NCBI GenBank assembly: GCA_017999915.1
Contig: JAGNKX010000009.1
Coordinates: 62,001-126,000, forward strand
Length of the DNA: 64,000 nt
Source: Spirochaetota bacterium
GTDB lineage: Bacteria > Spirochaetota > UBA4802 > UBA5550
Direction of reading: 5' to 3'
Under the pieces are notes generated by a model that was given only the letters and a program-made list of their open reading frames with translations, ran no database searches and was not told where the DNA came from. The translations under genes and the position numbers were made by a program. Of this stretch, positions 1-64,000 are shown piece after piece. Position 1 is the first letter of the stretch, and each line of letters begins with the position of its first letter.

Positions 1-334
1 TTCCGCCCATGGCGGCGTCGACGCTGACCTGCTCCTCGAAGCCGTGGCCGGTGCCGTCGTCGAGGCGCACCAGCCAATTCCCCGCCACGGACGGCACAAA
101 GGCGAAGCGGCCGTTCTTATCGGTGCGGCCGTTCTGGTATTCCACTTCCTTATTCCCCGGGGCGAATACTTTCAGGGAGGCGTAGGATATGGACTCCCCG
201 TCATCGTAATAGGCCCTGATCACCATCGCCTTTCCCTGTTCGATGGTGCGGGTGATGCCGTGGGCCAGAAGAGACCCCGTGTTGATTGAAGCCAGGACGA
301 TTATGGCCACGATAATAATTTTTTGTTTTAACAT
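1..334 (-). CDS. Partial secreted NikK/DUF4198-like periplasmic metal-uptake protein
   Basis: This gene reads leftward and runs off the window edge; about 111 residues are visible. It starts MLKQKIIIVAIIVLA, a hydrophobic signal peptide, and the mature protein probably begins at the His of LLAHGITR. Next comes a carboxypeptidase-regulatory or Ig-like fold (YASLKVFAP, then GRTDKNGRFAFVP and GNWLVRLDDGTGHG). A His at the mature N terminus followed by this fold is typical of small periplasmic proteins encoded beside nickel or cobalt transporters. It is divergent from a TonB receptor and near nikR, which supports a metal role. The exact family is inferred, and the C-terminal half is not visible. 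Confidence 0.6.
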   Translation of the reverse strand, partial: MLKQKIIIVAIIVLASINTGSLLAHGITRTIEQGKAMVIRAYYDDGESISYASLKVFAPGNKEVEYQNGRTDKNGRFAFVPSVAGNWLVRLDDGTGHGFEEQVSVDAAMGG

Positions 335-484
335 AGTAATAATCTCCATGTATCTTATGGTAATTTGATACGAGTGGCGCGGCGCTGAAACCGGCGACAG
401 GCCACTCTTCCGTGGACCCGCCGACCGCATGGACACTATTGCCCCCGTTCTTTTTATGTCAAACATATTTCACACATAATTTTT

Positions 485-545
485 TTTCGTGTTACTTTTA
501 GTATATGTATTGACATTTTATGTTACATAAAAAGTGTGTTACTGA
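485..545. promoter_or_regulatory. Candidate NikR-regulated divergent promoter region
   Basis: This AT-rich spacer lies between the divergent metal-uptake genes. It has GTGTTAC at 489-495, ATGTTAC at 520-526 and GTGTTAC at 536-542, and a TTGACA-like -35 at 510-515. From memory, the NikR consensus in related anaerobes is GTGTTAC-N13/14-GTAACAC. Here the half-sites are direct rather than inverted repeats, so the assignment is tentative. A nikR gene lies 3.4 kb downstream. Confidence 0.35.
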
Positions 546-587
546 TAATTTTTTAGTGCCATCATCGGCACCGGAAAGGAGGATTTA

Positions 588-2906
588 ATGATCAAGTTGG
601 CAAGTCGTTTGATATTCATCGCGCTCTGCGTGACGATGCCGGCGACGGTCCTTTACCCGCAGCAGGGGGCGCAAAAAAAGGATAATCCGGCCGGTAAAAA
701 GCAGGAGGCCGAAGAGCAGAAAAAACAGGAAGATGAAGGAAAGGACGCCGATACCGCGAAAAAGCAGGGCGGCGGCGACATCACCCTGAAGGAGATCGTG
801 GTCAAGGGCGAGCAGTTCATCAAGAAATCGCCCTACACCATCAATGTCGTCAATTCCAATGATATTGAAAAGAAGGGAATATCCCGCACGGCCGATATCA
901 TCAAGATGGTGCCGGGCGTGAAGATGCATGAATACGACCAGGGTGGGGTCTCCAACGCCATAAGCATACGCGGATTCCAGAGCGGCGTCCACGGCGGAGA
1001 CATGGGGGTATACCTCGACGGCATTCCCCTGAATGAATACTACGGCCACGGCGGCGGATACGCGGACCCCAACATCCTGATACCGATGGAGCTCGACAAG
1101 GTCCTGGTGTACAAGGGCCCCTCGTCGGCCCTGTACGGCAACTTTTCCCGGGGTGGCACCATCGTGTACCTGACCAAAAAAGGCGGGGATTACATCCACG
1201 GGAACGTGAAATACGGCTCCTGGAACACGGTGGATGTCCAGAGCGCCATTGGAAAAACCATAATAAGCGACAAGCTGACGAACAACACGGCAGTCCAGTT
1301 CTACCGCACCGATGGCTTCCAGGAGAATTCAAAGCAGCTCTACGGCAACGGCTCCACGCGGTTCACCTACCGGCCGACCAGCGACCTGGAGATAACCCTC
1401 TCTCTAAGGGCCCACGGCGACGAGTGGAACGCCCCGGGATATTATTCGCGGACCCAGTGGGGGATGAGGAAATACGGCTTCAAGCAGCGCATGTTTAACA
1501 TCCTCTCCCTTCCCGTTGACATCAATGATTTCGCACAGAATGACGGCGGCAACCGGAGGCAGTTCACGGAGCGCCTCGATATAAACTACGCGTTCAACGA
1601 AAATGTGAAAATACTGGCCTGGGGCTTCGGCCTCCAGACCAAGTGGACCCGGTTCAATAAAAGCGGATCCTCGACTCAAACAGAGCAGGACTACCGCATC
1701 GGCAAGTACGGGAGCGGCGCCAACGCAAACATTGACGTGCCCCTGTACGGTGACATTAAATTGAAGGCGATACTCGGCTATGAGTTTTTCAGCGACAGTA
1801 CGGTGTACCGTCAGTATGCCACGTTTGACAGGATCAGGCAGAACCTGTCACAGAAAAAATACACCACCTTCCAGACCCACGGATTATTCCTGGAAACCGA
1901 ATGGAGCCTGAGCCAGTACTTTACGCCGGTTATCGGCGTGCGGGCCGATCTTTTCGCGGGAAATTTCAAGAACGCCATGTACCTGCAAGACATGACGAGC
2001 ATCACAAATCCCGTACAGCTCTTCATAAAATCAAAGGAGCGGCGCCAGACCATCGATCCGAAAGATTACACCTCGGTGAATCCCAAGTTCGGCTTCACAT
2101 CGGAATTGGTCAAGGACGTGCTCAGATTCAGGGCCAACGCGAGCAACGGCTTCATCATGCCGCCGGACACCACCATCTACCAGACCTGGCAGCACCTGTC
2201 GCCGTCGAAGATCTGGCAGTATGAAGGGGGCCTCACCGCCACCTACGAGAAATACCTCTGGGCCGACGTAACGGGCTACATGATCGACGTCACCAACGAG
2301 GCAAAGGAAGAGCCGGTGGGATCGGGACTGTACGGCAACATGGGAACGACACGCCGCTGGGGCATTGAATCAACCATCAAGATCATGCCGGTGAAGTACC
2401 TTGAACTGGACGGCACTTTCACCTGGATGAAGAGCAAGGTGCGGGAGATACCGCTCTGGGGCACCAGGGCCTCGACGAATTATGTCAATGTCGGCAACAT
2501 GCTCACCAAGGGCTCGCCCCTTCCCAACATCCCGGAATACAAGGCCGGGGCCGAGATCATCTGGAGCACCCCCATCGGGCTTGGGGGCGGTTTCGCGTGG
2601 AACTGGCTGGGACCGCAGTATACGGATGTGTACGGCACAAGGACATGGGCCAAGGCCCTCATCCTCTACTATCTCAACAGCGTCTACTCCATGGGGCTGG
2701 GTGAAGCAGGCCCGATTTATAAGGGATTTAATACCTTCGACCTCTACCTGACCTACACCATGGAGTCGGAGAAGTACCCCCTCACGTTCAGATTTGACGC
2801 GAAGAATATCCTGAATACGTATTATGCCGGATACACAGGCAATTACAATACCTGGGCGCCGGGGGCGCCCCGTTCCTTTGAGGGATCGGTGGGAATGAAG
2901 TTTTAG
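588..2906 (+). CDS. TonB-dependent outer-membrane receptor, probably for nickel or a metal chelate
   Basis: This 772-residue protein has a strong ribosome site (GGAAAGGAGG) before the ATG. It has a signal peptide (about 1-25), then a Lys/Glu/Gln-rich linker (27-62). A TonB-box-like ITLKEIVVKGE follows at 65-75. The plug domain covers about 78-200, with INVVNSNDIEKKG, the IRGFQSG motif and YKGPSSALYG. A 22-strand-type barrel runs to a terminal Phe (GSVGMKF), the usual outer-membrane assembly signal. The length is normal for the family. TonB receptors import chelated metals or cobamides using TonB energy. The two DUF4198 neighbours and nikR point to nickel, but the substrate is inferred. Confidence 0.9.
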   Translation: MIKLASRLIFIALCVTMPATVLYPQQGAQKKDNPAGKKQEAEEQKKQEDEGKDADTAKKQGGGDITLKEIVVKGEQFIKKSPYTINVVNSNDIEKKGISRTADIIKMVPGVKMHEYDQGGVSNAISIRGFQSGVHGGDMGVYLDGIPLNEYYGHGGGYADPNILIPMELDKVLVYKGPSSALYGNFSRGGTIVYLTKKGGDYIHGNVKYGSWNTVDVQSAIGKTIISDKLTNNTAVQFYRTDGFQENSKQLYGNGSTRFTYRPTSDLEITLSLRAHGDEWNAPGYYSRTQWGMRKYGFKQRMFNILSLPVDINDFAQNDGGNRRQFTERLDINYAFNENVKILAWGFGLQTKWTRFNKSGSSTQTEQDYRIGKYGSGANANIDVPLYGDIKLKAILGYEFFSDSTVYRQYATFDRIRQNLSQKKYTTFQTHGLFLETEWSLSQYFTPVIGVRADLFAGNFKNAMYLQDMTSITNPVQLFIKSKERRQTIDPKDYTSVNPKFGFTSELVKDVLRFRANASNGFIMPPDTTIYQTWQHLSPSKIWQYEGGLTATYEKYLWADVTGYMIDVTNEAKEEPVGSGLYGNMGTTRRWGIESTIKIMPVKYLELDGTFTWMKSKVREIPLWGTRASTNYVNVGNMLTKGSPLPNIPEYKAGAEIIWSTPIGLGGGFAWNWLGPQYTDVYGTRTWAKALILYYLNSVYSMGLGEAGPIYKGFNTFDLYLTYTMESEKYPLTFRFDAKNILNTYYAGYTGNYNTWAPGAPRSFEGSVGMKF

Positions 2907-2918
2907 CAACTGCCGAGT

Positions 2919-3020
2919 CCTCCCCCTTGATGGGGGAGGAAAGGAGGGGGTGAAAAATTGATGGTGAAGCTGCCATCGCCATAATCACCCTCCCCTGATC
3001 CCTCCCATCGAGGGAGGGGA
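2919..3020. repeat. GC-rich nested hairpin element (MITE/REP-like), copy 1
   Basis: Just after the TonB receptor stop is CCTCCCCC/GGGGGAGG (2919-2939), then an arm GGAGGGGGTG (2943-2952) that pairs with CACCCTCCCC (2987-2996), then a second hairpin CCCTCCC/GGGAGGG (3000-3018). The arrangement and the preceding GCAACTGC match the element at 37789-37925. It could end or buffer transcription between the receptor and the next gene, or be a non-autonomous mobile repeat. Confidence 0.6.
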
Positions 3021-3041
3021 ATATCTAAATGGAGTAAATCT

Positions 3042-3830
3042 ATGACAATAAAAAGAACAACGATGATTAAAACAGCGGCGCTGATGCTGGCTACCGCCCT
3101 GCCGGTGGCGTTGAGCGCCCACGACATGTGGTTCGAGATGAAGGATTTCAATGTCGCGAAGGGATCGGCCCTGGAGTGCGCCTATCCGTCGGATCACACG
3201 TTCCCGTCATCAAACAAGGAATTCGTTCCTGCCGACAGGACGGCACCGAGCTATCTTATCGCCCCCTCGGGAGCCGTTATACCCGTTGCGGCGGTCGGCA
3301 ACAACCTGAACCGGAGCTCCCGGAAGCTGGCCCAGGCCGGATCGTACCTGGCCGTGTCGGGTAAAAAGTGGACCCACTGGGTCAAGACCACAGACGGCCA
3401 TGTGGAGGGTAAGAACAAGACCCAGGTAAAGAACGCCGTAAAGGGAATTTACAGCGGGAAGTTTTGCAAGGCCATAATCACCGTGGAAAAGCCGGGGGGC
3501 ACCGTGTTCTCGAAAGTTGTCGGCCAGGACCTCGAAATCATCCCCATCAAGGACCCGGGGACCCTGAAAAAAGGGGACATCCTGCCGATCAAGGTGCTGC
3601 TCAAGGGCAAACCGGCGGAGATGGAGGTAAAAGCAACCTATGATGGCTACTCATCGAAAAGCAATGTCTTTGCCGTAACGATAAAAACGAACAAGCAGGG
3701 AATGGGAGAAATAAAAATCGGCAAGAAGGGGAAATGGCTGATACAAACCGGCTGCAAGGAAACACCGGCCGATACGCGCCTCTATGACGAAAAGATGTAC
3801 GCGGCGACCCTGACGTTTCAAATAAAATAA
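3042..3830 (+). CDS. DUF4198 family periplasmic metal-binding protein
   Basis: This 262-residue exported protein has a signal peptide ending ALSA (residue 26). The mature N terminus is HDMWFEM, the hallmark of DUF4198 proteins, whose N-terminal His-Asp is thought to help bind Ni or Co. The middle contains repeated beta-rich segments such as GSYLAVSGKKWTHWVK and GDILPIKVLLKGKP. The C terminus has the usual KGKWLIQTGCKE and MYAATLTFQIK. It lies 135 bp after the TonB receptor on the same strand, with a GC-rich hairpin between, so it is probably part of the same metal-uptake unit. Direct function is inferred from family and context. Confidence 0.75.
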   Translation: MTIKRTTMIKTAALMLATALPVALSAHDMWFEMKDFNVAKGSALECAYPSDHTFPSSNKEFVPADRTAPSYLIAPSGAVIPVAAVGNNLNRSSRKLAQAGSYLAVSGKKWTHWVKTTDGHVEGKNKTQVKNAVKGIYSGKFCKAIITVEKPGGTVFSKVVGQDLEIIPIKDPGTLKKGDILPIKVLLKGKPAEMEVKATYDGYSSKSNVFAVTIKTNKQGMGEIKIGKKGKWLIQTGCKETPADTRLYDEKMYAATLTFQIK

Positions 3831-3865
3831 GAAGAGTGCAAGAATACATATCCAAATTACTCGCC

Positions 3866-3906
3866 CTCAGGACCCGGATGCGCAATGCCGGGCCCTGAGA
3901 CCTTTT
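3866..3906 (+). terminator. Hairpin terminator after the DUF4198 gene
   Basis: CTCAGGACCCGG pairs with CCGGGCCCTGAG around a short loop and is followed by ACCTTTTAT. It lies between the convergent DUF4198 and nikR genes. Confidence 0.5.
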
Positions 3907-3965
3907 ATACAAGCCCTCATGTACATTCCCGCTGCAACATAAAGCAGCTATCAATAAATTGTTTC

Positions 3966-4373
3966 TTACCCCGTCGTGGTGCAGGTCAGCTTGCCGTGGC
4001 GCACGTTCTTGATCGACAGGAGCTTGTCGGCAATGGCCTGGATCTGCTTCGTCTTTCCCCGGAGGATGAGGACTTCCAGGCAGTTGTGCTCGTCCAGGTG
4101 TATATGGGTCGTGGACACGATGATGCGGTGGTTGTGGTGCTGGATCTCGTTCAGCTTGTCCGAGAGCTCCCTCACGTCATGGCTGTAGATCAGGGTGAGG
4201 GTGCCGATGGACTCGGCGTTCTTGTCGGAGAGATCCTCCGAAACCAGCCGGTCGCGGATAAGGTCGCGGATCGCCTCCGAACGGTTGACATACCCCTTCG
4301 ATTCGATGAGCTCGTCGAATCGCGTCAGCAGCTTCTCTTCAATCGATACGCCAAAACGGATCAATGATTTCAT
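3966..4373 (-). CDS. nikR: Nickel-responsive transcriptional repressor NikR
   Basis: This 135-residue protein has an N-terminal ribbon-helix-helix domain (SLIRFGVSIEEKLLTRFDELI, then YVNRSEAIRDLIRDRL) and a C-terminal ACT-like nickel domain. The high-affinity nickel ligands of E. coli NikR (His76, His87, His89, Cys95) are present with exact spacing as His79, His90, His92 and Cys98 in STTHIHLDEHNC. The start at MKSLIRFG has an AGGA ribosome site; an upstream in-frame start would add an unlikely basic tail. It is convergent with the metal-uptake genes and probably represses them when nickel is plentiful. Confidence 0.93.
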   Translation of the reverse strand: MKSLIRFGVSIEEKLLTRFDELIESKGYVNRSEAIRDLIRDRLVSEDLSDKNAESIGTLTLIYSHDVRELSDKLNEIQHHNHRIIVSTTHIHLDEHNCLEVLILRGKTKQIQAIADKLLSIKNVRHGKLTCTTTG

Positions 4374-4573
4374 GTCTTTTTCCTGTTTCTTTTTTAGAAT
4401 AACGGTCCGTACCGGCAGGTCCCTCACAATCCACGCATTATACAGGGAACCGGAAATCCCATCAAATCATTTTTTGGCCCCGCATCAAGAAAATACCCCA
4501 CCGGCAATAATAATTTAACTCTTGATTTTTATCGGGCTTTGCAGCATGATAACCTCATCATAGAGGTTCCACA

Positions 4574-6538
4574 ATGAAATTAAGCCTTCGCATGAAATTA
4601 TTCTTGGGCTTCATGGCCCTGAATTTTACCGTGGCGCTCCTCCTCGGATTCTTCATGTATAAAGCTTCGAGCGACCGTTTTTTCCAAACCTTCCGCGATC
4701 ACAAGCTTTCCATAGCGCGCTTTATCTCCACCGCCATCGACGGCGATATCCATGAATCGTTCACCACGCCCGAATCATCGAAAAACCCCAGGTTCTGGAA
4801 CTACATAAAGCTGATCAGCACGGTCTGGAAAAACGAAAAGGAAGTCCGCTACATATACACGGTGAACTACGACCGGAAGCGGGACAAGCTCTTTTACGGA
4901 CTGGACGGCAACATTCCCGAGCAGGACCTCATGTGGTTCGAGACCCCCTCCTTCGCCTTCGATTTTTTCATCGGCAAGGACGGCCTCATCACCGTTGAAT
5001 ACAACTACACCATTTTCAAGAGCGATTTCGAAATCGACAGCGAAATCGGCAAGATAAAGATCTCCATGTTGAACGGCAAGGATAAAAAGCTGCTCTTCGT
5101 GCAGGGCAAGCCCGTGTGTGAAGTGCTCACCACCGATCCCCTGTCCGCGCGCTGCCCCGGCGGTGTCTCCCGGCGGGACGACCGGGTAAAAGCCGGACCC
5201 ATAACCGTCAACGGCAAAACGATGGAATGCACCACCACTTATTCGGGAAAGGGGGAGCCGAGCTCCTATCCGGGCAACGCCTTCATCGAAACGAGCAGTG
5301 TCGTCACGAAAATGAAAAACATCATCAAGAATAAAAAGGATTACGTCGAAAAAGATCTGATCCATAACGCCTATGGCAACTACATAACGGCCTATTCGAC
5401 CATAGTCAACGGCAAGGGCGAAGGGATCGGCCTCGTCTGCGTCGACATCAACTTCAAGGAAGTGGAGGAATTCAGGCGCAGCATACTTATCGTAGCGGTG
5501 GCCATGGCATTTGTCACCTTCGTGATATCGACCCTCTTCACGATATACCTGTCGCGGCACTTCACGCAGCCCCTGGGGAAGCTGATGACGGGGATCAACA
5601 ACCTGGCGTCGGGCGACATGACCACCATGGTCGACATCCGCAGCGGCGACGAATTCAGCAGGCTCGCGGAAAGCTTCAACTCCATGGTCAAAAGCCTCCA
5701 CGCCTCCTCGGAGGAGCAGAAGCGCCTGATCAACGAGATCACGCAGCTTAACGAAAACCTGGAGCAGCGCGTCATCGACCGCACCCTCACCATACAGGCG
5801 CAGTCGGAAGAGCTGAACCGGCAGATCATGATGGCGCGGCGCATCCAGATATCGCTCCTGCCGGTGCGGCTGCCCGACATCAACGCCGTGACCCTGAGCT
5901 TCAAGTACCAGCCGATGATGGCGGTGGGGGGGGATTTCATCGATTTCTACTACAACAACCGGGAAATGATGCTCTTCATCTGCGACGTGTCGGGACACGG
6001 CGTGCCCGCGGCCTTCCTCTCAGCCATGGTGAAGATGTCCCTGCCGGCATGCTACAACGCGGGCCGCAACACGTCCCTGGCGATGGAAAAGCTCCACCAG
6101 TCTCTGCAGGGCAAGATGGGTGGCCACTTCATCTCGGCCATTTTCTGCCACATCGACCTCGCGGCCGGGACCATGACCTCGTCGAACGCCGGGCATCCGC
6201 CCATCATCATCATCCGGAAAAACGGGGACGTTGAATTCGTCGGCTCCCAGGGAAGGATCATCAGCGAAAAGCTGCCGTTGAACGCGACGAACGTCACGAC
6301 GAGGCTCGAGGAAGGAGACAAGATGATTCTCTACACGGACGGCATCACCGAGGCCCGGAACCACGACCTTGTCATGTTCGGCGAGGACAACCTGGTGCGG
6401 TTCATCCGCCAGCACCGGCTGCGCCCGGCGACGGAGCTGTGCGAGGAGATCTACCGGATGGTCATCAACTACATCGGCACCACGTCCCCGGAATTCGAGG
6501 ACGACATCACCCTCATGGTATCCGAGTATAACGGCTGA
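4574..6538 (+). CDS. Membrane-bound HAMP-SpoIIE (PP2C) serine phosphatase, RsbU-type
   Basis: This 654-residue sensor phosphatase has a first membrane helix at about 8-29 and a large periplasmic sensor of roughly 270 residues. A second helix lies at about 302-325 (SILIVAVAMAFVTFVIS), followed by HAMP (QPLGKLMTGINNLASGDM), a coiled coil (about 378-420) and a SpoIIE domain. The metal-binding acidic motifs are all visible: VGGDFIDFY, CDVSGHGVPAAF, LYTDGITEA and the final EDDITLM. Such enzymes dephosphorylate anti-anti-sigma (STAS) proteins in partner-switching pathways. No STAS or anti-sigma kinase lies beside it, so its partner is elsewhere. The input signal is unknown. Confidence 0.9.
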   Translation: MKLSLRMKLFLGFMALNFTVALLLGFFMYKASSDRFFQTFRDHKLSIARFISTAIDGDIHESFTTPESSKNPRFWNYIKLISTVWKNEKEVRYIYTVNYDRKRDKLFYGLDGNIPEQDLMWFETPSFAFDFFIGKDGLITVEYNYTIFKSDFEIDSEIGKIKISMLNGKDKKLLFVQGKPVCEVLTTDPLSARCPGGVSRRDDRVKAGPITVNGKTMECTTTYSGKGEPSSYPGNAFIETSSVVTKMKNIIKNKKDYVEKDLIHNAYGNYITAYSTIVNGKGEGIGLVCVDINFKEVEEFRRSILIVAVAMAFVTFVISTLFTIYLSRHFTQPLGKLMTGINNLASGDMTTMVDIRSGDEFSRLAESFNSMVKSLHASSEEQKRLINEITQLNENLEQRVIDRTLTIQAQSEELNRQIMMARRIQISLLPVRLPDINAVTLSFKYQPMMAVGGDFIDFYYNNREMMLFICDVSGHGVPAAFLSAMVKMSLPACYNAGRNTSLAMEKLHQSLQGKMGGHFISAIFCHIDLAAGTMTSSNAGHPPIIIIRKNGDVEFVGSQGRIISEKLPLNATNVTTRLEEGDKMILYTDGITEARNHDLVMFGEDNLVRFIRQHRLRPATELCEEIYRMVINYIGTTSPEFEDDITLMVSEYNG

Positions 6539-6574
6539 GAAATACCGGCGGCGTATTTACGGACCTGCCTACAA

Positions 6575-6599
6575 AAAAGCCCCCGAAGAGGGGGCTTTT
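6575..6599 (+). terminator. Intrinsic terminator between convergent genes
   Basis: A perfect 10-bp stem AAAAGCCCCC/GGGGGCTTTT (6575-6584 and 6590-6599) has A and T tracts on opposite sides. It can therefore end the SpoIIE transcript and also the outer-membrane gene transcribed from the other side. Confidence 0.85.
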
Positions 6600-6622
6600 C
6601 GCATTCTTAAGAAAGCACACCA

Positions 6623-7633
6623 TTAAAGATTATAGGCAACTCCCAGCTGCGCGTAAAACTTATGCACGGGCCCGCCCTTGTACCACGCCTTGGCCGGCAC
6701 GATGACCCAGAAGAACCCCGAGGTAAAGGAAAAGCCGCCGTGCGACACGGTCATGGTGACTGACGGAACCACGTCGCTCACGCCTTTCTTGGGGGCCACG
6801 TGCTGGCGCCATATGAGGTCGTCTCCGCCATCGGCCACCGGAGTAAGATCGAAATCAGTCCCGTTCAGGGACATGATGTACCAGTTATTGAACCCGTAGG
6901 TCCGGCCGATATAATAGCCGGCGGTCAGGGACGGCGTGATGGTGATGACATCTTTAAGAAGCTCGAAGTCATGGCTGATGCCGAGCTGCACATAATAATC
7001 GCCGGCCCTCTTGTAGCCGACATAGTTATCATAGAAGACCGCTATGGTCGGATTGATCCAGGGCACGCAGTCAAGGCCGACGTTGACGCCGACGCTGAAA
7101 TAGCTGGTGTCCCATTTTTTCACGGCATTGACCGACTCCACCCGCGTCCAGGCCATTTCCCTGGCATACTTGGAATTGTAGTAGTAATAATACCAGAAAT
7201 TAGCCCCCAGGGTGATGATACCTTCGAACGTGTGGGAGTATTCGGCGCCGAAATCAAGACCCTGGTTGGCGTAGGCATAGGCATTGACCTGCTTCTTTTT
7301 CTTGTGTATGGAGCTCATGGACCAGTCGTCGAAATAGTATTTATCCGGCTTTTTCGTGAATCCGTTGAAAACCCAGCTCGACGCAACCTCGGCGGCCACC
7401 GTGACCTTGAAGCCGGAGCCAAAGGGCTCCCATGAAACGGAAGGATAAAAATAGCCGTCCCCGGCATAGAAATCTATGCCGCGCCATATATACTTGCTGT
7501 AATAGTTAATGGAAAAACCGAGGCCCAGGGAATTGTCTTCCTTGGCGGCCTCCTGCTCTTTCGCGCCGGCCTGGGCAAACACCTGGGTCGATATGATCAT
7601 TATTGCCATGATCGTTAATAGTATTTTTTTCAT
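6623..7633 (-). CDS. Outer-membrane beta-barrel protein of unknown function
   Basis: This is a 336-residue protein from the start MKKILLTIMAIM, chosen because AGGTGG lies just upstream and the signal peptide then ends VFA-QA. An upstream in-frame ATG would put five residues before this. After a short charged linker, the sequence alternates aromatic beta strands (GFSINYYSKYIWRGIDFY, FWYYYYYNSKYAREM, FYAQLGVAYNL at the end). The SKYIWRG motif resembles the TIGR02001/Gcw_chp group of barrels. No substrate can be inferred. It is transcribed alone, convergent with the SpoIIE phosphatase gene. Confidence 0.7.
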   Translation of the reverse strand: MKKILLTIMAIMIISTQVFAQAGAKEQEAAKEDNSLGLGFSINYYSKYIWRGIDFYAGDGYFYPSVSWEPFGSGFKVTVAAEVASSWVFNGFTKKPDKYYFDDWSMSSIHKKKKQVNAYAYANQGLDFGAEYSHTFEGIITLGANFWYYYYYNSKYAREMAWTRVESVNAVKKWDTSYFSVGVNVGLDCVPWINPTIAVFYDNYVGYKRAGDYYVQLGISHDFELLKDVITITPSLTAGYYIGRTYGFNNWYIMSLNGTDFDLTPVADGGDDLIWRQHVAPKKGVSDVVPSVTMTVSHGGFSFTSGFFWVIVPAKAWYKGGPVHKFYAQLGVAYNL

Positions 7634-7871
7634 AATCCACCTATACATGCCGTGTATTTATAGAATCGCTTTATGTGATCAATGCTACGATCCATCCCTT
7701 AATGAATCAATCACATCCATATAAAGAAGTAAATGAATAATAAAAAATCCATGTCAATATTTTTTCATCAAATATGCTGTATCATAATGTAAAATTCCCC
7801 CGATCGGAACACCGTTTTTTTTCTTGCTCAATAATGACCGGTCATTACCATTAACCGCACGAGGCCACTAT

Positions 7872-8474
7872 ATGGATAACGCTGATCTCCGACGGTATCT
7901 CGAACCGTCATCGATTATCGATTGCGGTCATCCCGATATCGCGCGGACCGCGAAGGAGCTGTCGAATGGCTCCACAGGCATTAACGAGACCGCCCGGCGG
8001 TGTTTTGAGTTCGTAAGGGACGGCATATTACACAGCTACGATTATCGGATGAACCCGGTTACGCTGAAGGCGTCGGACGTGCTGGCCAATCGCACGGGTT
8101 ACTGCTTCGCAAAGAGCCACCTCCTGGCCGCCCTTCTCAGGGCCAACGATATTCCCGCGGGCCTCTGCTATCAGCGCCTGCTCCTCGAGGAATTCGGGAC
8201 CTATTGCATCCATGGTTTCAACGCGGTGTACCTGCCGGAGACCGGCTGGTACCGCGCGGACGCCCGCGGCAACAAGGAGGGCGTTGACGCGCAATTCACG
8301 CCGCCGGCGGAACGCCTGGCTTACCGGGCGGATAAGAACGGCGAAATGACGCTCCCCGGCATATGGGCCGAACCCCTTCCCGCCGTGATTGAAGTCCTGT
8401 CCAAATACGATAATTATCTTGACGTACGAAAGAATCTGCCGGATATCGATCCGGTAATGATACCAGCTCGATAA
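7872..8474 (+). CDS. Cytoplasmic transglutaminase-like cysteine protease-fold protein
   Basis: This 200-residue protein is read from ATG 7872 (GAGG upstream); a TTG 48 bases earlier is in frame but less likely. The transglutaminase core triad is present: Cys in TGYCFAKSHLLAALLR, His in CIHGFNAVYL and Asp in YRADARGN. No signal peptide is seen, so it probably acts in the cytoplasm. Family members hydrolyse or transfer acyl groups at amide bonds, but many are of unknown role. The gene ends 12 bp before fabK, so the two are probably co-transcribed. A link to fatty-acid metabolism is only suggested by position. Confidence 0.75.
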   Translation: MDNADLRRYLEPSSIIDCGHPDIARTAKELSNGSTGINETARRCFEFVRDGILHSYDYRMNPVTLKASDVLANRTGYCFAKSHLLAALLRANDIPAGLCYQRLLLEEFGTYCIHGFNAVYLPETGWYRADARGNKEGVDAQFTPPAERLAYRADKNGEMTLPGIWAEPLPAVIEVLSKYDNYLDVRKNLPDIDPVMIPAR

Positions 8475-8486
8475 CAGGGACCCTCA

Positions 8487-9446
8487 ATGCTCAAGACAAA
8501 ACTTTGCGAATTATTCGGAATCAAGCACCCGGTGATCCTGGGCGGCATGGCCTATGCCGGGGATCACCGTCTCGCTGCCGCCGTCAGCAACGCCGGCGGC
8601 CTCGGCGTAATCGGTTCCGGCAACATGACCGTGGACGAACTCGTGGCGGCAATCGAGGCCTATCGTAAGCTCTCTGACAGGCCGGTGGGAATCAACGTTT
8701 TCATGAAACGGGATGACACGCCGGCCAAGGCCGAGGCGGCCTGCTCCATGGGCATTGCCGCCCTCTTCACCGGCATTGGAAACCCGCTGCCGGTGGTGCC
8801 CTTCGCTAAAAAAGCCGGCATCCCGGTGGTGCCTACCATAGCGATGGTCAAGCACGCCTCGGCGGTCATCGCAGCCGGCGCCGACATGATCGTCGCCGAG
8901 GGCCAGGAAGGGGGCGGCCATATCGGAACGATCAGCACCCTGCCCCTGGTGGCCCAGGTGCGCAGGGCCGCGTCCGCGGACGTGCCCATCATAGCGGCGG
9001 GAGGCATCGGAGACGGAACACAGCTCGTGGCCTGCCTGGCCATGGGCGCCGTGGGCGTGATGATGGGAACGCGGTTCCTCATAGCGGACGAGTGTCCCAT
9101 CCATGACGCGGTGAAAGAGCGGCTCCTGGCCTGCGGGGCCGAGGACACCACCGTTACCGGGCGATTCACCGGCTTTCCCATGCGCTGCATCGCCAATGAA
9201 TTCACCAGCACGTTCCGCAAGGAAGAAATCACGCGGGGATACGAAATGCTCAACTTCGGAGCCGGGAAGATCAACGCCGGACTCATGGAAGGCGATATCG
9301 CCGCCGGCTCCCTCCCGGCGGGCCAGGTGATAGGACAGATCACGAAACGCCAGACCGCGGCGGAAATATTGACGGAGATAATCACTGAAGCCGAATCACT
9401 TACACGCCGGATAATCGGCAATAAAGGGTTCGACAACTGGGTCTGA
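8487..9446 (+). CDS. fabK: Enoyl-ACP reductase II (FabK) or closely related nitronate monooxygenase
   Basis: This 319-residue FMN-dependent TIM-barrel enzyme tracks pneumococcal FabK along its full length: HPVILGGMAYAGDHRLAAAV, GGLGVIGSGNM, VAEGQEGGGHIG, VPIIAAGGIGDG, MMGTRFL and the C-terminal AGQVIGQI. FabK carries out the last reduction of fatty-acid elongation with FMN and NAD(P)H. Nitronate monooxygenases share the fold. The His in EGGGHIG and the overall pattern favour FabK. A transglutaminase-like gene lies 12 bp upstream. Confidence 0.8.
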   Translation: MLKTKLCELFGIKHPVILGGMAYAGDHRLAAAVSNAGGLGVIGSGNMTVDELVAAIEAYRKLSDRPVGINVFMKRDDTPAKAEAACSMGIAALFTGIGNPLPVVPFAKKAGIPVVPTIAMVKHASAVIAAGADMIVAEGQEGGGHIGTISTLPLVAQVRRAASADVPIIAAGGIGDGTQLVACLAMGAVGVMMGTRFLIADECPIHDAVKERLLACGAEDTTVTGRFTGFPMRCIANEFTSTFRKEEITRGYEMLNFGAGKINAGLMEGDIAAGSLPAGQVIGQITKRQTAAEILTEIITEAESLTRRIIGNKGFDNWV

Positions 9447-9495
9447 TACGGGAACCGGTCATCGGCCCGCGACGAGTATAATTACCGAAGGAGAA

Positions 9496-9798
9496 ATGAT
9501 CATGGCCATACAAAAACAGGATGCCATCAAGGAGAGCTTTAAAAAGAAAAAAAGGAATCACATCATCATCACGATAGTGATCTTCGCCACGGCATTTTTT
9601 GCATTCTGGTTTTCGAACAACCGCGCCATGGTAGCCGACGAATCCACACGAACAGCCATTACCTACGGTATCGCCGTCCTCGCCCTGGGCGGCCTGGCGG
9701 CATTGTTGCTGAACTGGAGGTGTCCCGCTTGCAAAAAGTATCTGGGAAGATCATCGAACCCGAAAGTCTGCAGGAAATGCGGGGCCAAGCTCCAATAA
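9496..9798 (+). CDS. Small membrane protein with C-terminal zinc ribbon
   Basis: This 100-residue protein follows a strong AAGGAG site. ATG 9496 and ATG 9502 are both possible starts. A basic N terminus (KESFKKKKRN) precedes two membrane helices (about 23-41 and 55-72). The C terminus is a zinc ribbon with two CxxC pairs, CPACKKYLG and CRKCGAKL. Both ends are probably cytoplasmic. No function is known. Confidence 0.7.
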   Translation: MIMAIQKQDAIKESFKKKKRNHIIITIVIFATAFFAFWFSNNRAMVADESTRTAITYGIAVLALGGLAALLLNWRCPACKKYLGRSSNPKVCRKCGAKLQ

Positions 9799-9820
9799 AA
9801 AAACGGCATCCCCTGCAACA

Positions 9821-10282
9821 CTAGAGAAGCACAGGAATAATCAGCTCTTTCTTTTCATAGGTAATTTTCTCCGGAATTATTCCCTTCGGCACGATATAGA
9901 TCAACCCTCTTGTAATGGTTTCACCGGCCTTAAGCCTGGGCGCCGGGTTAGCCCTCATCGTAACGGCGGAATTCATGTCCATGATAAAGGGTTTCACCCG
10001 CTTCTCCCCCGCCGAGAGCATGATCCGGTCCAGCAGTAACTGCTGGTCGGTTTTCAGATCGTTGCGGACCCTTATAGTGGCCCAGATGAAGCGCTTGCCT
10101 TTTTTGGGCTCCCAGTAGCCGCCGGCGGTATTGTACTGGTCAGGGCCAACCGTAAGTTTCTCAAGTGAGATGTGCCAGCGGTCATTGGAAAGCATGATGG
10201 GAGCTTTGATAAGGGCCCTGGAACAACCGGCAAAGAACATCATTGCGGCAAGAATACTACAGCATTGCGCGATGTATTTCAT
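9821..10282 (-). CDS. Predicted lipoprotein, unknown function
   Basis: This 153-residue protein starts at MKYIAQCCSILAAMMFFAGC, chosen because AGGAG lies upstream and the lipobox FAGC then sits at the expected distance. The body is beta-rich, with WHISLEKLTVGPDQYN, RFIWATIRVRNDLKTDQQ and a hydrophobic end (ITYEKKELIIPVLL). The pattern resembles DUF4352-like immunoglobulin folds, but the match is weak. It is convergent with the zinc-ribbon protein gene. Confidence 0.6.
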   Translation of the reverse strand: MKYIAQCCSILAAMMFFAGCSRALIKAPIMLSNDRWHISLEKLTVGPDQYNTAGGYWEPKKGKRFIWATIRVRNDLKTDQQLLLDRIMLSAGEKRVKPFIMDMNSAVTMRANPAPRLKAGETITRGLIYIVPKGIIPEKITYEKKELIIPVLL

Positions 10283-10366
10283 AATGGAATCTCCTACTAC
10301 CAAGTAACGAACAGCACAAGGTTTTGAGTCAATTTTTTTTTGGATCGGGGTATAATATTGGAAGCA

Positions 10367-10801
10367 TCAGATGTATTTGGGGAGATTGGGCGGGTACCCC
10401 CAGTAGAACCTCCAGCAAATTACATCATCAACCATTTCCTTAATGATAACATAATTAATAAAACGATAGTTATCGGTAAAAACTTTATTTCCCTTTTTCC
10501 CCAAGTATTTTTCAACAGCATATGCAAGAATCAACGAAACCGACATTTTCCTCAATTTCCTCAAATCCAGAAAATATTCATAGTCGTCCTCCCGCAGGTT
10601 CAGATGAAAGACATGCCAGCTATCCGGATTGTCTTTTTGCTGGTACTTCACCATCCTGCCCATACTGAGATTCTTATAATTCTCGCTCATTACTTTCTTT
10701 ATTAAGAATATTATAACCTCAGAGCGGGAAATCCCTCTTGATTCAGCCGCCCTGGCGATCTGGTTTAAAATAGCGACATGAATATTCACAGTTGTTTCCA
10801 T
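10367..10801 (-). CDS. Tandem ribbon-helix-helix DNA-binding protein, paralogue A
   Basis: This 144-residue protein starts METTVNIHVAIL, 8 bp after GGAG. Residues 1-35 form one ribbon-helix-helix unit: a strand, a first helix and ISRSEVIIFLIKKV as the second helix. Residues of about 60-100 look like a second unit: strand WHVFHLNLRE, helix DDYEYFLDLRKLRKM and helix SVSLILAYAVEKYL. The protein closely matches the gene at 42823. Near the C terminus, TDNYRF is encoded by the core of the dispersed repeat (10464-10476). It is probably a DNA-binding regulator; the target is unknown. Confidence 0.7.
   Translation of the reverse strand: METTVNIHVAILNQIARAAESRGISRSEVIIFLIKKVMSENYKNLSMGRMVKYQQKDNPDSWHVFHLNLREDDYEYFLDLRKLRKMSVSLILAYAVEKYLGKKGNKVFTDNYRFINYVIIKEMVDDVICWRFYWGYPPNLPKYI
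10464..10476 (-). repeat. CGATAACTATCGG repeat core inside a coding gene
   Basis: On the minus strand this reads ACCGATAACTATCG, encoding Thr-Asp-Asn-Tyr-Arg of the tandem RHH protein. It matches the intergenic repeats at 20.6-24.1 kb, including the preceding T-rich TTTTTACC. Confidence 0.6.
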
Positions 10802-10926
10802 TGTCATATCTCCATGTTTATACATGGAGATACGAATAGAGCGGATACATGTTAAACTTTTTTGAATAATTCCATGGTTAATATTCTAATTGACATATCT
10901 TCAAGAATGCTATCATCAAATAATAA

Positions 10927-11029
10927 ACTTGTTGCGAAACAGTGCCTCGCGCTCGCAGGGACGCCCTGCAGAGGCTTTTTAAGGGGCTTCGCCCCTTAAA
11001 CCCCATTTAAGAACAAGTTATGCAACAAG
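10927..11029. repeat. 103-bp MITE-like element with 9-bp terminal inverted repeats
   Basis: The ends are ACTTGTTGC (10927-10935) and GCAACAAGT (11021-11029), a perfect inverted pair. Inside are GCAGGG/CCCTGC and a strong stem TTAAGGGGC/GCCCCTTAA. The 10802-11064 spacer otherwise contains no gene and is AT-rich. The element may also end transcription upstream of the coiled-coil membrane protein gene. Confidence 0.6.
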
Positions 11030-11064
11030 TCTAATCTGCATAATCACGATTGAAGGTAATAAAG

Positions 11065-12570
11065 ATGACAGACCCGGATATCAGAGATAAAGCTGAAGTA
11101 ACTCCGCCAAAGCAAGCAAAGCCAAGGGGCGTTATATTCACTATCATCAGTACCGCGGCATTTATCATCATACCGTTAGCAACTATTGCCGCCATAGTTA
11201 TCACCGTGCTGCTCCAGCCGGGTTTCTATACAGGCATCTTGAAAGACGGTAAGTTCATCACCGCTTTTATCGAGGCAAAGAACTGGCAGGTTGAAAGGCA
11301 GATTAGCGATGAGATCGAACGCGATGTAAAAATCACGGAATACACGAGGGAATATGATACGATCAAATCCCGCTACGAGCAGGCAAAGGAGGACTATGCC
11401 CGTATCAGCCGGGAAAACGAAATTGAATCCCTGAAAAAGCAGCACAGAGACGTCAAGGCCCTCAAATGGAAGCTTGTCAGGGACACCTTCCCCGACGAGA
11501 ACGGCTTTGAAAAAAACCGCGAGGAAGTGCTCGCCAAGCTCAAGGAAATGATCACGGAGAAGGAGGAATACCAGGAACAGAACAAAGATCAGATTAAAAC
11601 AGCACGCAAGGCCATGAAAAAGGCCTCGAATGATTACGAAGACGCTCTATCAACCCTTGAAGATAAAAAAAAGGACGCGGAAAAAATCGCGGAAAAGCAT
11701 AAAAACACTTTTTCCGGGAAACTGTATAACGATCTGGAGCGCATCGAGGGTCCTCTTTCGAAAATACTCAACGACAAGCTCATTGACGGGGCGGTCCGTG
11801 CCGAAATAGCAAAAATCCTCAGATTTCTTACCAGCTACGACCGCCAGATAGAGCAGCATAACATTTACTATGCCCGCACCAATGACGGCCGGGGCCTCAC
11901 GGCCAGGTCGCTCAGGGTCAAGTTGCCCGATATTGCCATAAGCCTATGGGTCAATGATGAATCCAAAGGGAAACCGCGTAAGCGCCATGTGCTGAGCCAG
12001 CTCCTCGTGGAGGAGCTTGACAGGATCGACTCCCTGGAGAACCGCATGCTGTTAAAGACACTCTTCAGGCTCTCCGATACGAGCCTTGGCGAGTATTTCA
12101 CCGGCAAGTATCTGAAAAAGCTGGGTCTGACCATTGATGGCGGCGTCATCCGAATGTCCAATATTATATTAAAAGATGAACAGGCGGAAACGGTATCCTC
12201 CATAATGGAAGCAATGTCATGGGCCCAGTACGCGGCATTTGGCGCCGCCGGCATCCTGGTACTTTTTATCTTCTATTTTATATTCTCAACCGTTGAGCGA
12301 AGGCGTAAACTCGCCATGCTGAAGCGCCTCTTCATATACCCTTCACTCTTGGTGCTTCTCGCCTGCGGCGTCTTCACCTGGACTTCACGGAACATTTTCG
12401 CTTATTATCCGGATATCCTCCAGGACCTGTCGGTGCGGAGCTATGTGAAGCACCTGAGCTTCACGGCGGGCTGGCACTTTATCATGCCTATGCTCGTCGT
12501 TTTCGGCGCCCTGTTCATCGCGGGCCTTATGATCAGAAAGTATCTTGCCGCGACAGCGCCAAAGGAATAG
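11065..12570 (+). CDS. Coiled-coil membrane protein, unknown function
   Basis: This 501-residue protein is read from the ATG at 11065; a TTG 15 bases upstream is in frame. One membrane helix lies near the N terminus (about 24-49: VIFTIISTAAFIIIPLATIA). A long charged region (about 80-220) looks like a coiled coil, rich in Lys, Glu and Asp. A central globular segment follows (RGLTARSLRVKLPDIAISLWV). Three C-terminal helices include AFGAAGILVLFIFYFIF and LFIYPSLLVLLACGVF. It is most likely an envelope protein with a large periplasmic coiled-coil domain. No family is recognised and it is transcribed alone. Confidence 0.55.
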   Translation: MTDPDIRDKAEVTPPKQAKPRGVIFTIISTAAFIIIPLATIAAIVITVLLQPGFYTGILKDGKFITAFIEAKNWQVERQISDEIERDVKITEYTREYDTIKSRYEQAKEDYARISRENEIESLKKQHRDVKALKWKLVRDTFPDENGFEKNREEVLAKLKEMITEKEEYQEQNKDQIKTARKAMKKASNDYEDALSTLEDKKKDAEKIAEKHKNTFSGKLYNDLERIEGPLSKILNDKLIDGAVRAEIAKILRFLTSYDRQIEQHNIYYARTNDGRGLTARSLRVKLPDIAISLWVNDESKGKPRKRHVLSQLLVEELDRIDSLENRMLLKTLFRLSDTSLGEYFTGKYLKKLGLTIDGGVIRMSNIILKDEQAETVSSIMEAMSWAQYAAFGAAGILVLFIFYFIFSTVERRRKLAMLKRLFIYPSLLVLLACGVFTWTSRNIFAYYPDILQDLSVRSYVKHLSFTAGWHFIMPMLVVFGALFIAGLMIRKYLAATAPKE

Positions 12571-12750
12571 GTTTACGCTGGCCGCGGTGACGGGACAGGC
12601 CTTATTGATCGTTATGAATGGCTCAAAATCTCCGCACACCTGCGACCTATCTTGAAAAATAATTCTTGCCGCCAAAAGCCGGCATTGATCATTTGGTAGA
12701 CACCCGGAATGGAAGCCGATCATGATATCAAGACCATCAGGATAAACATG

Positions 12751-13830
12751 ATGACCGATGAAATATATTTGAAGCTGGCCGAAATCCTCGATTATCTTCC
12801 CAACGGCTTTCCCCGTACGGAAAGCGGGGTAGAGATTAAGCTTTTAAAAAAGATCTTCACACCCGATGAGGCGGAGCTCTTTTGCGACATGAAGATGGCA
12901 AAGGAAACGGCCGCCGAGATATCCCGGAGGACCGGCAGGCCCCTCCAGGGACTCGATGAAAAACTCAGCGCCATGTGGTGGAAAGGCCAGATAGAATGCG
13001 ACCCCACGGGAGAAGAAAAGCGGTACAACCTCGTCCCCTGGGTCGTCGGGATCTTCGAATTCCAGGTCGGGAACATGGACGAGGAATTCGCGCGGCTCCA
13101 CGTGGAGTATATCAAGACTGCCGGGCTCTTCTTCATGAAGAAAAAGCCGCAGGTCATGCAGGTGCTGCCCATCGAGAAGGAAGTGCCGGACCATAACGAG
13201 GCACTGCCCTTTGCCCGGGTATCGGCCCTCATAGAGAAAAGCCAGTCCTTCGCCGTCAATGAATGCATCTGCAAGAAGCAGTCGGGCCTGATCGGCAGGG
13301 GCTGCGCGAAACCGCGGGAGGTGTGCCTCCTCATAGCCGAAAAGCCGGGATTCTACGACAATCACCCGATGGCCGGCAGGCTCATCACCAGGGAGGAGGC
13401 CCGCGACATTTTGAACAGGGCCGAGGAAGCCGGACTGGTGCACATGACCGCCAATGTGCAGGAGGGGCACTGGTTCATATGCAACTGCTGCGGCTGCTGC
13501 TGCAGCCAGCTCCTGGCGGCGCGGTTCGGATGGAAGGGAGCGGTCAACTCCCGCTATTTCGCCAGGATCGACGCGTCCCTCTGCACAAACTGCGGTCTCT
13601 GCTCAGAAACTCGCTGTCAGGTCAAGGCGATCGACGCCGTCGAAGGACATCGCGCGGTTAACGAGGAAAAATGCATCGGCTGTGGCCTCTGCGTTTCAAC
13701 CTGCCCCTCAGGGGCCGTCACCCTTATCCATAAAAGCGCGGAACGCATCATAGAGCCGCCCCGCGACGAAAAGGAATGGTACAGCATCAAGGCTCGGAAC
13801 GAGAAGAAGGATATTTCTAAATTCGAATAA
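12751..13830 (+). CDS. Winged-helix plus ferredoxin-type 4Fe-4S protein, paralogue A
   Basis: This 359-residue protein is read from MTDEIYLKLAEIL, chosen to match the start of its paralogue at 59631. The N-terminal half contains a winged-helix-like region (EAELFCDMKMAKETAAEISRR). Two cysteine-rich segments follow: NECICKKQSG with REVCL, and FICNCCGCCCSQLL. The C terminus has two ferredoxin motifs: CTNCGLCSETRC, which has four residues before the last Cys instead of the usual three, and CIGCGLCVSTCP. It could be a redox-sensing regulator or an electron carrier. Unlike the paralogue, there is no PadR gene beside it. Confidence 0.75.
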   Translation: MTDEIYLKLAEILDYLPNGFPRTESGVEIKLLKKIFTPDEAELFCDMKMAKETAAEISRRTGRPLQGLDEKLSAMWWKGQIECDPTGEEKRYNLVPWVVGIFEFQVGNMDEEFARLHVEYIKTAGLFFMKKKPQVMQVLPIEKEVPDHNEALPFARVSALIEKSQSFAVNECICKKQSGLIGRGCAKPREVCLLIAEKPGFYDNHPMAGRLITREEARDILNRAEEAGLVHMTANVQEGHWFICNCCGCCCSQLLAARFGWKGAVNSRYFARIDASLCTNCGLCSETRCQVKAIDAVEGHRAVNEEKCIGCGLCVSTCPSGAVTLIHKSAERIIEPPRDEKEWYSIKARNEKKDISKFE

Positions 13831-13844
13831 CCAGGCAAGTTGCT

Positions 13845-13862
13845 GGGCCCATCATCGGGCCC
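13845..13862. terminator. Short hairpin between convergent genes
   Basis: GGGCCC-ATCATC-GGGCCC lies between the Fe-S protein gene and a convergent membrane protein gene and overlaps the latter's stop codon. There is no T tract, so termination activity is uncertain. Confidence 0.3.
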
Positions 13863-14742
13863 GCCTCTGCGCATCCATTTCATCAATCATGCGCTGTTTA
13901 TATAATTGGTAATCCACAACCTTGAAGATTTCCTCAAAAGCCGAACGTTCCGGCGCCGTCTTCCATTTTGCCTCCGCCTGCCTGCGCATCGGGTAAAGCG
14001 CCGCGGCCACGACCAGAACTAGCGAGGCAACCCTGTATAAAACCTGCCTTCGTGAAATTGCCGTGAGAAAATGATCAAACACTGTTCCCAGGTTGCAGGG
14101 AAGATAGAACATCAGGAAAAGAATGGAAGCGAAGAACAGGGAGAGCGCGGTTTCGATACCGGAGGATGCCTTCATTATGCTTAGAGGCATAAGGCGCCAG
14201 GTGACCGTGAAGGCTATGGTGCCGAAGATAAAAAGGCATGTTTCGCCCAGGATATTCATGATCAAAGCATGGGTCCGCGGCCGCTCCGGTATTTTAGCGC
14301 TGAAAATAAAATAGGTGATACATCCTTCAATGGCCAGGTAGCTGATGAGCGCCAGCCGGAAAAGATTTTTATCCCCGCGGAACGTCAGGCCAAGGGCCCG
14401 GAACGCGCTCATGATGACCAGTAAAAACACGGCCGCATGAAACAGGTAGATGATGAATCCCCATTTCAGCCATATCCTCTGCCCCGGTTTTCCAAGGCCT
14501 CTTTTCAGCATTTTTTCGCCGATTGCTTTGAACTTCAAGTAAATACCCGGGACCTCGCACAGAAGCGCCGCAATCAGCAGTAAGGCGATCCAGTAGGTGG
14601 GACGCATGCCGGTATAGGGGTGGTCAACATAACTCTTAAGCTCCGGGAGCAGCAGCGGCTCCAGGAAAAACAAGTAGAGACAGAACATCAGATCAAAGGC
14701 GATACCGCGCACGAACCCGAGGTTATTATAATTAATGGCCAT
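13852..14742 (-). CDS. Polytopic membrane protein, unknown function
   Basis: This 296-residue protein has about seven predicted membrane helices, including IAFDLMFCLYLFFLEPLLL, YWIALLLIAALLCEVPGIYL, WGFIIYLFHAAVFLLVIM and ILFLMFYLPCNLG. A basic, helical C-terminal tail (about 255-296) is probably cytoplasmic. No catalytic motif is visible. It starts 25 bp after the stop of the upstream acyltransferase gene on the same strand, so the two probably form an operon and may share a lipid-related role; that is inference. Confidence 0.6.
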   Translation of the reverse strand: MAINYNNLGFVRGIAFDLMFCLYLFFLEPLLLPELKSYVDHPYTGMRPTYWIALLLIAALLCEVPGIYLKFKAIGEKMLKRGLGKPGQRIWLKWGFIIYLFHAAVFLLVIMSAFRALGLTFRGDKNLFRLALISYLAIEGCITYFIFSAKIPERPRTHALIMNILGETCLFIFGTIAFTVTWRLMPLSIMKASSGIETALSLFFASILFLMFYLPCNLGTVFDHFLTAISRRQVLYRVASLVLVVAAALYPMRRQAEAKWKTAPERSAFEEIFKVVDYQLYKQRMIDEMDAQRRAR

Positions 14743-14766
14743 GAATTAAAACAAACAAGCACTGAC

Positions 14767-15726
14767 CTACTGTTTATCAAGCAACTTGTCCTTTTCCGTC
14801 CAGACGTCGTTCACCCAATTCTGGAATTTGTTCTGGAATTCCCTGTCATCGACATAGTCGCCGAGGAGGTCCTGCGTTACCGGTATTTTTTCTATGATGA
14901 CCCTTATTTCCTTTATCCTGCCGCAGATGAAGTGCCAGAAGCTCGTGTCGCCGCCGGGGTACACGATGGTGACGTTAACGATACTGCTCAGCTGCTCTCC
15001 CATCGTTGACAGGACAAAGCCGATCCCTCCCGCCTTCGGCTTCAGGAGATGCATGAAGGGGGATTTTTGCTGATCATGTTTTTCCTTCGTAAAGCGCGTC
15101 CCTTCCACGAAGTTCATGATTGAAACCGGGATGCCTTTGAACTTTCTGCACGCTTTCCTCGTTATTTCAATATCCTTGCCCTTGAGGTGGGGATTTTTCT
15201 TCAGAAAGGCCGGGCTGTAGCGCTTCATAAAGGGATAATCGAGCGCCCACCATGCGATGCCGAGGAACGGCACCCATATCAGCTCCTTCTTGAGAAAGAA
15301 CTTCAGGAAGGGTATCTTCCTGTTGAAGATCCTCTGGAGCACGACGATATCCACCCAGGTCTGATGGTTCGATATGACCAGGTACCATTCCTTCAGGGAC
15401 AGGCCTTCCAGTCCCCGGACGTCCCATTTGATCTTCTGCGTCCAAGACATGTTGAAATTATTGATCGATATCCAGGTAACGGCAAGGCCGTTTATTATGA
15501 TACCGAAAAGCTTCCTCCATCCGCTGATCGGCACTATAAGCTTCAAGAATGCCAATACCATCAGCGGGCCAAACCAGAATAAAGTATTGATGTACAACAA
15601 TAGCATGGAGAGCAATCCCCTGAGATTGTATCCAATGGTAAGCAATACCGATTCCTTGTTCTTCATAACATCATCCTGCACGTCAGCCGCATTTTTTTTC
15701 ATATTCATAGGGATGGTATTCTCCAT
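14767..15726 (-). CDS. PlsC-family acyltransferase (1-acylglycerol-3-phosphate type, YihG-like)
   Basis: This 319-residue membrane-associated protein has the PlsC motifs: block I NHQTWVD (the NHxxxxD motif), block III FVEGTRFTKEK, and the usual substrate region (FFLKKELIWVPFLGIAWWALD). Two N-terminal hydrophobic segments (about 30-80) anchor it. The C-terminal block IV contains NVTIVYPGGDTSF. The length and pattern are closest to the YihG/lysophospholipid acyltransferase subfamily. It would transfer an acyl chain to lysophosphatidic acid or a related lysophospholipid on the inner membrane. It is followed by the membrane protein gene at 13852. Confidence 0.85.
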   Translation of the reverse strand: MENTIPMNMKKNAADVQDDVMKNKESVLLTIGYNLRGLLSMLLLYINTLFWFGPLMVLAFLKLIVPISGWRKLFGIIINGLAVTWISINNFNMSWTQKIKWDVRGLEGLSLKEWYLVISNHQTWVDIVVLQRIFNRKIPFLKFFLKKELIWVPFLGIAWWALDYPFMKRYSPAFLKKNPHLKGKDIEITRKACRKFKGIPVSIMNFVEGTRFTKEKHDQQKSPFMHLLKPKAGGIGFVLSTMGEQLSSIVNVTIVYPGGDTSFWHFICGRIKEIRVIIEKIPVTQDLLGDYVDDREFQNKFQNWVNDVWTEKDKLLDKQ

Positions 15727-15840
15727 GGCAAAATTAGATATTGCAACAATAAAACTATCGGGAGTGATTATTCCGGAGGATTATGTTACGCAACACAAGA
15801 CCGTCAACCTTTTATTACGGTTGCAAAAAAATAATGAAAA

Positions 15841-15868
15841 AGCCACACATCGTGTGGCTTTTTTTTGA
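15841..15868 (-). terminator. Intrinsic terminator
   Basis: The stem AAGCCACAC/GTGTGGCTT has A and T tracts on either side. It lies just beyond the stop of the chalcone-isomerase-like gene and before the acyltransferase gene, and fits an intrinsic terminator for the former. Confidence 0.8.
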
Positions 15869-15886
15869 TTGCGTAATACTATCTGA

Positions 15887-16459
15887 TTATTTTCCGGAAA
15901 GCAGTGACGCTTTCAGGCTGTCCTGGACCGGATTTGATCCAAGCCAGATGGCAAAAAGAGCCTTTTTCAGGTCAAGACCGGCAATGGAGCCCAGATTCTG
16001 CATTTTACCGGTCTCTTTGAATTTAAACTGCGTGGACAGACCGGCGGGTGTGTAGGTTATATAAACCACATCGCCCTTGGTAAATTTAATAGCATTGAAC
16101 TGATCCATGAAAGCCTTTGTCTTGGGTGATGTATATCCTGCTTTCGCGGATTTGGCAAATCCTTCGTTGACCGTTTCAAGAAAACGCTCACGAGTGACGA
16201 GCTTGCTATCCAGGGTAAGGATCATCTGCATCGGCTCATTGGCTTCGATAATCGTCTTTCCATCTTTCCCCTTGAGATTCTCGGAAACATACAGGGTCAG
16301 GAAATACAGGGTGCCGAAGATCGATTTGGTCCGGACACCGCTGCCGTTTTTAGCCATTTTTTTGCCGCCTATCATGTAATCAGCGGACATTCCCGGCGCA
16401 GCCAACGCTAACACACATGCGGCAATGATGACGAGTAAACTTATCCGTTTCACTCTCAT
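15887..16459 (-). CDS. Secreted chalcone-isomerase-like domain protein
   Basis: This 190-residue protein starts at MRVKRISLLVIIAA, chosen because ATAGGAGGA lies directly before the ATG and gives a signal peptide ending GMSA. The mature protein has the bacterial chalcone-isomerase-like pattern: MIGGKKMAKNGSGVRTK, FGTLYFLTLYVSENLK, LTLDSKLVTRERFLE, FTKGDVVYITYTP and a final GLDLKKALFAIWLGSNPVQDSL. Bacterial members are periplasmic; their role is mostly unknown and they are not flavonoid enzymes. It has its own terminator, so it is a single-gene unit. Confidence 0.75.
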   Translation of the reverse strand: MRVKRISLLVIIAACVLALAAPGMSADYMIGGKKMAKNGSGVRTKSIFGTLYFLTLYVSENLKGKDGKTIIEANEPMQMILTLDSKLVTRERFLETVNEGFAKSAKAGYTSPKTKAFMDQFNAIKFTKGDVVYITYTPAGLSTQFKFKETGKMQNLGSIAGLDLKKALFAIWLGSNPVQDSLKASLLSGK

Positions 16460-16674
16460 ATTCCTCCTATGTTTAATTTTTGATTTCACTAAATAGTCAG
16501 ATGATTTTATCATTTGTCAATAGAATAATTAACCACATTCAAAAATAATTTTTTAACGAAGTCTTTGGTTAGAAAGTAATGGCAGCAAAACTACTTGACA
16601 GAATCAAAAAAAAGCATATATGCATTGATATTCTCGCGGCTGATATCGGCAATATCACACAAAGGAGTCGCTCC

Positions 16675-24180: not shown

Positions 24181-26148
24181 ATGGCATCATCTAAAGAAAT
24201 TGAACAGAACCTCAATACAATCCAGAACTGGATACTGATATCCAACAAGAAAAACGTGCTCCGGGGCCTTGAAAAGCTCCTCGGCCGCGGGGAGAGCGTT
24301 ATCGATGTCCTGGACGGCCTGTACCGTGGGATAAAAATCTCCGGCGACAGGGACCTTGCCGGCGTCCTCCTGGCCACGGACCGCCGCATTCTCTTCGTCA
24401 CGAGCGAGCTTTCCAGCCCGCAGTACGAGGAGCTCTCCTTTGGCGACATCAGGGGGATCGCCTTCGAGCGAGCTTTCTCTTCCATCATCATAACCATGAA
24501 GCTCAAATCGACACAGGTCACCTTCAAGACCTTCGACAACAGGTCCGCCGTGACGAAATTCATAGACATCATCAACAGCAAAGGTGACGGAGCGATAACG
24601 CCCCGGGAGGACTCCACCCTGCGGATCCTTGACGAGATCAACAGCACCATGAAGACCCTGGAGGAAATGAACAGGAACATCATCAGCGGCGCCCCAACGG
24701 CCGGAGAGGCAGCCGGGGCGGAGATTGCCATCGACGATGCCAGCCTCGAATTTCTCTATAAAGAAGCGAAAAAGATAAACAGGACCATAGCGGAGCTCAT
24801 GGGCCAGGTTAACAACAAGGATTTCAAAGACGCCCTGGCAAACGACATCATACTGCTCTCATCCCTCTGCGGCATGCCCGATGGCGCGTTGTCACCGGCG
24901 GAGCTTATCTTCATTTCCCTGGTGCTGATGCCCCTTAACCCTGACGGATCGACCGCAACTGCCGCCCTTGCCGGTGAGATATTCTGGGGCGATTCCTTCC
25001 CGCCGGACCGTAAGGGCGACCTGATCAGCTACTGGAACAGCATCTCGGGATATATCAAGAAAACGAAGCCGGGCCTTGACCTGGAGGGCTACTCGTTGAA
25101 GACCATGAACCTCCTGGAGAACCTTGACCGGGAGACCGGGGCCAGGCACGCGGACCGCGCCGGCACCGCCCTCTACACCTTCGCCCAGTGCCTCATGAAG
25201 GCGGACGGCACGCTGTCGCCGGAGGAGGAAGAGCGGCTCAAGCAGATCCATAAGCTGATCTACCGTGGCACCGCCGTATCATCCACAGCGGTCGCTATCA
25301 AGGAGGCCGAAGAGGAAGAGACGTTGGAAAAGGTAATGGAAAAGATCAACGCCCTGGTCGGCATGGGCAAGATCAAGGAGCAGATAGCGACCCTGGTGAA
25401 CCTCATCAAGGTGCAGAAGGAGCGGGAGGAGCGGAAGCTCCCGGCGACGCCGCTGTCGCTTCACGCCGTGTTCTACGGCCCACCGGGGACCGGCAAGACC
25501 ACCATCGCCCGGCTCCTGGGCAAGGTGTACAAGAGCCTGGGGCTCCTCAAGCGCGGCCAGCTCGTGGAAACGGACCGCGCCGGCCTTGTCGCGGGCTACG
25601 TGGGACAGACCGCCATCAACGTGGACAACGTGGTGCAGAAGGCGCTGGACGGCGTCCTCTTCATCGACGAGGCCTATGCCCTGATCCCGGACGACATCGG
25701 CGGAAAGGACTTCGGCCAGGAGGCGGTGAACACGATACTCAAGAGGATGGAGGACTACCGCGAGAGACTGGTGGTGATCGTGGCGGGCTACACGGAGGAG
25801 ATGGACCGCTTCATCCTTTCGAACCCGGGCCTGAAGTCACGCTTCAGCCGCTATTTCTACTTCGACCATTACAAGCCAGAAGAGCTGATCAGGATCTTTG
25901 ACTCCTTCTGCAAGAACGCCGAGTTCAGGGTTCCCGATGAGGCCCGCTCCAGGGCCCTCGCCCTGTTCGCAACACTTTATGAAAAGCGCGACCGCACCTT
26001 CGGCAACGGCCGGGCCGTGCGCAACATATTCGAGCGCATCGTGGAGCGCCAGGCGAACCGCATCGCCGGCATCTCGCCCCTCACGGACGAGATCCTCTGC
26101 ACCATCGCGCCGGAGGACATCCCGGAGGAGAAGGACCTCATAGGATAA
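24181..26148 (+). CDS. PH-TerB-like-AAA+ ATPase (CbxX/SpoVK-type)
   Basis: This 655-residue protein has three parts. Residues of about 30-135 resemble a bacterial PH-like domain (RGIKISGDRDLAGVLLATDR, IITMKLKSTQVTF). About 215-365 are helical and TerB-like, with two acidic loop motifs: MPDGALSPAE and KADGTLSPEEEE. A CbxX/CfxQ AAA+ domain follows, with Walker A YGPPGTGKTT (about 432-441), Walker B VLFIDEAYAL (about 491-500), a sensor VVIVAGYTEEM and SRF-type arginine finger NPGLKSRFSRY. The C-terminal lid runs NGRAVRNIFERIVERQANRI. CbxX-type ATPases remodel partner proteins. The partner here is unknown. Confidence 0.8.
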   Translation: MASSKEIEQNLNTIQNWILISNKKNVLRGLEKLLGRGESVIDVLDGLYRGIKISGDRDLAGVLLATDRRILFVTSELSSPQYEELSFGDIRGIAFERAFSSIIITMKLKSTQVTFKTFDNRSAVTKFIDIINSKGDGAITPREDSTLRILDEINSTMKTLEEMNRNIISGAPTAGEAAGAEIAIDDASLEFLYKEAKKINRTIAELMGQVNNKDFKDALANDIILLSSLCGMPDGALSPAELIFISLVLMPLNPDGSTATAALAGEIFWGDSFPPDRKGDLISYWNSISGYIKKTKPGLDLEGYSLKTMNLLENLDRETGARHADRAGTALYTFAQCLMKADGTLSPEEEERLKQIHKLIYRGTAVSSTAVAIKEAEEEETLEKVMEKINALVGMGKIKEQIATLVNLIKVQKEREERKLPATPLSLHAVFYGPPGTGKTTIARLLGKVYKSLGLLKRGQLVETDRAGLVAGYVGQTAINVDNVVQKALDGVLFIDEAYALIPDDIGGKDFGQEAVNTILKRMEDYRERLVVIVAGYTEEMDRFILSNPGLKSRFSRYFYFDHYKPEELIRIFDSFCKNAEFRVPDEARSRALALFATLYEKRDRTFGNGRAVRNIFERIVERQANRIAGISPLTDEILCTIAPEDIPEEKDLIG

Positions 26149-26152
26149 TTCA

Positions 26153-26611
26153 ATGCGAAAAAAAGAATACGAAATCACAGACCTTGGGGAGATCGAAGCC
26201 ATTCTGATGAAGGCTGATGTCTGCCGACTGGCAATGACCGACGGCGCCGTCCCCTACATCGTTCCCCTCAACTTCGGATACCGCGACCGGGCTCTCTACT
26301 TCCATACGGGCCATGCGGGAAAAAAAATCGACATCTTGAAGAAGAACAACATCGTCTGTTTCGAGGTCGACATGGACGCCGAGCTCATCAGCGCCGATAC
26401 GGCCTGCGGCTACGGCATGAAATACCGGAGCGTCGTCGGCGCAGGCAGGGCGCAGTTTGTGGAGGACCGGGAGGGCAAGCGGGAAGCTCTCGATATCATC
26501 ATGGGTCATTACTCGGAGCGCAAAGGATGGGACTACCGGGAAAATTCCTTTGAGCGGACCTGTATCATCAAGGTGGCCATCGAGACAATGACCGGGCGAA
26601 AGGCGGGATAG
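26153..26611 (+). CDS. Pyridoxamine 5'-phosphate oxidase-like flavin-binding protein (NimA type)
   Basis: This 152-residue protein begins 4 bp after the AAA+ stop, so it is probably co-transcribed. It has the split-barrel pattern: ILMKADVCRLAMTDGAVPYIVPLNFGY, LYFHTGHAGKKIDILKKN and VCFEVDMD, followed by YRSVVGAGRAQFV. This matches NimA-like proteins, which bind FMN or a related flavin, some reducing 5-nitroimidazoles. In most genomes the natural substrate is unknown. Confidence 0.8.
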   Translation: MRKKEYEITDLGEIEAILMKADVCRLAMTDGAVPYIVPLNFGYRDRALYFHTGHAGKKIDILKKNNIVCFEVDMDAELISADTACGYGMKYRSVVGAGRAQFVEDREGKREALDIIMGHYSERKGWDYRENSFERTCIIKVAIETMTGRKAG

Positions 26612-26614
26612 CCG

Positions 26615-27481
26615 TCACTTGCGCCGTAGCTTCACCACCGGAGGATGGCCCGCGCCGCAGTCGAACTCGCCGAGATCTTTTAAAAACCTGATGACGGCCT
26701 TTTTGCCCGTTACCTGCATCGCCCCGATGACTTCGTCGGCGCCGGATGCCCCGCCCTTCACCAGCTCGATCCTCCCCCTGCCCTGCCTGAGATTAAAGGT
26801 AAGCCTGTCGCACAGGTGGGCCTGGCCGTAAACCGAGTTCCACGTCCCCTTCAATTCGCCGTTCTCGCCCAGTGAGACCGCCAGGTCAGCCGATACCCCT
26901 GCGGTTTCCGACATGTAGGAGCCCGCGCAGGTCACCAGGGTGTTGATCATGGCCCTGACCTGTGTCGCGTTCGAGCATTGATCGCTGAAATAATTCTCCA
27001 CCTTCGTAAGGGCTGCGAAAGAGGTCCCGTTCCAGTCCATGACAGCGACGACTGTCAGGGGGTATCCCTCCGGTCCCTTGCGGTATCCGCTGACGAGGAT
27101 GAGGACCTCCTTCTGTCCATCGGAGTCCACGTCGGCGAAGAGGATCGGACCCGCGCCCCTGTTGTCCACGGTGAGATTGTCGAACTGGCGGATATCGGGA
27201 AGCTGTACAACCCGGCGAGGACCGCCCTTCTGCGGGACGAGGGCAAGGCCCGAGTAACGGCACTCGGAGCATTCCTCTTCCCGGTATATCACGATGGCGC
27301 CGCCCACGGTGGGACCGAAATCACCCTGCGACACGCACGCAGTCTCCTGGCCGGCAGGGAGGCTGCGCCGGACTTCCTCATCCAGGCGCTGACGCATATC
27401 GGCCGCGATTGCCGGGGCGATAACGATGGCCATCTGCAGGCCCATCAGTATCATTTTTAATTTGGCCGGCGATATACGCAT
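26615..27481 (-). CDS. Secreted protein with FG-GAP-like calcium-site repeat, unknown function
   Basis: This 288-residue protein is read from MRISPAKLKMIL, which gives a signal peptide ending AIAA. The mature region contains ILFADVDSDGQKEVLILVSG, a DxDxDG motif like integrin FG-GAP or VCBS repeats that bind Ca2+. Eight or so Cys residues (for example EEECSECRYSG) suggest disulfides and a periplasmic or surface location. It is convergent with the NimA-like gene (3 bp between stops). Confidence 0.6.
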   Translation of the reverse strand: MRISPAKLKMILMGLQMAIVIAPAIAADMRQRLDEEVRRSLPAGQETACVSQGDFGPTVGGAIVIYREEECSECRYSGLALVPQKGGPRRVVQLPDIRQFDNLTVDNRGAGPILFADVDSDGQKEVLILVSGYRKGPEGYPLTVVAVMDWNGTSFAALTKVENYFSDQCSNATQVRAMINTLVTCAGSYMSETAGVSADLAVSLGENGELKGTWNSVYGQAHLCDRLTFNLRQGRGRIELVKGGASGADEVIGAMQVTGKKAVIRFLKDLGEFDCGAGHPPVVKLRRK

Positions 27482-27508
27482 ATAATGGCTATCCCTCACT
27501 ATGGGATT

Positions 27509-28381
27509 TTATGAGTCAGCGGCATTACCGCCCTTTACCTTGAACACCATCTTGATGGACCTGATGATAAACAGCGTGGAAAAGATGAATATGAACATGG
27601 AAAAGAGAGCCAGCAGCAAGTCCGTCGTGGCAAGAACATCAAGCCATGATGAATCGGACCCGTGGCCGGTGACGCTCCGCCCCGCCTCATACATCTCCTG
27701 TCCCTTGAAGAGAAAGAACATGACCACGCCGAGCATCGATCCGGCAATACGCTCGATACGCGTAAGGATCCTGCTTGATTTCTCACCCATCTCGGGTCCC
27801 GCATCAGGGCCGCCGACGCGGAGGACACGGAAGGACCGCTTCACCCAGGCGATATCGGTAGCCATATCCCTGTTGGCCGCGATTTCCCGGACCAGTGTAT
27901 AGCTACCGGACAGGAAAAACATGATTCCCGCGACGCCGAAGTATGCAATGGCGAGAAAGATGATACCGCCGCCCCTGAAGTAGAATGACGCCATTACGAT
28001 GACGAAAGCGCCGAGAATGGTAAGGGCGCAGAGGGCGAAGCCCCCGCTGAAGGCCAATACGAGGCCGCCCATGGACGGCTTCATGTACTCCCTCATGTCC
28101 GCTTCCCGGGGACTCTTGAAAAGCGACACCATGAGGATTATAAAAGAAACAAACGGGACGGCGAAGAACAGGGGTATGATGATCCCGATGGCGGAGCCGA
28201 TATTCTCGATTATGCCGCCGTCGCTCCATAGAAGGCCAACGAGGGAAATGGCGCCCATCAGAAAGAGGGAAAAAACGGTAAGGACCAGACCGCCGACAAA
28301 ACCGTACAGGCCGATCTTGTAAAGACGGAGCTTCGACTCTATGGCTGAACCCGGCCCGGCGCTGTTCGAAAGCAAGGTCAT
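27509..28381 (-). CDS. Polytopic membrane protein, probable partner of the adenylate cyclase
   Basis: This 290-residue protein is read from MTLLSNSAGPGS, which has GGAGGA upstream. Six or seven membrane helices include GLYGFVGGLVLTVFSLFL, IGSAIGIIIPLFFAVPFVSFI and GGLVLAFSGGFALCALTI. No catalytic motif is seen. It begins 28 bp after the cyclase stop on the same strand, so the two are probably one operon. A role as a membrane sensor for the cyclase is inference. Confidence 0.6.
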   Translation of the reverse strand: MTLLSNSAGPGSAIESKLRLYKIGLYGFVGGLVLTVFSLFLMGAISLVGLLWSDGGIIENIGSAIGIIIPLFFAVPFVSFIILMVSLFKSPREADMREYMKPSMGGLVLAFSGGFALCALTILGAFVIVMASFYFRGGGIIFLAIAYFGVAGIMFFLSGSYTLVREIAANRDMATDIAWVKRSFRVLRVGGPDAGPEMGEKSSRILTRIERIAGSMLGVVMFFLFKGQEMYEAGRSVTGHGSDSSWLDVLATTDLLLALFSMFIFIFSTLFIIRSIKMVFKVKGGNAADS

Positions 28382-28409
28382 GGATCGTCCTCCGGTTGTT
28401 GTCGATGCC

Positions 28410-29039
28410 TTACAGGGTGTAGATGATCTTGTACGCCCCGTTGCTCCCCGGAGGCGCATCCGGAAGCTCTTCGAAGGAGATGCCCTTGCTCTGCCTGGCC
28501 CGCTGGTACACCGCGTCCGTCACAAGGATCTCCCACGCATCGGCCGTGTCCTCGCCGAGCTTGCTCGCGGCGTTCACTTCAGCGCCGAACACGTCGGTGT
28601 CGCCGATCCGGAGCATCTTCCCGTACCCGAGGCCCACGCAGAGAAGCACCTTTTCCTCATCGGACCTGTCCACGTTATAATCTTTGAGAGTGCGCTGCAT
28701 GGTGATGGAGCACTGGATCGCCTTGGCTACGTTGCGGAAAATAACCAGGAAGCTGTCCCCTTCCACCTTGAGCAATATGCCGTCATTGTTCTCGATGATG
28801 GGTATGAGGATCCGCTCCGATTCATGGATGGTCTGCAGAAAATGGATAATGCCGAACTTCGCCACGCCGCGGGAAAATCCCGAAAGGTCGGTGAACATGA
28901 CGCACCAGGTCTCGCCGAATAGGTCCCAGATCCGTTCATCGATCTTCTCCTTGTCGGAACCCGGCTTGAGCCGTTCCGCTATGAGCTTCTCAAGGCGGTC
29001 CTCGGAAGCGCTGCTGTTTATCGATCTCCTGTCTCCCAT
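28410..29039 (-). CDS. Class III adenylate/guanylate cyclase
   Basis: This 209-residue protein is read from MGDRRSINSS, with GAGGAG before it. The single cyclase homology domain contains both metal-binding Asp motifs: the first in CVMFTDLSGFSRG, the second in KVEGDSFLVIF. The dimer-interface region FGAEVNAASKLGED follows. It lacks a visible membrane or receiver domain, so it probably acts as a soluble homodimer making cAMP (or cGMP). The adjacent membrane protein gene is a likely partner. A cNMP-binding/GGDEF protein at 41748 could be one receiver of its product; this is inference. Confidence 0.85.
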   Translation of the reverse strand: MGDRRSINSSASEDRLEKLIAERLKPGSDKEKIDERIWDLFGETWCVMFTDLSGFSRGVAKFGIIHFLQTIHESERILIPIIENNDGILLKVEGDSFLVIFRNVAKAIQCSITMQRTLKDYNVDRSDEEKVLLCVGLGYGKMLRIGDTDVFGAEVNAASKLGEDTADAWEILVTDAVYQRARQSKGISFEELPDAPPGSNGAYKIIYTL

Positions 29040-29259
29040 GATATCTCCTCGATGATGTATCATTTCCCCCGGCGCAGGGGGATTTTTATTCACAGAAAAG
29101 ATACACCCCCTCCGATAGGGTGTCAATATTAATACCGGGACCATGAAAATATTCACAATAATGCTTTATAAACACAGTCTCTTATATTTCGGTTATGATA
29201 ATTATTTTTTCAGCCGATTAATTATGCATAGATCAAACAAATGAACAGAGGCACCGACC

Positions 29260-29574
29260 ATGAAAAAAATCATAATCACCATGCTATTTCTTGTAATCCT
29301 GCTGGGATTGGCTTCGCTTTCACGGGATACCCGCGAATACCATATAGGCAAACCGGCCTTCGCACTCTGCACCTCCGAAGGCATCAAAAACGATTGCTGC
29401 TTCAAGTTCTTCAAAGTCCTTGAGGGGGGCGTGGTCGTCGAGAACCTTAAGACCAGGGAAAAGAAGGCCATTGCAGAATTCAAGCGCTGCATGCGAGCCG
29501 ATACCGGGTGTTCAGTCGAGATGACGGAGCAGAAATCAAAGAGCACCCGGCAGGTCAGGACCCTCTGCGAATAG
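29260..29574 (+). CDS. Small secreted Cys-containing protein
   Basis: This 104-residue protein has GAGG 8 bp before ATG. A signal-anchor or signal peptide covers 1-20 (IIITMLFLVILLGLASL). The rest is small, basic and has six Cys, including NDCCFKFF, KRCMRADTGC and a Cys next to the end. No family is recognised. The 5' spacer of about 220 bp holds no other gene. Confidence 0.55.
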   Translation: MKKIIITMLFLVILLGLASLSRDTREYHIGKPAFALCTSEGIKNDCCFKFFKVLEGGVVVENLKTREKKAIAEFKRCMRADTGCSVEMTEQKSKSTRQVRTLCE

Positions 29575-29675
29575 GGCGGTCCCGCCCTCCATCCGAATCC
29601 GCGCAAAATTGTTATTGCAAATATTGCATACCGCTGCAGATTGTATTCCACCATGCATATCCGGGTATGTGAAAA

Positions 29676-30386
29676 ATGAAAGCGCCGACATTCGAAGAAA
29701 TCATCCGGCAGGACATAGAATCACTCCGCAGATGTCCAAACAGCCTTGACTGCGATGGCTGTCCCGACGACATCTGCGTCAAGGTCGTGTCCGTGGCCGA
29801 CTTTCCCTCCGATTACGGCCAATTCAGGATCATCGGCTTCGTCAACAACAAGGATGAAAAGGACCACTCCATCGTGCTGAAGGGCGATGTCGGCGACGGC
29901 GAGGACATCCTCACCCGGATCCATTCCTCGTGCCTGACCGGCGACGCCCTGGGCAGCCGCCGCTGCGACTGCGGGCCGCAGCTCCACGAGGCCCTGGAAA
30001 TGATAGAGAAGGAAGGACGCGGCATCCTCCTCTACCACATGGAGGAAGGACGCGGCATAGGGCTTATGAACAAGCTCCGGGCCTACGCGCTCCAGGACCA
30101 TGGCCTGGACACGGTCGACGCCAACACCATCCTCGGCTTCAAGCCGGACGAGCGGGACTACCGCATCCCCGCGGAAATGCTGAAAAAAATCGGCGTCGCC
30201 AGCGTGCGCCTCATGACCAACAGCCCGGACAAGGTCGAGCAGCTCGAGCGGTACGGCATCCGCGTCACGGAGCGGGTCCACCACGAGCTGGCGCCGGACC
30301 GCCACTCCCGGCGCTACATGGAAACCAAGAAGGAGCGTTTCGGCCATCTCCTGCGCCTGGACCACAGGGAGGATGAGCGGTACTGA
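29676..30386 (+). CDS. ribA: GTP cyclohydrolase II
   Basis: This 236-residue enzyme opens GTP in the first step of riboflavin synthesis. The zinc ligands are visible in HSSCLTGDALGSRRCDCG, and the active site in EGRGIGLMNKLRAYALQDHG. NSPDKVEQLERYGI near the C terminus binds the triphosphate. The length is a little above the usual 200 because of a Cys-rich N-terminal extension (RRCPNSLDCDGCPDDIC) that is not part of the core fold. It is monofunctional (no DHBP synthase part) and stands away from other rib genes. Confidence 0.92.
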   Translation: MKAPTFEEIIRQDIESLRRCPNSLDCDGCPDDICVKVVSVADFPSDYGQFRIIGFVNNKDEKDHSIVLKGDVGDGEDILTRIHSSCLTGDALGSRRCDCGPQLHEALEMIEKEGRGILLYHMEEGRGIGLMNKLRAYALQDHGLDTVDANTILGFKPDERDYRIPAEMLKKIGVASVRLMTNSPDKVEQLERYGIRVTERVHHELAPDRHSRRYMETKKERFGHLLRLDHREDERY

Positions 30387-30536
30387 CCGGCCCATAATTC
30401 AACAACTGTATTGACAAAAAAATATCCATAGGATAAACATGCTGCAACAATATAAAGAAATGCGGCGCGGCACCGAAGGCAGCGCGGATACGCGCAAACA
30501 GATAATCCGGAGTAATACAGACCACGAGGTACATTT

Positions 30537-30755
30537 ATGTTCGAAAAAACAAAGCTCATCATGACTCTTGTCTTCACATTGTGCTTCCTTTCATTCAGTT
30601 TTCTGGTTGGGAAATTCTACGAAAGAATCCATATCAGTCGCAGCGTCATGATCGGCGTCTGCGTCGTCATGACTGTGGCCTTGGCCGCGTCGTTCATCGC
30701 CGATATCATAGTATCAAAACGCACCAGAGAAGCGGAGCCCAGGGGCAAGGAATAA
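30537..30755 (+). CDS. Small two-helix membrane protein
   Basis: This 72-residue protein has GAGG upstream. There are two membrane helices (about 7-25 and 36-57) and a charged C-terminal tail (KRTREAEPRGKE). No family is recognised. Confidence 0.5.
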   Translation: MFEKTKLIMTLVFTLCFLSFSFLVGKFYERIHISRSVMIGVCVVMTVALAASFIADIIVSKRTREAEPRGKE

Positions 30756-30949
30756 TCACCGCCAAGGCCTATAGGGCAGGACCATGGAGTTGCAGCGTAT
30801 TAAAGGTCATGGTAACAGCAACAGATCTTCCCGATGATATCTTCATGGTCCGTGGTAACATTATTAAATCCAGGAAATCACAATTTATAGTTGAAAAAAA
30901 CCGGCGGATTGTTATTCTAAGCATAGATAATCGGTGATAGGGCAACAAT

Positions 30950-31474
30950 ATGAACATAGTGAAATATTTTCCAAAAACATCAATCACCATCGCCCTTACG
31001 ATCGTGACGTTATTCCTATCATGCGACACTTTCAAGGATACATCCGATTATAAAATCAATCTTTTTCTCATCTGTACGGGAAGCACAACGTCCACTCATA
31101 TTTTCAGCGCCACCGTGATACTGGACGACGATACGCCCATTGCCTTGAGCAATCTGTCGGGAACCATGGTCATCCCCGCCGGAAAAATCAAAACCGCGAC
31201 CATTACACTGACCCGGGCAGACAGTTCCGATTCACTGATGATCCTGGCCTACAAGGACAACAAGCTGGATGAAAAGGGATATTCGATCCTTCCGACGTGC
31301 ACCACGAGCAGCACCACAACCTACTGCTCTAATACCCTGGCATTTCAATATAAGGTAAGCGACGACAAATCGTCGAGCACCTCCGGCACGACCACGACAT
31401 CAACTTCAAGCTCGAGCTCCAGTACAAGCTCAAGCACCAGCTCCAGCTCATCATCAGGAAGCTCCTCCAAATAA
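30950..31474 (+). CDS. Lipoprotein with C-terminal Ser/Thr tract
   Basis: This 174-residue protein has AGGG upstream. A signal peptide ends in a lipobox-like FLSC (Cys about 25). A beta-rich domain follows (FSATVILDDDTPIALSNLSG). The last 35 residues are almost all Ser and Thr with some Gly. Such tails may act as flexible surface stalks or glycosylation substrates. No family is recognised. The tract is encoded by mixed codons, so it is not a simple nucleotide repeat. Confidence 0.55.
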   Translation: MNIVKYFPKTSITIALTIVTLFLSCDTFKDTSDYKINLFLICTGSTTSTHIFSATVILDDDTPIALSNLSGTMVIPAGKIKTATITLTRADSSDSLMILAYKDNKLDEKGYSILPTCTTSSTTTYCSNTLAFQYKVSDDKSSSTSGTTTTSTSSSSSSTSSSTSSSSSSGSSSK

Positions 31475-31490
31475 CTCCCCGAGGCCACCG

Positions 31491-31511
31491 ACCGCCGCTC
31501 ATCGCGGCGGT
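31491..31511 (+). terminator. Hairpin after the Ser/Thr lipoprotein gene
   Basis: ACCGCCGC/GCGGCGGT form an 8-bp stem with a 5-nt loop. No T tract follows, so activity is uncertain. Confidence 0.4.
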
Positions 31512-31575
31512 TATCATATAGAGATTGCTCATTTCAATACTATAGGCTTATTGAACCGACGGCACAAGGAGCATC

Positions 31576-32295
31576 ATGATGACATCCACACACCCATGGC
31601 AGTATGAAGAGATGAAGCACGTGGGCACCGATTACAATAGCGAGGCCGAAGTCGAGAACTATGACCGTCGCATGGCAACCATCCGCGACATACAATCGGA
31701 AATCCGTGAGATCATCTCATCCCTCGATCTTTCGGCGGACGCGGCCGTCATCGAGTTCGGCTCCGGCACCGGTGAATTCGCCGCCGCCGTATCGGAACAA
31801 TGCCGCCAGGTCTATGCCGTGGACATATCGCCCATCATGCTGGCCTACGCGGAGAAAAAGGCCCTTTCCCGGGGCCGGGGCAACATCCGCTTCGTCAATG
31901 CCGGTTTCCTGAATTACCTCCATGAGGGAGAGCACCTTGACGCCGTGGTCACCCAGCTGACCCTGCACCATCTTCCCGATTTCTGGAAGCAGATAGCCCT
32001 GATGAAGATGAACTCCCTCCTGAAACCCGGCGGAAGGCTTTATCTCCGTGATGTCGTGTTTTCTCTTAAGCTCGAAAAATACGAGGCATCCGTGAGCCAT
32101 GTCCTCGACAATTTCAAGAAAACTTCCGGTGACGACATGACGACGAAATTCTCGAATCACATCAAGAACGAGTATTCGACCTTCGACTGGATCATGGAAG
32201 AGATGCTTTATCGGGCGGGATTTGACATCGAGGACGCCCGGTACGGGGAAAACTTCATGGCGGTGTATATCTGCAAAAAAGCCCGCCGGGAATAG
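31576..32295 (+). CDS. SAM-dependent class I methyltransferase
   Basis: This 239-residue protein follows AAGGAGCATC. Motif I is VIEFGSGTGEFAAA; motif II is VYAVDISPIMLAYA; the later motif LKPGGRLYLRDVVF matches Methyltransf_11/25 families. The acceptor is unknown: a UbiE-like or small-molecule substrate is possible. It is a single gene. Confidence 0.8.
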   Translation: MMTSTHPWQYEEMKHVGTDYNSEAEVENYDRRMATIRDIQSEIREIISSLDLSADAAVIEFGSGTGEFAAAVSEQCRQVYAVDISPIMLAYAEKKALSRGRGNIRFVNAGFLNYLHEGEHLDAVVTQLTLHHLPDFWKQIALMKMNSLLKPGGRLYLRDVVFSLKLEKYEASVSHVLDNFKKTSGDDMTTKFSNHIKNEYSTFDWIMEEMLYRAGFDIEDARYGENFMAVYICKKARRE

Positions 32296-32336
32296 ACCGG
32301 CGGACTATCATTCCGGCGCGCGGCGCATTAATGCCG

Positions 32337-32365
32337 TTGACGCATTATCGTTGTTTGTATATATT
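32337..32365 (+). promoter_or_regulatory. Sigma70-type promoter of the ferritin-like gene
   Basis: TTGACG (32337-32342), a 17-bp spacer and TATATT (32360-32365) match the sigma70 consensus well. The start codon is 61 bp further on. Confidence 0.6.
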
Positions 32366-32425
32366 ATAAACGCCCGAAGATTACGGGCATGATCCGCTCC
32401 ATTCCATGATACGCGAGGCGCCGCC

Positions 32426-32887
32426 ATGACCAATGAATACATCAACTTTATCATCTTCCTTGAAAATACCCTGGCGACCTACTATCAGAAAATAAAGAAC
32501 CTGGCCCGCCTTGAAGGAGCCCGGGACGTCCTTGAATTCATGGAGGTCCACTCCTTTGAACACGCGAAGATCATTGAAGAAATAAAAGAAAAATTTCCTA
32601 AGCCGGTCATGAACGAAGCCATTATCTCAGACTTTCAGAATAATCTTCTCAATACCGTGTTCAAGAAGATTTCAGAGGAAAAAGACGCGGTCAAGGCTCT
32701 CGAAATGCTGGCGAATTCCGAGGAATCCCTCGGCAAATTGTACGAGAGCATGGCACGGCTTCTGAAAAAAATGGCCGATTACAACCTTATGATCGCGCAG
32801 AATATCGAAGAGATAGCCAGGCAGGAATACGGCCACCGCGATATCCTTCTCAAGGACAGGGATCGCCTCGCGAAAAAGAGAACATAG
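32426..32887 (+). CDS. Ferritin-like/rubrerythrin-type four-helix protein
   Basis: This 153-residue helical protein has GAGG upstream. It has four helices with Glu/His pairs at positions expected for a diiron site: FLENTLATYY, EVHSFEHAKII, EESLGKLYES and the last EEIARQEYGHRDIL. The pattern is like a rubrerythrin core without the rubredoxin domain. A role in iron storage or peroxide removal is likely but not proved; some ligands are unclear from sequence alone. Confidence 0.65.
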   Translation: MTNEYINFIIFLENTLATYYQKIKNLARLEGARDVLEFMEVHSFEHAKIIEEIKEKFPKPVMNEAIISDFQNNLLNTVFKKISEEKDAVKALEMLANSEESLGKLYESMARLLKKMADYNLMIAQNIEEIARQEYGHRDILLKDRDRLAKKRT

Positions 32888-33113
32888 CATTTTCCACTTC
32901 CATTTCACGGCTATTTTATGGATTGATTCTGTAATATTAAACAAATACCCGCCCACGTTTTTCCATAAAAAATTCAAAAAAATCACCGGAAAATTTGACG
33001 ATCGCCCGGTTTTTCTATAGATTATTTTGGTTGCGGTCAGAATAGGATTGGTTTGTATCCAACCTCCCCTGATGCCGAAAACCAGTCATGATTTATACGC
33101 GTCTATTCATTAT

Positions 33114-33140
33114 ATCCCCGCCACAGCGGGGATTTTTTTC
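33114..33140 (+). terminator. Intrinsic terminator
   Basis: The perfect 8-bp stem ATCCCCGC/GCGGGGAT is followed by TTTTTTT. It lies about 230 bp after the ferritin-like stop, so that transcript may have a long 3' end. Confidence 0.8.
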
Positions 33141-33183
33141 GCCTTGCGGGATCTTCTTTCTTCTCATAATGAGTTTTTTATAT

Positions 33184-33280
33184 GGATAGTTATCGTTCTT
33201 ATGAGATTATTATAGGTATTACTACCGATAACTATCGTTAAAAATCACTTGCAAGACAAATTTGCTCTGACCCTATCCCC
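33184..33280. repeat. Dispersed repeat pair and companion motif
   Basis: GGATAGTTATCG (33184-33195) and CCGATAACTATCG (33225-33237) face each other, followed by TGCTCTGACCCTATCCCC from 33263. The 32888-33324 spacer (437 bp) otherwise holds a terminator and the promoter of the next gene only. Confidence 0.7.
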
Positions 33281-33287
33281 ATTTTTC

Positions 33288-33316
33288 TTGACAATCACTT
33301 ATTTTTGTAAGATTAT
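33288..33316 (+). promoter_or_regulatory. Promoter placing a leaderless start
   Basis: TTGACA (33288-33293), a 17-bp spacer and GATTAT (33311-33316) lie so close to the ATG at 33325 that the transcript would start within a few bases of it. A leaderless mRNA is suggested. Confidence 0.5.
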
Positions 33317-33324
33317 CCAGGGCC

Positions 33325-34311
33325 ATGAAAGGCTTGTTGTTTATCCCTATTGTTATCGCTTTATCCGTCCAGTTCACCGCGTGCCTGATGTCGCAACAGC
33401 ACCAGATTATCCGGAATATAGACACCCTCGCTGGAAACCAGCGCTTTGACCCGGCCCGATTCAGGGATATTGACCGGTTTGCCCTGGAGGCTCCGGGTTC
33501 AGCCGGAGAATCCATTGACACCCTGGCGGCGTATCTTACCGGGGCTGCCAGCGACGACCTGGGGAGGGTCAGAGCACTATGGCGTTGGATAACCGCCCAT
33601 ATCACCTATGACATCGATAAGAAAAACTACTCCGCCCGGGAGACCCTGCGCGACAGGAAAGGCGTCTGCCAGGGCTATTCCGAGCTGTTTGTCGAAGCGG
33701 CCCGGCGCATGGGGGTCAGAGCAATAGAGATCACCGGCTACACCAGGGGATCGGCCTATAGCCCCGGGGACAGGGTGGTCAATGACCATGCCTGGAACGC
33801 TGTCCTGTTAGATGGCAAATGGTATCTTCTGGACAGCACCTACGGCGCAGGGCACTTCAATAAAGGAAAATATTTCAGGGAATACCGGGAGCATTATTTC
33901 CTTACCCCGCCGGCCGAGTTTATCTATACTAATCTTCCGGAACTGCGGCGGTGGCAGCTCCTTTCGGGTAAGATTTCAAAGAAGGCTTTCGAGAGTCTCC
34001 CTTTTTACCGCCACGGGTATTTTCAGTATGGCCTTCGTCAGCTGGACGGGAACCGATCCAGTGTTATAACATGTTCCCATGAATTGGATCTTCGCTTTTC
34101 CGCTCCGGCCGGATTGATTATCACCGTCAATATACGGGATAAAATGGGAACTATCGTTTCCCGGCCCGATGCCGTACGGGACCACGGGGATATACTCATT
34201 CATGCTGTTTTTGAAAATCCCGGAGACTATCATCTTATTGGCTGGATAAGCCCCGCTGACAGGCCCAAAGACTATTCATGGGCCTTCACCTATCTTGTCA
34301 AGGTTCGATAA
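33325..34311 (+). CDS. Transglutaminase-like lipoprotein (kyphoscoliosis peptidase-like)
   Basis: This 328-residue protein has a signal peptide ending in lipobox FTAC. The transglutaminase triad is visible: Cys in KGVCQGYSELF, His in VNDHAWNAVLL and Asp in YLLDSTYGAG. This pattern is close to the kyphoscoliosis peptidase branch. The C-terminal 110 residues form a beta-rich domain. It is probably an envelope-anchored peptidase or crosslinking enzyme. The gene contains GGGTCAGAGC twice in frame (33565 and 33712), each using the AGA Arg codon, matching the repeat-associated motif. Confidence 0.8.
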   Translation: MKGLLFIPIVIALSVQFTACLMSQQHQIIRNIDTLAGNQRFDPARFRDIDRFALEAPGSAGESIDTLAAYLTGAASDDLGRVRALWRWITAHITYDIDKKNYSARETLRDRKGVCQGYSELFVEAARRMGVRAIEITGYTRGSAYSPGDRVVNDHAWNAVLLDGKWYLLDSTYGAGHFNKGKYFREYREHYFLTPPAEFIYTNLPELRRWQLLSGKISKKAFESLPFYRHGYFQYGLRQLDGNRSSVITCSHELDLRFSAPAGLIITVNIRDKMGTIVSRPDAVRDHGDILIHAVFENPGDYHLIGWISPADRPKDYSWAFTYLVKVR

Positions 34312-34384
34312 GAGCGCCGGATCACCGGATCGGGTGTTTTCTAATTTCATCCTAAAATTAATTACCGTCACTATTAATCCATAC

Positions 34385-34533
34385 TTGACATAATCCGCCC
34401 CTTTTTTTAGTGTTACTAAGGAACACATCAAATCCCATGGTCAGGCTTATCCGGCCTCAGGTTCATGGGACATCCCGACCGGCTGCCGCCGGAGCGAGAT
34501 GCTAGCAACCCTCTCCATCCGGAGAGGTGTATC
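34385..34533 (+). promoter_or_regulatory. Structured leader RNA upstream of carB (candidate cis-regulator)
   Basis: A TTGACA -35 (34385-34390) precedes a leader of about 150 nt. Paired arms are CCCATG/CATGGG (34434-34469) enclosing AGGC/GCCT, then CCGGC/GCCGG (34479-34492), then CCTCTCC/GGAGAGG (34510-34527) flanked by GAT and ATC that can also pair. The single-stranded segment between the last two stems holds GCAACC followed by GGTG, a pattern also seen in SAM-I/SAM-IV riboswitch cores, but other core elements are not recognised. It could be a riboswitch or attenuator; the class is not assigned. Confidence 0.45.
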
Positions 34534-34573
34534 AGAGCGCAATTCATCCCTAATTTCTCTACGAGGTCACTCT

Positions 34574-37500
34574 ATGCCAAAACGCGACGATATCCACAAA
34601 GTACTCATCATCGGATCCGGCCCCATCATCATCGGCCAGGCCTGCGAATTCGACTATTCCGGCACCCAAGCCTGCAAGGCCCTGAGAAAGCTGGGCTACA
34701 AGGTTATCCTGGTGAACTCCAATCCGGCCACCATCATGACCGATCCGGGCATGGCGGATGTGACCTATATCGAGCCCCTCAATGCCGAGACCATCACCAA
34801 GATCATAGAAAAGGAGCGGCCCGACGCTCTCCTCCCAAACCTGGGCGGACAGACCGGCCTGAACCTATCCTCGGAGCTGCATAAAAAGGGGATCCTCGAT
34901 AAATACGGCGTACGGATCATCGGCGTTGAAGCGGACGCCATAGAGCGCGGCGAAGACCGCATCGCCTTCAAGGAGACCATGAACCGCCTGGGCATCGAGA
35001 TGCCCCGGAGCAATCCCGCGTTTTCCATCGAGGAAGCCGAGAAAATCGCGGAGGACCTCGGGTACCCTGTGGTGATACGGCCTGCCTACACCATGGGAGG
35101 CACCGGCGGCGGCATGGTCTATAACATTGAGGAGCTGCGCACCGTGGCCGCGCGGGGACTGGCGGCCAGCATCGTACACCAGATACTGGTGGAGGAATCG
35201 GTGCTGGGCTGGGAGGAGCTGGAGCTCGAAGTGGTGCGGGACGCCAAGAACCAGATGATCACCGTCTGCTTCATCGAGAACGTGGACGCCATGGGCGTAC
35301 ACACCGGTGACTCCTATTGCACCGCCCCCATGCTTACCATCAGCCCGGAGCTGCAGCAGAAGCTGCAGAAATATTCATACTCCATCGTCGAGGCCATCCA
35401 GGTCATCGGGGGCACCAACATCCAGTTCGCCCACGACCCGAAGACCGGCCGCGTGGTGGTCATCGAGATCAACCCGCGCACGTCGCGCTCGTCGGCACTG
35501 GCGTCCAAGGCGACGGGTTTCCCCATCGCCATGGTCTCCTCGATGCTCGCCGGAGGCCTTACCCTCGACGAGATCCCCTACTGGCGCGACGGGACCCTGG
35601 AAAAATACACGCCCTCCGGCGATTACATTGTCGTGAAATTCGCGCGGTGGGGCTTCGAGAAATTCGAGGGAGTGAAGGACGAGCTCGGCACGCAGATGCG
35701 GGCCGTCGGCGAGGCAATGAGCATCGGCAAGAACTACAAGGAGGCGTTCCAGAAAGCGATCCGCTCCATGGAAACGGGCCGCCACGGCCTCGGGTTCGCC
35801 AAGAACTACAATTCACTTCCCCTCGACGAGCTGATGCGCCTTGTTTCCACGGCTACGAGCGAGCGCCAGTTCATCATGTACGAGGCGCTGCGCAAGGGCG
35901 CCGATATCGCCCAGCTGAACGCCCGGACCAACATCAAGGCATATTTCATAGAGCAGATGAAGGAGCTCGTTGAACTGGAAGAGGAGATGCTGAAGCACAA
36001 GGGGAACAAGCTGCCCGACGCGCTGCTGAAAAAGGCCAAGGAAGACGGCTTCTCCGATAAATACCTGGCGAAAATCCTCGACATGAAAGAGGACGATATC
36101 CGCGGCCAGCGCACCGCCATGGGCGTGGTCGAGCGCTGGGACGCCGTGCCCGTAAGCGGCGTCGAGAACCGCGCCTACTATTATTCGACCTACAACGGCA
36201 CGGACACGGTGCCGGTGTCATCAAGAAGAAAGATCATGGTCCTCGGGGGCGGTCCCAACCGCATCGGCCAGGGGATTGAGTTCGATTACTGCTGCGTCCA
36301 CGCGGCCTTCGCCATCCGCGACGAGGGGTTCGAATCGATCATGATCAACTGCAATCCCGAAACCGTGTCCACCGACTACGACACCTCCGACAAGCTCTAC
36401 TTCGAGCCGCTGACGGCTGAGGACGTGCTATCGATTTACGGCAAGGAAAAACCGGAAGGCGTCATCGTCCAGTTCGGCGGCCAGACGCCCCTCAACCTGG
36501 CCAACCAGCTCATGAAAGCGGGTGTGCCGATCATCGGCACCTCGCCGGAATCGATCGACCTCGCCGAGGACCGCGACCGGTTCCGGCAGGTGATGAAGAA
36601 ACTCGACATCCCGCAGCCCGAATCGGGCATGGCCAGCAACCTCGGGGAGGCCCTAGCCATAGCCAGCAGGATAGGGTATCCCCTCATGGTGCGGCCCAGC
36701 TACGTCCTGGGCGGCAGGGCCATGCAGGTCGTCTATTATGAGGATATGCTCACGCAGTACATGGCCGCAGCGGTCGACGTGTCGCCGGAACGGCCCATCC
36801 TCATCGACAAGTTCCTCGAGAACGCCATCGAGTGCGAGGCTGACGCCATCAGCGACGGAGCGGAAGTCGTCGTCCCGTCGGTGATGGAGCATATCGAGCT
36901 GGCCGGCATCCATTCCGGCGACTCCGCCTGCGTGATACCGCCGGTGACCATCCAGAAAAAGCATATCGCCATCATAGAGGAGTACACGAAGAAGATCGCC
37001 CTGGAGCTCAAGGTCGTAGGCCTCATGAACATACAATACGCCATAGCGAACGACACGGTCTACATCCTCGAGGCCAATCCTCGGGCGTCCCGGACCGTGC
37101 CGCTGGTGTCGAAGGTATGCAACATATCGATGGCCCGCATCGCCACCCAGGTCATGCTCGGCAAGAAGCTCAAGGATCTGAAGGTTCAGCGGAAAGAGGT
37201 GAAGCACTTCGGCGTTAAAGAGGCGGTCTTCCCCTTCAACATGTTCCCGGAAGTGGACCCGGTCCTGGGGCCGGAAATGCGCTCAACCGGCGAAGTGCTG
37301 GGCATGGCGGACTCCTTCGGATTGGCGTTCTCCAAGGCGGAGGAAGCTGCCAACATGAAGCTGCCCGTTAACGGGACCGTTCTAATCACCGTGAATAAAA
37401 ACGACCGGGACCAGGCCCTGGAAGCCGTGAAGCAATTCCAGCAGCTCGGGTTCAAAGTCATTGCCACCGAAGGCTGCAGCCGCTATTTCTCGGAAAACGG

Positions 37501-37774
37501 CGTCCAGACCGAATCGGTATTCAAGATATACCAGGGGAGACCCCATATCATCGACCGGATCAAGAACAACGAGATACATCTCATCGTCAATACCCCGAGC
37601 GGACGGCAGAGCGAATATGACGACTCGTACATCCGCAAGGCCGCGGTGCATTACAAGCTTCCCTATCTGACCACCATGGCCGCGGCCACGGCGACGGTCA
37701 AGGGCATACAGGCCATCAGGCAGGGCAAGAGCGAGGTGAAGTCGCTGCAGGAATATCACAAGGGGATTGGATAG
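34574..37774 (+). CDS. carB: Carbamoyl-phosphate synthase large subunit
   Basis: This 1066-residue protein makes carbamoyl phosphate for arginine and pyrimidines. The start MPKRDDIHKVLIIG was chosen by homology and GAGG; an upstream ATG (34499) would translate part of the leader. The duplicated ATP-grasp halves are clear: the first from GSGPIIIGQACEFDYSG, the second from GGGPNRIGQGIEFDYCC. GGTGGGMVYN and the SSRRKIMVLGG hinge are present, and an MGS-like allosteric domain covers the last 140 residues. Its length matches other CarB proteins. carA is not adjacent. Two GC-rich hairpins follow the stop. Confidence 0.97.
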   Translation: MPKRDDIHKVLIIGSGPIIIGQACEFDYSGTQACKALRKLGYKVILVNSNPATIMTDPGMADVTYIEPLNAETITKIIEKERPDALLPNLGGQTGLNLSSELHKKGILDKYGVRIIGVEADAIERGEDRIAFKETMNRLGIEMPRSNPAFSIEEAEKIAEDLGYPVVIRPAYTMGGTGGGMVYNIEELRTVAARGLAASIVHQILVEESVLGWEELELEVVRDAKNQMITVCFIENVDAMGVHTGDSYCTAPMLTISPELQQKLQKYSYSIVEAIQVIGGTNIQFAHDPKTGRVVVIEINPRTSRSSALASKATGFPIAMVSSMLAGGLTLDEIPYWRDGTLEKYTPSGDYIVVKFARWGFEKFEGVKDELGTQMRAVGEAMSIGKNYKEAFQKAIRSMETGRHGLGFAKNYNSLPLDELMRLVSTATSERQFIMYEALRKGADIAQLNARTNIKAYFIEQMKELVELEEEMLKHKGNKLPDALLKKAKEDGFSDKYLAKILDMKEDDIRGQRTAMGVVERWDAVPVSGVENRAYYYSTYNGTDTVPVSSRRKIMVLGGGPNRIGQGIEFDYCCVHAAFAIRDEGFESIMINCNPETVSTDYDTSDKLYFEPLTAEDVLSIYGKEKPEGVIVQFGGQTPLNLANQLMKAGVPIIGTSPESIDLAEDRDRFRQVMKKLDIPQPESGMASNLGEALAIASRIGYPLMVRPSYVLGGRAMQVVYYEDMLTQYMAAAVDVSPERPILIDKFLENAIECEADAISDGAEVVVPSVMEHIELAGIHSGDSACVIPPVTIQKKHIAIIEEYTKKIALELKVVGLMNIQYAIANDTVYILEANPRASRTVPLVSKVCNISMARIATQVMLGKKLKDLKVQRKEVKHFGVKEAVFPFNMFPEVDPVLGPEMRSTGEVLGMADSFGLAFSKAEEAANMKLPVNGTVLITVNKNDRDQALEAVKQFQQLGFKVIATEGCSRYFSENGVQTESVFKIYQGRPHIIDRIKNNEIHLIVNTPSGRQSEYDDSYIRKAAVHYKLPYLTTMAAATATVKGIQAIRQGKSEVKSLQEYHKGIG

Positions 37775-37788
37775 AGCAACTGCGAAAT

Positions 37789-37925
37789 CCCTCACCCCCT
37801 GCCCCCTCTCCCATTTAAATTTGAAAAAAGGAGAGGGGGGAAACAGGTTAAACGTCTTATAGCGGAGCCCTCTCCTTTTTCCCGAATTTCATGGGAGAGG
37901 GCGGCCCCGGAGGGGCGGGTGAGGG
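37789..37925. repeat. GC-rich nested hairpin element (MITE/REP-like), copy 2
   Basis: Perfect 9-bp ends CCCTCACCC (37789-37797) and GGGTGAGGG (37917-37925) enclose two hairpins, CCCCTCTCC/GGAGAGGGG and GCCCTCTCC/GGAGAGGGC. It follows the carB stop and is preceded by GCAACTGC, as is the copy at 2919. Confidence 0.65.
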
Positions 37926-37947
37926 CATGTGATAATTATTATGCATC

Positions 37948-38943
37948 TTAAAACTTGTACGCAGCCCCGAAATTGACGCCGTAGTACTGCTCATACTCGC
38001 CGGTAAGCCATCCTTTCTGGTACCCGCCGTTGTAGGCGGACCCGACATCGTAGAGGTTGATATGGGGCAGTATGGCGTAGTATCCTCCCACCCAGAATTC
38101 AACGCGGATCTTTTCCACGAAATAGGCTAATTTCAGGTCAGCCGTGCCGCCCATGGCCAGGTAGGCAACGGCAAACTCGTCAGGAATATAGTAGAAAAGA
38201 AACAACGGGTTTCGGGGGCACAGGAATTTTTTCTTGGAATAGTAGGTGCCTCCCTGGATCAGGGCGGCTATGGCGGCCTTAATGGAAAAGCCCTTGACTT
38301 CGTAGTAAAAACCGATTCCCAGCGAAGGGCCTACGTACCAGGCATTATACTCCAGGTCCGATTTCGCCATCGTGAGCAGAGTCGGGAAGGCCATCAACCT
38401 CATCGATTTCCCTTCCCCGTCATTATACTTGAACTTCACTCCAAAAAGGAGGTTAAAATACTTATGGAAAAAGTATTCTACAGTCAGATCAGCCTGGTAT
38501 CTCCGGGAGCTCATTTTCCCGTCTTCTATAAAAGCGCTGGTCATGATCTGCGGGATGGTCAGATACAGGAAATTATTATCCATCCCCAGGGTGGTATACT
38601 TGAACTTATCCTTTGCGAGGCCGAAAAGCGCCGAAAGCCCGACGTTCCAGTTACTTCCCGCCTTGATCCATAACATGGGCCCCATCATGAATGAGCCCCC
38701 ATGGTGCATTCTCAGATCCTTCGACACAAGATTGCCGGTCATGCCGTTCTCAAGCTTCATATAGCCAGGATGCCACCAGTCGTAGGCCATATTGATGCCC
38801 AGCTTCACTTCCACGTCCTTGGGCATTGTCGGCTTTTTTACAGATATGACGGCCTTATGATATTTATGCTGCGGATAAGCGGGCAGTGCCGCATGGACAG
38901 TGATACCCAATGCCGCAATAACAATCAGTATACCATTTCTCAT
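37948..38943 (-). CDS. Outer-membrane beta-barrel protein, paralogue 1
   Basis: This 331-residue protein has a signal peptide (about 1-22). It and the gene at 39041 are clear paralogues: both have VEVKLGINMAYDWWHPGYM or VEAKLGVSMMGDWWQPAFL, then SFMLGPMLW or SFMLGPMFW, and both end in FGAAYKF or FGVAYKF, a C-terminal Phe signal. The repeating aromatic strand pattern suggests about 12-14 strands. No substrate is known. Confidence 0.75.
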   Translation of the reverse strand: MRNGILIVIAALGITVHAALPAYPQHKYHKAVISVKKPTMPKDVEVKLGINMAYDWWHPGYMKLENGMTGNLVSKDLRMHHGGSFMMGPMLWIKAGSNWNVGLSALFGLAKDKFKYTTLGMDNNFLYLTIPQIMTSAFIEDGKMSSRRYQADLTVEYFFHKYFNLLFGVKFKYNDGEGKSMRLMAFPTLLTMAKSDLEYNAWYVGPSLGIGFYYEVKGFSIKAAIAALIQGGTYYSKKKFLCPRNPLFLFYYIPDEFAVAYLAMGGTADLKLAYFVEKIRVEFWVGGYYAILPHINLYDVGSAYNGGYQKGWLTGEYEQYYGVNFGAAYKF

Positions 38944-38983
38944 ACGAGTTCCTCTCCCCGTGCCAATGCCTGCATGAAGATAA

Positions 38984-39008
38984 AAAACCGCCGCTTCCGC
39001 GGCGGTTT
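38984..39008 (-). terminator. Intrinsic terminator between the barrel paralogues
   Basis: AAACCGCCGC/GCGGCGGTTT with a short loop is followed on the minus strand by TTTTTTATC. The two barrel genes are therefore probably separate transcripts. Confidence 0.85.
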
Positions 39009-39040
39009 CAGTATTTGATTACGATACGATTACGATTCTG

Positions 39041-39979
39041 TTAGAATTTATATGCGACTCCGAAGGTGATGCCTCCCCAGTGCTCGATCTCGGTATCGAT
39101 CCACCCATTCTTATACGTAAGATCAAATCCGGAGCTGTCATCCCCGGCGGCAAAATGAGGCAGCATGACATACCGGCCGCCGACAAAGACTTCGAGGTGC
39201 GCCGGCTCTATCAAATAGGCCAGCTTCATGTTCATGTCAAGGCCGATGCAGAAATAGCCGACTTTATATTCATAGGGCAGCATCATGAGTAATGACCAGA
39301 AATATTTCTTTTCATTATTGTATTCGCCGAACTGAACCAGGGCCGATACGCCGGTGCTGAAGGTAAGGCCTTTGACGAATTCATAATGGAAGCCAATGCC
39401 GATGGAAGGCCCGAAATACCAGGCGCTGTATTCTTCCTTTTTCATATCAAAAAACATCGGTAAAAACCCAAGGCGGAATGAATCACCCTCGCCATCAGCA
39501 TAGTTAAAGCGCACACCGATAAGCAGATTCAGGTATTTATGGAAGGCATATTCGACCCCCAGGTCCGCGTCATACCTGCGGCATTTTGAATCTCCCACGT
39601 CAAAATAAGCGCCTACGATACTGCCAGGCCAGCCGCCAAGCGGAATTCCCCGGGCAAGATGCAAATCAGTGGCAGCGGTCGTATACTTGAACTCATTTCT
39701 GCTGAGACCGAAGAGAACCTGTCCGTTAAGGCTCCAGCTGCCGGTGAGCTGCACCCAGAACATGGGGCCCAACATGAATGAACCCTTAGAATCGTGTTTC
39801 AGATTATTACTGAAAAGCTTTGCCGCATCTTCCCTCTCAAAGTTCAGAAAAGCCGGTTGCCACCAGTCACCCATCATGGAAACGCCAAGCTTGGCTTCTA
39901 CAGCGTGTGAAGCGGTCGGCGTAAATACAAGGCCTGCCGCAAACAAGGCTGCAACTATCAATACAACTAACTTCTTCAT
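39041..39979 (-). CDS. Outer-membrane beta-barrel protein, paralogue 2
   Basis: This 312-residue protein is read from MKKLVVLIVAALFAAGLV; GGGGG lies upstream, and an earlier in-frame ATG would add a membrane-like stretch of 45 residues. The signal peptide ends SHA. The mature protein aligns with the gene at 37948 over its full length (see there), with LAYLIEPAHLEVFVGGRYVM near the end, and ends VAYKF. The duplication may allow two related substrates, or surface variation. Confidence 0.75.
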   Translation of the reverse strand: MKKLVVLIVAALFAAGLVFTPTASHAVEAKLGVSMMGDWWQPAFLNFEREDAAKLFSNNLKHDSKGSFMLGPMFWVQLTGSWSLNGQVLFGLSRNEFKYTTAATDLHLARGIPLGGWPGSIVGAYFDVGDSKCRRYDADLGVEYAFHKYLNLLIGVRFNYADGEGDSFRLGFLPMFFDMKKEEYSAWYFGPSIGIGFHYEFVKGLTFSTGVSALVQFGEYNNEKKYFWSLLMMLPYEYKVGYFCIGLDMNMKLAYLIEPAHLEVFVGGRYVMLPHFAAGDDSSGFDLTYKNGWIDTEIEHWGGITFGVAYKF

Positions 39980-40131
39980 TGTAAACCCCCATAATGCTTT
40001 GATTATGTATAAGTTGATAATGTATGGGGCATACCTAACAAATGGAGTTGCTAATGTCCATAAAAAAATAAAAAAATTGGGTAACAATATTGGAGGATTA
40101 GCCTGAACGGACATTCTCTATGATGATTCGC

Positions 40132-40926
40132 TTATTTGCAAAATCGCTCTATGTATTCCCCTGATTTAACCAGATCTTTCAGATTGTAAACCTCGATGAT
40201 CACCGATCCGGTAAATTCTTTCAGGAAATGGCCGAACAGGCCGGCCGCGACAGCATCGAGGCCGGTCAGCGCCTGGTGGTCTCTCCCGTTACTTACGCCA
40301 TGGAGGTGGACCTGCCGTATCTTCCGGTGAAACACTTCAATGAACCGGCCATAGTCATGGTTGTACAGCGATACGTGACCCGCGTCCATGCAGACAGAAC
40401 ATTTGCTCCTCATGATCAGGCTGCTGAAAAAAGTCAAATCGTAGGATGTATTTTCGATCAGTATGTTGCTCGCCGAGTTGCCCAGCCTGGCGGAAATCGC
40501 GTCAAGAGCCTTGTGAAAAAGATTGAAATGCTCCCTGTCGAGCTCTACGCCGGGCGAGCCCCTCACCAGCTTGTCCACATGGAGCACATAGCCGTCGACA
40601 TCGAGAATCTCCGTCTCCATCATGATCTTCTCAATGATAGAGAGGGATTCTTCCATATGAGCGGCGGACGGCCTGAGCAACTCCAGGTCAGAAGGCAGGT
40701 GCACCGTGAAACGGAGACCGCTCTCATCCTTGATCGCCTTCAATTCCTTGATGATGCGGGGCGACATCACCTCGTCAAGATACTCCTTGCCGAAGAAAAG
40801 AAGCTGCACAAGGTCAAAGCTGTCCTTGAGGTACACCACGTTGGCCACCACGCTCTCGTCTTTTACGGGAAGGATAAACGATGTGGTTCCTATTTTAAAG
40901 GGAAATCTGTTTTTATATGATACCAT
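40132..40926 (-). CDS. cbiR: CbiR-like cobamide-remodelling phosphodiesterase (AP endonuclease 2 superfamily)
   Basis: This 264-residue protein is read from MVSYKNRFPFKIG; the longer GTG start adds 12 residues and neither has a clear ribosome site. The N terminus FPFKIGTTSFILP, then LVQLLFFGKEYLDE and RFTVHLPSDLELL, match the CbiR pattern (GTTSFI.P, LLLFE, VHLP.D). Later CVCMDAGHVSLYNHD and VHLHGV carry metal-binding His and Asp of the TIM barrel. CbiR opens the nucleotide loop of corrinoids so the lower ligand can be changed. No other corrinoid gene is adjacent. Confidence 0.65.
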   Translation of the reverse strand: MVSYKNRFPFKIGTTSFILPVKDESVVANVVYLKDSFDLVQLLFFGKEYLDEVMSPRIIKELKAIKDESGLRFTVHLPSDLELLRPSAAHMEESLSIIEKIMMETEILDVDGYVLHVDKLVRGSPGVELDREHFNLFHKALDAISARLGNSASNILIENTSYDLTFFSSLIMRSKCSVCMDAGHVSLYNHDYGRFIEVFHRKIRQVHLHGVSNGRDHQALTGLDAVAAGLFGHFLKEFTGSVIIEVYNLKDLVKSGEYIERFCK

Positions 40927-41058
40927 TTCGTTTACCGCGGCAAGGGCCACGGAGGGGAGCACAGGGCCAATGCATCATGGTAGAGTATGTGTTCATCATA
41001 TCTTAGGCACAACCCCATGTAATATCAATTGAAAAAATTCCATATTTAAAAAATTATT

Positions 41059-41088
41059 TTGACAACCGTCGTTGCTATTACATACATT
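41059..41088 (+). promoter_or_regulatory. Promoter upstream of the DUF2179 gene
   Basis: TTGACA (41059-41064), an 18-bp spacer and TACATT (41083-41088) fit sigma70. The leader is about 70 nt. Confidence 0.5.
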
Positions 41089-41165
41089 ATGAGCGATATT
41101 CTGGAACCTCTGGGGTGGGGTGCAGAGCTTTTTACAAAAAACCGTCCGGACATACGGGAATAAAA

Positions 41166-41726
41166 ATGACACAGCCCGAACTATTGACGATGCTCTACAT
41201 ATTTTTCGCCCGTATTATAGATGTCTCCATCGGGACCGTCAGGATCGTCCTTATTTCCAGGGGATACCGGTATATCGCTCCGATATTCGGTTTTGTTGAA
41301 GTGCTCATCTGGATAACGGCCATCAGCAAGGCCCTGGCGCACCTGGAAAGCGTGTACAGTTACCTCGTCTATGCGGCCGGTTTCGCCACGGGAAACTACG
41401 TCGGCATGCTCCTGGAGACACGGCTTCCCTTCGGATATAAATCGATACGGGTCATAACGACCAAGGAGGTATCGGCCCTGCCCCTCATGCTGCGCGACGA
41501 GGGCTTCGGGGTCACCATAAGCGAAGGCCTGGGCTTGAAAGGACCTGTTTATATCCTCTACTCCCTGGTACCCAAAAAAACCATGGCCCGCTATCTGGAA
41601 ATTGTCAATATCCTGGAGCCGGGAGCCTTCATCACCATTGAAGAGGTCCGTGCTTACCGGCCTGGTTTTATATCGAGAAAAACCTATCCCGGCTTTTGGG
41701 GACGGTTAACACGGAAAGGGAAATAA
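41166..41726 (+). CDS. DUF5698/DUF2179 (UPF0316) membrane protein
   Basis: This 186-residue protein is read from MTQPELLTMLYIFF. Three membrane helices lie in the first 90 residues (with ARIIDVSIGTVRIVLISRGY and EVLIWITAISKAL). The C terminus is a DUF2179-type domain (IRVITTKEVSALPLMLRDEG, GPVYILYSLVPKK, GAFITIEEVRAY). Such proteins are predicted inner-membrane proteins with a cytoplasmic domain, of unknown role. It is 21 bp upstream of the cNMP/GGDEF gene and probably co-transcribed. Confidence 0.8.
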   Translation: MTQPELLTMLYIFFARIIDVSIGTVRIVLISRGYRYIAPIFGFVEVLIWITAISKALAHLESVYSYLVYAAGFATGNYVGMLLETRLPFGYKSIRVITTKEVSALPLMLRDEGFGVTISEGLGLKGPVYILYSLVPKKTMARYLEIVNILEPGAFITIEEVRAYRPGFISRKTYPGFWGRLTRKGK

Positions 41727-41747
41727 CCGTCGTCAAGGTATTTATCA

Positions 41748-42728
41748 ATGAAAGACACAGCCGTAAACGAAAAAATCAATCTCCTCCGCAAGATGGAAAT
41801 ATTCTCCACCCTGGGAGCCCACGAGCTTGAAATTGTCGCATATAACAGCCAGCTGGTCAGCTACCGCAAGGGCTCGCTGATATTTTCCGAAAATTCGCCG
41901 GGCAATGAACTCTTTATCATCAAGGATGGCGAAGTGCTCATCACCCGCCACCGGGATGACGACGATGTCGATATCGCGCAGTTCATCACCGGCGAATCTT
42001 TTGGGGAATGGGATCTCATCGCCAATACACCCCGGGTGGCCACGGCCATTGCCATACGGGATTCCGTGCTGCTGGTCTTCCCGCGGGAGGGCATCACCTT
42101 TCCCATATTTCTGCAGAAATATCCGAAGATGTCGGCACGGATGACCTATAAGCTCCTGAGCGTTATCACCCAGCGAATCAGAAATACGCAACGGCTCATA
42201 AACGAAAAAACCCCCTGGGTCCGCGCCATTAAAAAGCAGATGCTCGTTGATAAGCTTACCGGTCTCTACAACAGGAATTATCTTCTTGAGGAGTTTGACG
42301 AGCTTAAAACCTGCAGTGACGCTCCCCTGGCGCTGTTGATCATCAAGCCGGACAACTTCAAGGATATTAACGATCGTTTCGGCCACGAAGCGGGAGACAA
42401 GATCCTCATTCTCATGTCCATCTTCATCCAGTCTGTGCTGCGTGACTCGGATATAGCGACACGCTTCCACGGCGACGAGTTTGCCGTGGTGCTGCAGAAC
42501 ACCAGCAGGGAGGAAGCGATCGCCGTTGCCCGTGACCTGGGGGTCGTTCTGCACGGCATCGACCTGGAGCAGGTAACCGGCGTGCCCGATCTAAAGATCA
42601 CCGTAAGCATCGGCATCTCTCTTCGCCCGGCCCACGGCTCGGACGCTCCCGGCCTTACTCAGTGCGCCCGTGACACCATGTATCGCGCCCGTGAAAAGGG
42701 CGGGAACCGCATCATTGCCCTGAAATAA
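41748..42728 (+). CDS. cNMP-binding plus GGDEF-like protein with an HGDEF site
   Basis: This 326-residue protein has an N-terminal cyclic-nucleotide-binding domain (about 10-130: FSTLGAHELEIVAYNSQLVSY, FSENSPGNELFIIKDGEVLI, GESFGEWDLIANTPR). A GGDEF-type domain fills the C-terminal half (DKLTGLYNRNYLLEEFDEL, then FHGDEFAVVLQNT, SIGISL). The signature is HGDEF instead of GGDEF. The other catalytic residues (PDNFKDINDRFGHEAGD) are kept. It could still make c-di-GMP, or could be a receptor, so activity is uncertain. It may respond to cAMP from the cyclase at 28410. Confidence 0.8.
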   Translation: MKDTAVNEKINLLRKMEIFSTLGAHELEIVAYNSQLVSYRKGSLIFSENSPGNELFIIKDGEVLITRHRDDDDVDIAQFITGESFGEWDLIANTPRVATAIAIRDSVLLVFPREGITFPIFLQKYPKMSARMTYKLLSVITQRIRNTQRLINEKTPWVRAIKKQMLVDKLTGLYNRNYLLEEFDELKTCSDAPLALLIIKPDNFKDINDRFGHEAGDKILILMSIFIQSVLRDSDIATRFHGDEFAVVLQNTSREEAIAVARDLGVVLHGIDLEQVTGVPDLKITVSIGISLRPAHGSDAPGLTQCARDTMYRAREKGGNRIIALK

Positions 42729-42822
42729 TTTTTTAAATCCATATTTTCTATTCGTATACCCTTTAAAGCGCATCCCGGGTTTGTGGATGCGCTCTTTATA
42801 ATACTCGACAGGGGAGGGAAAT

Positions 42823-43263
42823 ATGGAAACCACACTAAATGTCGATGTTGATATTTTATCAAGAATTTCACAAGCTGCGCATTTGAAAGGCATTTCGCGT
42901 ACAGATATGATCATCTTTCTTATTAAAAAGACCATGGATGATGTTTCCCTCGAGGCTCATATGGGGAAGATGGTCCGTTACCAGGAAAAGAGAAATACGA
43001 AAGAATGGCACACTTTTCATGTGCGCCTGAGGATGGACGATTATGAATATTTTTTGGATCTCAGGAAACTCCTCAAGATGTCGGTTTCTCTTATTCTTGC
43101 CTATGCAGTGGAAAAATTTTTAGACGAGGTATTGAAAAACAGTATTAGCGATAACTATCGATATAAAAATTATACAGTCATTAGAGAAGTTGTCGACAAT
43201 ATCATTTCATGGAAATTCATATGGGGATTCCCAGTCAACTTCATTAAGAAGCTCAAGTTATAG
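42823..43263 (+). CDS. Tandem ribbon-helix-helix DNA-binding protein, paralogue B
   Basis: This 146-residue protein starts METTLNVDVDILSRI and has GGGAGGG upstream. It is a close paralogue of the gene at 10367: the same N-terminal ribbon-helix-helix (helix ISRTDMIIFLIKKT), the same second unit (WHTFHVRLRMDDYEYFLDLRK, SVSLILAYAVEKFL) and the same C-terminal DNYR followed by NY. The DNYR segment is encoded by the dispersed repeat core (43148-43160). Two RHH units in one chain would give a pseudo-dimer. The DNA target and regulon are unknown. Confidence 0.7.
   Translation: METTLNVDVDILSRISQAAHLKGISRTDMIIFLIKKTMDDVSLEAHMGKMVRYQEKRNTKEWHTFHVRLRMDDYEYFLDLRKLLKMSVSLILAYAVEKFLDEVLKNSISDNYRYKNYTVIREVVDNIISWKFIWGFPVNFIKKLKL
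43148..43160 (+). repeat. GCGATAACTATCG repeat core inside a coding gene
   Basis: This copy encodes Ser-Asp-Asn-Tyr-Arg in the second tandem RHH protein, at the same place as in the paralogue. Confidence 0.6.
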
Positions 43264-43310
43264 TCACATGAATTCTTGATGCCGGCTTTTAAACTTTATT
43301 TTTCAAGATC

Positions 43311-43940
43311 TCAATATATAAACGGGAGAAGACGCCAGCTTTTTTCGCGATACTTATCAAACACTTCTTGGTATATATTCGAAAGCATCTTTTCCTCGGA
43401 ATTGAGCCTGTAAAGGGTTTGCGGGATCGTGAAGACGGTCATGAGTATGCAAGCGATCACGCTTCCTGCTGCAAGACCTGGAAGGCTTCCCAGGATGCAT
43501 ACGGCCAGATATGCCGGATGACGGATAATAGAATATATCCCCGTGGTTATGAGTTTATGACCTTCGCCGACGCGGATATCATAGGTGAAAAACCGCCCCA
43601 GTTGAATATAGGCAACCAAACGTATGATCAGCCCCGCGGCAAGAAAATACAAAGTACCGATAACAATCGGTCTCGGTGTTCTCAGCGGAACCAGCTCCCA
43701 CCGTAAATCAGCGAAAATAAGGACCACGCTGCAAAGCCACAACACCCTGCTCGCCATGATCCACCATTGACGGGGCACCTGATCCTGAAACACCTGCCGC
43801 TTTGCGATTATAAGCTCCAGAACCAGCCAGATGCCATTAATGATAAACAGAACTACTAGTTCACTATTCCAAACCGGGGAGATCAAAAGTCCGCAGGCTA
43901 TAATAGAAAACGGCGAAACGGTCATGGCATACTTTTTCAT
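43311..43940 (-). CDS. Isoprenylcysteine carboxyl methyltransferase (ICMT)-like membrane protein
   Basis: This 209-residue protein has five predicted membrane helices. The C-terminal methyltransferase signature LITTGIYSIIRHPAYLAVCIL and the later EEKMLSNIYQEVFDKYREKSWR match the ICMT/PEMT-like (DUF1295/PEMT) family, which use SAM in the membrane. Bacterial substrates are mostly unknown. GAAGGCATTGT is the ribosome site. A variant of the dispersed repeat (CCGATAACAATCGG, 43658-43671) lies inside the gene, encoding PIVIG. Confidence 0.7.
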   Translation of the reverse strand: MKKYAMTVSPFSIIACGLLISPVWNSELVVLFIINGIWLVLELIIAKRQVFQDQVPRQWWIMASRVLWLCSVVLIFADLRWELVPLRTPRPIVIGTLYFLAAGLIIRLVAYIQLGRFFTYDIRVGEGHKLITTGIYSIIRHPAYLAVCILGSLPGLAAGSVIACILMTVFTIPQTLYRLNSEEKMLSNIYQEVFDKYREKSWRLLPFIY

Positions 43941-44008
43941 ACAATGCCTTCATATCTAATTAATCAAATAGAACAAAAAATAATTCTAAATAATTCGATA
44001 CAGTATTA

Positions 44009-45226
44009 TCAGGATTTTCCCGCGACTTTTATATCAATTGTTTCAACAATATTCATACAAAGATCGTTCATTAGCCTCATCGCTTCCGGATCGAGGTGTT
44101 CCAGCGTATCAAAACGGGTATGATAGTTGAAACGGGGCGTCCTATCCTGGGCTACGACCGTGATAGCCTGGCCTATTCCGGCTTTGACGAATTCAGCGCC
44201 GTCGGTTCCGCCCGCATCCATGATCCACCGGTTATAGCTGAGTCCCATCCCCTTCATGATACTCTCCACCATCTCAACATATTCCCGGTCATACCAGACC
44301 ATCTGCCACGCCTCGCCTTCAATACACAGAAATTCATCCTTATCCGCAACGCCATCCACGTTGAGGACCCATACGTCTCCGGCAAGAAGATCGTCCCGGT
44401 GCCGCCTGATAAAAGCCCGCGAACCTTTGAGACCGGCTTCCTCCGCTCCGAAGGCGACAAGGAGTATTCGAATGTTCCTCGGTCTCTTTTTCCGCTGGGC
44501 GCGGTATATCTTGGCCAGGCCCAGGTTCACCGCAATTCCCGATAGATCATCCATTGCGCCGGGCGAAGCCACTGACTTATCATAGACCAGATAACGGAAT
44601 AAGAAAAAGAATCCCGGAAAGAGGAACGGTACAATCACCATGGTCCACCACATCGGCCAGGGCAGCAGGCCCAAAAATTCAGCGCCGCCCAATCGTGCCG
44701 CCGATAACAGCAGAAGCAGTATAGCTGATATGACGCCGAAGTTGAGCTTGTACCGCGCGAGGTGGCTCTTTTCTGCAAAGGGCGGGCAATGCCATGATGA
44801 GTCGATGTGCGCCGAAAGAACCAGTGTCGCCCGCACGTACTTCGCGCCGCCCGGCGGATCTATGATGCTGTACACATTGTGTGATGTTGATTTCGGGGAA
44901 AAACGATCAAACCATTCCCGGTAGAGGATTATCTGCGGGACGGCAAAGATGAGAAGCGCCGCAGTCAGGATCAGCGTTACCAGGGGAAGCCAGAAGAAAA
45001 AGAGTCCGGCTATCATGAGGCCCGCTCCAATGGCAGGGATCGCCCCGATGCACGCCTTTGCCGCGTAACTGAATTCCTCCACAACAGCATTGCCGGTCAC
45101 AGACATGAACTCGTCGGCGATGATACCGGAGGCGCGATTCTCTTCCTCTGAGCCGGGAAGACGCGGTCCGCACCGGTCAATGATCCTCTGGATGAACTCC
45201 CGCTGATATTTCAGGATCTGATCCAT
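44009..45226 (-). CDS. M28-family membrane-associated aminopeptidase
   Basis: This 405-residue protein has the M28 zinc ligands: His and Asp in VLSAHIDSSWH, Asp in MDDLSGIA, Glu in FGAEEAGLKG, Asp in MDAGGTDGAEF and His in YHTRFD. Two hydrophobic stretches in the first half (AIPAIGAGLMIAGLFFFWLPLV and LNFGVISAILLLLLSA) suggest membrane helices or an unusual insert. It likely cleaves N-terminal residues of exported peptides. It begins 10 bp after the serpin stop on the same strand, so the two are probably co-transcribed. Confidence 0.8.
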   Translation of the reverse strand: MDQILKYQREFIQRIIDRCGPRLPGSEEENRASGIIADEFMSVTGNAVVEEFSYAAKACIGAIPAIGAGLMIAGLFFFWLPLVTLILTAALLIFAVPQIILYREWFDRFSPKSTSHNVYSIIDPPGGAKYVRATLVLSAHIDSSWHCPPFAEKSHLARYKLNFGVISAILLLLLSAARLGGAEFLGLLPWPMWWTMVIVPFLFPGFFFLFRYLVYDKSVASPGAMDDLSGIAVNLGLAKIYRAQRKKRPRNIRILLVAFGAEEAGLKGSRAFIRRHRDDLLAGDVWVLNVDGVADKDEFLCIEGEAWQMVWYDREYVEMVESIMKGMGLSYNRWIMDAGGTDGAEFVKAGIGQAITVVAQDRTPRFNYHTRFDTLEHLDPEAMRLMNDLCMNIVETIDIKVAGKS

Positions 45227-45235
45227 TGCACACTG

Positions 45236-46459
45236 CTATTGTGCCGGGTCCATAACACGGCCGATAAACAGAATGGCCCCGGTCTTGTTATCGCAGATGG
45301 CGAACAGGAAGGGGTGATCGGCCTGGAATGTATACTTCTTCCCGCCGTTTGCCTTGACCATGATGATGGCCGTGGCCGCCGCTGCCTCGGTCCCCTTCTC
45401 ATTCACCTTGACATAGGCCTTGTGAAAGGCATCGTTGATAGCCAGGGATGGGGCTATGCCGGAAAAATCCCCCTGCGGCGAGAAAGCGGTTTTCATTCCC
45501 AGCTGCCGGAGGGATTCGGCAAGGCTTGCGAAGGAAGTCACCTCAAAACGCGGCAGATACACATGGACTTCATTCACTGCCAGGCCGGCATTCCATCTCT
45601 TCCAGTTATCAACAGTCAGCTTCTTCTCAAGGCCCGCGATGCCGGTCCTGCCCTTCGGCAGGAGAACAATCATAGACAGGGCCTCTTCTTTATTGCCCTG
45701 TGTTTTATAGGGTAAGGATATAGCCTGAATCTCATTGTTTTCAAAATATTTGAAATGCCCGAATTTCTTCATCATGCTGACTTCCGTCTTCTTCGCCGGT
45801 GTGATAAAAAAATCGGCCCTGGCGGTGGCTTTTTCATCGAAGGGCTGCTCCCAGCTGCCCAGAAAATACACGGCATTGGTCAGCATCATGGTTGTCGCTT
45901 TCGAGACCGCTCCCTCAGGCACAAGACCGGTGATCTTGTCACTGGTATTTTTAGCTACCCACTTGTTGATGGCGGCGCGCGATCCTTCGGGGTCCCCGGC
46001 AAAATCCAACTGTTTCAATCCGGCATCATAATACTTTTTCATGGTCGCGGCAAAGGAATTCTCAAGTGAAATGTTCTTGCCGACCCATATGCGGTTTGCC
46101 GAATCAAGTCGATACTTCCCGCTCTTTGCCCGGCCCTTCATATCATCCATCAGCAGGCTCCAGTCCCGCACCATGTCTTCGTCAGTCACCTTGAAATGGA
46201 AGACCTTTTCGATTTCCAGCTTGGTGGCTCCCCGCGACCCCGCATAGACCATGGATAAAGCCGTTACCATGCTGAGGGGTGATATAAAAAGGTTTTTCCC
46301 GGGAAGAGCGATCTTCCGGTAGATATCAAAGGCAAACTCATTGTTCCCGGCTACGATTCCTGCAACCTGTGGCACTTTTTGCTCCCCGGCGGCAGCGGTT
46401 GATAATATAATGATCGGAATGATCAACGAGATCATGATGAGAATGCATATTTTTTTCAT
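45236..46459 (-). CDS. Secreted serpin (serine protease inhibitor family)
   Basis: This 407-residue protein has a signal peptide (about 1-24, ending TAAAG). The serpin fold is clear: NLFISPLSMVTALSMVYAGS, TNAVYFLGSWEQPF, and a reactive-centre loop KGTEAAAATAIIM followed by ADHPFLFAI. The hinge EKGTEAAAATA is small and Ala-rich, so the protein should be inhibitory. By alignment to antitrypsin the P1 residue is Ala, with Lys at P2; this points to an elastase-like or unknown target. Bacterial serpins are uncommon and the natural target is unknown. Confidence 0.9.
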   Translation of the reverse strand: MKKICILIMISLIIPIIILSTAAAGEQKVPQVAGIVAGNNEFAFDIYRKIALPGKNLFISPLSMVTALSMVYAGSRGATKLEIEKVFHFKVTDEDMVRDWSLLMDDMKGRAKSGKYRLDSANRIWVGKNISLENSFAATMKKYYDAGLKQLDFAGDPEGSRAAINKWVAKNTSDKITGLVPEGAVSKATTMMLTNAVYFLGSWEQPFDEKATARADFFITPAKKTEVSMMKKFGHFKYFENNEIQAISLPYKTQGNKEEALSMIVLLPKGRTGIAGLEKKLTVDNWKRWNAGLAVNEVHVYLPRFEVTSFASLAESLRQLGMKTAFSPQGDFSGIAPSLAINDAFHKAYVKVNEKGTEAAAATAIIMVKANGGKKYTFQADHPFLFAICDNKTGAILFIGRVMDPAQ

Positions 46460-46607
46460 GGTATTCTCGCAGGTTTTATTTTTCTGATTCGGCTACAACA
46501 GATATCAGATCAACTATCACTCAAGTTTGTTCTATTAAATAGAAAAAAATCAAGTAGATTTTATGACAGTTGGATCTTACAGAAATTCAATTAGTATCAT
46601 GTTATTA

Positions 46608-46814
46608 GCAGTTTGCTGAAAAACAGCAAACTGCTAAACGATACATGGATGTATCGCCATTTTTCGAGGCATTAGCCGAGAAAAATGTGAGGTTTTACGA
46701 ATTCACTTCGTAAAACCGACATGTGCTGGACAGGATGTCCGAATGCCGACGGAGCGCAGGATGTGCTAAAAAGCGTCGGCAAAAACTCCAAGAAGGGAGT
46801 TTTTCAGGAAACTG
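46608..46814. repeat. 206-bp multi-hairpin element with 16-bp inverted ends
   Basis: The ends are CAGTTTGCTGAAAAAC (46609-46624) and GTTTTTCAGGAAACTG (46799-46814), with one mismatch. Inside are at least five hairpins: AGCAGTTTGCTG/CAGCAAACTGCT (12 bp), CGATACAT/ATGTATCG, CATTTTTC/GAAAAATG, GGTTTTACGAA/TTCGTAAAACC (11 bp) and AAAAACTCC/GGAGTTTTT, plus GCCGACG/CGTCGGC. It occupies the spacer of 369 bp between the serpin start and the PhzF stop; 46460-46607 holds nothing else. Confidence 0.7.
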
Positions 46815-46828
46815 TTGGATAATAAACG

Positions 46829-47719
46829 CTACGGGAGAATATAATCCCCTTCTATCCTGACGACAGCGCCGCCGCCGAACTGAACGCGACGCGTCCCATC
46901 CTTCTTGATAGTGCGAACACGAATGATATTCGGATTGCACCGGTCATTGTTCTGCTCGATGACCAGCTCCCGGCCATCCCATGCTCCCCGATGGAGCAGA
47001 TAGCAGGCAAAGGCTGAATTCCCGGAACCGGTGGCAGGGTCCTCGAGATAGCCGTATCGCGGCGCGAAGACCCGCGTCCGGTAATGATGCTCATCGGAGG
47101 AGGTTTCCGCGGAAAAGACGAGGACAATGTCGATTCCCAGGTCACGGCAAAATTCTTTCAGGTCCTTTTGTGTCGGATTGATGGCAAGGCAAGCGTCCAG
47201 GGTTGTGATCGGGATAATCAGCGTATTCAGGCCCGCGTTGACGACCGCAATCGACTGTTTGGCATCGATAGTTGATGTGTCAATCTCCAGTGCCGCCGCG
47301 GCATTATCAGCACCGATCATCGTGTCCTTGTATAAGGGAAGCGGTGCCGTTATGAAAACCGAATCACTGCCGCCGATATCATTGACCACATCGAGAATCT
47401 CTCCCTTCACCCGTATGGATAGATTACTTTTTTCGAGGAGCCGGCCATCGCTTTTTATCACATCATACATCGCGGCGATTGTCCCATGGCCGCAAAAATC
47501 GACCTCACGCTCCGATGAAAAATAACGCAGAAGAAATCCATCATTGTCAGGAAACACATACACCACCTCGCTGACAAAGCCTTTCAGCTGCGCGGCGATG
47601 CCCTGCATCTCTTCATCGGTGATATCACCGGCATGGTCCAGGTACACGCACCCCGCCGGATTACCCGCTGATAATCCCCTGGCAAAGGCGTCGATTTTCT
47701 TGAACCTGAATTTTTTCAT
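46829..47719 (-). CDS. PhzF-family isomerase
   Basis: This 296-residue protein has the PhzF pattern: KIDAFARGLSAGNPAGCV at the start, the catalytic Glu region KGFVSEVVYVF, VDFCGHGTIAAM, and YLEDPATGSGNSAFACYLLHR. PhzF enzymes isomerise trans-2,3-dihydro-3-hydroxyanthranilate in phenazine producers, but most homologues act on unknown substrates. No phenazine genes lie nearby, so a housekeeping role is more likely. Confidence 0.85.
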   Translation of the reverse strand: MKKFRFKKIDAFARGLSAGNPAGCVYLDHAGDITDEEMQGIAAQLKGFVSEVVYVFPDNDGFLLRYFSSEREVDFCGHGTIAAMYDVIKSDGRLLEKSNLSIRVKGEILDVVNDIGGSDSVFITAPLPLYKDTMIGADNAAAALEIDTSTIDAKQSIAVVNAGLNTLIIPITTLDACLAINPTQKDLKEFCRDLGIDIVLVFSAETSSDEHHYRTRVFAPRYGYLEDPATGSGNSAFACYLLHRGAWDGRELVIEQNNDRCNPNIIRVRTIKKDGTRRVQFGGGAVVRIEGDYILP

Positions 47720-47749
47720 GGAAGCATCCTATTCCGGTTTACCGCCGGT

Positions 47750-48169
47750 TCATTTCGCTCCTTCCCTCGACTCGTTCAGTATTGCAGTGCCCTCCCGGGC
47801 CTCCTCGATAAAGGCCGGATCATCCATTACCTTCCGGATATCCCTGTCCGATAAGAGAGCATCCACCTTCCGCATCTCTCCGTCCAGGAAATCCGCTTCT
47901 TCCTTCGTGAGATTTGATCCATCACCGTACTGTTTATAATATCGCCTGAAGGCTCCGGCCAGTGCATCATGATTCTTTTTATAATATTCCGTAAAAAGCT
48001 TACCGGCCCTGACTGGATTATCACGGTTGTCTTTTATTATCTTGTATGATTCATATTGCATGTTCAGGGCGCCGGAAAAATCCTCCATTCCCTCCCCCTT
48101 TTTTTTGCAGCCCTGTCCGACGGCAATCACAACAACGGCCATCGCGATTATTACGAATTGCGTTTTCAT
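47750..48169 (-). CDS. Small lipoprotein, unknown function
   Basis: This 139-residue protein has a signal peptide and lipobox ending GQGC (Cys about 21). The mature region is helical and highly charged (KKNHDALAGAFRRYYKQYGDG, KVDALLSDRDIRKVM). It follows the ABC transporter ATPase gene by 78 bp on the same strand and may be part of its operon. No family is recognised. Confidence 0.6.
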   Translation of the reverse strand: MKTQFVIIAMAVVVIAVGQGCKKKGEGMEDFSGALNMQYESYKIIKDNRDNPVRAGKLFTEYYKKNHDALAGAFRRYYKQYGDGSNLTKEEADFLDGEMRKVDALLSDRDIRKVMDDPAFIEEAREGTAILNESREGAK

Positions 48170-48246
48170 GGGTCTTCTCCCTGACCATGGAGTGCGGCAG
48201 GGGCGCTTTATTTACAAGAACTTTTCAGGGAGCAAAATCGATTACT

Positions 48247-48930
48247 TCAAATCCTGCCATCCCTCAACTCCACCTGACGAAACGCCAGGGCAGCCAGCTC
48301 GGCATTGTGGGTCACCATGATGATGGTAATTCCCTGATCGCGATTCAGTGACCCGAGCACCTCGCCGATGTCCCTGCTCCGCTTCGAGTCGAGGTTGCCC
48401 GTCGGCTCGTCGGCAAGGAGGATTTCGGGCCGGTTCACCAGGGCGCGCGCGATGGCCACCCGCTGCATCTCGCCTCCTGAGAGCTGTCCCGGCAGATGGT
48501 GCATGCGCCGGTCGATCCCCAGCGAAGCCAGCAGGGCCGGTATGTCCTTAACGGCGTTCTCCTTGCGGTAAAACGAAAATGGAACGGTGACGTTCTCCAG
48601 GACCGTGAGCGTTGGAAGGAGATAAAAATTCTGGAATATGTAGCCGAAATGGCTGCGCCTGATCCTGGTGAGGTCCCCCTCTCCGAGGCGCCGGCCTTCA
48701 CCGAAAACGCCAGTGCCGCCGATCGAGAGGGCCCCGGCCGTGGGATTGTCAAGGCACCCGAGTATATTCAAGAGGGTGGTCTTCCCAGATCCTGACGGGC
48801 CCACAAAGGCGACAAAATCCCCTTTTTTGATCTGGAGGGATATCCCGTCAAGGGCCGTGATCTTCTCGCTGCCGCGGAGATATATCTTGCTGATATCCTG
48901 TGCGTTTATCGCTATGTCATTATCATTCAT
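48247..48930 (-). CDS. ABC transporter ATPase, LolD/MacB class
   Basis: This 227-residue protein is read from [15 protein letters not shown]; the longer start overlaps the upstream gene. Walker A is [15 protein letters not shown]; the signature is [13 protein letters not shown]; Walker B is [10 protein letters not shown]; the switch His lies in [11 protein letters not shown]. This is the class that pairs with FtsX-type permeases for lipoprotein or substrate extraction. It starts 1 bp after the permease stop, so the two are co-translated. Confidence 0.9.
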
Positions 48931-48931
48931 G

Positions 48932-50122
48932 TCACGCCTCCTGGCTCCTGATGGATTCAATGGGCCGTATCCGCGCCGCCTTCCAGGCCGGGTAGAGACC
49001 GGCGAGAAGGCCCACACCGATAATGGCCGCCATGGCGGTGCCCGCCAGGGTAAGGTCGATCATGACCAGGGACCCCGTCGGCGAATAGGGGAGGAGCCGC
49101 CGTATGAGGATATCGGTGATACGGACAAGGCCCAGGGCCAGGACATTTCCGCCAATACCGCCTAACAGGCAGAGAATGAATGTCTCGATCCATATCAGCC
49201 TGAACACGTCTCCCGGCAGGGCGCCCATGCTTTTGAGAATACCGATCTCCTGGAAACGCTCGAACACTGACATCAGGATGGTATTGACCACTCCCACCAT
49301 GGCGATGAGGACAGCGATCACCGCTATCGAAAAGACCATGACACGGGCCGTGGACACAAGGTTTATGATGGTCTGCTTCACCTGGGCCAGGGACACCACC
49401 TGCACGTCCGGAAGGTTATACATCTTCTGCTCCACATCGGCCATCTTCGCGTTCTTGTCCACCTGCACGCCGATGGCGGTGAGCTTGCCGGTGACGCCGA
49501 ATATGCGCTGGACCGTCCGTATGGGCACAAAGATCGTGCCGTCGTCCTGTGTGCCGGTGCGCTTCAGCACGCCCACCACCGTGAGCTCAACGTTCTTTTC
49601 GGGAATCAAAATTTTATCTCCCACCTCACGCTGCTCCAGCTCCGCCGCTTCGTAGCCCATGACCGCTTCATTCGCTCCGGGATCAGTGAACCATTTTCCC
49701 TGCTGGAACTGGAAATACCCCTTCATTTGCGGGAATGTCTTCGGATCAACCCCCAGGTACGCGGAGATGCCGCCGCTCTCACCCTTGTTCGGGTCGAAAA
49801 CGGCCTGCATCACCATGGGGGTGACGTCTTTCACCTCCGTATATTTGAGAATATCCTTCGCGATCCCCTCATCCATGTATCGGAGACCGGTGCCTCCCTT
49901 GAGCATCAATGTCGCAGCCTCGTAGGGGCATCCCTTGGCTGCCACCAGCACCTGGTACCCCATGGAATCGATATCTTTATTCAGGGCATTCTCATAGCCC
50001 TTGTTGAAACCGAGGAGGCTCACCAGGACCCAGGCCGACAGGGCTATGCCGGTTATGGTGAGGATGCTCCGGACCTTTTTCCGGAGTAGGTTCTTATAGG
50101 CTATCTGCCAGATGCGAATCAT
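48932..50122 (-). CDS. FtsX/MacB-type ABC transporter permease
   Basis: This 396-residue protein has the MacB-like plan: helix 1 at about 18-40 (LTITGIALSAWVLVSLLGF), a periplasmic domain of about 220 residues, then three C-terminal helices with the FtsX core (MVGVVNTILMSVFERFQEIGILKSMGA). The periplasmic domain has an unusual motif, GYQVLVAAKGCPYEAATLML, near its start. Such transporters move lipoproteins, peptides or redox cofactors out of the inner membrane. The context suggests a metal- or cofactor-linked job. Confidence 0.85.
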   Translation of the reverse strand: MIRIWQIAYKNLLRKKVRSILTITGIALSAWVLVSLLGFNKGYENALNKDIDSMGYQVLVAAKGCPYEAATLMLKGGTGLRYMDEGIAKDILKYTEVKDVTPMVMQAVFDPNKGESGGISAYLGVDPKTFPQMKGYFQFQQGKWFTDPGANEAVMGYEAAELEQREVGDKILIPEKNVELTVVGVLKRTGTQDDGTIFVPIRTVQRIFGVTGKLTAIGVQVDKNAKMADVEQKMYNLPDVQVVSLAQVKQTIINLVSTARVMVFSIAVIAVLIAMVGVVNTILMSVFERFQEIGILKSMGALPGDVFRLIWIETFILCLLGGIGGNVLALGLVRITDILIRRLLPYSPTGSLVMIDLTLAGTAMAAIIGVGLLAGLYPAWKAARIRPIESIRSQEA

Positions 50123-50138
50123 GATCGACCTCCTTTGG

Positions 50139-50169
50139 CCGATAGTTATCGGTGCGACCGATAACTATC
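50139..50169. repeat. Perfect inverted repeat pair at the permease/FMN gene junction
   Basis: GATAGTTATCGGT (50141-50153) and ACCGATAACTATC (50157-50169) are separated by GCG, a 13-bp perfect hairpin. The stop codon (TAG) of the FMN-binding gene lies inside it at 50165-50167. The hairpin may lower permease expression relative to upstream genes. Confidence 0.8.
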
Positions 50170-50779
50170 TTATTCCATAGACGAATTCATCCATCAAAAT
50201 TAAGTTCTTCTTTACCGCCCTCAGGGTCGCCCGGAAATCCTGGTCAGACCCCAGCGTCGGATTTTTAATGGCCGCCACAGGGCCCTTAGACGCTTTTCCT
50301 GCCTTTACATCATACCCATTGAAACTATCCAGCGAAAGCCCGATAAACTGACTATAAAAAGCCGGACTTCTCAGGGACGCGGCCTCCTTGTTTGTCAGCT
50401 TCTGAAAATAAAGGGACTTGATGACACCTTTCAGGTCCAGGGAGAGGAATACCTGGATCCCGCCATACTGCCCCTTCTGGTTCACACCATGGATATAGCC
50501 GATTTTTTCCTTGCCCCGGTATATCTCATAAAGTGTATAGGGCACGTCGATGGTCTCATAGAGTCCATGGAAGGTGTCCCCCAGCCTCTTCTCGATGCGC
50601 TGCAGCATCGGCTTCCCGCCCCTCCGATCAATTGAGATGTAAAGGGTTTTAAAACCTGTGGAGCCGGGGAAAAGGCGTTTGACATCCCGGTCAGGGTCAT
50701 TGAGATCGCATCCCACAGCCGCATAGAGCCGCGGGGCGGATAAGATTAACATTATGGAAAAAATGATTATTTTTTTCAT
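50165..50779 (-). CDS. FMN-binding-domain-type secreted protein
   Basis: This 204-residue protein is read from MKKIIIFSIMLILS, with AGGAG upstream and a signal peptide ending LYA. The mature part begins AVGCDLNDPDRDVKRLFPG and contains a RnfG/NosR-like FMN-binding fold (GGIQVFLSLDLKGVIKSLYF, then SPAFYSQFIGLSLDSF). The usual S-G-A-T FMN-linkage motif is not visible (NPTLGSDQDF instead), so covalent FMN is not assured. It is between the barrel gene and the ABC transporter genes. A role in envelope redox or cofactor handling is inferred. Confidence 0.65.
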   Translation of the reverse strand: MKKIIIFSIMLILSAPRLYAAVGCDLNDPDRDVKRLFPGSTGFKTLYISIDRRGGKPMLQRIEKRLGDTFHGLYETIDVPYTLYEIYRGKEKIGYIHGVNQKGQYGGIQVFLSLDLKGVIKSLYFQKLTNKEAASLRSPAFYSQFIGLSLDSFNGYDVKAGKASKGPVAAIKNPTLGSDQDFRATLRAVKKNLILMDEFVYGIR

Positions 50780-50799
50780 GATCCAGACTCCTATATTGA

Positions 50800-50937
50800 G
50801 ATAGTTATCGGATTTTTTCCCGATTGTTATCGGCGCCTTGCCCATACACCCGTTTGGACGGATAGTTATCGCTTATCTATCCAATTGTTATCGGTGCCTG
50901 GCTGATAGTTATCGTTACTTAGCCGATAGTTATCGGC
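50800..50937. repeat. Array of six direct GATAGTTATCG repeats
   Basis: Copies at 50800, 50819 (TTGTTATCGG variant), 50859, 50881 (TTGTTATCGG variant), 50901 and 50922 all point the same way, at about 20-40 bp intervals. The array fills the spacer between the barrel gene and the FMN-type gene. The barrel stop codon follows the last copy directly. Confidence 0.8.
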
Positions 50938-50938
50938 G

Positions 50939-51928
50939 TTAAACCCTCCAGTAAAAATATAACTGCCCCACGACCTTATGATCATTAGCATGATAATCAT
51001 ATTCATACATTGTCCTTACCGTAAGATACTCCGTAATAATGTAAGATATGCTTCCGAATGCCTGGTAATTATTTTCATGGCCCATGCGCCAGTACACAGG
51101 CTGAACCTCAATCTTTAGCCTGTCTTCCTCCAATAGATTGATTCCCAGCCTGAATAGGGCCGCAGCCGCAAATTTTCCATCCTTCTTCCCGGCCAAACAG
51201 TCGAGACGGAACTCCAGGTTATTCCAGAGCTGGGCATAATCAATGCCGCCCATTCCAAAATCATGGAGGGTGCGGGAGATAATGTTGATACCCATTGTAT
51301 CAAGGATGCGGCCGTACCCGCCGGAAAACCCGACGGTATAATTATCGCGTGAAAGTATTCCCACGCCAATACGGGCCGACGCTAGATAGCTCCCTTTAAA
51401 GTAAGGCGGCATGCCGGAGCCCGTGGTGGCGGATACGCTCAGATCGCCGAAATCGAACTGCCGGTACAGGCCGCCACCCCAGTCCCGGTCAAAGCCGAAT
51501 CCCTCCATGGCCAGGGTCGGCAGGAGAAGCCCGTGACTGTCGAAATACGATGAGAGCCCAAGGGCCGGCCTGTCATGGCCTATCCAGAGGTCGAAGACCG
51601 GCGTTTTGAACTTCAAATAGGCGTTGTATAGCTGCGGTTCAATGTAGCCATCCATGCTGCGGGTCCGGTCAAAGGACGCACGCATCTGCACCGCCAGGGT
51701 GGCGATATCGCCGGTGTCGCCGGAAAACTTTTGCACATAGTCAAAACCGACGCTCGGCTTCTGCATAGAGTCCTGCTGGTGAATGGAATAGAATATCTCC
51801 TTTTTTTCGGATGAGGAATACCCCGCAATACCCTGTGCTTCGAGATAAAAGAGAGAGCTCGATGCCATCAGTGGCGTTACGGTTAACAGCGCCATGGCCG
51901 ACGCCGCTATCAGGACATCTCTAAACAT
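50939..51928 (-). CDS. Outer-membrane barrel protein of the envelope cluster
   Basis: This 329-residue protein has a signal peptide (about 1-22, ending LMA). Strand-like segments alternate through the length (PQLYNAYLKFKTPVFDLWIGH, YTVGFSGGYGRILDT, YLTVRTMYEYDYHAND) and the end is LYFYWRV. It is likely a porin-like barrel. Its ATG overlaps the YtkA-like gene by 8 bp, so the two are translationally coupled. The substrate may be the same as the downstream ABC/FMN proteins. Confidence 0.7.
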   Translation of the reverse strand: MFRDVLIAASAMALLTVTPLMASSSLFYLEAQGIAGYSSSEKKEIFYSIHQQDSMQKPSVGFDYVQKFSGDTGDIATLAVQMRASFDRTRSMDGYIEPQLYNAYLKFKTPVFDLWIGHDRPALGLSSYFDSHGLLLPTLAMEGFGFDRDWGGGLYRQFDFGDLSVSATTGSGMPPYFKGSYLASARIGVGILSRDNYTVGFSGGYGRILDTMGINIISRTLHDFGMGGIDYAQLWNNLEFRLDCLAGKKDGKFAAAALFRLGINLLEEDRLKIEVQPVYWRMGHENNYQAFGSISYIITEYLTVRTMYEYDYHANDHKVVGQLYFYWRV

Positions 51929-52373
51929 CGAAGTTTATAACTCCGTAAAAAATGACTTTATTATCCTTCATAAACTTCACCTTAATTGCCCAATCTCCGG
52001 GCATGACGATATTGACCGGCATCAGGTAATCCCCTTTTTTGTTGAGCTTGAATAATAGGTCCCCTGAATCATGGGCTCCCTTCATGGAAGGCATGCCGGA
52101 ATCACCGGAAATCTTCAATGATGTAACTTTATCGCCTTTTTTATTAAAGACCTGGATCTTGACTATTACCATTCCCATTGATGGTTTTTTATCAAAATCA
52201 TAGGTGACAACAAGGTCTTTACCGATGACTGTTTTGTGCCCGGTATCACCCAGTGAAACAAAGTGTTCCCGTGGATTCTTCCCTGGTTCTCTATGGCCCT
52301 CATGGCGCCCATAAGAATATACATTTAAAAGAAACATGAAACATGATAGTGTAATAATCGTATACTTTATCAT
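51921..52373 (-). CDS. YtkA/FixH-like periplasmic protein
   Basis: This 150-residue protein follows GAGGTGG. It has a signal peptide (about 1-20) and a His-rich stretch after it (GRHEGHREPG). The fold is a FixH/YtkA-type Ig-like domain (VVTYDFDKKPSMGMVIVKIQ, then MPGDWAIKVKFMKDNK). Members are linked to copper or cytochrome oxidase assembly. It is the first gene of the envelope cluster and overlaps the barrel gene by 8 bp. Confidence 0.7.
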   Translation of the reverse strand: MIKYTIITLSCFMFLLNVYSYGRHEGHREPGKNPREHFVSLGDTGHKTVIGKDLVVTYDFDKKPSMGMVIVKIQVFNKKGDKVTSLKISGDSGMPSMKGAHDSGDLLFKLNKKGDYLMPVNIVMPGDWAIKVKFMKDNKVIFYGVINFDV

Positions 52374-52481
52374 TTATTCCACCTCTTATGATATAGTAAG
52401 ATATTAAAAAAATTCTTAATGTTTCAAATAATATAACTATTTTTGTGATATTTAATGCATAAAACAAAAAAAAGTGGAAAG

Positions 52482-52505
52482 AAAGCCGTCATGATTGACG
52501 GCTTT
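52482..52505 (-). terminator. Intrinsic terminator after the Cys-rich repeat gene
   Basis: AAAGCCGTCA/TGACGGCTTT is a perfect 10-bp stem with a 4-nt loop. On the minus strand it is followed by a pyrimidine-rich run ending in eight T. It separates the Cys-rich gene from the YtkA-barrel cluster. Confidence 0.75.
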
Positions 52506-52530
52506 AATACTCAGATGGAAGTGACAACAA

Positions 52531-52926
52531 TCAGTTTTTCTTAAAAAACGCCTTGCACGGCTCCGCCAGCTCGGCTTCATGGCTCTTCAGGCATGCCACG
52601 ATCCTTCCCTTGCCGCGGGGTATGCCCTTGCAGAATTTTTTAGCATCGTCATTGCAGGATTTCTGGAAATCCTTCCCCTTCTCCCGAGCCTGACCCATCC
52701 GATCTTTGCACGGCTGGGAGATATTGGCCTCGTTGCTCTTCAGGCAGGCCCATATGCGGCCGCCGCCTGGCTTGATCCCCTTGCAGAACTTGTCGACATC
52801 GGCCCTGCAGACGCCCTTCCCCTTGGCCGGTGCCACTTCCTGGTCCTGGTCCTGGGACAGGCCAATGACTGACACAAAGAACAATACCGCGATTACCGAG
52901 AATGAACAGAAAAGAATCTTTTTCAT
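52531..52926 (-). CDS. Secreted protein with two cysteine-rich FGFR-type repeats
   Basis: This 131-residue protein has a signal peptide (about 1-25). Two copies of the Cys_rich_FGFR repeat follow: CRADVDKFCKGIKPGGGRIWACL ... SQPCKDRM and CNDDAKKFCKGIPRGKGRIVACL ... AEPCKAFF, each with four Cys. The repeat is also found in eukaryotic Golgi proteins and many bacterial secreted proteins. Function in bacteria is unknown; metal binding or redox roles are possible. Confidence 0.8.
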   Translation of the reverse strand: MKKILFCSFSVIAVLFFVSVIGLSQDQDQEVAPAKGKGVCRADVDKFCKGIKPGGGRIWACLKSNEANISQPCKDRMGQAREKGKDFQKSCNDDAKKFCKGIPRGKGRIVACLKSHEAELAEPCKAFFKKN

Positions 52927-52993
52927 TATCCATACCTCCGTACATTGTTATATCTTTGCCCCGCGCGTCGTGGTCCGCGCCGGGCGCGGGACG

Positions 52994-53455
52994 CTAGTAA
53001 TTATGGACCCTGGAAATCAGGAAGGTCCAGGAATTCATGTCCACTTTCCCCTTGCATCTCAGTTTCTGGATAAGGATCGATTTTGGCTGGACCGCCATCC
53101 GCACGCTGCACTCTTCGGCTCCGCATTCGCGCGGCTGAATATACATGTTAAACAGACAGAGAGCTCCTTCCACGGTTTTCTTTATGTCATTCCCGTTCTC
53201 GACGGATATCTCGAAATTCCAGTAGAGCTTCTCCTCTGCGTAGAGCTTTTTCACGGTGATAGCAACATTATCCTTCCTATATGACCGCTCCTCCTCGAAG
53301 TCGTTCAATTTCTTATTCCCGAAATCGGACTTCTCGGAGGAATCCTTTGCTCCGTTACGACCTGGGCGGGATTGGCCCCCATGTGAGTCGACATGCGTAC
53401 CGGCCAATAAAATCAGGATCAGCAATGCGAGGAACGCCGCGGCGGTTCTGTTCAT
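52994..53455 (-). CDS. Secreted protein, unknown function
   Basis: This 153-residue protein is read from MNRTAAAFLALLIL, with a signal peptide ending THVDSHG. The mature region is beta-rich with three Cys (GALCLFNMYIQPRECGAEEC) and many charged residues. It lies 17 bp after the membrane protein gene on the same strand. No family is recognised. Confidence 0.55.
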   Translation of the reverse strand: MNRTAAAFLALLILILLAGTHVDSHGGQSRPGRNGAKDSSEKSDFGNKKLNDFEEERSYRKDNVAITVKKLYAEEKLYWNFEISVENGNDIKKTVEGALCLFNMYIQPRECGAEECSVRMAVQPKSILIQKLRCKGKVDMNSWTFLISRVHNY

Positions 53456-53472
53456 TGTTCTATCCGTAAATA

Positions 53473-54258
53473 TCATGACAGGATATAACCGCCATTCCTG
53501 TTTTTCAAGAATAGTATCGTTATATTAAACAGCACCATTGCGATTATATAGGTCATCGATATGGCGGCGTAGTATTTATCCAAGGGATTATTGAACGCCA
53601 CATAGCCGACAAGAATGTCCGACGCAATAAAGAAGGATGCCGCAGCGGCAGGAGCCACCCTGAACAGGAGAGGCCTACCGGCCACAGCCAGGGCGGCGTA
53701 GGTCATCACTGCCATCGCGCTTAGCACAAGCATATAGGGCACCACCACAAGGGATTGAAGGCCGTTATAAATCACCTCGCAGAAGATAGCCACTGGCACA
53801 AGGAAAGCTATCAGGATGACCGTGCGATAATAACCTCTTGATTCACCGATATTAAAGTCACGCAAATCCAGAGGCACAATGCCAGAGAACGTATAGATCA
53901 GCAATATCTGCATTATAAAGTAGAGAATCATGCCGGCGATAAAATTGTAGAGGATTGTTATCGCCGCCCCAAAGCCAATGGTCATTGCAGCTGGCATACC
54001 GTTAATGAAACGCAGAGGATTCAGCGATCTTCCGCCAGGGACAGATCCAAGCACGGCCAACCGGTACTCTTCAACATCGACATGACTGCGGATGTAAAAT
54101 GAGGTCGCCACCATCAGGGCGTTTGCCGCCCAATCTATGGCCATGATGGGGCTTCCGGTGCAATACCGGACCGTTTCATGTATGACAACCAGTATTAATG
54201 TTATCACGCTTGATACAAAGGCAACCAGTGCCGTACGGCCATACTTTTGCCCTTCCAC
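53473..54258 (-). CDS. Polytopic membrane protein, possible YhhN/lysoplasmalogenase family
   Basis: This 261-residue protein starts at GTG and has GAGGAGGGA upstream. It has about eight membrane helices. GRPLLFRVAPAAAASFFIASD resembles the YhhN signature (GALLF...SD), and the helix count fits. YhhN enzymes cleave lyso-plasmalogens. The match is partial, so this is a candidate only. A repeat-like GATTGTTATCG (53953) lies in the gene. Confidence 0.45.
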   Translation of the reverse strand: MEGQKYGRTALVAFVSSVITLILVVIHETVRYCTGSPIMAIDWAANALMVATSFYIRSHVDVEEYRLAVLGSVPGGRSLNPLRFINGMPAAMTIGFGAAITILYNFIAGMILYFIMQILLIYTFSGIVPLDLRDFNIGESRGYYRTVILIAFLVPVAIFCEVIYNGLQSLVVVPYMLVLSAMAVMTYAALAVAGRPLLFRVAPAAAASFFIASDILVGYVAFNNPLDKYYAAISMTYIIAMVLFNITILFLKNRNGGYILS

Positions 54259-54373
54259 GATCCCTCCTCTCTATTTCAGAAGCTGCGCTTGAACGCACCA
54301 TGCCTTGAAAAAAAATATAATAAGACCTCTGTAAAATAATTAGTTGTCTTACAACGGTTTTTACAAGCCTTTT

Positions 54374-54527
54374 TTGCTCTGACACCAGGGAATATCCTAT
54401 GCTGATTCTTAAAGCACTGCCGATAACTATCCAGATTTACTGAACAATAGAGCTTTAAAAGACGGTTTTTAGTAAATGAGATTGATCCCATATTACCCTG
54501 ACACCCTATAATACCGATAGCTATCGG
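54374..54527. repeat. Repeats and companion motifs in the 5' spacer of msrBA
   Basis: TTGCTCTGACACC (from 54374), CCGATAACTATCC (54420-54432) and CCCTGACACCCTATA followed by the fully palindromic CCGATAGCTATCGG (54514-54527) occur here. Spacer 54259-54632 otherwise holds no gene; the region is AT-rich. Confidence 0.7.
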
Positions 54528-54632
54528 CCCTCATAAAAATTTTACCTGTATAAATCCTTTTTTAGTATCCTTTACAAAATTTTAACACCATATTACTATA
54601 ATTTTAATATTTTAGAATATAATGGAGGCCTG

Positions 54633-55655
54633 ATGCTTCGATCAATATATACCATAACACTATTGGCACTATTAGCAGGATTGCCAATTTTCTTAAATTG
54701 TAATAAAGAAGGATATTCAGCCATGAATAATAAAAATGACCTTAAAAAGAAACTTACACAGCAGCAATACCATGTAACCCAGGAATGCGGCACGGAGCCC
54801 CCATTCCATAATGAATACTGGAATAACCATCGCCCTGGCATCTATGTGGACATTGTTTCAGGAGAGCCGCTGTTCAGCTCCCTGGATAAATTCGACTCCG
54901 GCACCGGGTGGCCGAGCTTCACCAGGCCCCTGGTCAAGGATAATGTCAAAATGAAGATAGACTCGAGCCATTTCATGGTGAGGACAGAAGTGCGGAGCAA
55001 AAACGGAGATTCCCACCTGGGCCATGTCTTTGAAGACGGACCCGCTCCAACGGGACTGCGCTATTGCATGAACTCCGCCGCCCTCAGGTTCATCGCCGTG
55101 GAAGACCTTGAAAAGGAAGGCTACGGTGAATACGCAAAGCTCTTTAATAAAGAAGCGGCATCTGGAAAGAAAACCGAGCTGGCCACCTTCGCCGCAGGAT
55201 GCTTCTGGGGCGTCGAGCATATCTTTAAGAAGGTGAAGGGAGTGGTGAAGACCACTGTGGGATACGCCGGCGGATCAATGGAGCATCCCGGTTACTATGA
55301 TGTCGCGTCGGGCGAAACCGGCCATGCCGAGGCGGTCCTCGTGGAATTCGATCCTGCCGTGGTGACCTACGAAGAGCTCCTTGATTATTTCTGGCGTCTC
55401 CATGATCCGACGCAGCTCAACCGCCAGGGGCCCGATATCGGCACGCAGTACCGCTCGGCGATCTTTTTCCATAACGAGGAGCAGAAAAAAGCGGCGGAAA
55501 AATCGAGGGATAAGTTCGACCGCTCCGGCGTTTTCAGGAAAAAGACCGTTACCCAGATCGTGCCGGCGGGAAAATTTTTCGATGCGGAAGAGTACCACCA
55601 GGATTATTTCGGCAAGAATCCCGGTAGATCTTGCCATATCCTCAGGGACAGGTGA
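54633..55655 (+). CDS. msrBA: Secreted bifunctional methionine sulfoxide reductase (MsrB-MsrA order)
   Basis: This 340-residue lipoprotein (lipobox FLNC) repairs oxidised methionine. MsrB (about 38-165) has the catalytic Cys in [12 protein letters not shown] and the substrate region [10 protein letters not shown]; the zinc Cys pairs seen in many MsrBs are absent. MsrA follows, with [26 protein letters not shown] and the recycling region GRSCHIL near the end. B before A is the less common order. A periplasmic enzyme protects envelope proteins. Confidence 0.93.
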
Positions 55656-55662
55656 CAATCAA

Positions 55663-55833
55663 TCCGATAGTTATCGGGAATTTTATGATAAAGGGGAATG
55701 CTCACACCGATAGTTATCGGTAAACACTCGTTAAGAATATAGATATCGATATTTCCGGGTATCAGAGTAAAACCCACCCCGACAGTTATCGGAGAAACAG
55801 TGGTCAGGGCAATCATCAGTGCGATAGTTATCG
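55663..55833. repeat. Four repeats downstream of msrBA
   Basis: CCGATAGTTATCGGG (55663-55677), ACCGATAGTTATCGGTAAAC (from 55706), CGACAGTTATCGG (variant, 55779) and GCGATAGTTATCG (55820-55833) all point the same way. GGGTATCAGAGT (55757) and GGTCAGGGC (55802) look like decayed companion motifs. Confidence 0.75.
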
Positions 55834-55835
55834 TC

Positions 55836-56300
55836 TCATCCCCCACGAAAAAAGCGGCTGGCAATAAAACCGAGGAGCATCAACACAATGATAATGATAA
55901 AGAGAATATACAAAGCCGGGAACCTGGCCTGCCGTACGGCATCATCAGGCTGAAACCGTTCCCGGTCCACCTTCCCGGTCTTCATTGTGGCCATGCAATT
56001 CCAGCAATAATCGAAACGGTCGCATACCAGTTCGCCGCAGTTCCTGCATGTGGCGAGCTTGATATGATCCAGGTCAATGGATGAAGCCCCGGCAAGGACC
56101 GCCGATGCCATACCAGATTTCCCCTCCGGGACCCATACTTGCGCTTCCGCGTCCCTGGCGGCGACCATGCCGAAGAGGGGGTTCATCTCCTGGTTCTCTA
56201 TGACCGCTTCGATGCCATTATTCTCAAAGAGAAACTTGACCGTGTGAGCTTCGGCTATATTGAGGGTTGAATAGATTTTTACATACCCGTTCTTTTTCAT
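55836..56300 (-). CDS. DUF2007-type signal-transducing protein with zinc ribbon and membrane helix
   Basis: This 154-residue protein is read from MKKNGYVKIYSTLN (AAGG upstream). The first half is DUF2007-like (AEAHTVKFLFENNGIEAVIENQEMNP, then AQVWVPEG). A zinc ribbon follows (CRNCGELVCDRFDYCWNC), then a C-terminal membrane helix (ALYILFIIIIVLMLLGFI). DUF2007 is a small predicted signalling or regulatory domain. It is convergent with msrBA. Function is unknown. Confidence 0.7.
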   Translation of the reverse strand: MKKNGYVKIYSTLNIAEAHTVKFLFENNGIEAVIENQEMNPLFGMVAARDAEAQVWVPEGKSGMASAVLAGASSIDLDHIKLATCRNCGELVCDRFDYCWNCMATMKTGKVDRERFQPDDAVRQARFPALYILFIIIIVLMLLGFIASRFFRGG

Positions 56301-56526
56301 GGCCACCGCCTTATGTCAGGCTGAAGGATATCCGGCACCAACAATAAATAGTTGCATTATTAATATACATAAATGTAAAATGTATTCAAACAATTATAAG
56401 CTTAATTATGAAATTGAGCCTCGACCTTGACCGCATTTTTTTATCCGGCGGGCGAATAATCAAAAAAAATGCTTTAAACCCGGAGAACGGTCTGTATAGT
56501 TGGCTCCCAAGAAAATATAAACCTCC

Positions 56527-57744
56527 ATGCCGAGCAATACCATGAAAAAGAACCAGAACAAGCGCCTGTACGGAAAAAGCCTGATACGGAAAAAATCGCC
56601 GGAGATTCTGCAGCGGATCCTGGTGTTCTGCATCCTTGTCTTCCCGATCATGGCCGCCGGGGTCAACATCACCTGCCTGATGCAGCCACGGAACATTTCA
56701 GTGGATCCATACTGGAACGACGTGGCCCGTTACCTGGCCGGCATGGAAGTGCGCGAGAAGAGCGTGCTCTATCCCAAAACGACCGAATCCCGGTACCTCG
56801 ACCACCGCCGCTTCATGGACGGTCTCTGGGCGAAGATCCAGAAGGAAACCATCGATATCATCGTTCCCTGGCGCGACAGGAACGTGCCCACGGTCCACAG
56901 CCGCGCCACCGCCTTCTATCCCCTCAGCGGGGCCGATTTCATAAACCTGCACACGCTCTTCCCCGACTCGCGGCGCTATCTCATGATCGCCCTGGAGCCG
57001 GAAGGAGACGCCGCCGTGCTCAGGGACCACCGGTCGCGGCGGTTAATAGACGGCCTGGGGCCGGTGGAGAGGAGCATTTACCTCTATGGCGTCAACAACT
57101 ACTTCCAGTCGAAGGTCATGTCCCAGGAGATGACGAACAAGCTCCTCCCGGGCACGGTCCCGGCGCTCCTGATCTTCATGGCCCGCATGGGCCTCGTGAT
57201 CACCAGTGTCGACAACATCTATATCGGCGAAACAGGCGACCTCGTTGTCATTCCCGGCGCTCCAGTCAAAAAGGAGAAAGATACAATTTACGGCATTCAC
57301 ATCGGATTTACCGGGCGGGACGGGACTTCGCGGGAGCTGGTGTACCTGTCGATGAAGATCGGCCCACGGTCCGTGAACCCTTCAACGCCGGAGGGAAAAT
57401 ACCTGGGGCGCATGAGCGGTATTAAGACCATGATGAAATCAGCCGTCTACCTGCTCCATCACCGCCCCTTCGACGGCGTTCGCGATTTTATCCTGAAAAG
57501 AAGCGTCGTCATGGTACAGGATGATTCCGGCATACCCTACCGCTTTTTCACCGAAGGCTGGAAGGTCTCCCTCTACGGCAAATACCGCCCCGCCATGGCG
57601 CTGAAATACTGCATGCCCGTTTCCCAGCCTGATCTGAAGGAGCGTTACAGCGAAGGAGCTGAACCACTTCCCTTCAATTTCGGGTACGGCATCCTCTTCG
57701 GCCGGGGACAGTCCAACATGATGGTGGCGAAGAAGAAGATTTAG
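56527..57744 (+). CDS. Membrane-anchored protein of unknown function
   Basis: This 405-residue protein has a basic N terminus (KKNQNKRLYGKSLIRKK) and one membrane helix at about 32-51. The large C-terminal region is probably periplasmic. It has a beta-rich, partly repeating pattern with ATAFYPLSGADFINLHTLFP and a KIGPRSVNPSTPEG segment. No motif is recognised. There is no strong ribosome site at either possible start (56527 or 56542). Confidence 0.55.
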   Translation: MPSNTMKKNQNKRLYGKSLIRKKSPEILQRILVFCILVFPIMAAGVNITCLMQPRNISVDPYWNDVARYLAGMEVREKSVLYPKTTESRYLDHRRFMDGLWAKIQKETIDIIVPWRDRNVPTVHSRATAFYPLSGADFINLHTLFPDSRRYLMIALEPEGDAAVLRDHRSRRLIDGLGPVERSIYLYGVNNYFQSKVMSQEMTNKLLPGTVPALLIFMARMGLVITSVDNIYIGETGDLVVIPGAPVKKEKDTIYGIHIGFTGRDGTSRELVYLSMKIGPRSVNPSTPEGKYLGRMSGIKTMMKSAVYLLHHRPFDGVRDFILKRSVVMVQDDSGIPYRFFTEGWKVSLYGKYRPAMALKYCMPVSQPDLKERYSEGAEPLPFNFGYGILFGRGQSNMMVAKKKI

Positions 57745-57864
57745 CCGGCCGGGGACGCTCCCTACGGAGACCCCACATCATGGCCGGGCTCCCATATAAA
57801 TGAAGCATGTCACCGGCTGATCATCAGCCGCTTCCTCTCCAATCATATCCCTCGGAGGTCTGTG

Positions 57865-59583
57865 ATGATAGATCGCAACCGCCCCGCAGTATTACTTTTT
57901 GCATTGATTGCACTGTCCGCCCCGTGCGCATGTTCCAGGGATGCCGGCCCGTTCCAGGCCGGCACGAAGGCGCGGGATCTTGCAGCGCACACCGCGGAAT
58001 TTAAAAAAGACCTCATCAGGGTGACCGACGGCGTGTACGTGGCCGTCGGCTATGGCCTGGCCAACTCGGTCCTCCTGGTCGGCAACGGCGGCACGGTGAT
58101 TGTCGATGTCATGGAAAGCAACGAGGCGGCGCTGCCGGTAAAAAAATCCTTTGACAGGATAACGAAGAAACCCCTGAAGGCGATCATCTTCACCCACTTC
58201 CACACGGACCATGTCTCAGGAGCCGAGGTGTTCACCGGCGGCAGGAGCGTCGACATCTATTCCCATGAAAAGACCCTGGAGGAGCTGGACCGCGTGACCA
58301 CGGTCACCCAGGAGATCACCTATAAAAGAAGCATGCGGATGTTCGGGACTTTTCTACGGAAAGAAGATTTCGAAAACTGCGGCATCGGGCCCCTGCTGAA
58401 ATTCAATGACAAAACAACCTTCTCCCACATCCGCCCCACAAAAACTTTTTCCGGCGGCCGGATGAAGGTGAAGATCGCCGGGATGGCCATGGAGCTCATC
58501 CACGCCCCGGGCGAGACCGACGACCAGATCGTGGTGTGGCTCCCGGAAAAGAAGGTCCTCATAGCCGCGGACAATTTCTACAAGTCCTTCCCGAACCTCT
58601 ATACCATACGCGGCACCAGGTACCGCGACGTGCAGGCTTGGGCGCGGTCCCTGGAAATGATGCGTAAGCTCCAGGCCGATTACCTGGTCCCCTGCCACAG
58701 CCGTCCCATAACCGGCAGGGCGAAAATCGGCCGGGTGCTGGCGGATTACCGCGACGCCATCCAATATGTCCATGACCAGACCGTGCGCGGCATCAACAGG
58801 GGTCTCACGCCGGACGAGATCGTGGAACAGGTCAAGCTGCCGCGGCACCTGGCAGATAAACCCTATCTCCGCGAGTATTACGGCACCGTGGCATGGTCGG
58901 TCCGGAACATTTTCAACGGCTACCTCGGATGGTTCAGCGGCGATTCCACGGCCCTGAATCCCCTGCCGCCGAAGGAGCGGGCAGAGCGCATGGCTGCCCT
59001 TGCCGGCGGCAAAAAGACCCTCCTTGAAAAAACACGGAAAGCGTTGAATGACGGCGACCTCCAGTGGACACTGGAGCTCTCCGGACACCTCCTCAGCCTT
59101 GATCCGTCCATGGGAGAAGCCCTGGAAATAAGGTCCTCGGCCCTGCGGGCCCTCGCAGCGAAATCGGGCAACGCCAACGAAAAGAACTACTACTTCTCCC
59201 AGGCCCTTGAAGCCGACGGGAAGCTCACACTCACCGGGGTGAAGATCACCAGGGAACTGGCTCACCGCGTTCCCCTGGCCGCGATCTTTAACGCCATGGG
59301 CGCCAGGCTCAATCCCGAAAAATCGAAGGATGTGACGCAGACCGTGGGATTCCGCTTCCCCGACACGAAGGAGGCCTATACCGTGCAGGTGCGGCGCGGC
59401 ATCGCCTTCATCGAGCCGGCCTTTCCGAACAGGGCGGATATCACCGTCACCGTAAGCTCAAACACGTGGAAGGATATCGTGACGAAACTTGTCAACCCGG
59501 CGGCGGCCCTTGCCCGGGGCGATGTGAAGATCGAGGGCGGGGTCCTCAACTTGGTGCGGTTCCTGGACCTTTTCAGCGACTAG
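57865..59583 (+). CDS. Alkyl-sulfatase-like metallo-beta-lactamase lipoprotein
   Basis: This 572-residue protein is read from ATG 57865; an in-frame GTG lies just before and GGAGG upstream. A lipobox-like CACS follows the signal peptide. The metallo-beta-lactamase domain has FTHFHTDHVSGAEVF (HxHxDH), and ADNFYKS and PCHSRP supply later metal ligands. A helical dimerisation domain and an SCP2-like C-terminal domain (FRFPDTKEAYTVQVRRG) complete the SdsA1-like plan. It probably hydrolyses alkyl sulfates or a related ester in the envelope. The substrate is inferred. Confidence 0.8.
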   Translation: MIDRNRPAVLLFALIALSAPCACSRDAGPFQAGTKARDLAAHTAEFKKDLIRVTDGVYVAVGYGLANSVLLVGNGGTVIVDVMESNEAALPVKKSFDRITKKPLKAIIFTHFHTDHVSGAEVFTGGRSVDIYSHEKTLEELDRVTTVTQEITYKRSMRMFGTFLRKEDFENCGIGPLLKFNDKTTFSHIRPTKTFSGGRMKVKIAGMAMELIHAPGETDDQIVVWLPEKKVLIAADNFYKSFPNLYTIRGTRYRDVQAWARSLEMMRKLQADYLVPCHSRPITGRAKIGRVLADYRDAIQYVHDQTVRGINRGLTPDEIVEQVKLPRHLADKPYLREYYGTVAWSVRNIFNGYLGWFSGDSTALNPLPPKERAERMAALAGGKKTLLEKTRKALNDGDLQWTLELSGHLLSLDPSMGEALEIRSSALRALAAKSGNANEKNYYFSQALEADGKLTLTGVKITRELAHRVPLAAIFNAMGARLNPEKSKDVTQTVGFRFPDTKEAYTVQVRRGIAFIEPAFPNRADITVTVSSNTWKDIVTKLVNPAAALARGDVKIEGGVLNLVRFLDLFSD

Positions 59584-59630
59584 GGCCGCCCCCGGGATGC
59601 TCCGGATTCAGAGCCCCTGGGGGATGCACG

Positions 59631-60707
59631 TTACAGCATGCGTTTGTATTCATCTCCCTTGCCGCGGGATTTTGCGCGCTCTTGAAACCACTCGAGCTCG
59701 GTTTTGGGAACCGGCAACTGTTCGGCCTGATCACGCCGGACCATCCGTATCGCTCCGGCGGGGCAGGATGTCGCGCAGAGTCCGCAGCCGATGCAATCTC
59801 CGATGACTGCGCACTCTCCCACCTCGATCGCATCCACCTGACAGCGGTCAACGCAGACTCCGCAGGCGGTGCAGATACTTGCATCTACCGCTGCCCGGTA
59901 GTTTGAGCGCGCCGTCGCGTTTGTGCCGATCTCTTTGAAGCTGCGAAGCGGCAGACAGCAGCATTCGCAGCAGTTGCAGATATAGATATGGCCCGTCGCC
60001 GTATTCGACACCTGGTGAACGAGACCGGCCTCCTCCGACTCTTTCAGTATCCTGTACGCTTCCTCTTTAGTGATGGCGCGCCCCGTCTTTACATTATCGA
60101 ATACATGTTCCACCGGTGCGAAGGCAAGGCAGACCTCCATAGGCCGGTCGCACCGATGGCCCATGAGGGCCCGTTCCTTTTTGCAGACGCATTCGTTGAC
60201 CATCCACGATTTCGCCCCTTCGATGAGCTTTACCACGCTTTCATAGGGTTCGACCGTTGAGTCGGGAGAAACATCAACACCGATGGGCACCACCTTCATG
60301 AGGGCCGGCGTCCGGCTGAAGAATTCCTTCTGGAACGCCTCTTTGGAGTATTGTTCAAATAGTTCGGTGAATTCCCGGTCGATCCGGGGAAGCTGGAATT
60401 CATAGATGCCGAATACGAACGGAAGGAGCTTGAAAACGGAAGTCCCGCCGAAATTGATACGAAAGACCTGCCCTTTCTGATTCATCGCGCGCAGCGTGGT
60501 ATCAAGATAGCCGCGGTCAAGACCCGTCCTTTTTGCAATATCATCAAGGGTTTCGAACTGCAGCTTGAGCTTCATGGCGAGCTCAGCTTCTTCCTCGGTA
60601 AAGATCTTTTTCAGCAGCTTGATCTCGACACCGCTCTCGGTGGCGGGAAAGCCGTTCGGAATGGTATCAAGCACCTCACGCAGCCTGTAATATACCTGGT
60701 CCTCCAT
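59631..60707 (-). CDS. Winged-helix plus ferredoxin-type 4Fe-4S protein, paralogue B
   Basis: This 358-residue protein is read from MEDQVYYRLREVL, with AAGGAGG upstream. It matches the gene at 12751 throughout: winged-helix-like N terminus, NECVCKKERA, YICNCCECCCLPL and two ferredoxin motifs, CTACGVCVDRCQ and CIGCGLCATSCP. Here the first cluster has normal spacing. It is 70 bp downstream of a PadR gene on the same strand, so the pair is probably one operon under a PadR operator. It may be a redox-active regulator or electron carrier. Confidence 0.8.
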   Translation of the reverse strand: MEDQVYYRLREVLDTIPNGFPATESGVEIKLLKKIFTEEEAELAMKLKLQFETLDDIAKRTGLDRGYLDTTLRAMNQKGQVFRINFGGTSVFKLLPFVFGIYEFQLPRIDREFTELFEQYSKEAFQKEFFSRTPALMKVVPIGVDVSPDSTVEPYESVVKLIEGAKSWMVNECVCKKERALMGHRCDRPMEVCLAFAPVEHVFDNVKTGRAITKEEAYRILKESEEAGLVHQVSNTATGHIYICNCCECCCLPLRSFKEIGTNATARSNYRAAVDASICTACGVCVDRCQVDAIEVGECAVIGDCIGCGLCATSCPAGAIRMVRRDQAEQLPVPKTELEWFQERAKSRGKGDEYKRML

Positions 60708-60777
60708 ACAATACCTCCTTGTGATGACATCATTTTTCATGTTTATCGAAGATATGGAAGCGCCTGTCCGGCACGGC

Positions 60778-61320
60778 TCACTTCATGCGTCCCAGCGCCT
60801 TCAGTGTCTCGTCGCACCATTGGATGATCATTTCTGATTTGCGTATTCCAAAATCGAGGGTAATCGCCCAGTAGGGCGCATCACTCGAATTGCCTCTTTC
60901 TATGCCTGATTTTATCTCATTGAAAATAGACACCAGCTCCTGGTTCTTCTTTTTTTCAGCACGCACCATATTTTTAACGTCCCCGGCTCCAGCACGCCTG
61001 CCGAAGAATATCCTGAGCAGGAGCTCATTCCGTATCGGCTGATCGTCAACCGGCGTTCTGAGCCACGCCAGAAGCTCTTTTTTACCTCGCGCCGTGATGG
61101 CATACACTTTTTTCACCGGTCCCGACGCCCTGCCTGACTGCGTCATCGACAGCAGTCCTCCCCGCTCCATCCGGTTCAGGATCGGATAGAGGTGGCCATA
61201 GTTTTCATTCCAAAAGAAGCCGATGCTGTGGTCGACGGTCTTTTTAATGTCATATCCCGACCGCGGGCCTGACGCGAGAAGCCCCAGGATCGCGTATTTC
61301 GTTTTATTGGATTTCGGCAT
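60778..61320 (-). CDS. PadR-family transcriptional repressor (with Vir_act_alpha_C)
   Basis: This 180-residue protein has the PadR winged helix (KTKYAILGLLASGPRSGYDIK, LYPILNRMERGGLL) and a C-terminal helical dimerisation domain of the Vir_act_alpha_C type. Its promoter carries a long palindrome at 61339-61368, which is probably its own operator. It probably represses itself and the downstream Fe-S protein gene. The inducer is unknown. Confidence 0.85.
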   Translation of the reverse strand: MPKSNKTKYAILGLLASGPRSGYDIKKTVDHSIGFFWNENYGHLYPILNRMERGGLLSMTQSGRASGPVKKVYAITARGKKELLAWLRTPVDDQPIRNELLLRIFFGRRAGAGDVKNMVRAEKKKNQELVSIFNEIKSGIERGNSSDAPYWAITLDFGIRKSEMIIQWCDETLKALGRMK

Positions 61321-61338
61321 ACCCCACCGCCGTATATT

Positions 61339-61380
61339 ATATCATAGTGATATATATCATTATGATATATTTATTGTCAA
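61339..61380 (-). promoter_or_regulatory. Promoter and operator of the PadR/Fe-S operon
   Basis: On the minus strand TTGACA (61375-61380) is followed by TATATA after an 18-bp spacer. ATATCATA (61339-61346) and TATGATAT (61361-61368) form a perfect inverted pair over the -10. An extra GATATATATC core lies between. Confidence 0.65.
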
Positions 61381-61490
61381 CAAGATAATCTTAATTTTTA
61401 CAATCCGAAAATGGATTAAGGTGGGCCGGCAAAATACTGTTTTGCGCGCTCTCATCCCGTAGCAGGGTTCTGGAATTGGGCGCGCTGCGA

Positions 61491-62156
61491 TCAGTCACGG
61501 CCCCGAGGGCCTTCCCCGGTCAGGGGTACGGCTCTTCCCTCTGATTGCGGCTCCCGGCCGACCAGCAGGTCCAGAAAGGCCTTCACGCCGGCAAGGTATT
61601 CCCGCACGGCGTAGCGCTTCCTGTACAGGTAGCGCCGACGGTCAGCCGGATAGCCCCAGGCCCGGAGCCCCACGCGCCGCGCGATATACAGGGCCCGGTG
61701 CAGGTGGAAGCGCTGTGTCACCACGATGCAGTCATCGGCGTGAAAGACCCTGCGGGCCCGCACCATGGAGCTGTAGGTGTTGAATCCCCCATGGTCCAGC
61801 AGAAGGGCCCCGGGCGGCACCCCCCTCCGCGCCATGAAATCCCTCATCTGCCTCACCTCGTTGTATTCAAAGGTGCTGTGGTCGCCGCTCAGGAGGATTT
61901 TCTTCACTTTACCGGCCCGGTACAGATCCAGGGCTTTCGCCAGCCTGTCGTAGAGCACGTCGGAGATCCTGCCGTCCTCGTACACCGCGGCGCCAAGGAC
62001 AATGCATGTTGCGGCGCAAGGAACGTCTCCGATCTCCTCCACGATATATTTTCCGGCTTCACCGCGGACTTGGAGGTAAATCGAAACCAGGACGGCCTGG
62101 GAAAGGATCAGCAGGACGGCAGCTATGCCGAGTAGTATCTTAAACTTTTTCATCAT
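61491..62156 (-). CDS. SanA/YdcF-family (DUF218) membrane protein
   Basis: This 221-residue protein has one N-terminal membrane helix (ILLGIAAVLLILSQAVLVSIYL) and a DUF218 fold: CIVLGAAVYEDGRISDVLYDR, KILLSGDHSTFEYNE, LLDHGGFNTYSSMVRAR, IVVTQRFHLHRALYIA. SanA affects vancomycin tolerance and envelope barrier function in enterics. The catalytic role is unknown. Confidence 0.85.
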   Translation of the reverse strand: MMKKFKILLGIAAVLLILSQAVLVSIYLQVRGEAGKYIVEEIGDVPCAATCIVLGAAVYEDGRISDVLYDRLAKALDLYRAGKVKKILLSGDHSTFEYNEVRQMRDFMARRGVPPGALLLDHGGFNTYSSMVRARRVFHADDCIVVTQRFHLHRALYIARRVGLRAWGYPADRRRYLYRKRYAVREYLAGVKAFLDLLVGREPQSEGRAVPLTGEGPRGRD

Positions 62157-62277
62157 TCGCCATGATTCATATTTGAGGCTTTGTCATTTCCACTGTTAAC
62201 CCTATCATCGGCACCGTAAAAAATTGCAAGATGAAAAAGCATCTCCGGCGCATGACAGAGCGGCGGCAAAAACATGC

Positions 62278-62323
62278 TTGACAGGAAATGCCAGATGCCT
62301 GATATATCTTATAAGTAAGGTAT
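62278..62323 (+). promoter_or_regulatory. Promoter and operator of the second PadR gene
   Basis: TTGACA (62278-62283) and GATATA (62301-62306) with a 17-bp spacer lie 30 bp before the ATG. ATATCTTA and TAAGGTAT (62305-62322) form an inverted repeat with one mismatch over the start of transcription. Confidence 0.55.
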
Positions 62324-62336
62324 ATCGGATATATAT

Positions 62337-62912
62337 ATGTCGACAAAACACATGATACTGGGAGCGCTGATGAGCGGCCCCGCCCACGGATACAGCCTGA
62401 GGTCTGAAGGCACGATAAAGGTGCTGGAGGAATTCGGCATCAACGACGGGCAGCTCTATCCCCTTCTCAAAAAGATGACCGGTGAGGGCCTCATAAAAAA
62501 GGAAATCGAATACCGGGAATCGGGCCCCAACCGGCACAATTATCACATCACCCCGGCGGGACGGAAGGAATTCACCTCCTGGCTCACCGGCGCCGAGGGA
62601 GAGGAGCGCGCCTTCCGGTACGAGATGATACGGAAGGACGAGTTCCTGAACAAGTGCATGTACTTCCGCTTCCTGGACGCCGCGGCTTCAGCGGATAAGC
62701 TCAGGGGCCAGATCGCCGAGACCGAAGTGACCATCGGGGATTTCCAGAACGCCTACGACGACATGAAGAGCCGGAATTTCGAAGAGCTACACCTGATGAT
62801 CGTCAGGTACTGCATCATGAGCCTGGAGACGCGGGTGCGCTGGCTCAGGGAGATGGAGGGATTCTTTGCGCCCTCCGGGAACAACAGGAAAAGAGTGAAA
62901 GCAAAACAATGA
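62337..62912 (+). CDS. PadR-family transcriptional repressor
   Basis: This 191-residue protein has the PadR winged helix (TKHMILGALMSGPAHGYSLRS, LYPLLKKMTGEGLI) and a C-terminal dimerisation region (VRYCIMSLETRVRWLREME). It has no strong ribosome site and a very short leader. The operator overlaps its promoter. It is not close to the first PadR in sequence. It lies upstream of modA and may control it. Confidence 0.85.
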   Translation: MSTKHMILGALMSGPAHGYSLRSEGTIKVLEEFGINDGQLYPLLKKMTGEGLIKKEIEYRESGPNRHNYHITPAGRKEFTSWLTGAEGEERAFRYEMIRKDEFLNKCMYFRFLDAAASADKLRGQIAETEVTIGDFQNAYDDMKSRNFEELHLMIVRYCIMSLETRVRWLREMEGFFAPSGNNRKRVKAKQ

Positions 62913-62999
62913 ACACGATCTTCGGCGAGGCATATTCCCTCGCAGACGGTGACACCTGCCCTGCAAGATATTATAAAAGACAGGATTGAATCTAAAACC

Positions 63000-63755
63000 A
63001 TGAATAAAGTAATAACGGCACTGGTCACGATAATCCTCATCACGGGATGCCAGAAGGAGTCGGCGAATAAAAAATTCGCCATTGCCGCCGCGTCCAGCAT
63101 GAAACACGCAACCGAGATGCTCGTGGAGGAATTCGTGAAGACCCATCCCGGACTGACCATCGATATCATACCGTCGGCAAGCGACACGCTGACGGCGCAG
63201 ATACTGAACGGCGCTCCCTATGATATATTCCTGGCCGCGGACATGGAGCGCCCCGGAAGGGTCTACGACAGGGGATTCGCCGTCAAGGCCCCGGTGATAT
63301 ACGCCCGGGGACGATTGATCCTTTTCAGCAAAAAAGGGATTCGCGGCACCAGCCGCGCCTTTCTTTCAGAAAACAGTGGGTCCCTCATCGCAATCGCCAA
63401 TCCCCGCACCGCTCCCTACGGAACGGCTGCGATCGAGACCCTGAAAAACATGGGCATCGGCACGCCTAAAAGGCTCATTACCACCGAAAACGTCATGCAG
63501 GCCGCGTCGCTGGCCCTCGGATCCGCGGACGCGGGGCTCATATCCATGTCCGCCCTTTACACGCCGGCAATGAAAAAATACCGGAATGGAAAATACTGGG
63601 TCGAGATCGATCCGGTCCTCCACTCCCCCATCGAGCACGGAATGGTGATCCTCAAAAATGGGCGCGGCAACAAGCCATGCGGGGAATTCCATAATTTCGT
63701 GTTATCGCCAAAAGGCAAATCAATCCTGAAGGAGAACGGCTTCGGCGTCGACTGA
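63000..63755 (+). CDS. modA: Molybdate ABC transporter substrate-binding lipoprotein
   Basis: This 251-residue protein is read from MNKVITALVTIILITGC (lipobox ITGC). The ModA pattern is clear: FAIAAASSMKHATEMLVEEF at the start, the oxyanion-binding IDIIPSASDTL, YDIFLAADMERPGR, then the lobe 2 pattern IANPRTAPYGTAAIETL and the C-terminal KGKSILKENGF. It would bind molybdate or tungstate. modB and modC are not visible before the window ends. The next gene is a molybdopterin oxidoreductase. Confidence 0.9.
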   Translation: MNKVITALVTIILITGCQKESANKKFAIAAASSMKHATEMLVEEFVKTHPGLTIDIIPSASDTLTAQILNGAPYDIFLAADMERPGRVYDRGFAVKAPVIYARGRLILFSKKGIRGTSRAFLSENSGSLIAIANPRTAPYGTAAIETLKNMGIGTPKRLITTENVMQAASLALGSADAGLISMSALYTPAMKKYRNGKYWVEIDPVLHSPIEHGMVILKNGRGNKPCGEFHNFVLSPKGKSILKENGFGVD

Positions 63756-63846
63756 GCATGCAGGCAATGAACACGGCATCGCTGCGGGGAAGGGAGAAAA
63801 TCCCCGATTACTATACGCTGTTAAAAAACCATGACAGGAGAATAAT

Positions 63847-64000
63847 ATGAGCACCTGGCACAAAACCGGATGCATTCTCTGCGCGCAAAACTGCGGACTC
63901 GAGGTTGAGATCGAGAACAACCGCATAGTGAAAGTCAAGGGCGACAGGGACAATCCCCGGAGCAGGGGCTACGTCTGCCGCAAGGGGATGAAGATCGCCC
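63847..64000 (+). CDS. Molybdopterin-dependent oxidoreductase, N-terminal fragment
   Basis: The first 51 residues are visible: an ATG after GGAG, then the 4Fe-4S binding pattern CILCAQNCGLEVEI, followed by KVKGDRDNPRSRGYVCRKG. This is the start of a DMSO-reductase-type molybdoenzyme. The substrate cannot be told. It follows modA by 91 bp, consistent with a molybdenum or tungsten operon. The rest lies outside the window. Confidence 0.9.
   Translation, partial: MSTWHKTGCILCAQNCGLEVEIENNRIVKVKGDRDNPRSRGYVCRKGMKIA

Follow-up and report, generated by a model that had tools for sequence, protein, structure and literature searches.

In the window, by which we mean the whole stretch of 64,000 nucleotides that was analysed, two genes encode small proteins predicted to hold two ribbon-helix-helix (RHH) units in one chain. 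Both are real open reading frames (ORFs): the first, on the forward strand at 42823..43263, encodes P0001 (146 aa), and the second, on the reverse strand at 10367..10825, encodes P0002 (152 aa), for which METTV at 10801 is, by homology, probably the true start rather than 10825. The two proteins are 58% identical. Elsewhere in the window, a regulator-like ORF of 153 aa at 3966-4427 on the reverse strand reads, judged by its sequence, like an RHH protein of the NikR type.

In the AlphaFold2 model of P0001, for which a 27-sequence alignment was the input, a first RHH unit (E2-8, H9-22, H26-43; 42826..42951, +) is followed by a second (E62-68, H71-84, H88-105; 43006..43137, +) and by a C-terminal beta-hairpin (residues 117-134; 43171..43224, +), with a pLDDT of 81 and a pTM of 0.67. 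The AlphaFold2 model of P0002 (pLDDT 77, pTM 0.69) keeps this order, with E8-16, H17-30 and H34-46, then E70-78, H79-92 and H96-107, and a hairpin at 125-142. The strand-helix-helix unit proposed earlier at the N terminus and again at about 60-100 was thus recovered, and both chains are predicted to contain the second RHH unit. When the model was compared with PDB by Foldseek, the best match was TraY of the F plasmid (PDB 9f0y, E 9.7e-4), and weaker fold neighbours were AvtR (4hv0, E about 1-2), single-chain Arc and DndE. We take the two-RHH reading to be right because strand-helix-helix occurs twice in the AlphaFold2 models and PDB folds match.

By sequence, P0002 matched Pfam RHH_5 at E 0.001 (19.2 bits, below the cut-off of 26) and P0001 gave no RHH match in Pfam; PHROG repressors were matched at E 6e-6 to 1e-3, NCBIfam gave no match above cut-off, and the closest family in a profile comparison with PDB sequences was CopG (1b01, E 0.076). 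TraY of F and AvtR, which share about 12-15% identity with the model in structural alignments, were absent from the phmmer and hmmsearch matches in PDB, so common descent was not detected by sequence. The original prediction called a single-chain RHH pseudo-dimer unusual; the arrangement is indeed uncommon, but it was already known from these two proteins. No small co-directional neighbour, as expected of a type II toxin partner, was seen in the ORF map at the two window genes.

Copy number and mobility of the family

The own genome (5.46 Mb) holds 13 paralogues of the double-RHH gene, P0001 included, spread over many contigs and 36-59% identical to P0001 in a genome search, so that the paralogy first noticed for the window genes stands but their number, two, does not. 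The paralogous genes are AT-rich (31-47% G+C vs 54-56%), and relatives of the same order carry from 1 to about 50 copies. Searches of IMG/VR and INPHARED gave no relatives of the family among viral contigs and phages, and a viral or phage origin was rejected on this ground. A promoter-like box, ATTCGTATAC, at 42750..42759 (+) upstream of P0001 is common upstream of the paralogues. More generally, a sizeable share of 100 homologues, across genera, have upstream of the RHH gene an A/T run, about 17 bases and then ATTCGTATA, as in the window at 42750-42759 and 10830-10838; this shared box is possibly a promoter for an alternative sigma factor.

In genome G027, the RHH gene and its putative promoter lie between GGGTGTGAATTA and an inverted copy, TAATTCACACCC, 600-670 bp apart. 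These 12-bp terminal inverted repeats were found at loci L196, L197, L200, L266 and L271, and target duplications of 7-9 bp flank 5 of 6 complete elements (e.g. TAACCACC in L200), the RHH gene being the sole gene of this small transposable unit. The terminal repeat GGGTGTGAATTA occurs 16 times in G027 vs 0 in four other genomes tested, the own genome included. Transposon ends were also sought around the own-genome RHH copies, and no terminal inverted repeats were found there. In genomes G025 and G029 many RHH copies stand at contig ends, which is where recent repeats typically end up. Hence, from the G027 elements and the contig-end copies, the gene appears to multiply in some lineages as a single-gene cassette, its in-gene site included.

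A palindrome written in the linker codons

The 12-mer CGATAACTATCG lies in frame in both window genes. In P0001 it occupies 43149..43160 (+) within S-D-N-Y-R, the peptide ISDNYR being written ATT AGC GAT AAC TAT CGA, and its position is kept in the orthologue of genome G003; in P0002 it occupies 10464..10475 (-) within T-D-N-Y-R, where FTDNYR is written TTT ACC GAT AAC TAT CGT. The repeat core had indeed been seen in the codons of a shared DNYR, which was placed at the C terminus; the in-frame coincidence holds in both genes, but the site is not at the extreme C terminus and falls in a low-confidence linker before the hairpin. Nearly all of 102 homologues carry the site at this one fixed in-frame place, between the second RHH unit and the hairpin, with D there in 93 of them and no recognisable site in about 9. 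About 325 bases of the gene precede it, which would be unusual for the operator of a repressor. In the literature we found no paper on the motif CCGATAACTATCGG.

Codon usage at this place is nearly fixed. Among the 93 homologues with D, Asn is written AAC in 82/82 cases (30% in the rest of these genes), Thr ACC in 55/56 (24% in the rest), Asp is GAT in 93/93 and Tyr is TAT in 82/83, these counts being of events that are not independent, over homologues many of which are <50% identical. The codon after TAT begins with C in 78/93, although the residue may be R, L, Q, H or P, and where Asn is replaced by Ser the codon is AGT in 3 of 4 variants, giving GATAGTTATC, which is the other-strand reading of the same site. 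Judged by these codons, the in-gene site is conserved as DNA, not as protein, and a pure protein constraint on DNY was rejected on the codon statistics.

Divergent members carry AATGGATAACTATCCATT, AGTGGATAACTATCCACT, AAACGATAACTATCGTTT, TGCATAACTATGCA, GACATAACTATGTC or TTAAATAACTATTTAA as their in-gene site, and the palindrome covaries symmetrically. Among representatives of <60% identity, there are matches at pairs 4-6 in 124/234 cases vs 92 after shuffling of the right halves (p ≤ 2e-4), and where the left half is not CCGATA they match in 60/108 vs 37.5 shuffled (p ≤ 2e-4). The site also varies together with the ribbons of the protein encoded around it. When 105 protein columns were ranked by mutual information with the site bases at several redundancy cut-offs, residue 66 in the second ribbon led for base -4, and residue 2 in the first ribbon led for bases -5 and -6, whichever cut-off was applied; residue 4 of the first ribbon likewise covaries with the site. 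H66, the residue present in P0001, is found in 86/89 proteins where base -4 is G and in 0/8 where it is C. This covariation is partly phylogenetic, and an independent-pairs test of residue 2 against the site pointed in the expected direction, with 2.6 vs 0.2 of 6, but on too few supported pairs for significance. Within one genome, G020, the in-gene variants GCATAACTATGC and CCGATAACTATCGG occur side by side, and the ribbon residues vary too. Taken together, these patterns suggest that each protein may recognise the site within the gene that encodes it, and the tracking of the same half-site by both ribbons suggests that one chain would serve one half-site.

Dispersed, helically phased copies of the site

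The own genome contains the repeat core CCGATAACTATC 217 times vs 0 for a reversed control, and exact CGATAACTATCG 176 times vs 1; in the window there are 52 core matches with at most 2 mismatches vs 4.9 expected. Among 46 genomes of the order, at least 5 canonical CCGATAACTATC sites are present in 18/23 genomes with the family vs 0/23 without it (Fisher 2.4e-8), so the homologues are not spread in repeat-free genomes. The 5/23 genomes that have the family and at most 2 canonical sites tend to carry a changed in-gene site. The exceptions followed furthest were G027 and G036, where the RHH genes carry CATA..TATG and the dispersed repeats share this change: G027 has 30 copies of the variant RCATAACTATGY and G036 has 10, vs 0 for the controls and 0 in the own-genus genomes tested. 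Of the 30 copies in G027, about 14 are not in RHH genes, and some of these form close pairs (20 and 72 bp); the ribbon residues of the RHH proteins in G027 are R2, S4 and non-H66.

In the window, sites at 20656, 20699 and 20742 (20656..20753, +) are spaced 43 and 43 bp in an intergenic gap, and those at 23543 (-), 23558, 23750, 23880, 24004 and 24068 (23543..24079) include the pair 24004/24068, kept in the syntenic contig G003:C47. The phased pair 33184 (-)/33226 (+), at 33184..33237 upstream of a transglutaminase-like gene, is 42 bp apart and is kept in G003 at 43 bp, as read from coordinate offsets, the local alignments having misaligned this pair. The sites 50140 (-)/50159 (+) (50140..50170) are also kept in G003, and a reverse-strand array at 50799..50935 comprises 50799, 50821, 50860, 50882 (2 mismatches), 50903 and 50924, of which the stretches 50799-50821 and 50860-50924 advance in steps of 21-22 bp. 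Further sites lie at 54421 and 54515 in a divergent gap (54421..54526, +), of which 54515 is kept in G003, and at 55665, 55708, 55780 and 55822 in a convergent gap (55665..55833, -), of which 2 are kept. By coordinate comparison, 7/8 site clusters of G003:C47 have counterparts in the window, with sites in the corresponding gaps or genes, and the flanks average 37% identity in local alignments, some of them misaligned.

Over 866 kb, 145 sites form 66 clusters, in which the sequence common to the sites is the 12-16 bp core only. The distances between neighbours that have different spacers gather at 21-23, 42-43, 52-53, 64, 72-74, 83-84, 94 and 103-105 bp, a phasing at about 10.3-10.5 bp that was reached by 0/20000 random sets for the own genome and 2/20000 for other genomes. 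In these sequence properties, the dispersed sites behave like protein-binding sites. Sites are present in 10% of convergent, 7% of tandem and 8% of divergent gaps, and the adjoining genes have no common theme; gap type matters little, so the dispersed sites are not mainly promoter operators, and classical promoter operators as an account of all of them were rejected for this absence of promoter bias. CCGATAA, which resembles a sigma-28 -10 box, was also considered in that light, and the reading was dropped because no conserved flanking element surrounds the sites.

Some neighbouring observations are recorded here. At G000:C2:280385-280722 (L023), at least 16 copies of ACCGATAACTATCGG follow each other in 21-22 bp steps between divergent genes; other arrays, with array-specific spacers, lie at C2:139780, adjoining an apparent rRNA gene 3' end, and at C5:232341. 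A second dispersed motif, GGGGTCAGAGCA, occurs 68 times in the own genome vs 1 for the reversed control (window 20679, 20776, 24146 and 33264, and many in G000:C2 and C5), and about half of its matches lie within 100 bp of GATAACTATC sites; we regard it as a separate system because it is also present in genomes without the RHH family. At G000:C5:141864-142117 (L026) both motifs alternate in the apparent N-terminal linker of a cyclase-like ORF, and thus repeats appear to have entered a coding region.

A proposed self-addressed regulator and its alternatives

Starting from the computed fold, DNA-level conservation, covariations, co-occurrence, phasing and positional conservation, we infer how these proteins would bind, in what stoichiometry, with what effect on their own genes and to what end in arrays. 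Each chain would read one half-site CCGATA through its two ribbons, so that two chains would occupy the palindrome CCGATA-AC-TATCGG, and P0001 and P0002 would bind ACCGATAACTATCGGT specifically. The palindrome in the linker codons may be the operator for the gene's own product and, among close paralogues, for that of its siblings. Bound protein would most likely repress the gene, by a roadblock or by spreading from the site, and if so every gene copy brings its own brake. The same proteins would bind the dispersed, helically phased sites cooperatively; since these show no promoter preference, a role in architecture or silencing is as likely as classical gene regulation. We give this reading, of single-chain RHH regulators with an in-gene palindrome as their own operator and dispersed phased sites bound cooperatively by the same proteins, a probability of about two in three. 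The original prediction, namely recognition of the dispersed repeat by the proteins and a binding site within the genes, is supported in a stronger form than was stated, the candidate site being marked by DNA-level codon conservation, by palindromic covariation and by covariation with the ribbon residues.

Another host DNA-binding protein might instead recognise the palindrome, with the RHH genes as one class of its targets and the RHH proteins binding elsewhere. Binding of the palindrome by the RHH proteins is deduced from sequence, sites occur in all kinds of gaps, and there are genomes such as G002, with 1 family member and 21 sites, all of which would fit such a factor; we nevertheless consider it unlikely, as the in-gene variant changes with the ribbon residues of the surrounding gene's protein, and the paralogue-specific sites within G020 would be needless for a single outside factor. 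The dispersed copies could also be selfish repeats, REP-like or MITE-like, that spread neutrally with the RHH genes as mobile carriers, as tandem 22-bp arrays with array-specific spacers, the intergenic spread and the mobile genes of G027 would suggest. This we hold to be improbable, because nothing beyond 12-16 bp is common to the sites, cores persist in orthologous gaps whose flanks have diverged, and different, non-duplicated spacers are still helically phased.

Two further explanations concern the level at which the element acts. As RNA, an mRNA hairpin or terminator, the palindrome could fold into a 6-bp stem with a tetraloop, and per kb, convergent gaps hold somewhat more sites; yet sites lie in other coding sequences on either strand (24 same, 20 opposite), their spacings follow the helical repeat of DNA, own-genus genes do not keep the outer pairs that a hairpin needs and Rfam gave no match, which makes an RNA role very improbable. 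The explanation by a conserved protein motif, D-N-Y, which the dispersed repeats would resemble for an unrelated reason, draws on the near-invariance of D110, N111 and Y117 in closer homologues, but it is strongly disfavoured and to us close to negligible: it leaves the codon uniformity across genomes of differing composition unaccounted for, the next residue varies while its first codon base stays C, and D and R change jointly to H and A or V, keeping the palindrome.

Parts of the preferred reading, an RHH regulator addressed to its own gene, have precedents. AvtR of Acidianus filamentous virus 6 likewise has two RHH motifs in one chain: it is a DNA-binding monomer with tandem motifs that has several operator sites, oligomerises along DNA and represses its own gene (PMC5569661). 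Unlike the family here, with its 13 to 50 copies, it is viral and a single gene, has no sequence relationship to it (about 12% identity), lacks the C-terminal hairpin, and its sites are described between gp29 and gp30, in intergenic DNA. TraY of F is also a single polypeptide, a monomer holding the whole RHH-dimer fold, of which several molecules bind DNA as a train (PMC12117103); at 15% identity, however, it is a relaxosome component acting at oriT, without dispersed sites, and no oriT or relaxase context was found near the RHH genes here. CopG, Arc and MetJ share ribbon recognition and the pairing of RHH units on a short palindrome, but need two chains per RHH unit, with one unit per chain, and have operators in promoters. 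In the relaxosome accessory protein SmpO, ribbon residues and DNA site change together as they do here, and one ribbon substitution (F7K) switches DNA specificity (PMC8136818), whereas its site is oriT, outside the gene, and each chain has one RHH unit. REP/RAYT repeats and MITEs are comparable as short palindromes dispersed in intergenic DNA, and the RHH gene of G027 rides in an element with terminal inverted repeats and target duplications; the sites here differ in sharing only the 12-16 bp core, in being helically phased and in lying inside the coding sequence of a protein family.

What is new here is an unusual coupling of coding sequence, candidate operator and genome-wide sites in a known kind of RHH regulator; RHH regulators and dispersed palindromes were known separately, and one gene family joins both. 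As the codons, the ribbon residues and the sites across the genome change together, the family offers about 100 natural protein/site pairs through which the code of RHH recognition could be studied. It raises the question why almost all copies, across bacterial families, keep the putative operator within the ORF while the genes move and multiply. A bolder reading, possible rather than probable, is a self-addressing family: a mobile cassette of one gene that proliferates, with the operator for its product in its own codons, so that regulator and operator would arrive together with every copy as a built-in copy-number control. In that reading, protein/site pairs would have drifted and seeded phased arrays to match over the chromosome, possibly as a lineage-specific chromatin or silencing system. 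If the proteins coat the phased arrays, they would constitute an unrecognised, lineage-specific system of DNA organisation or silencing.
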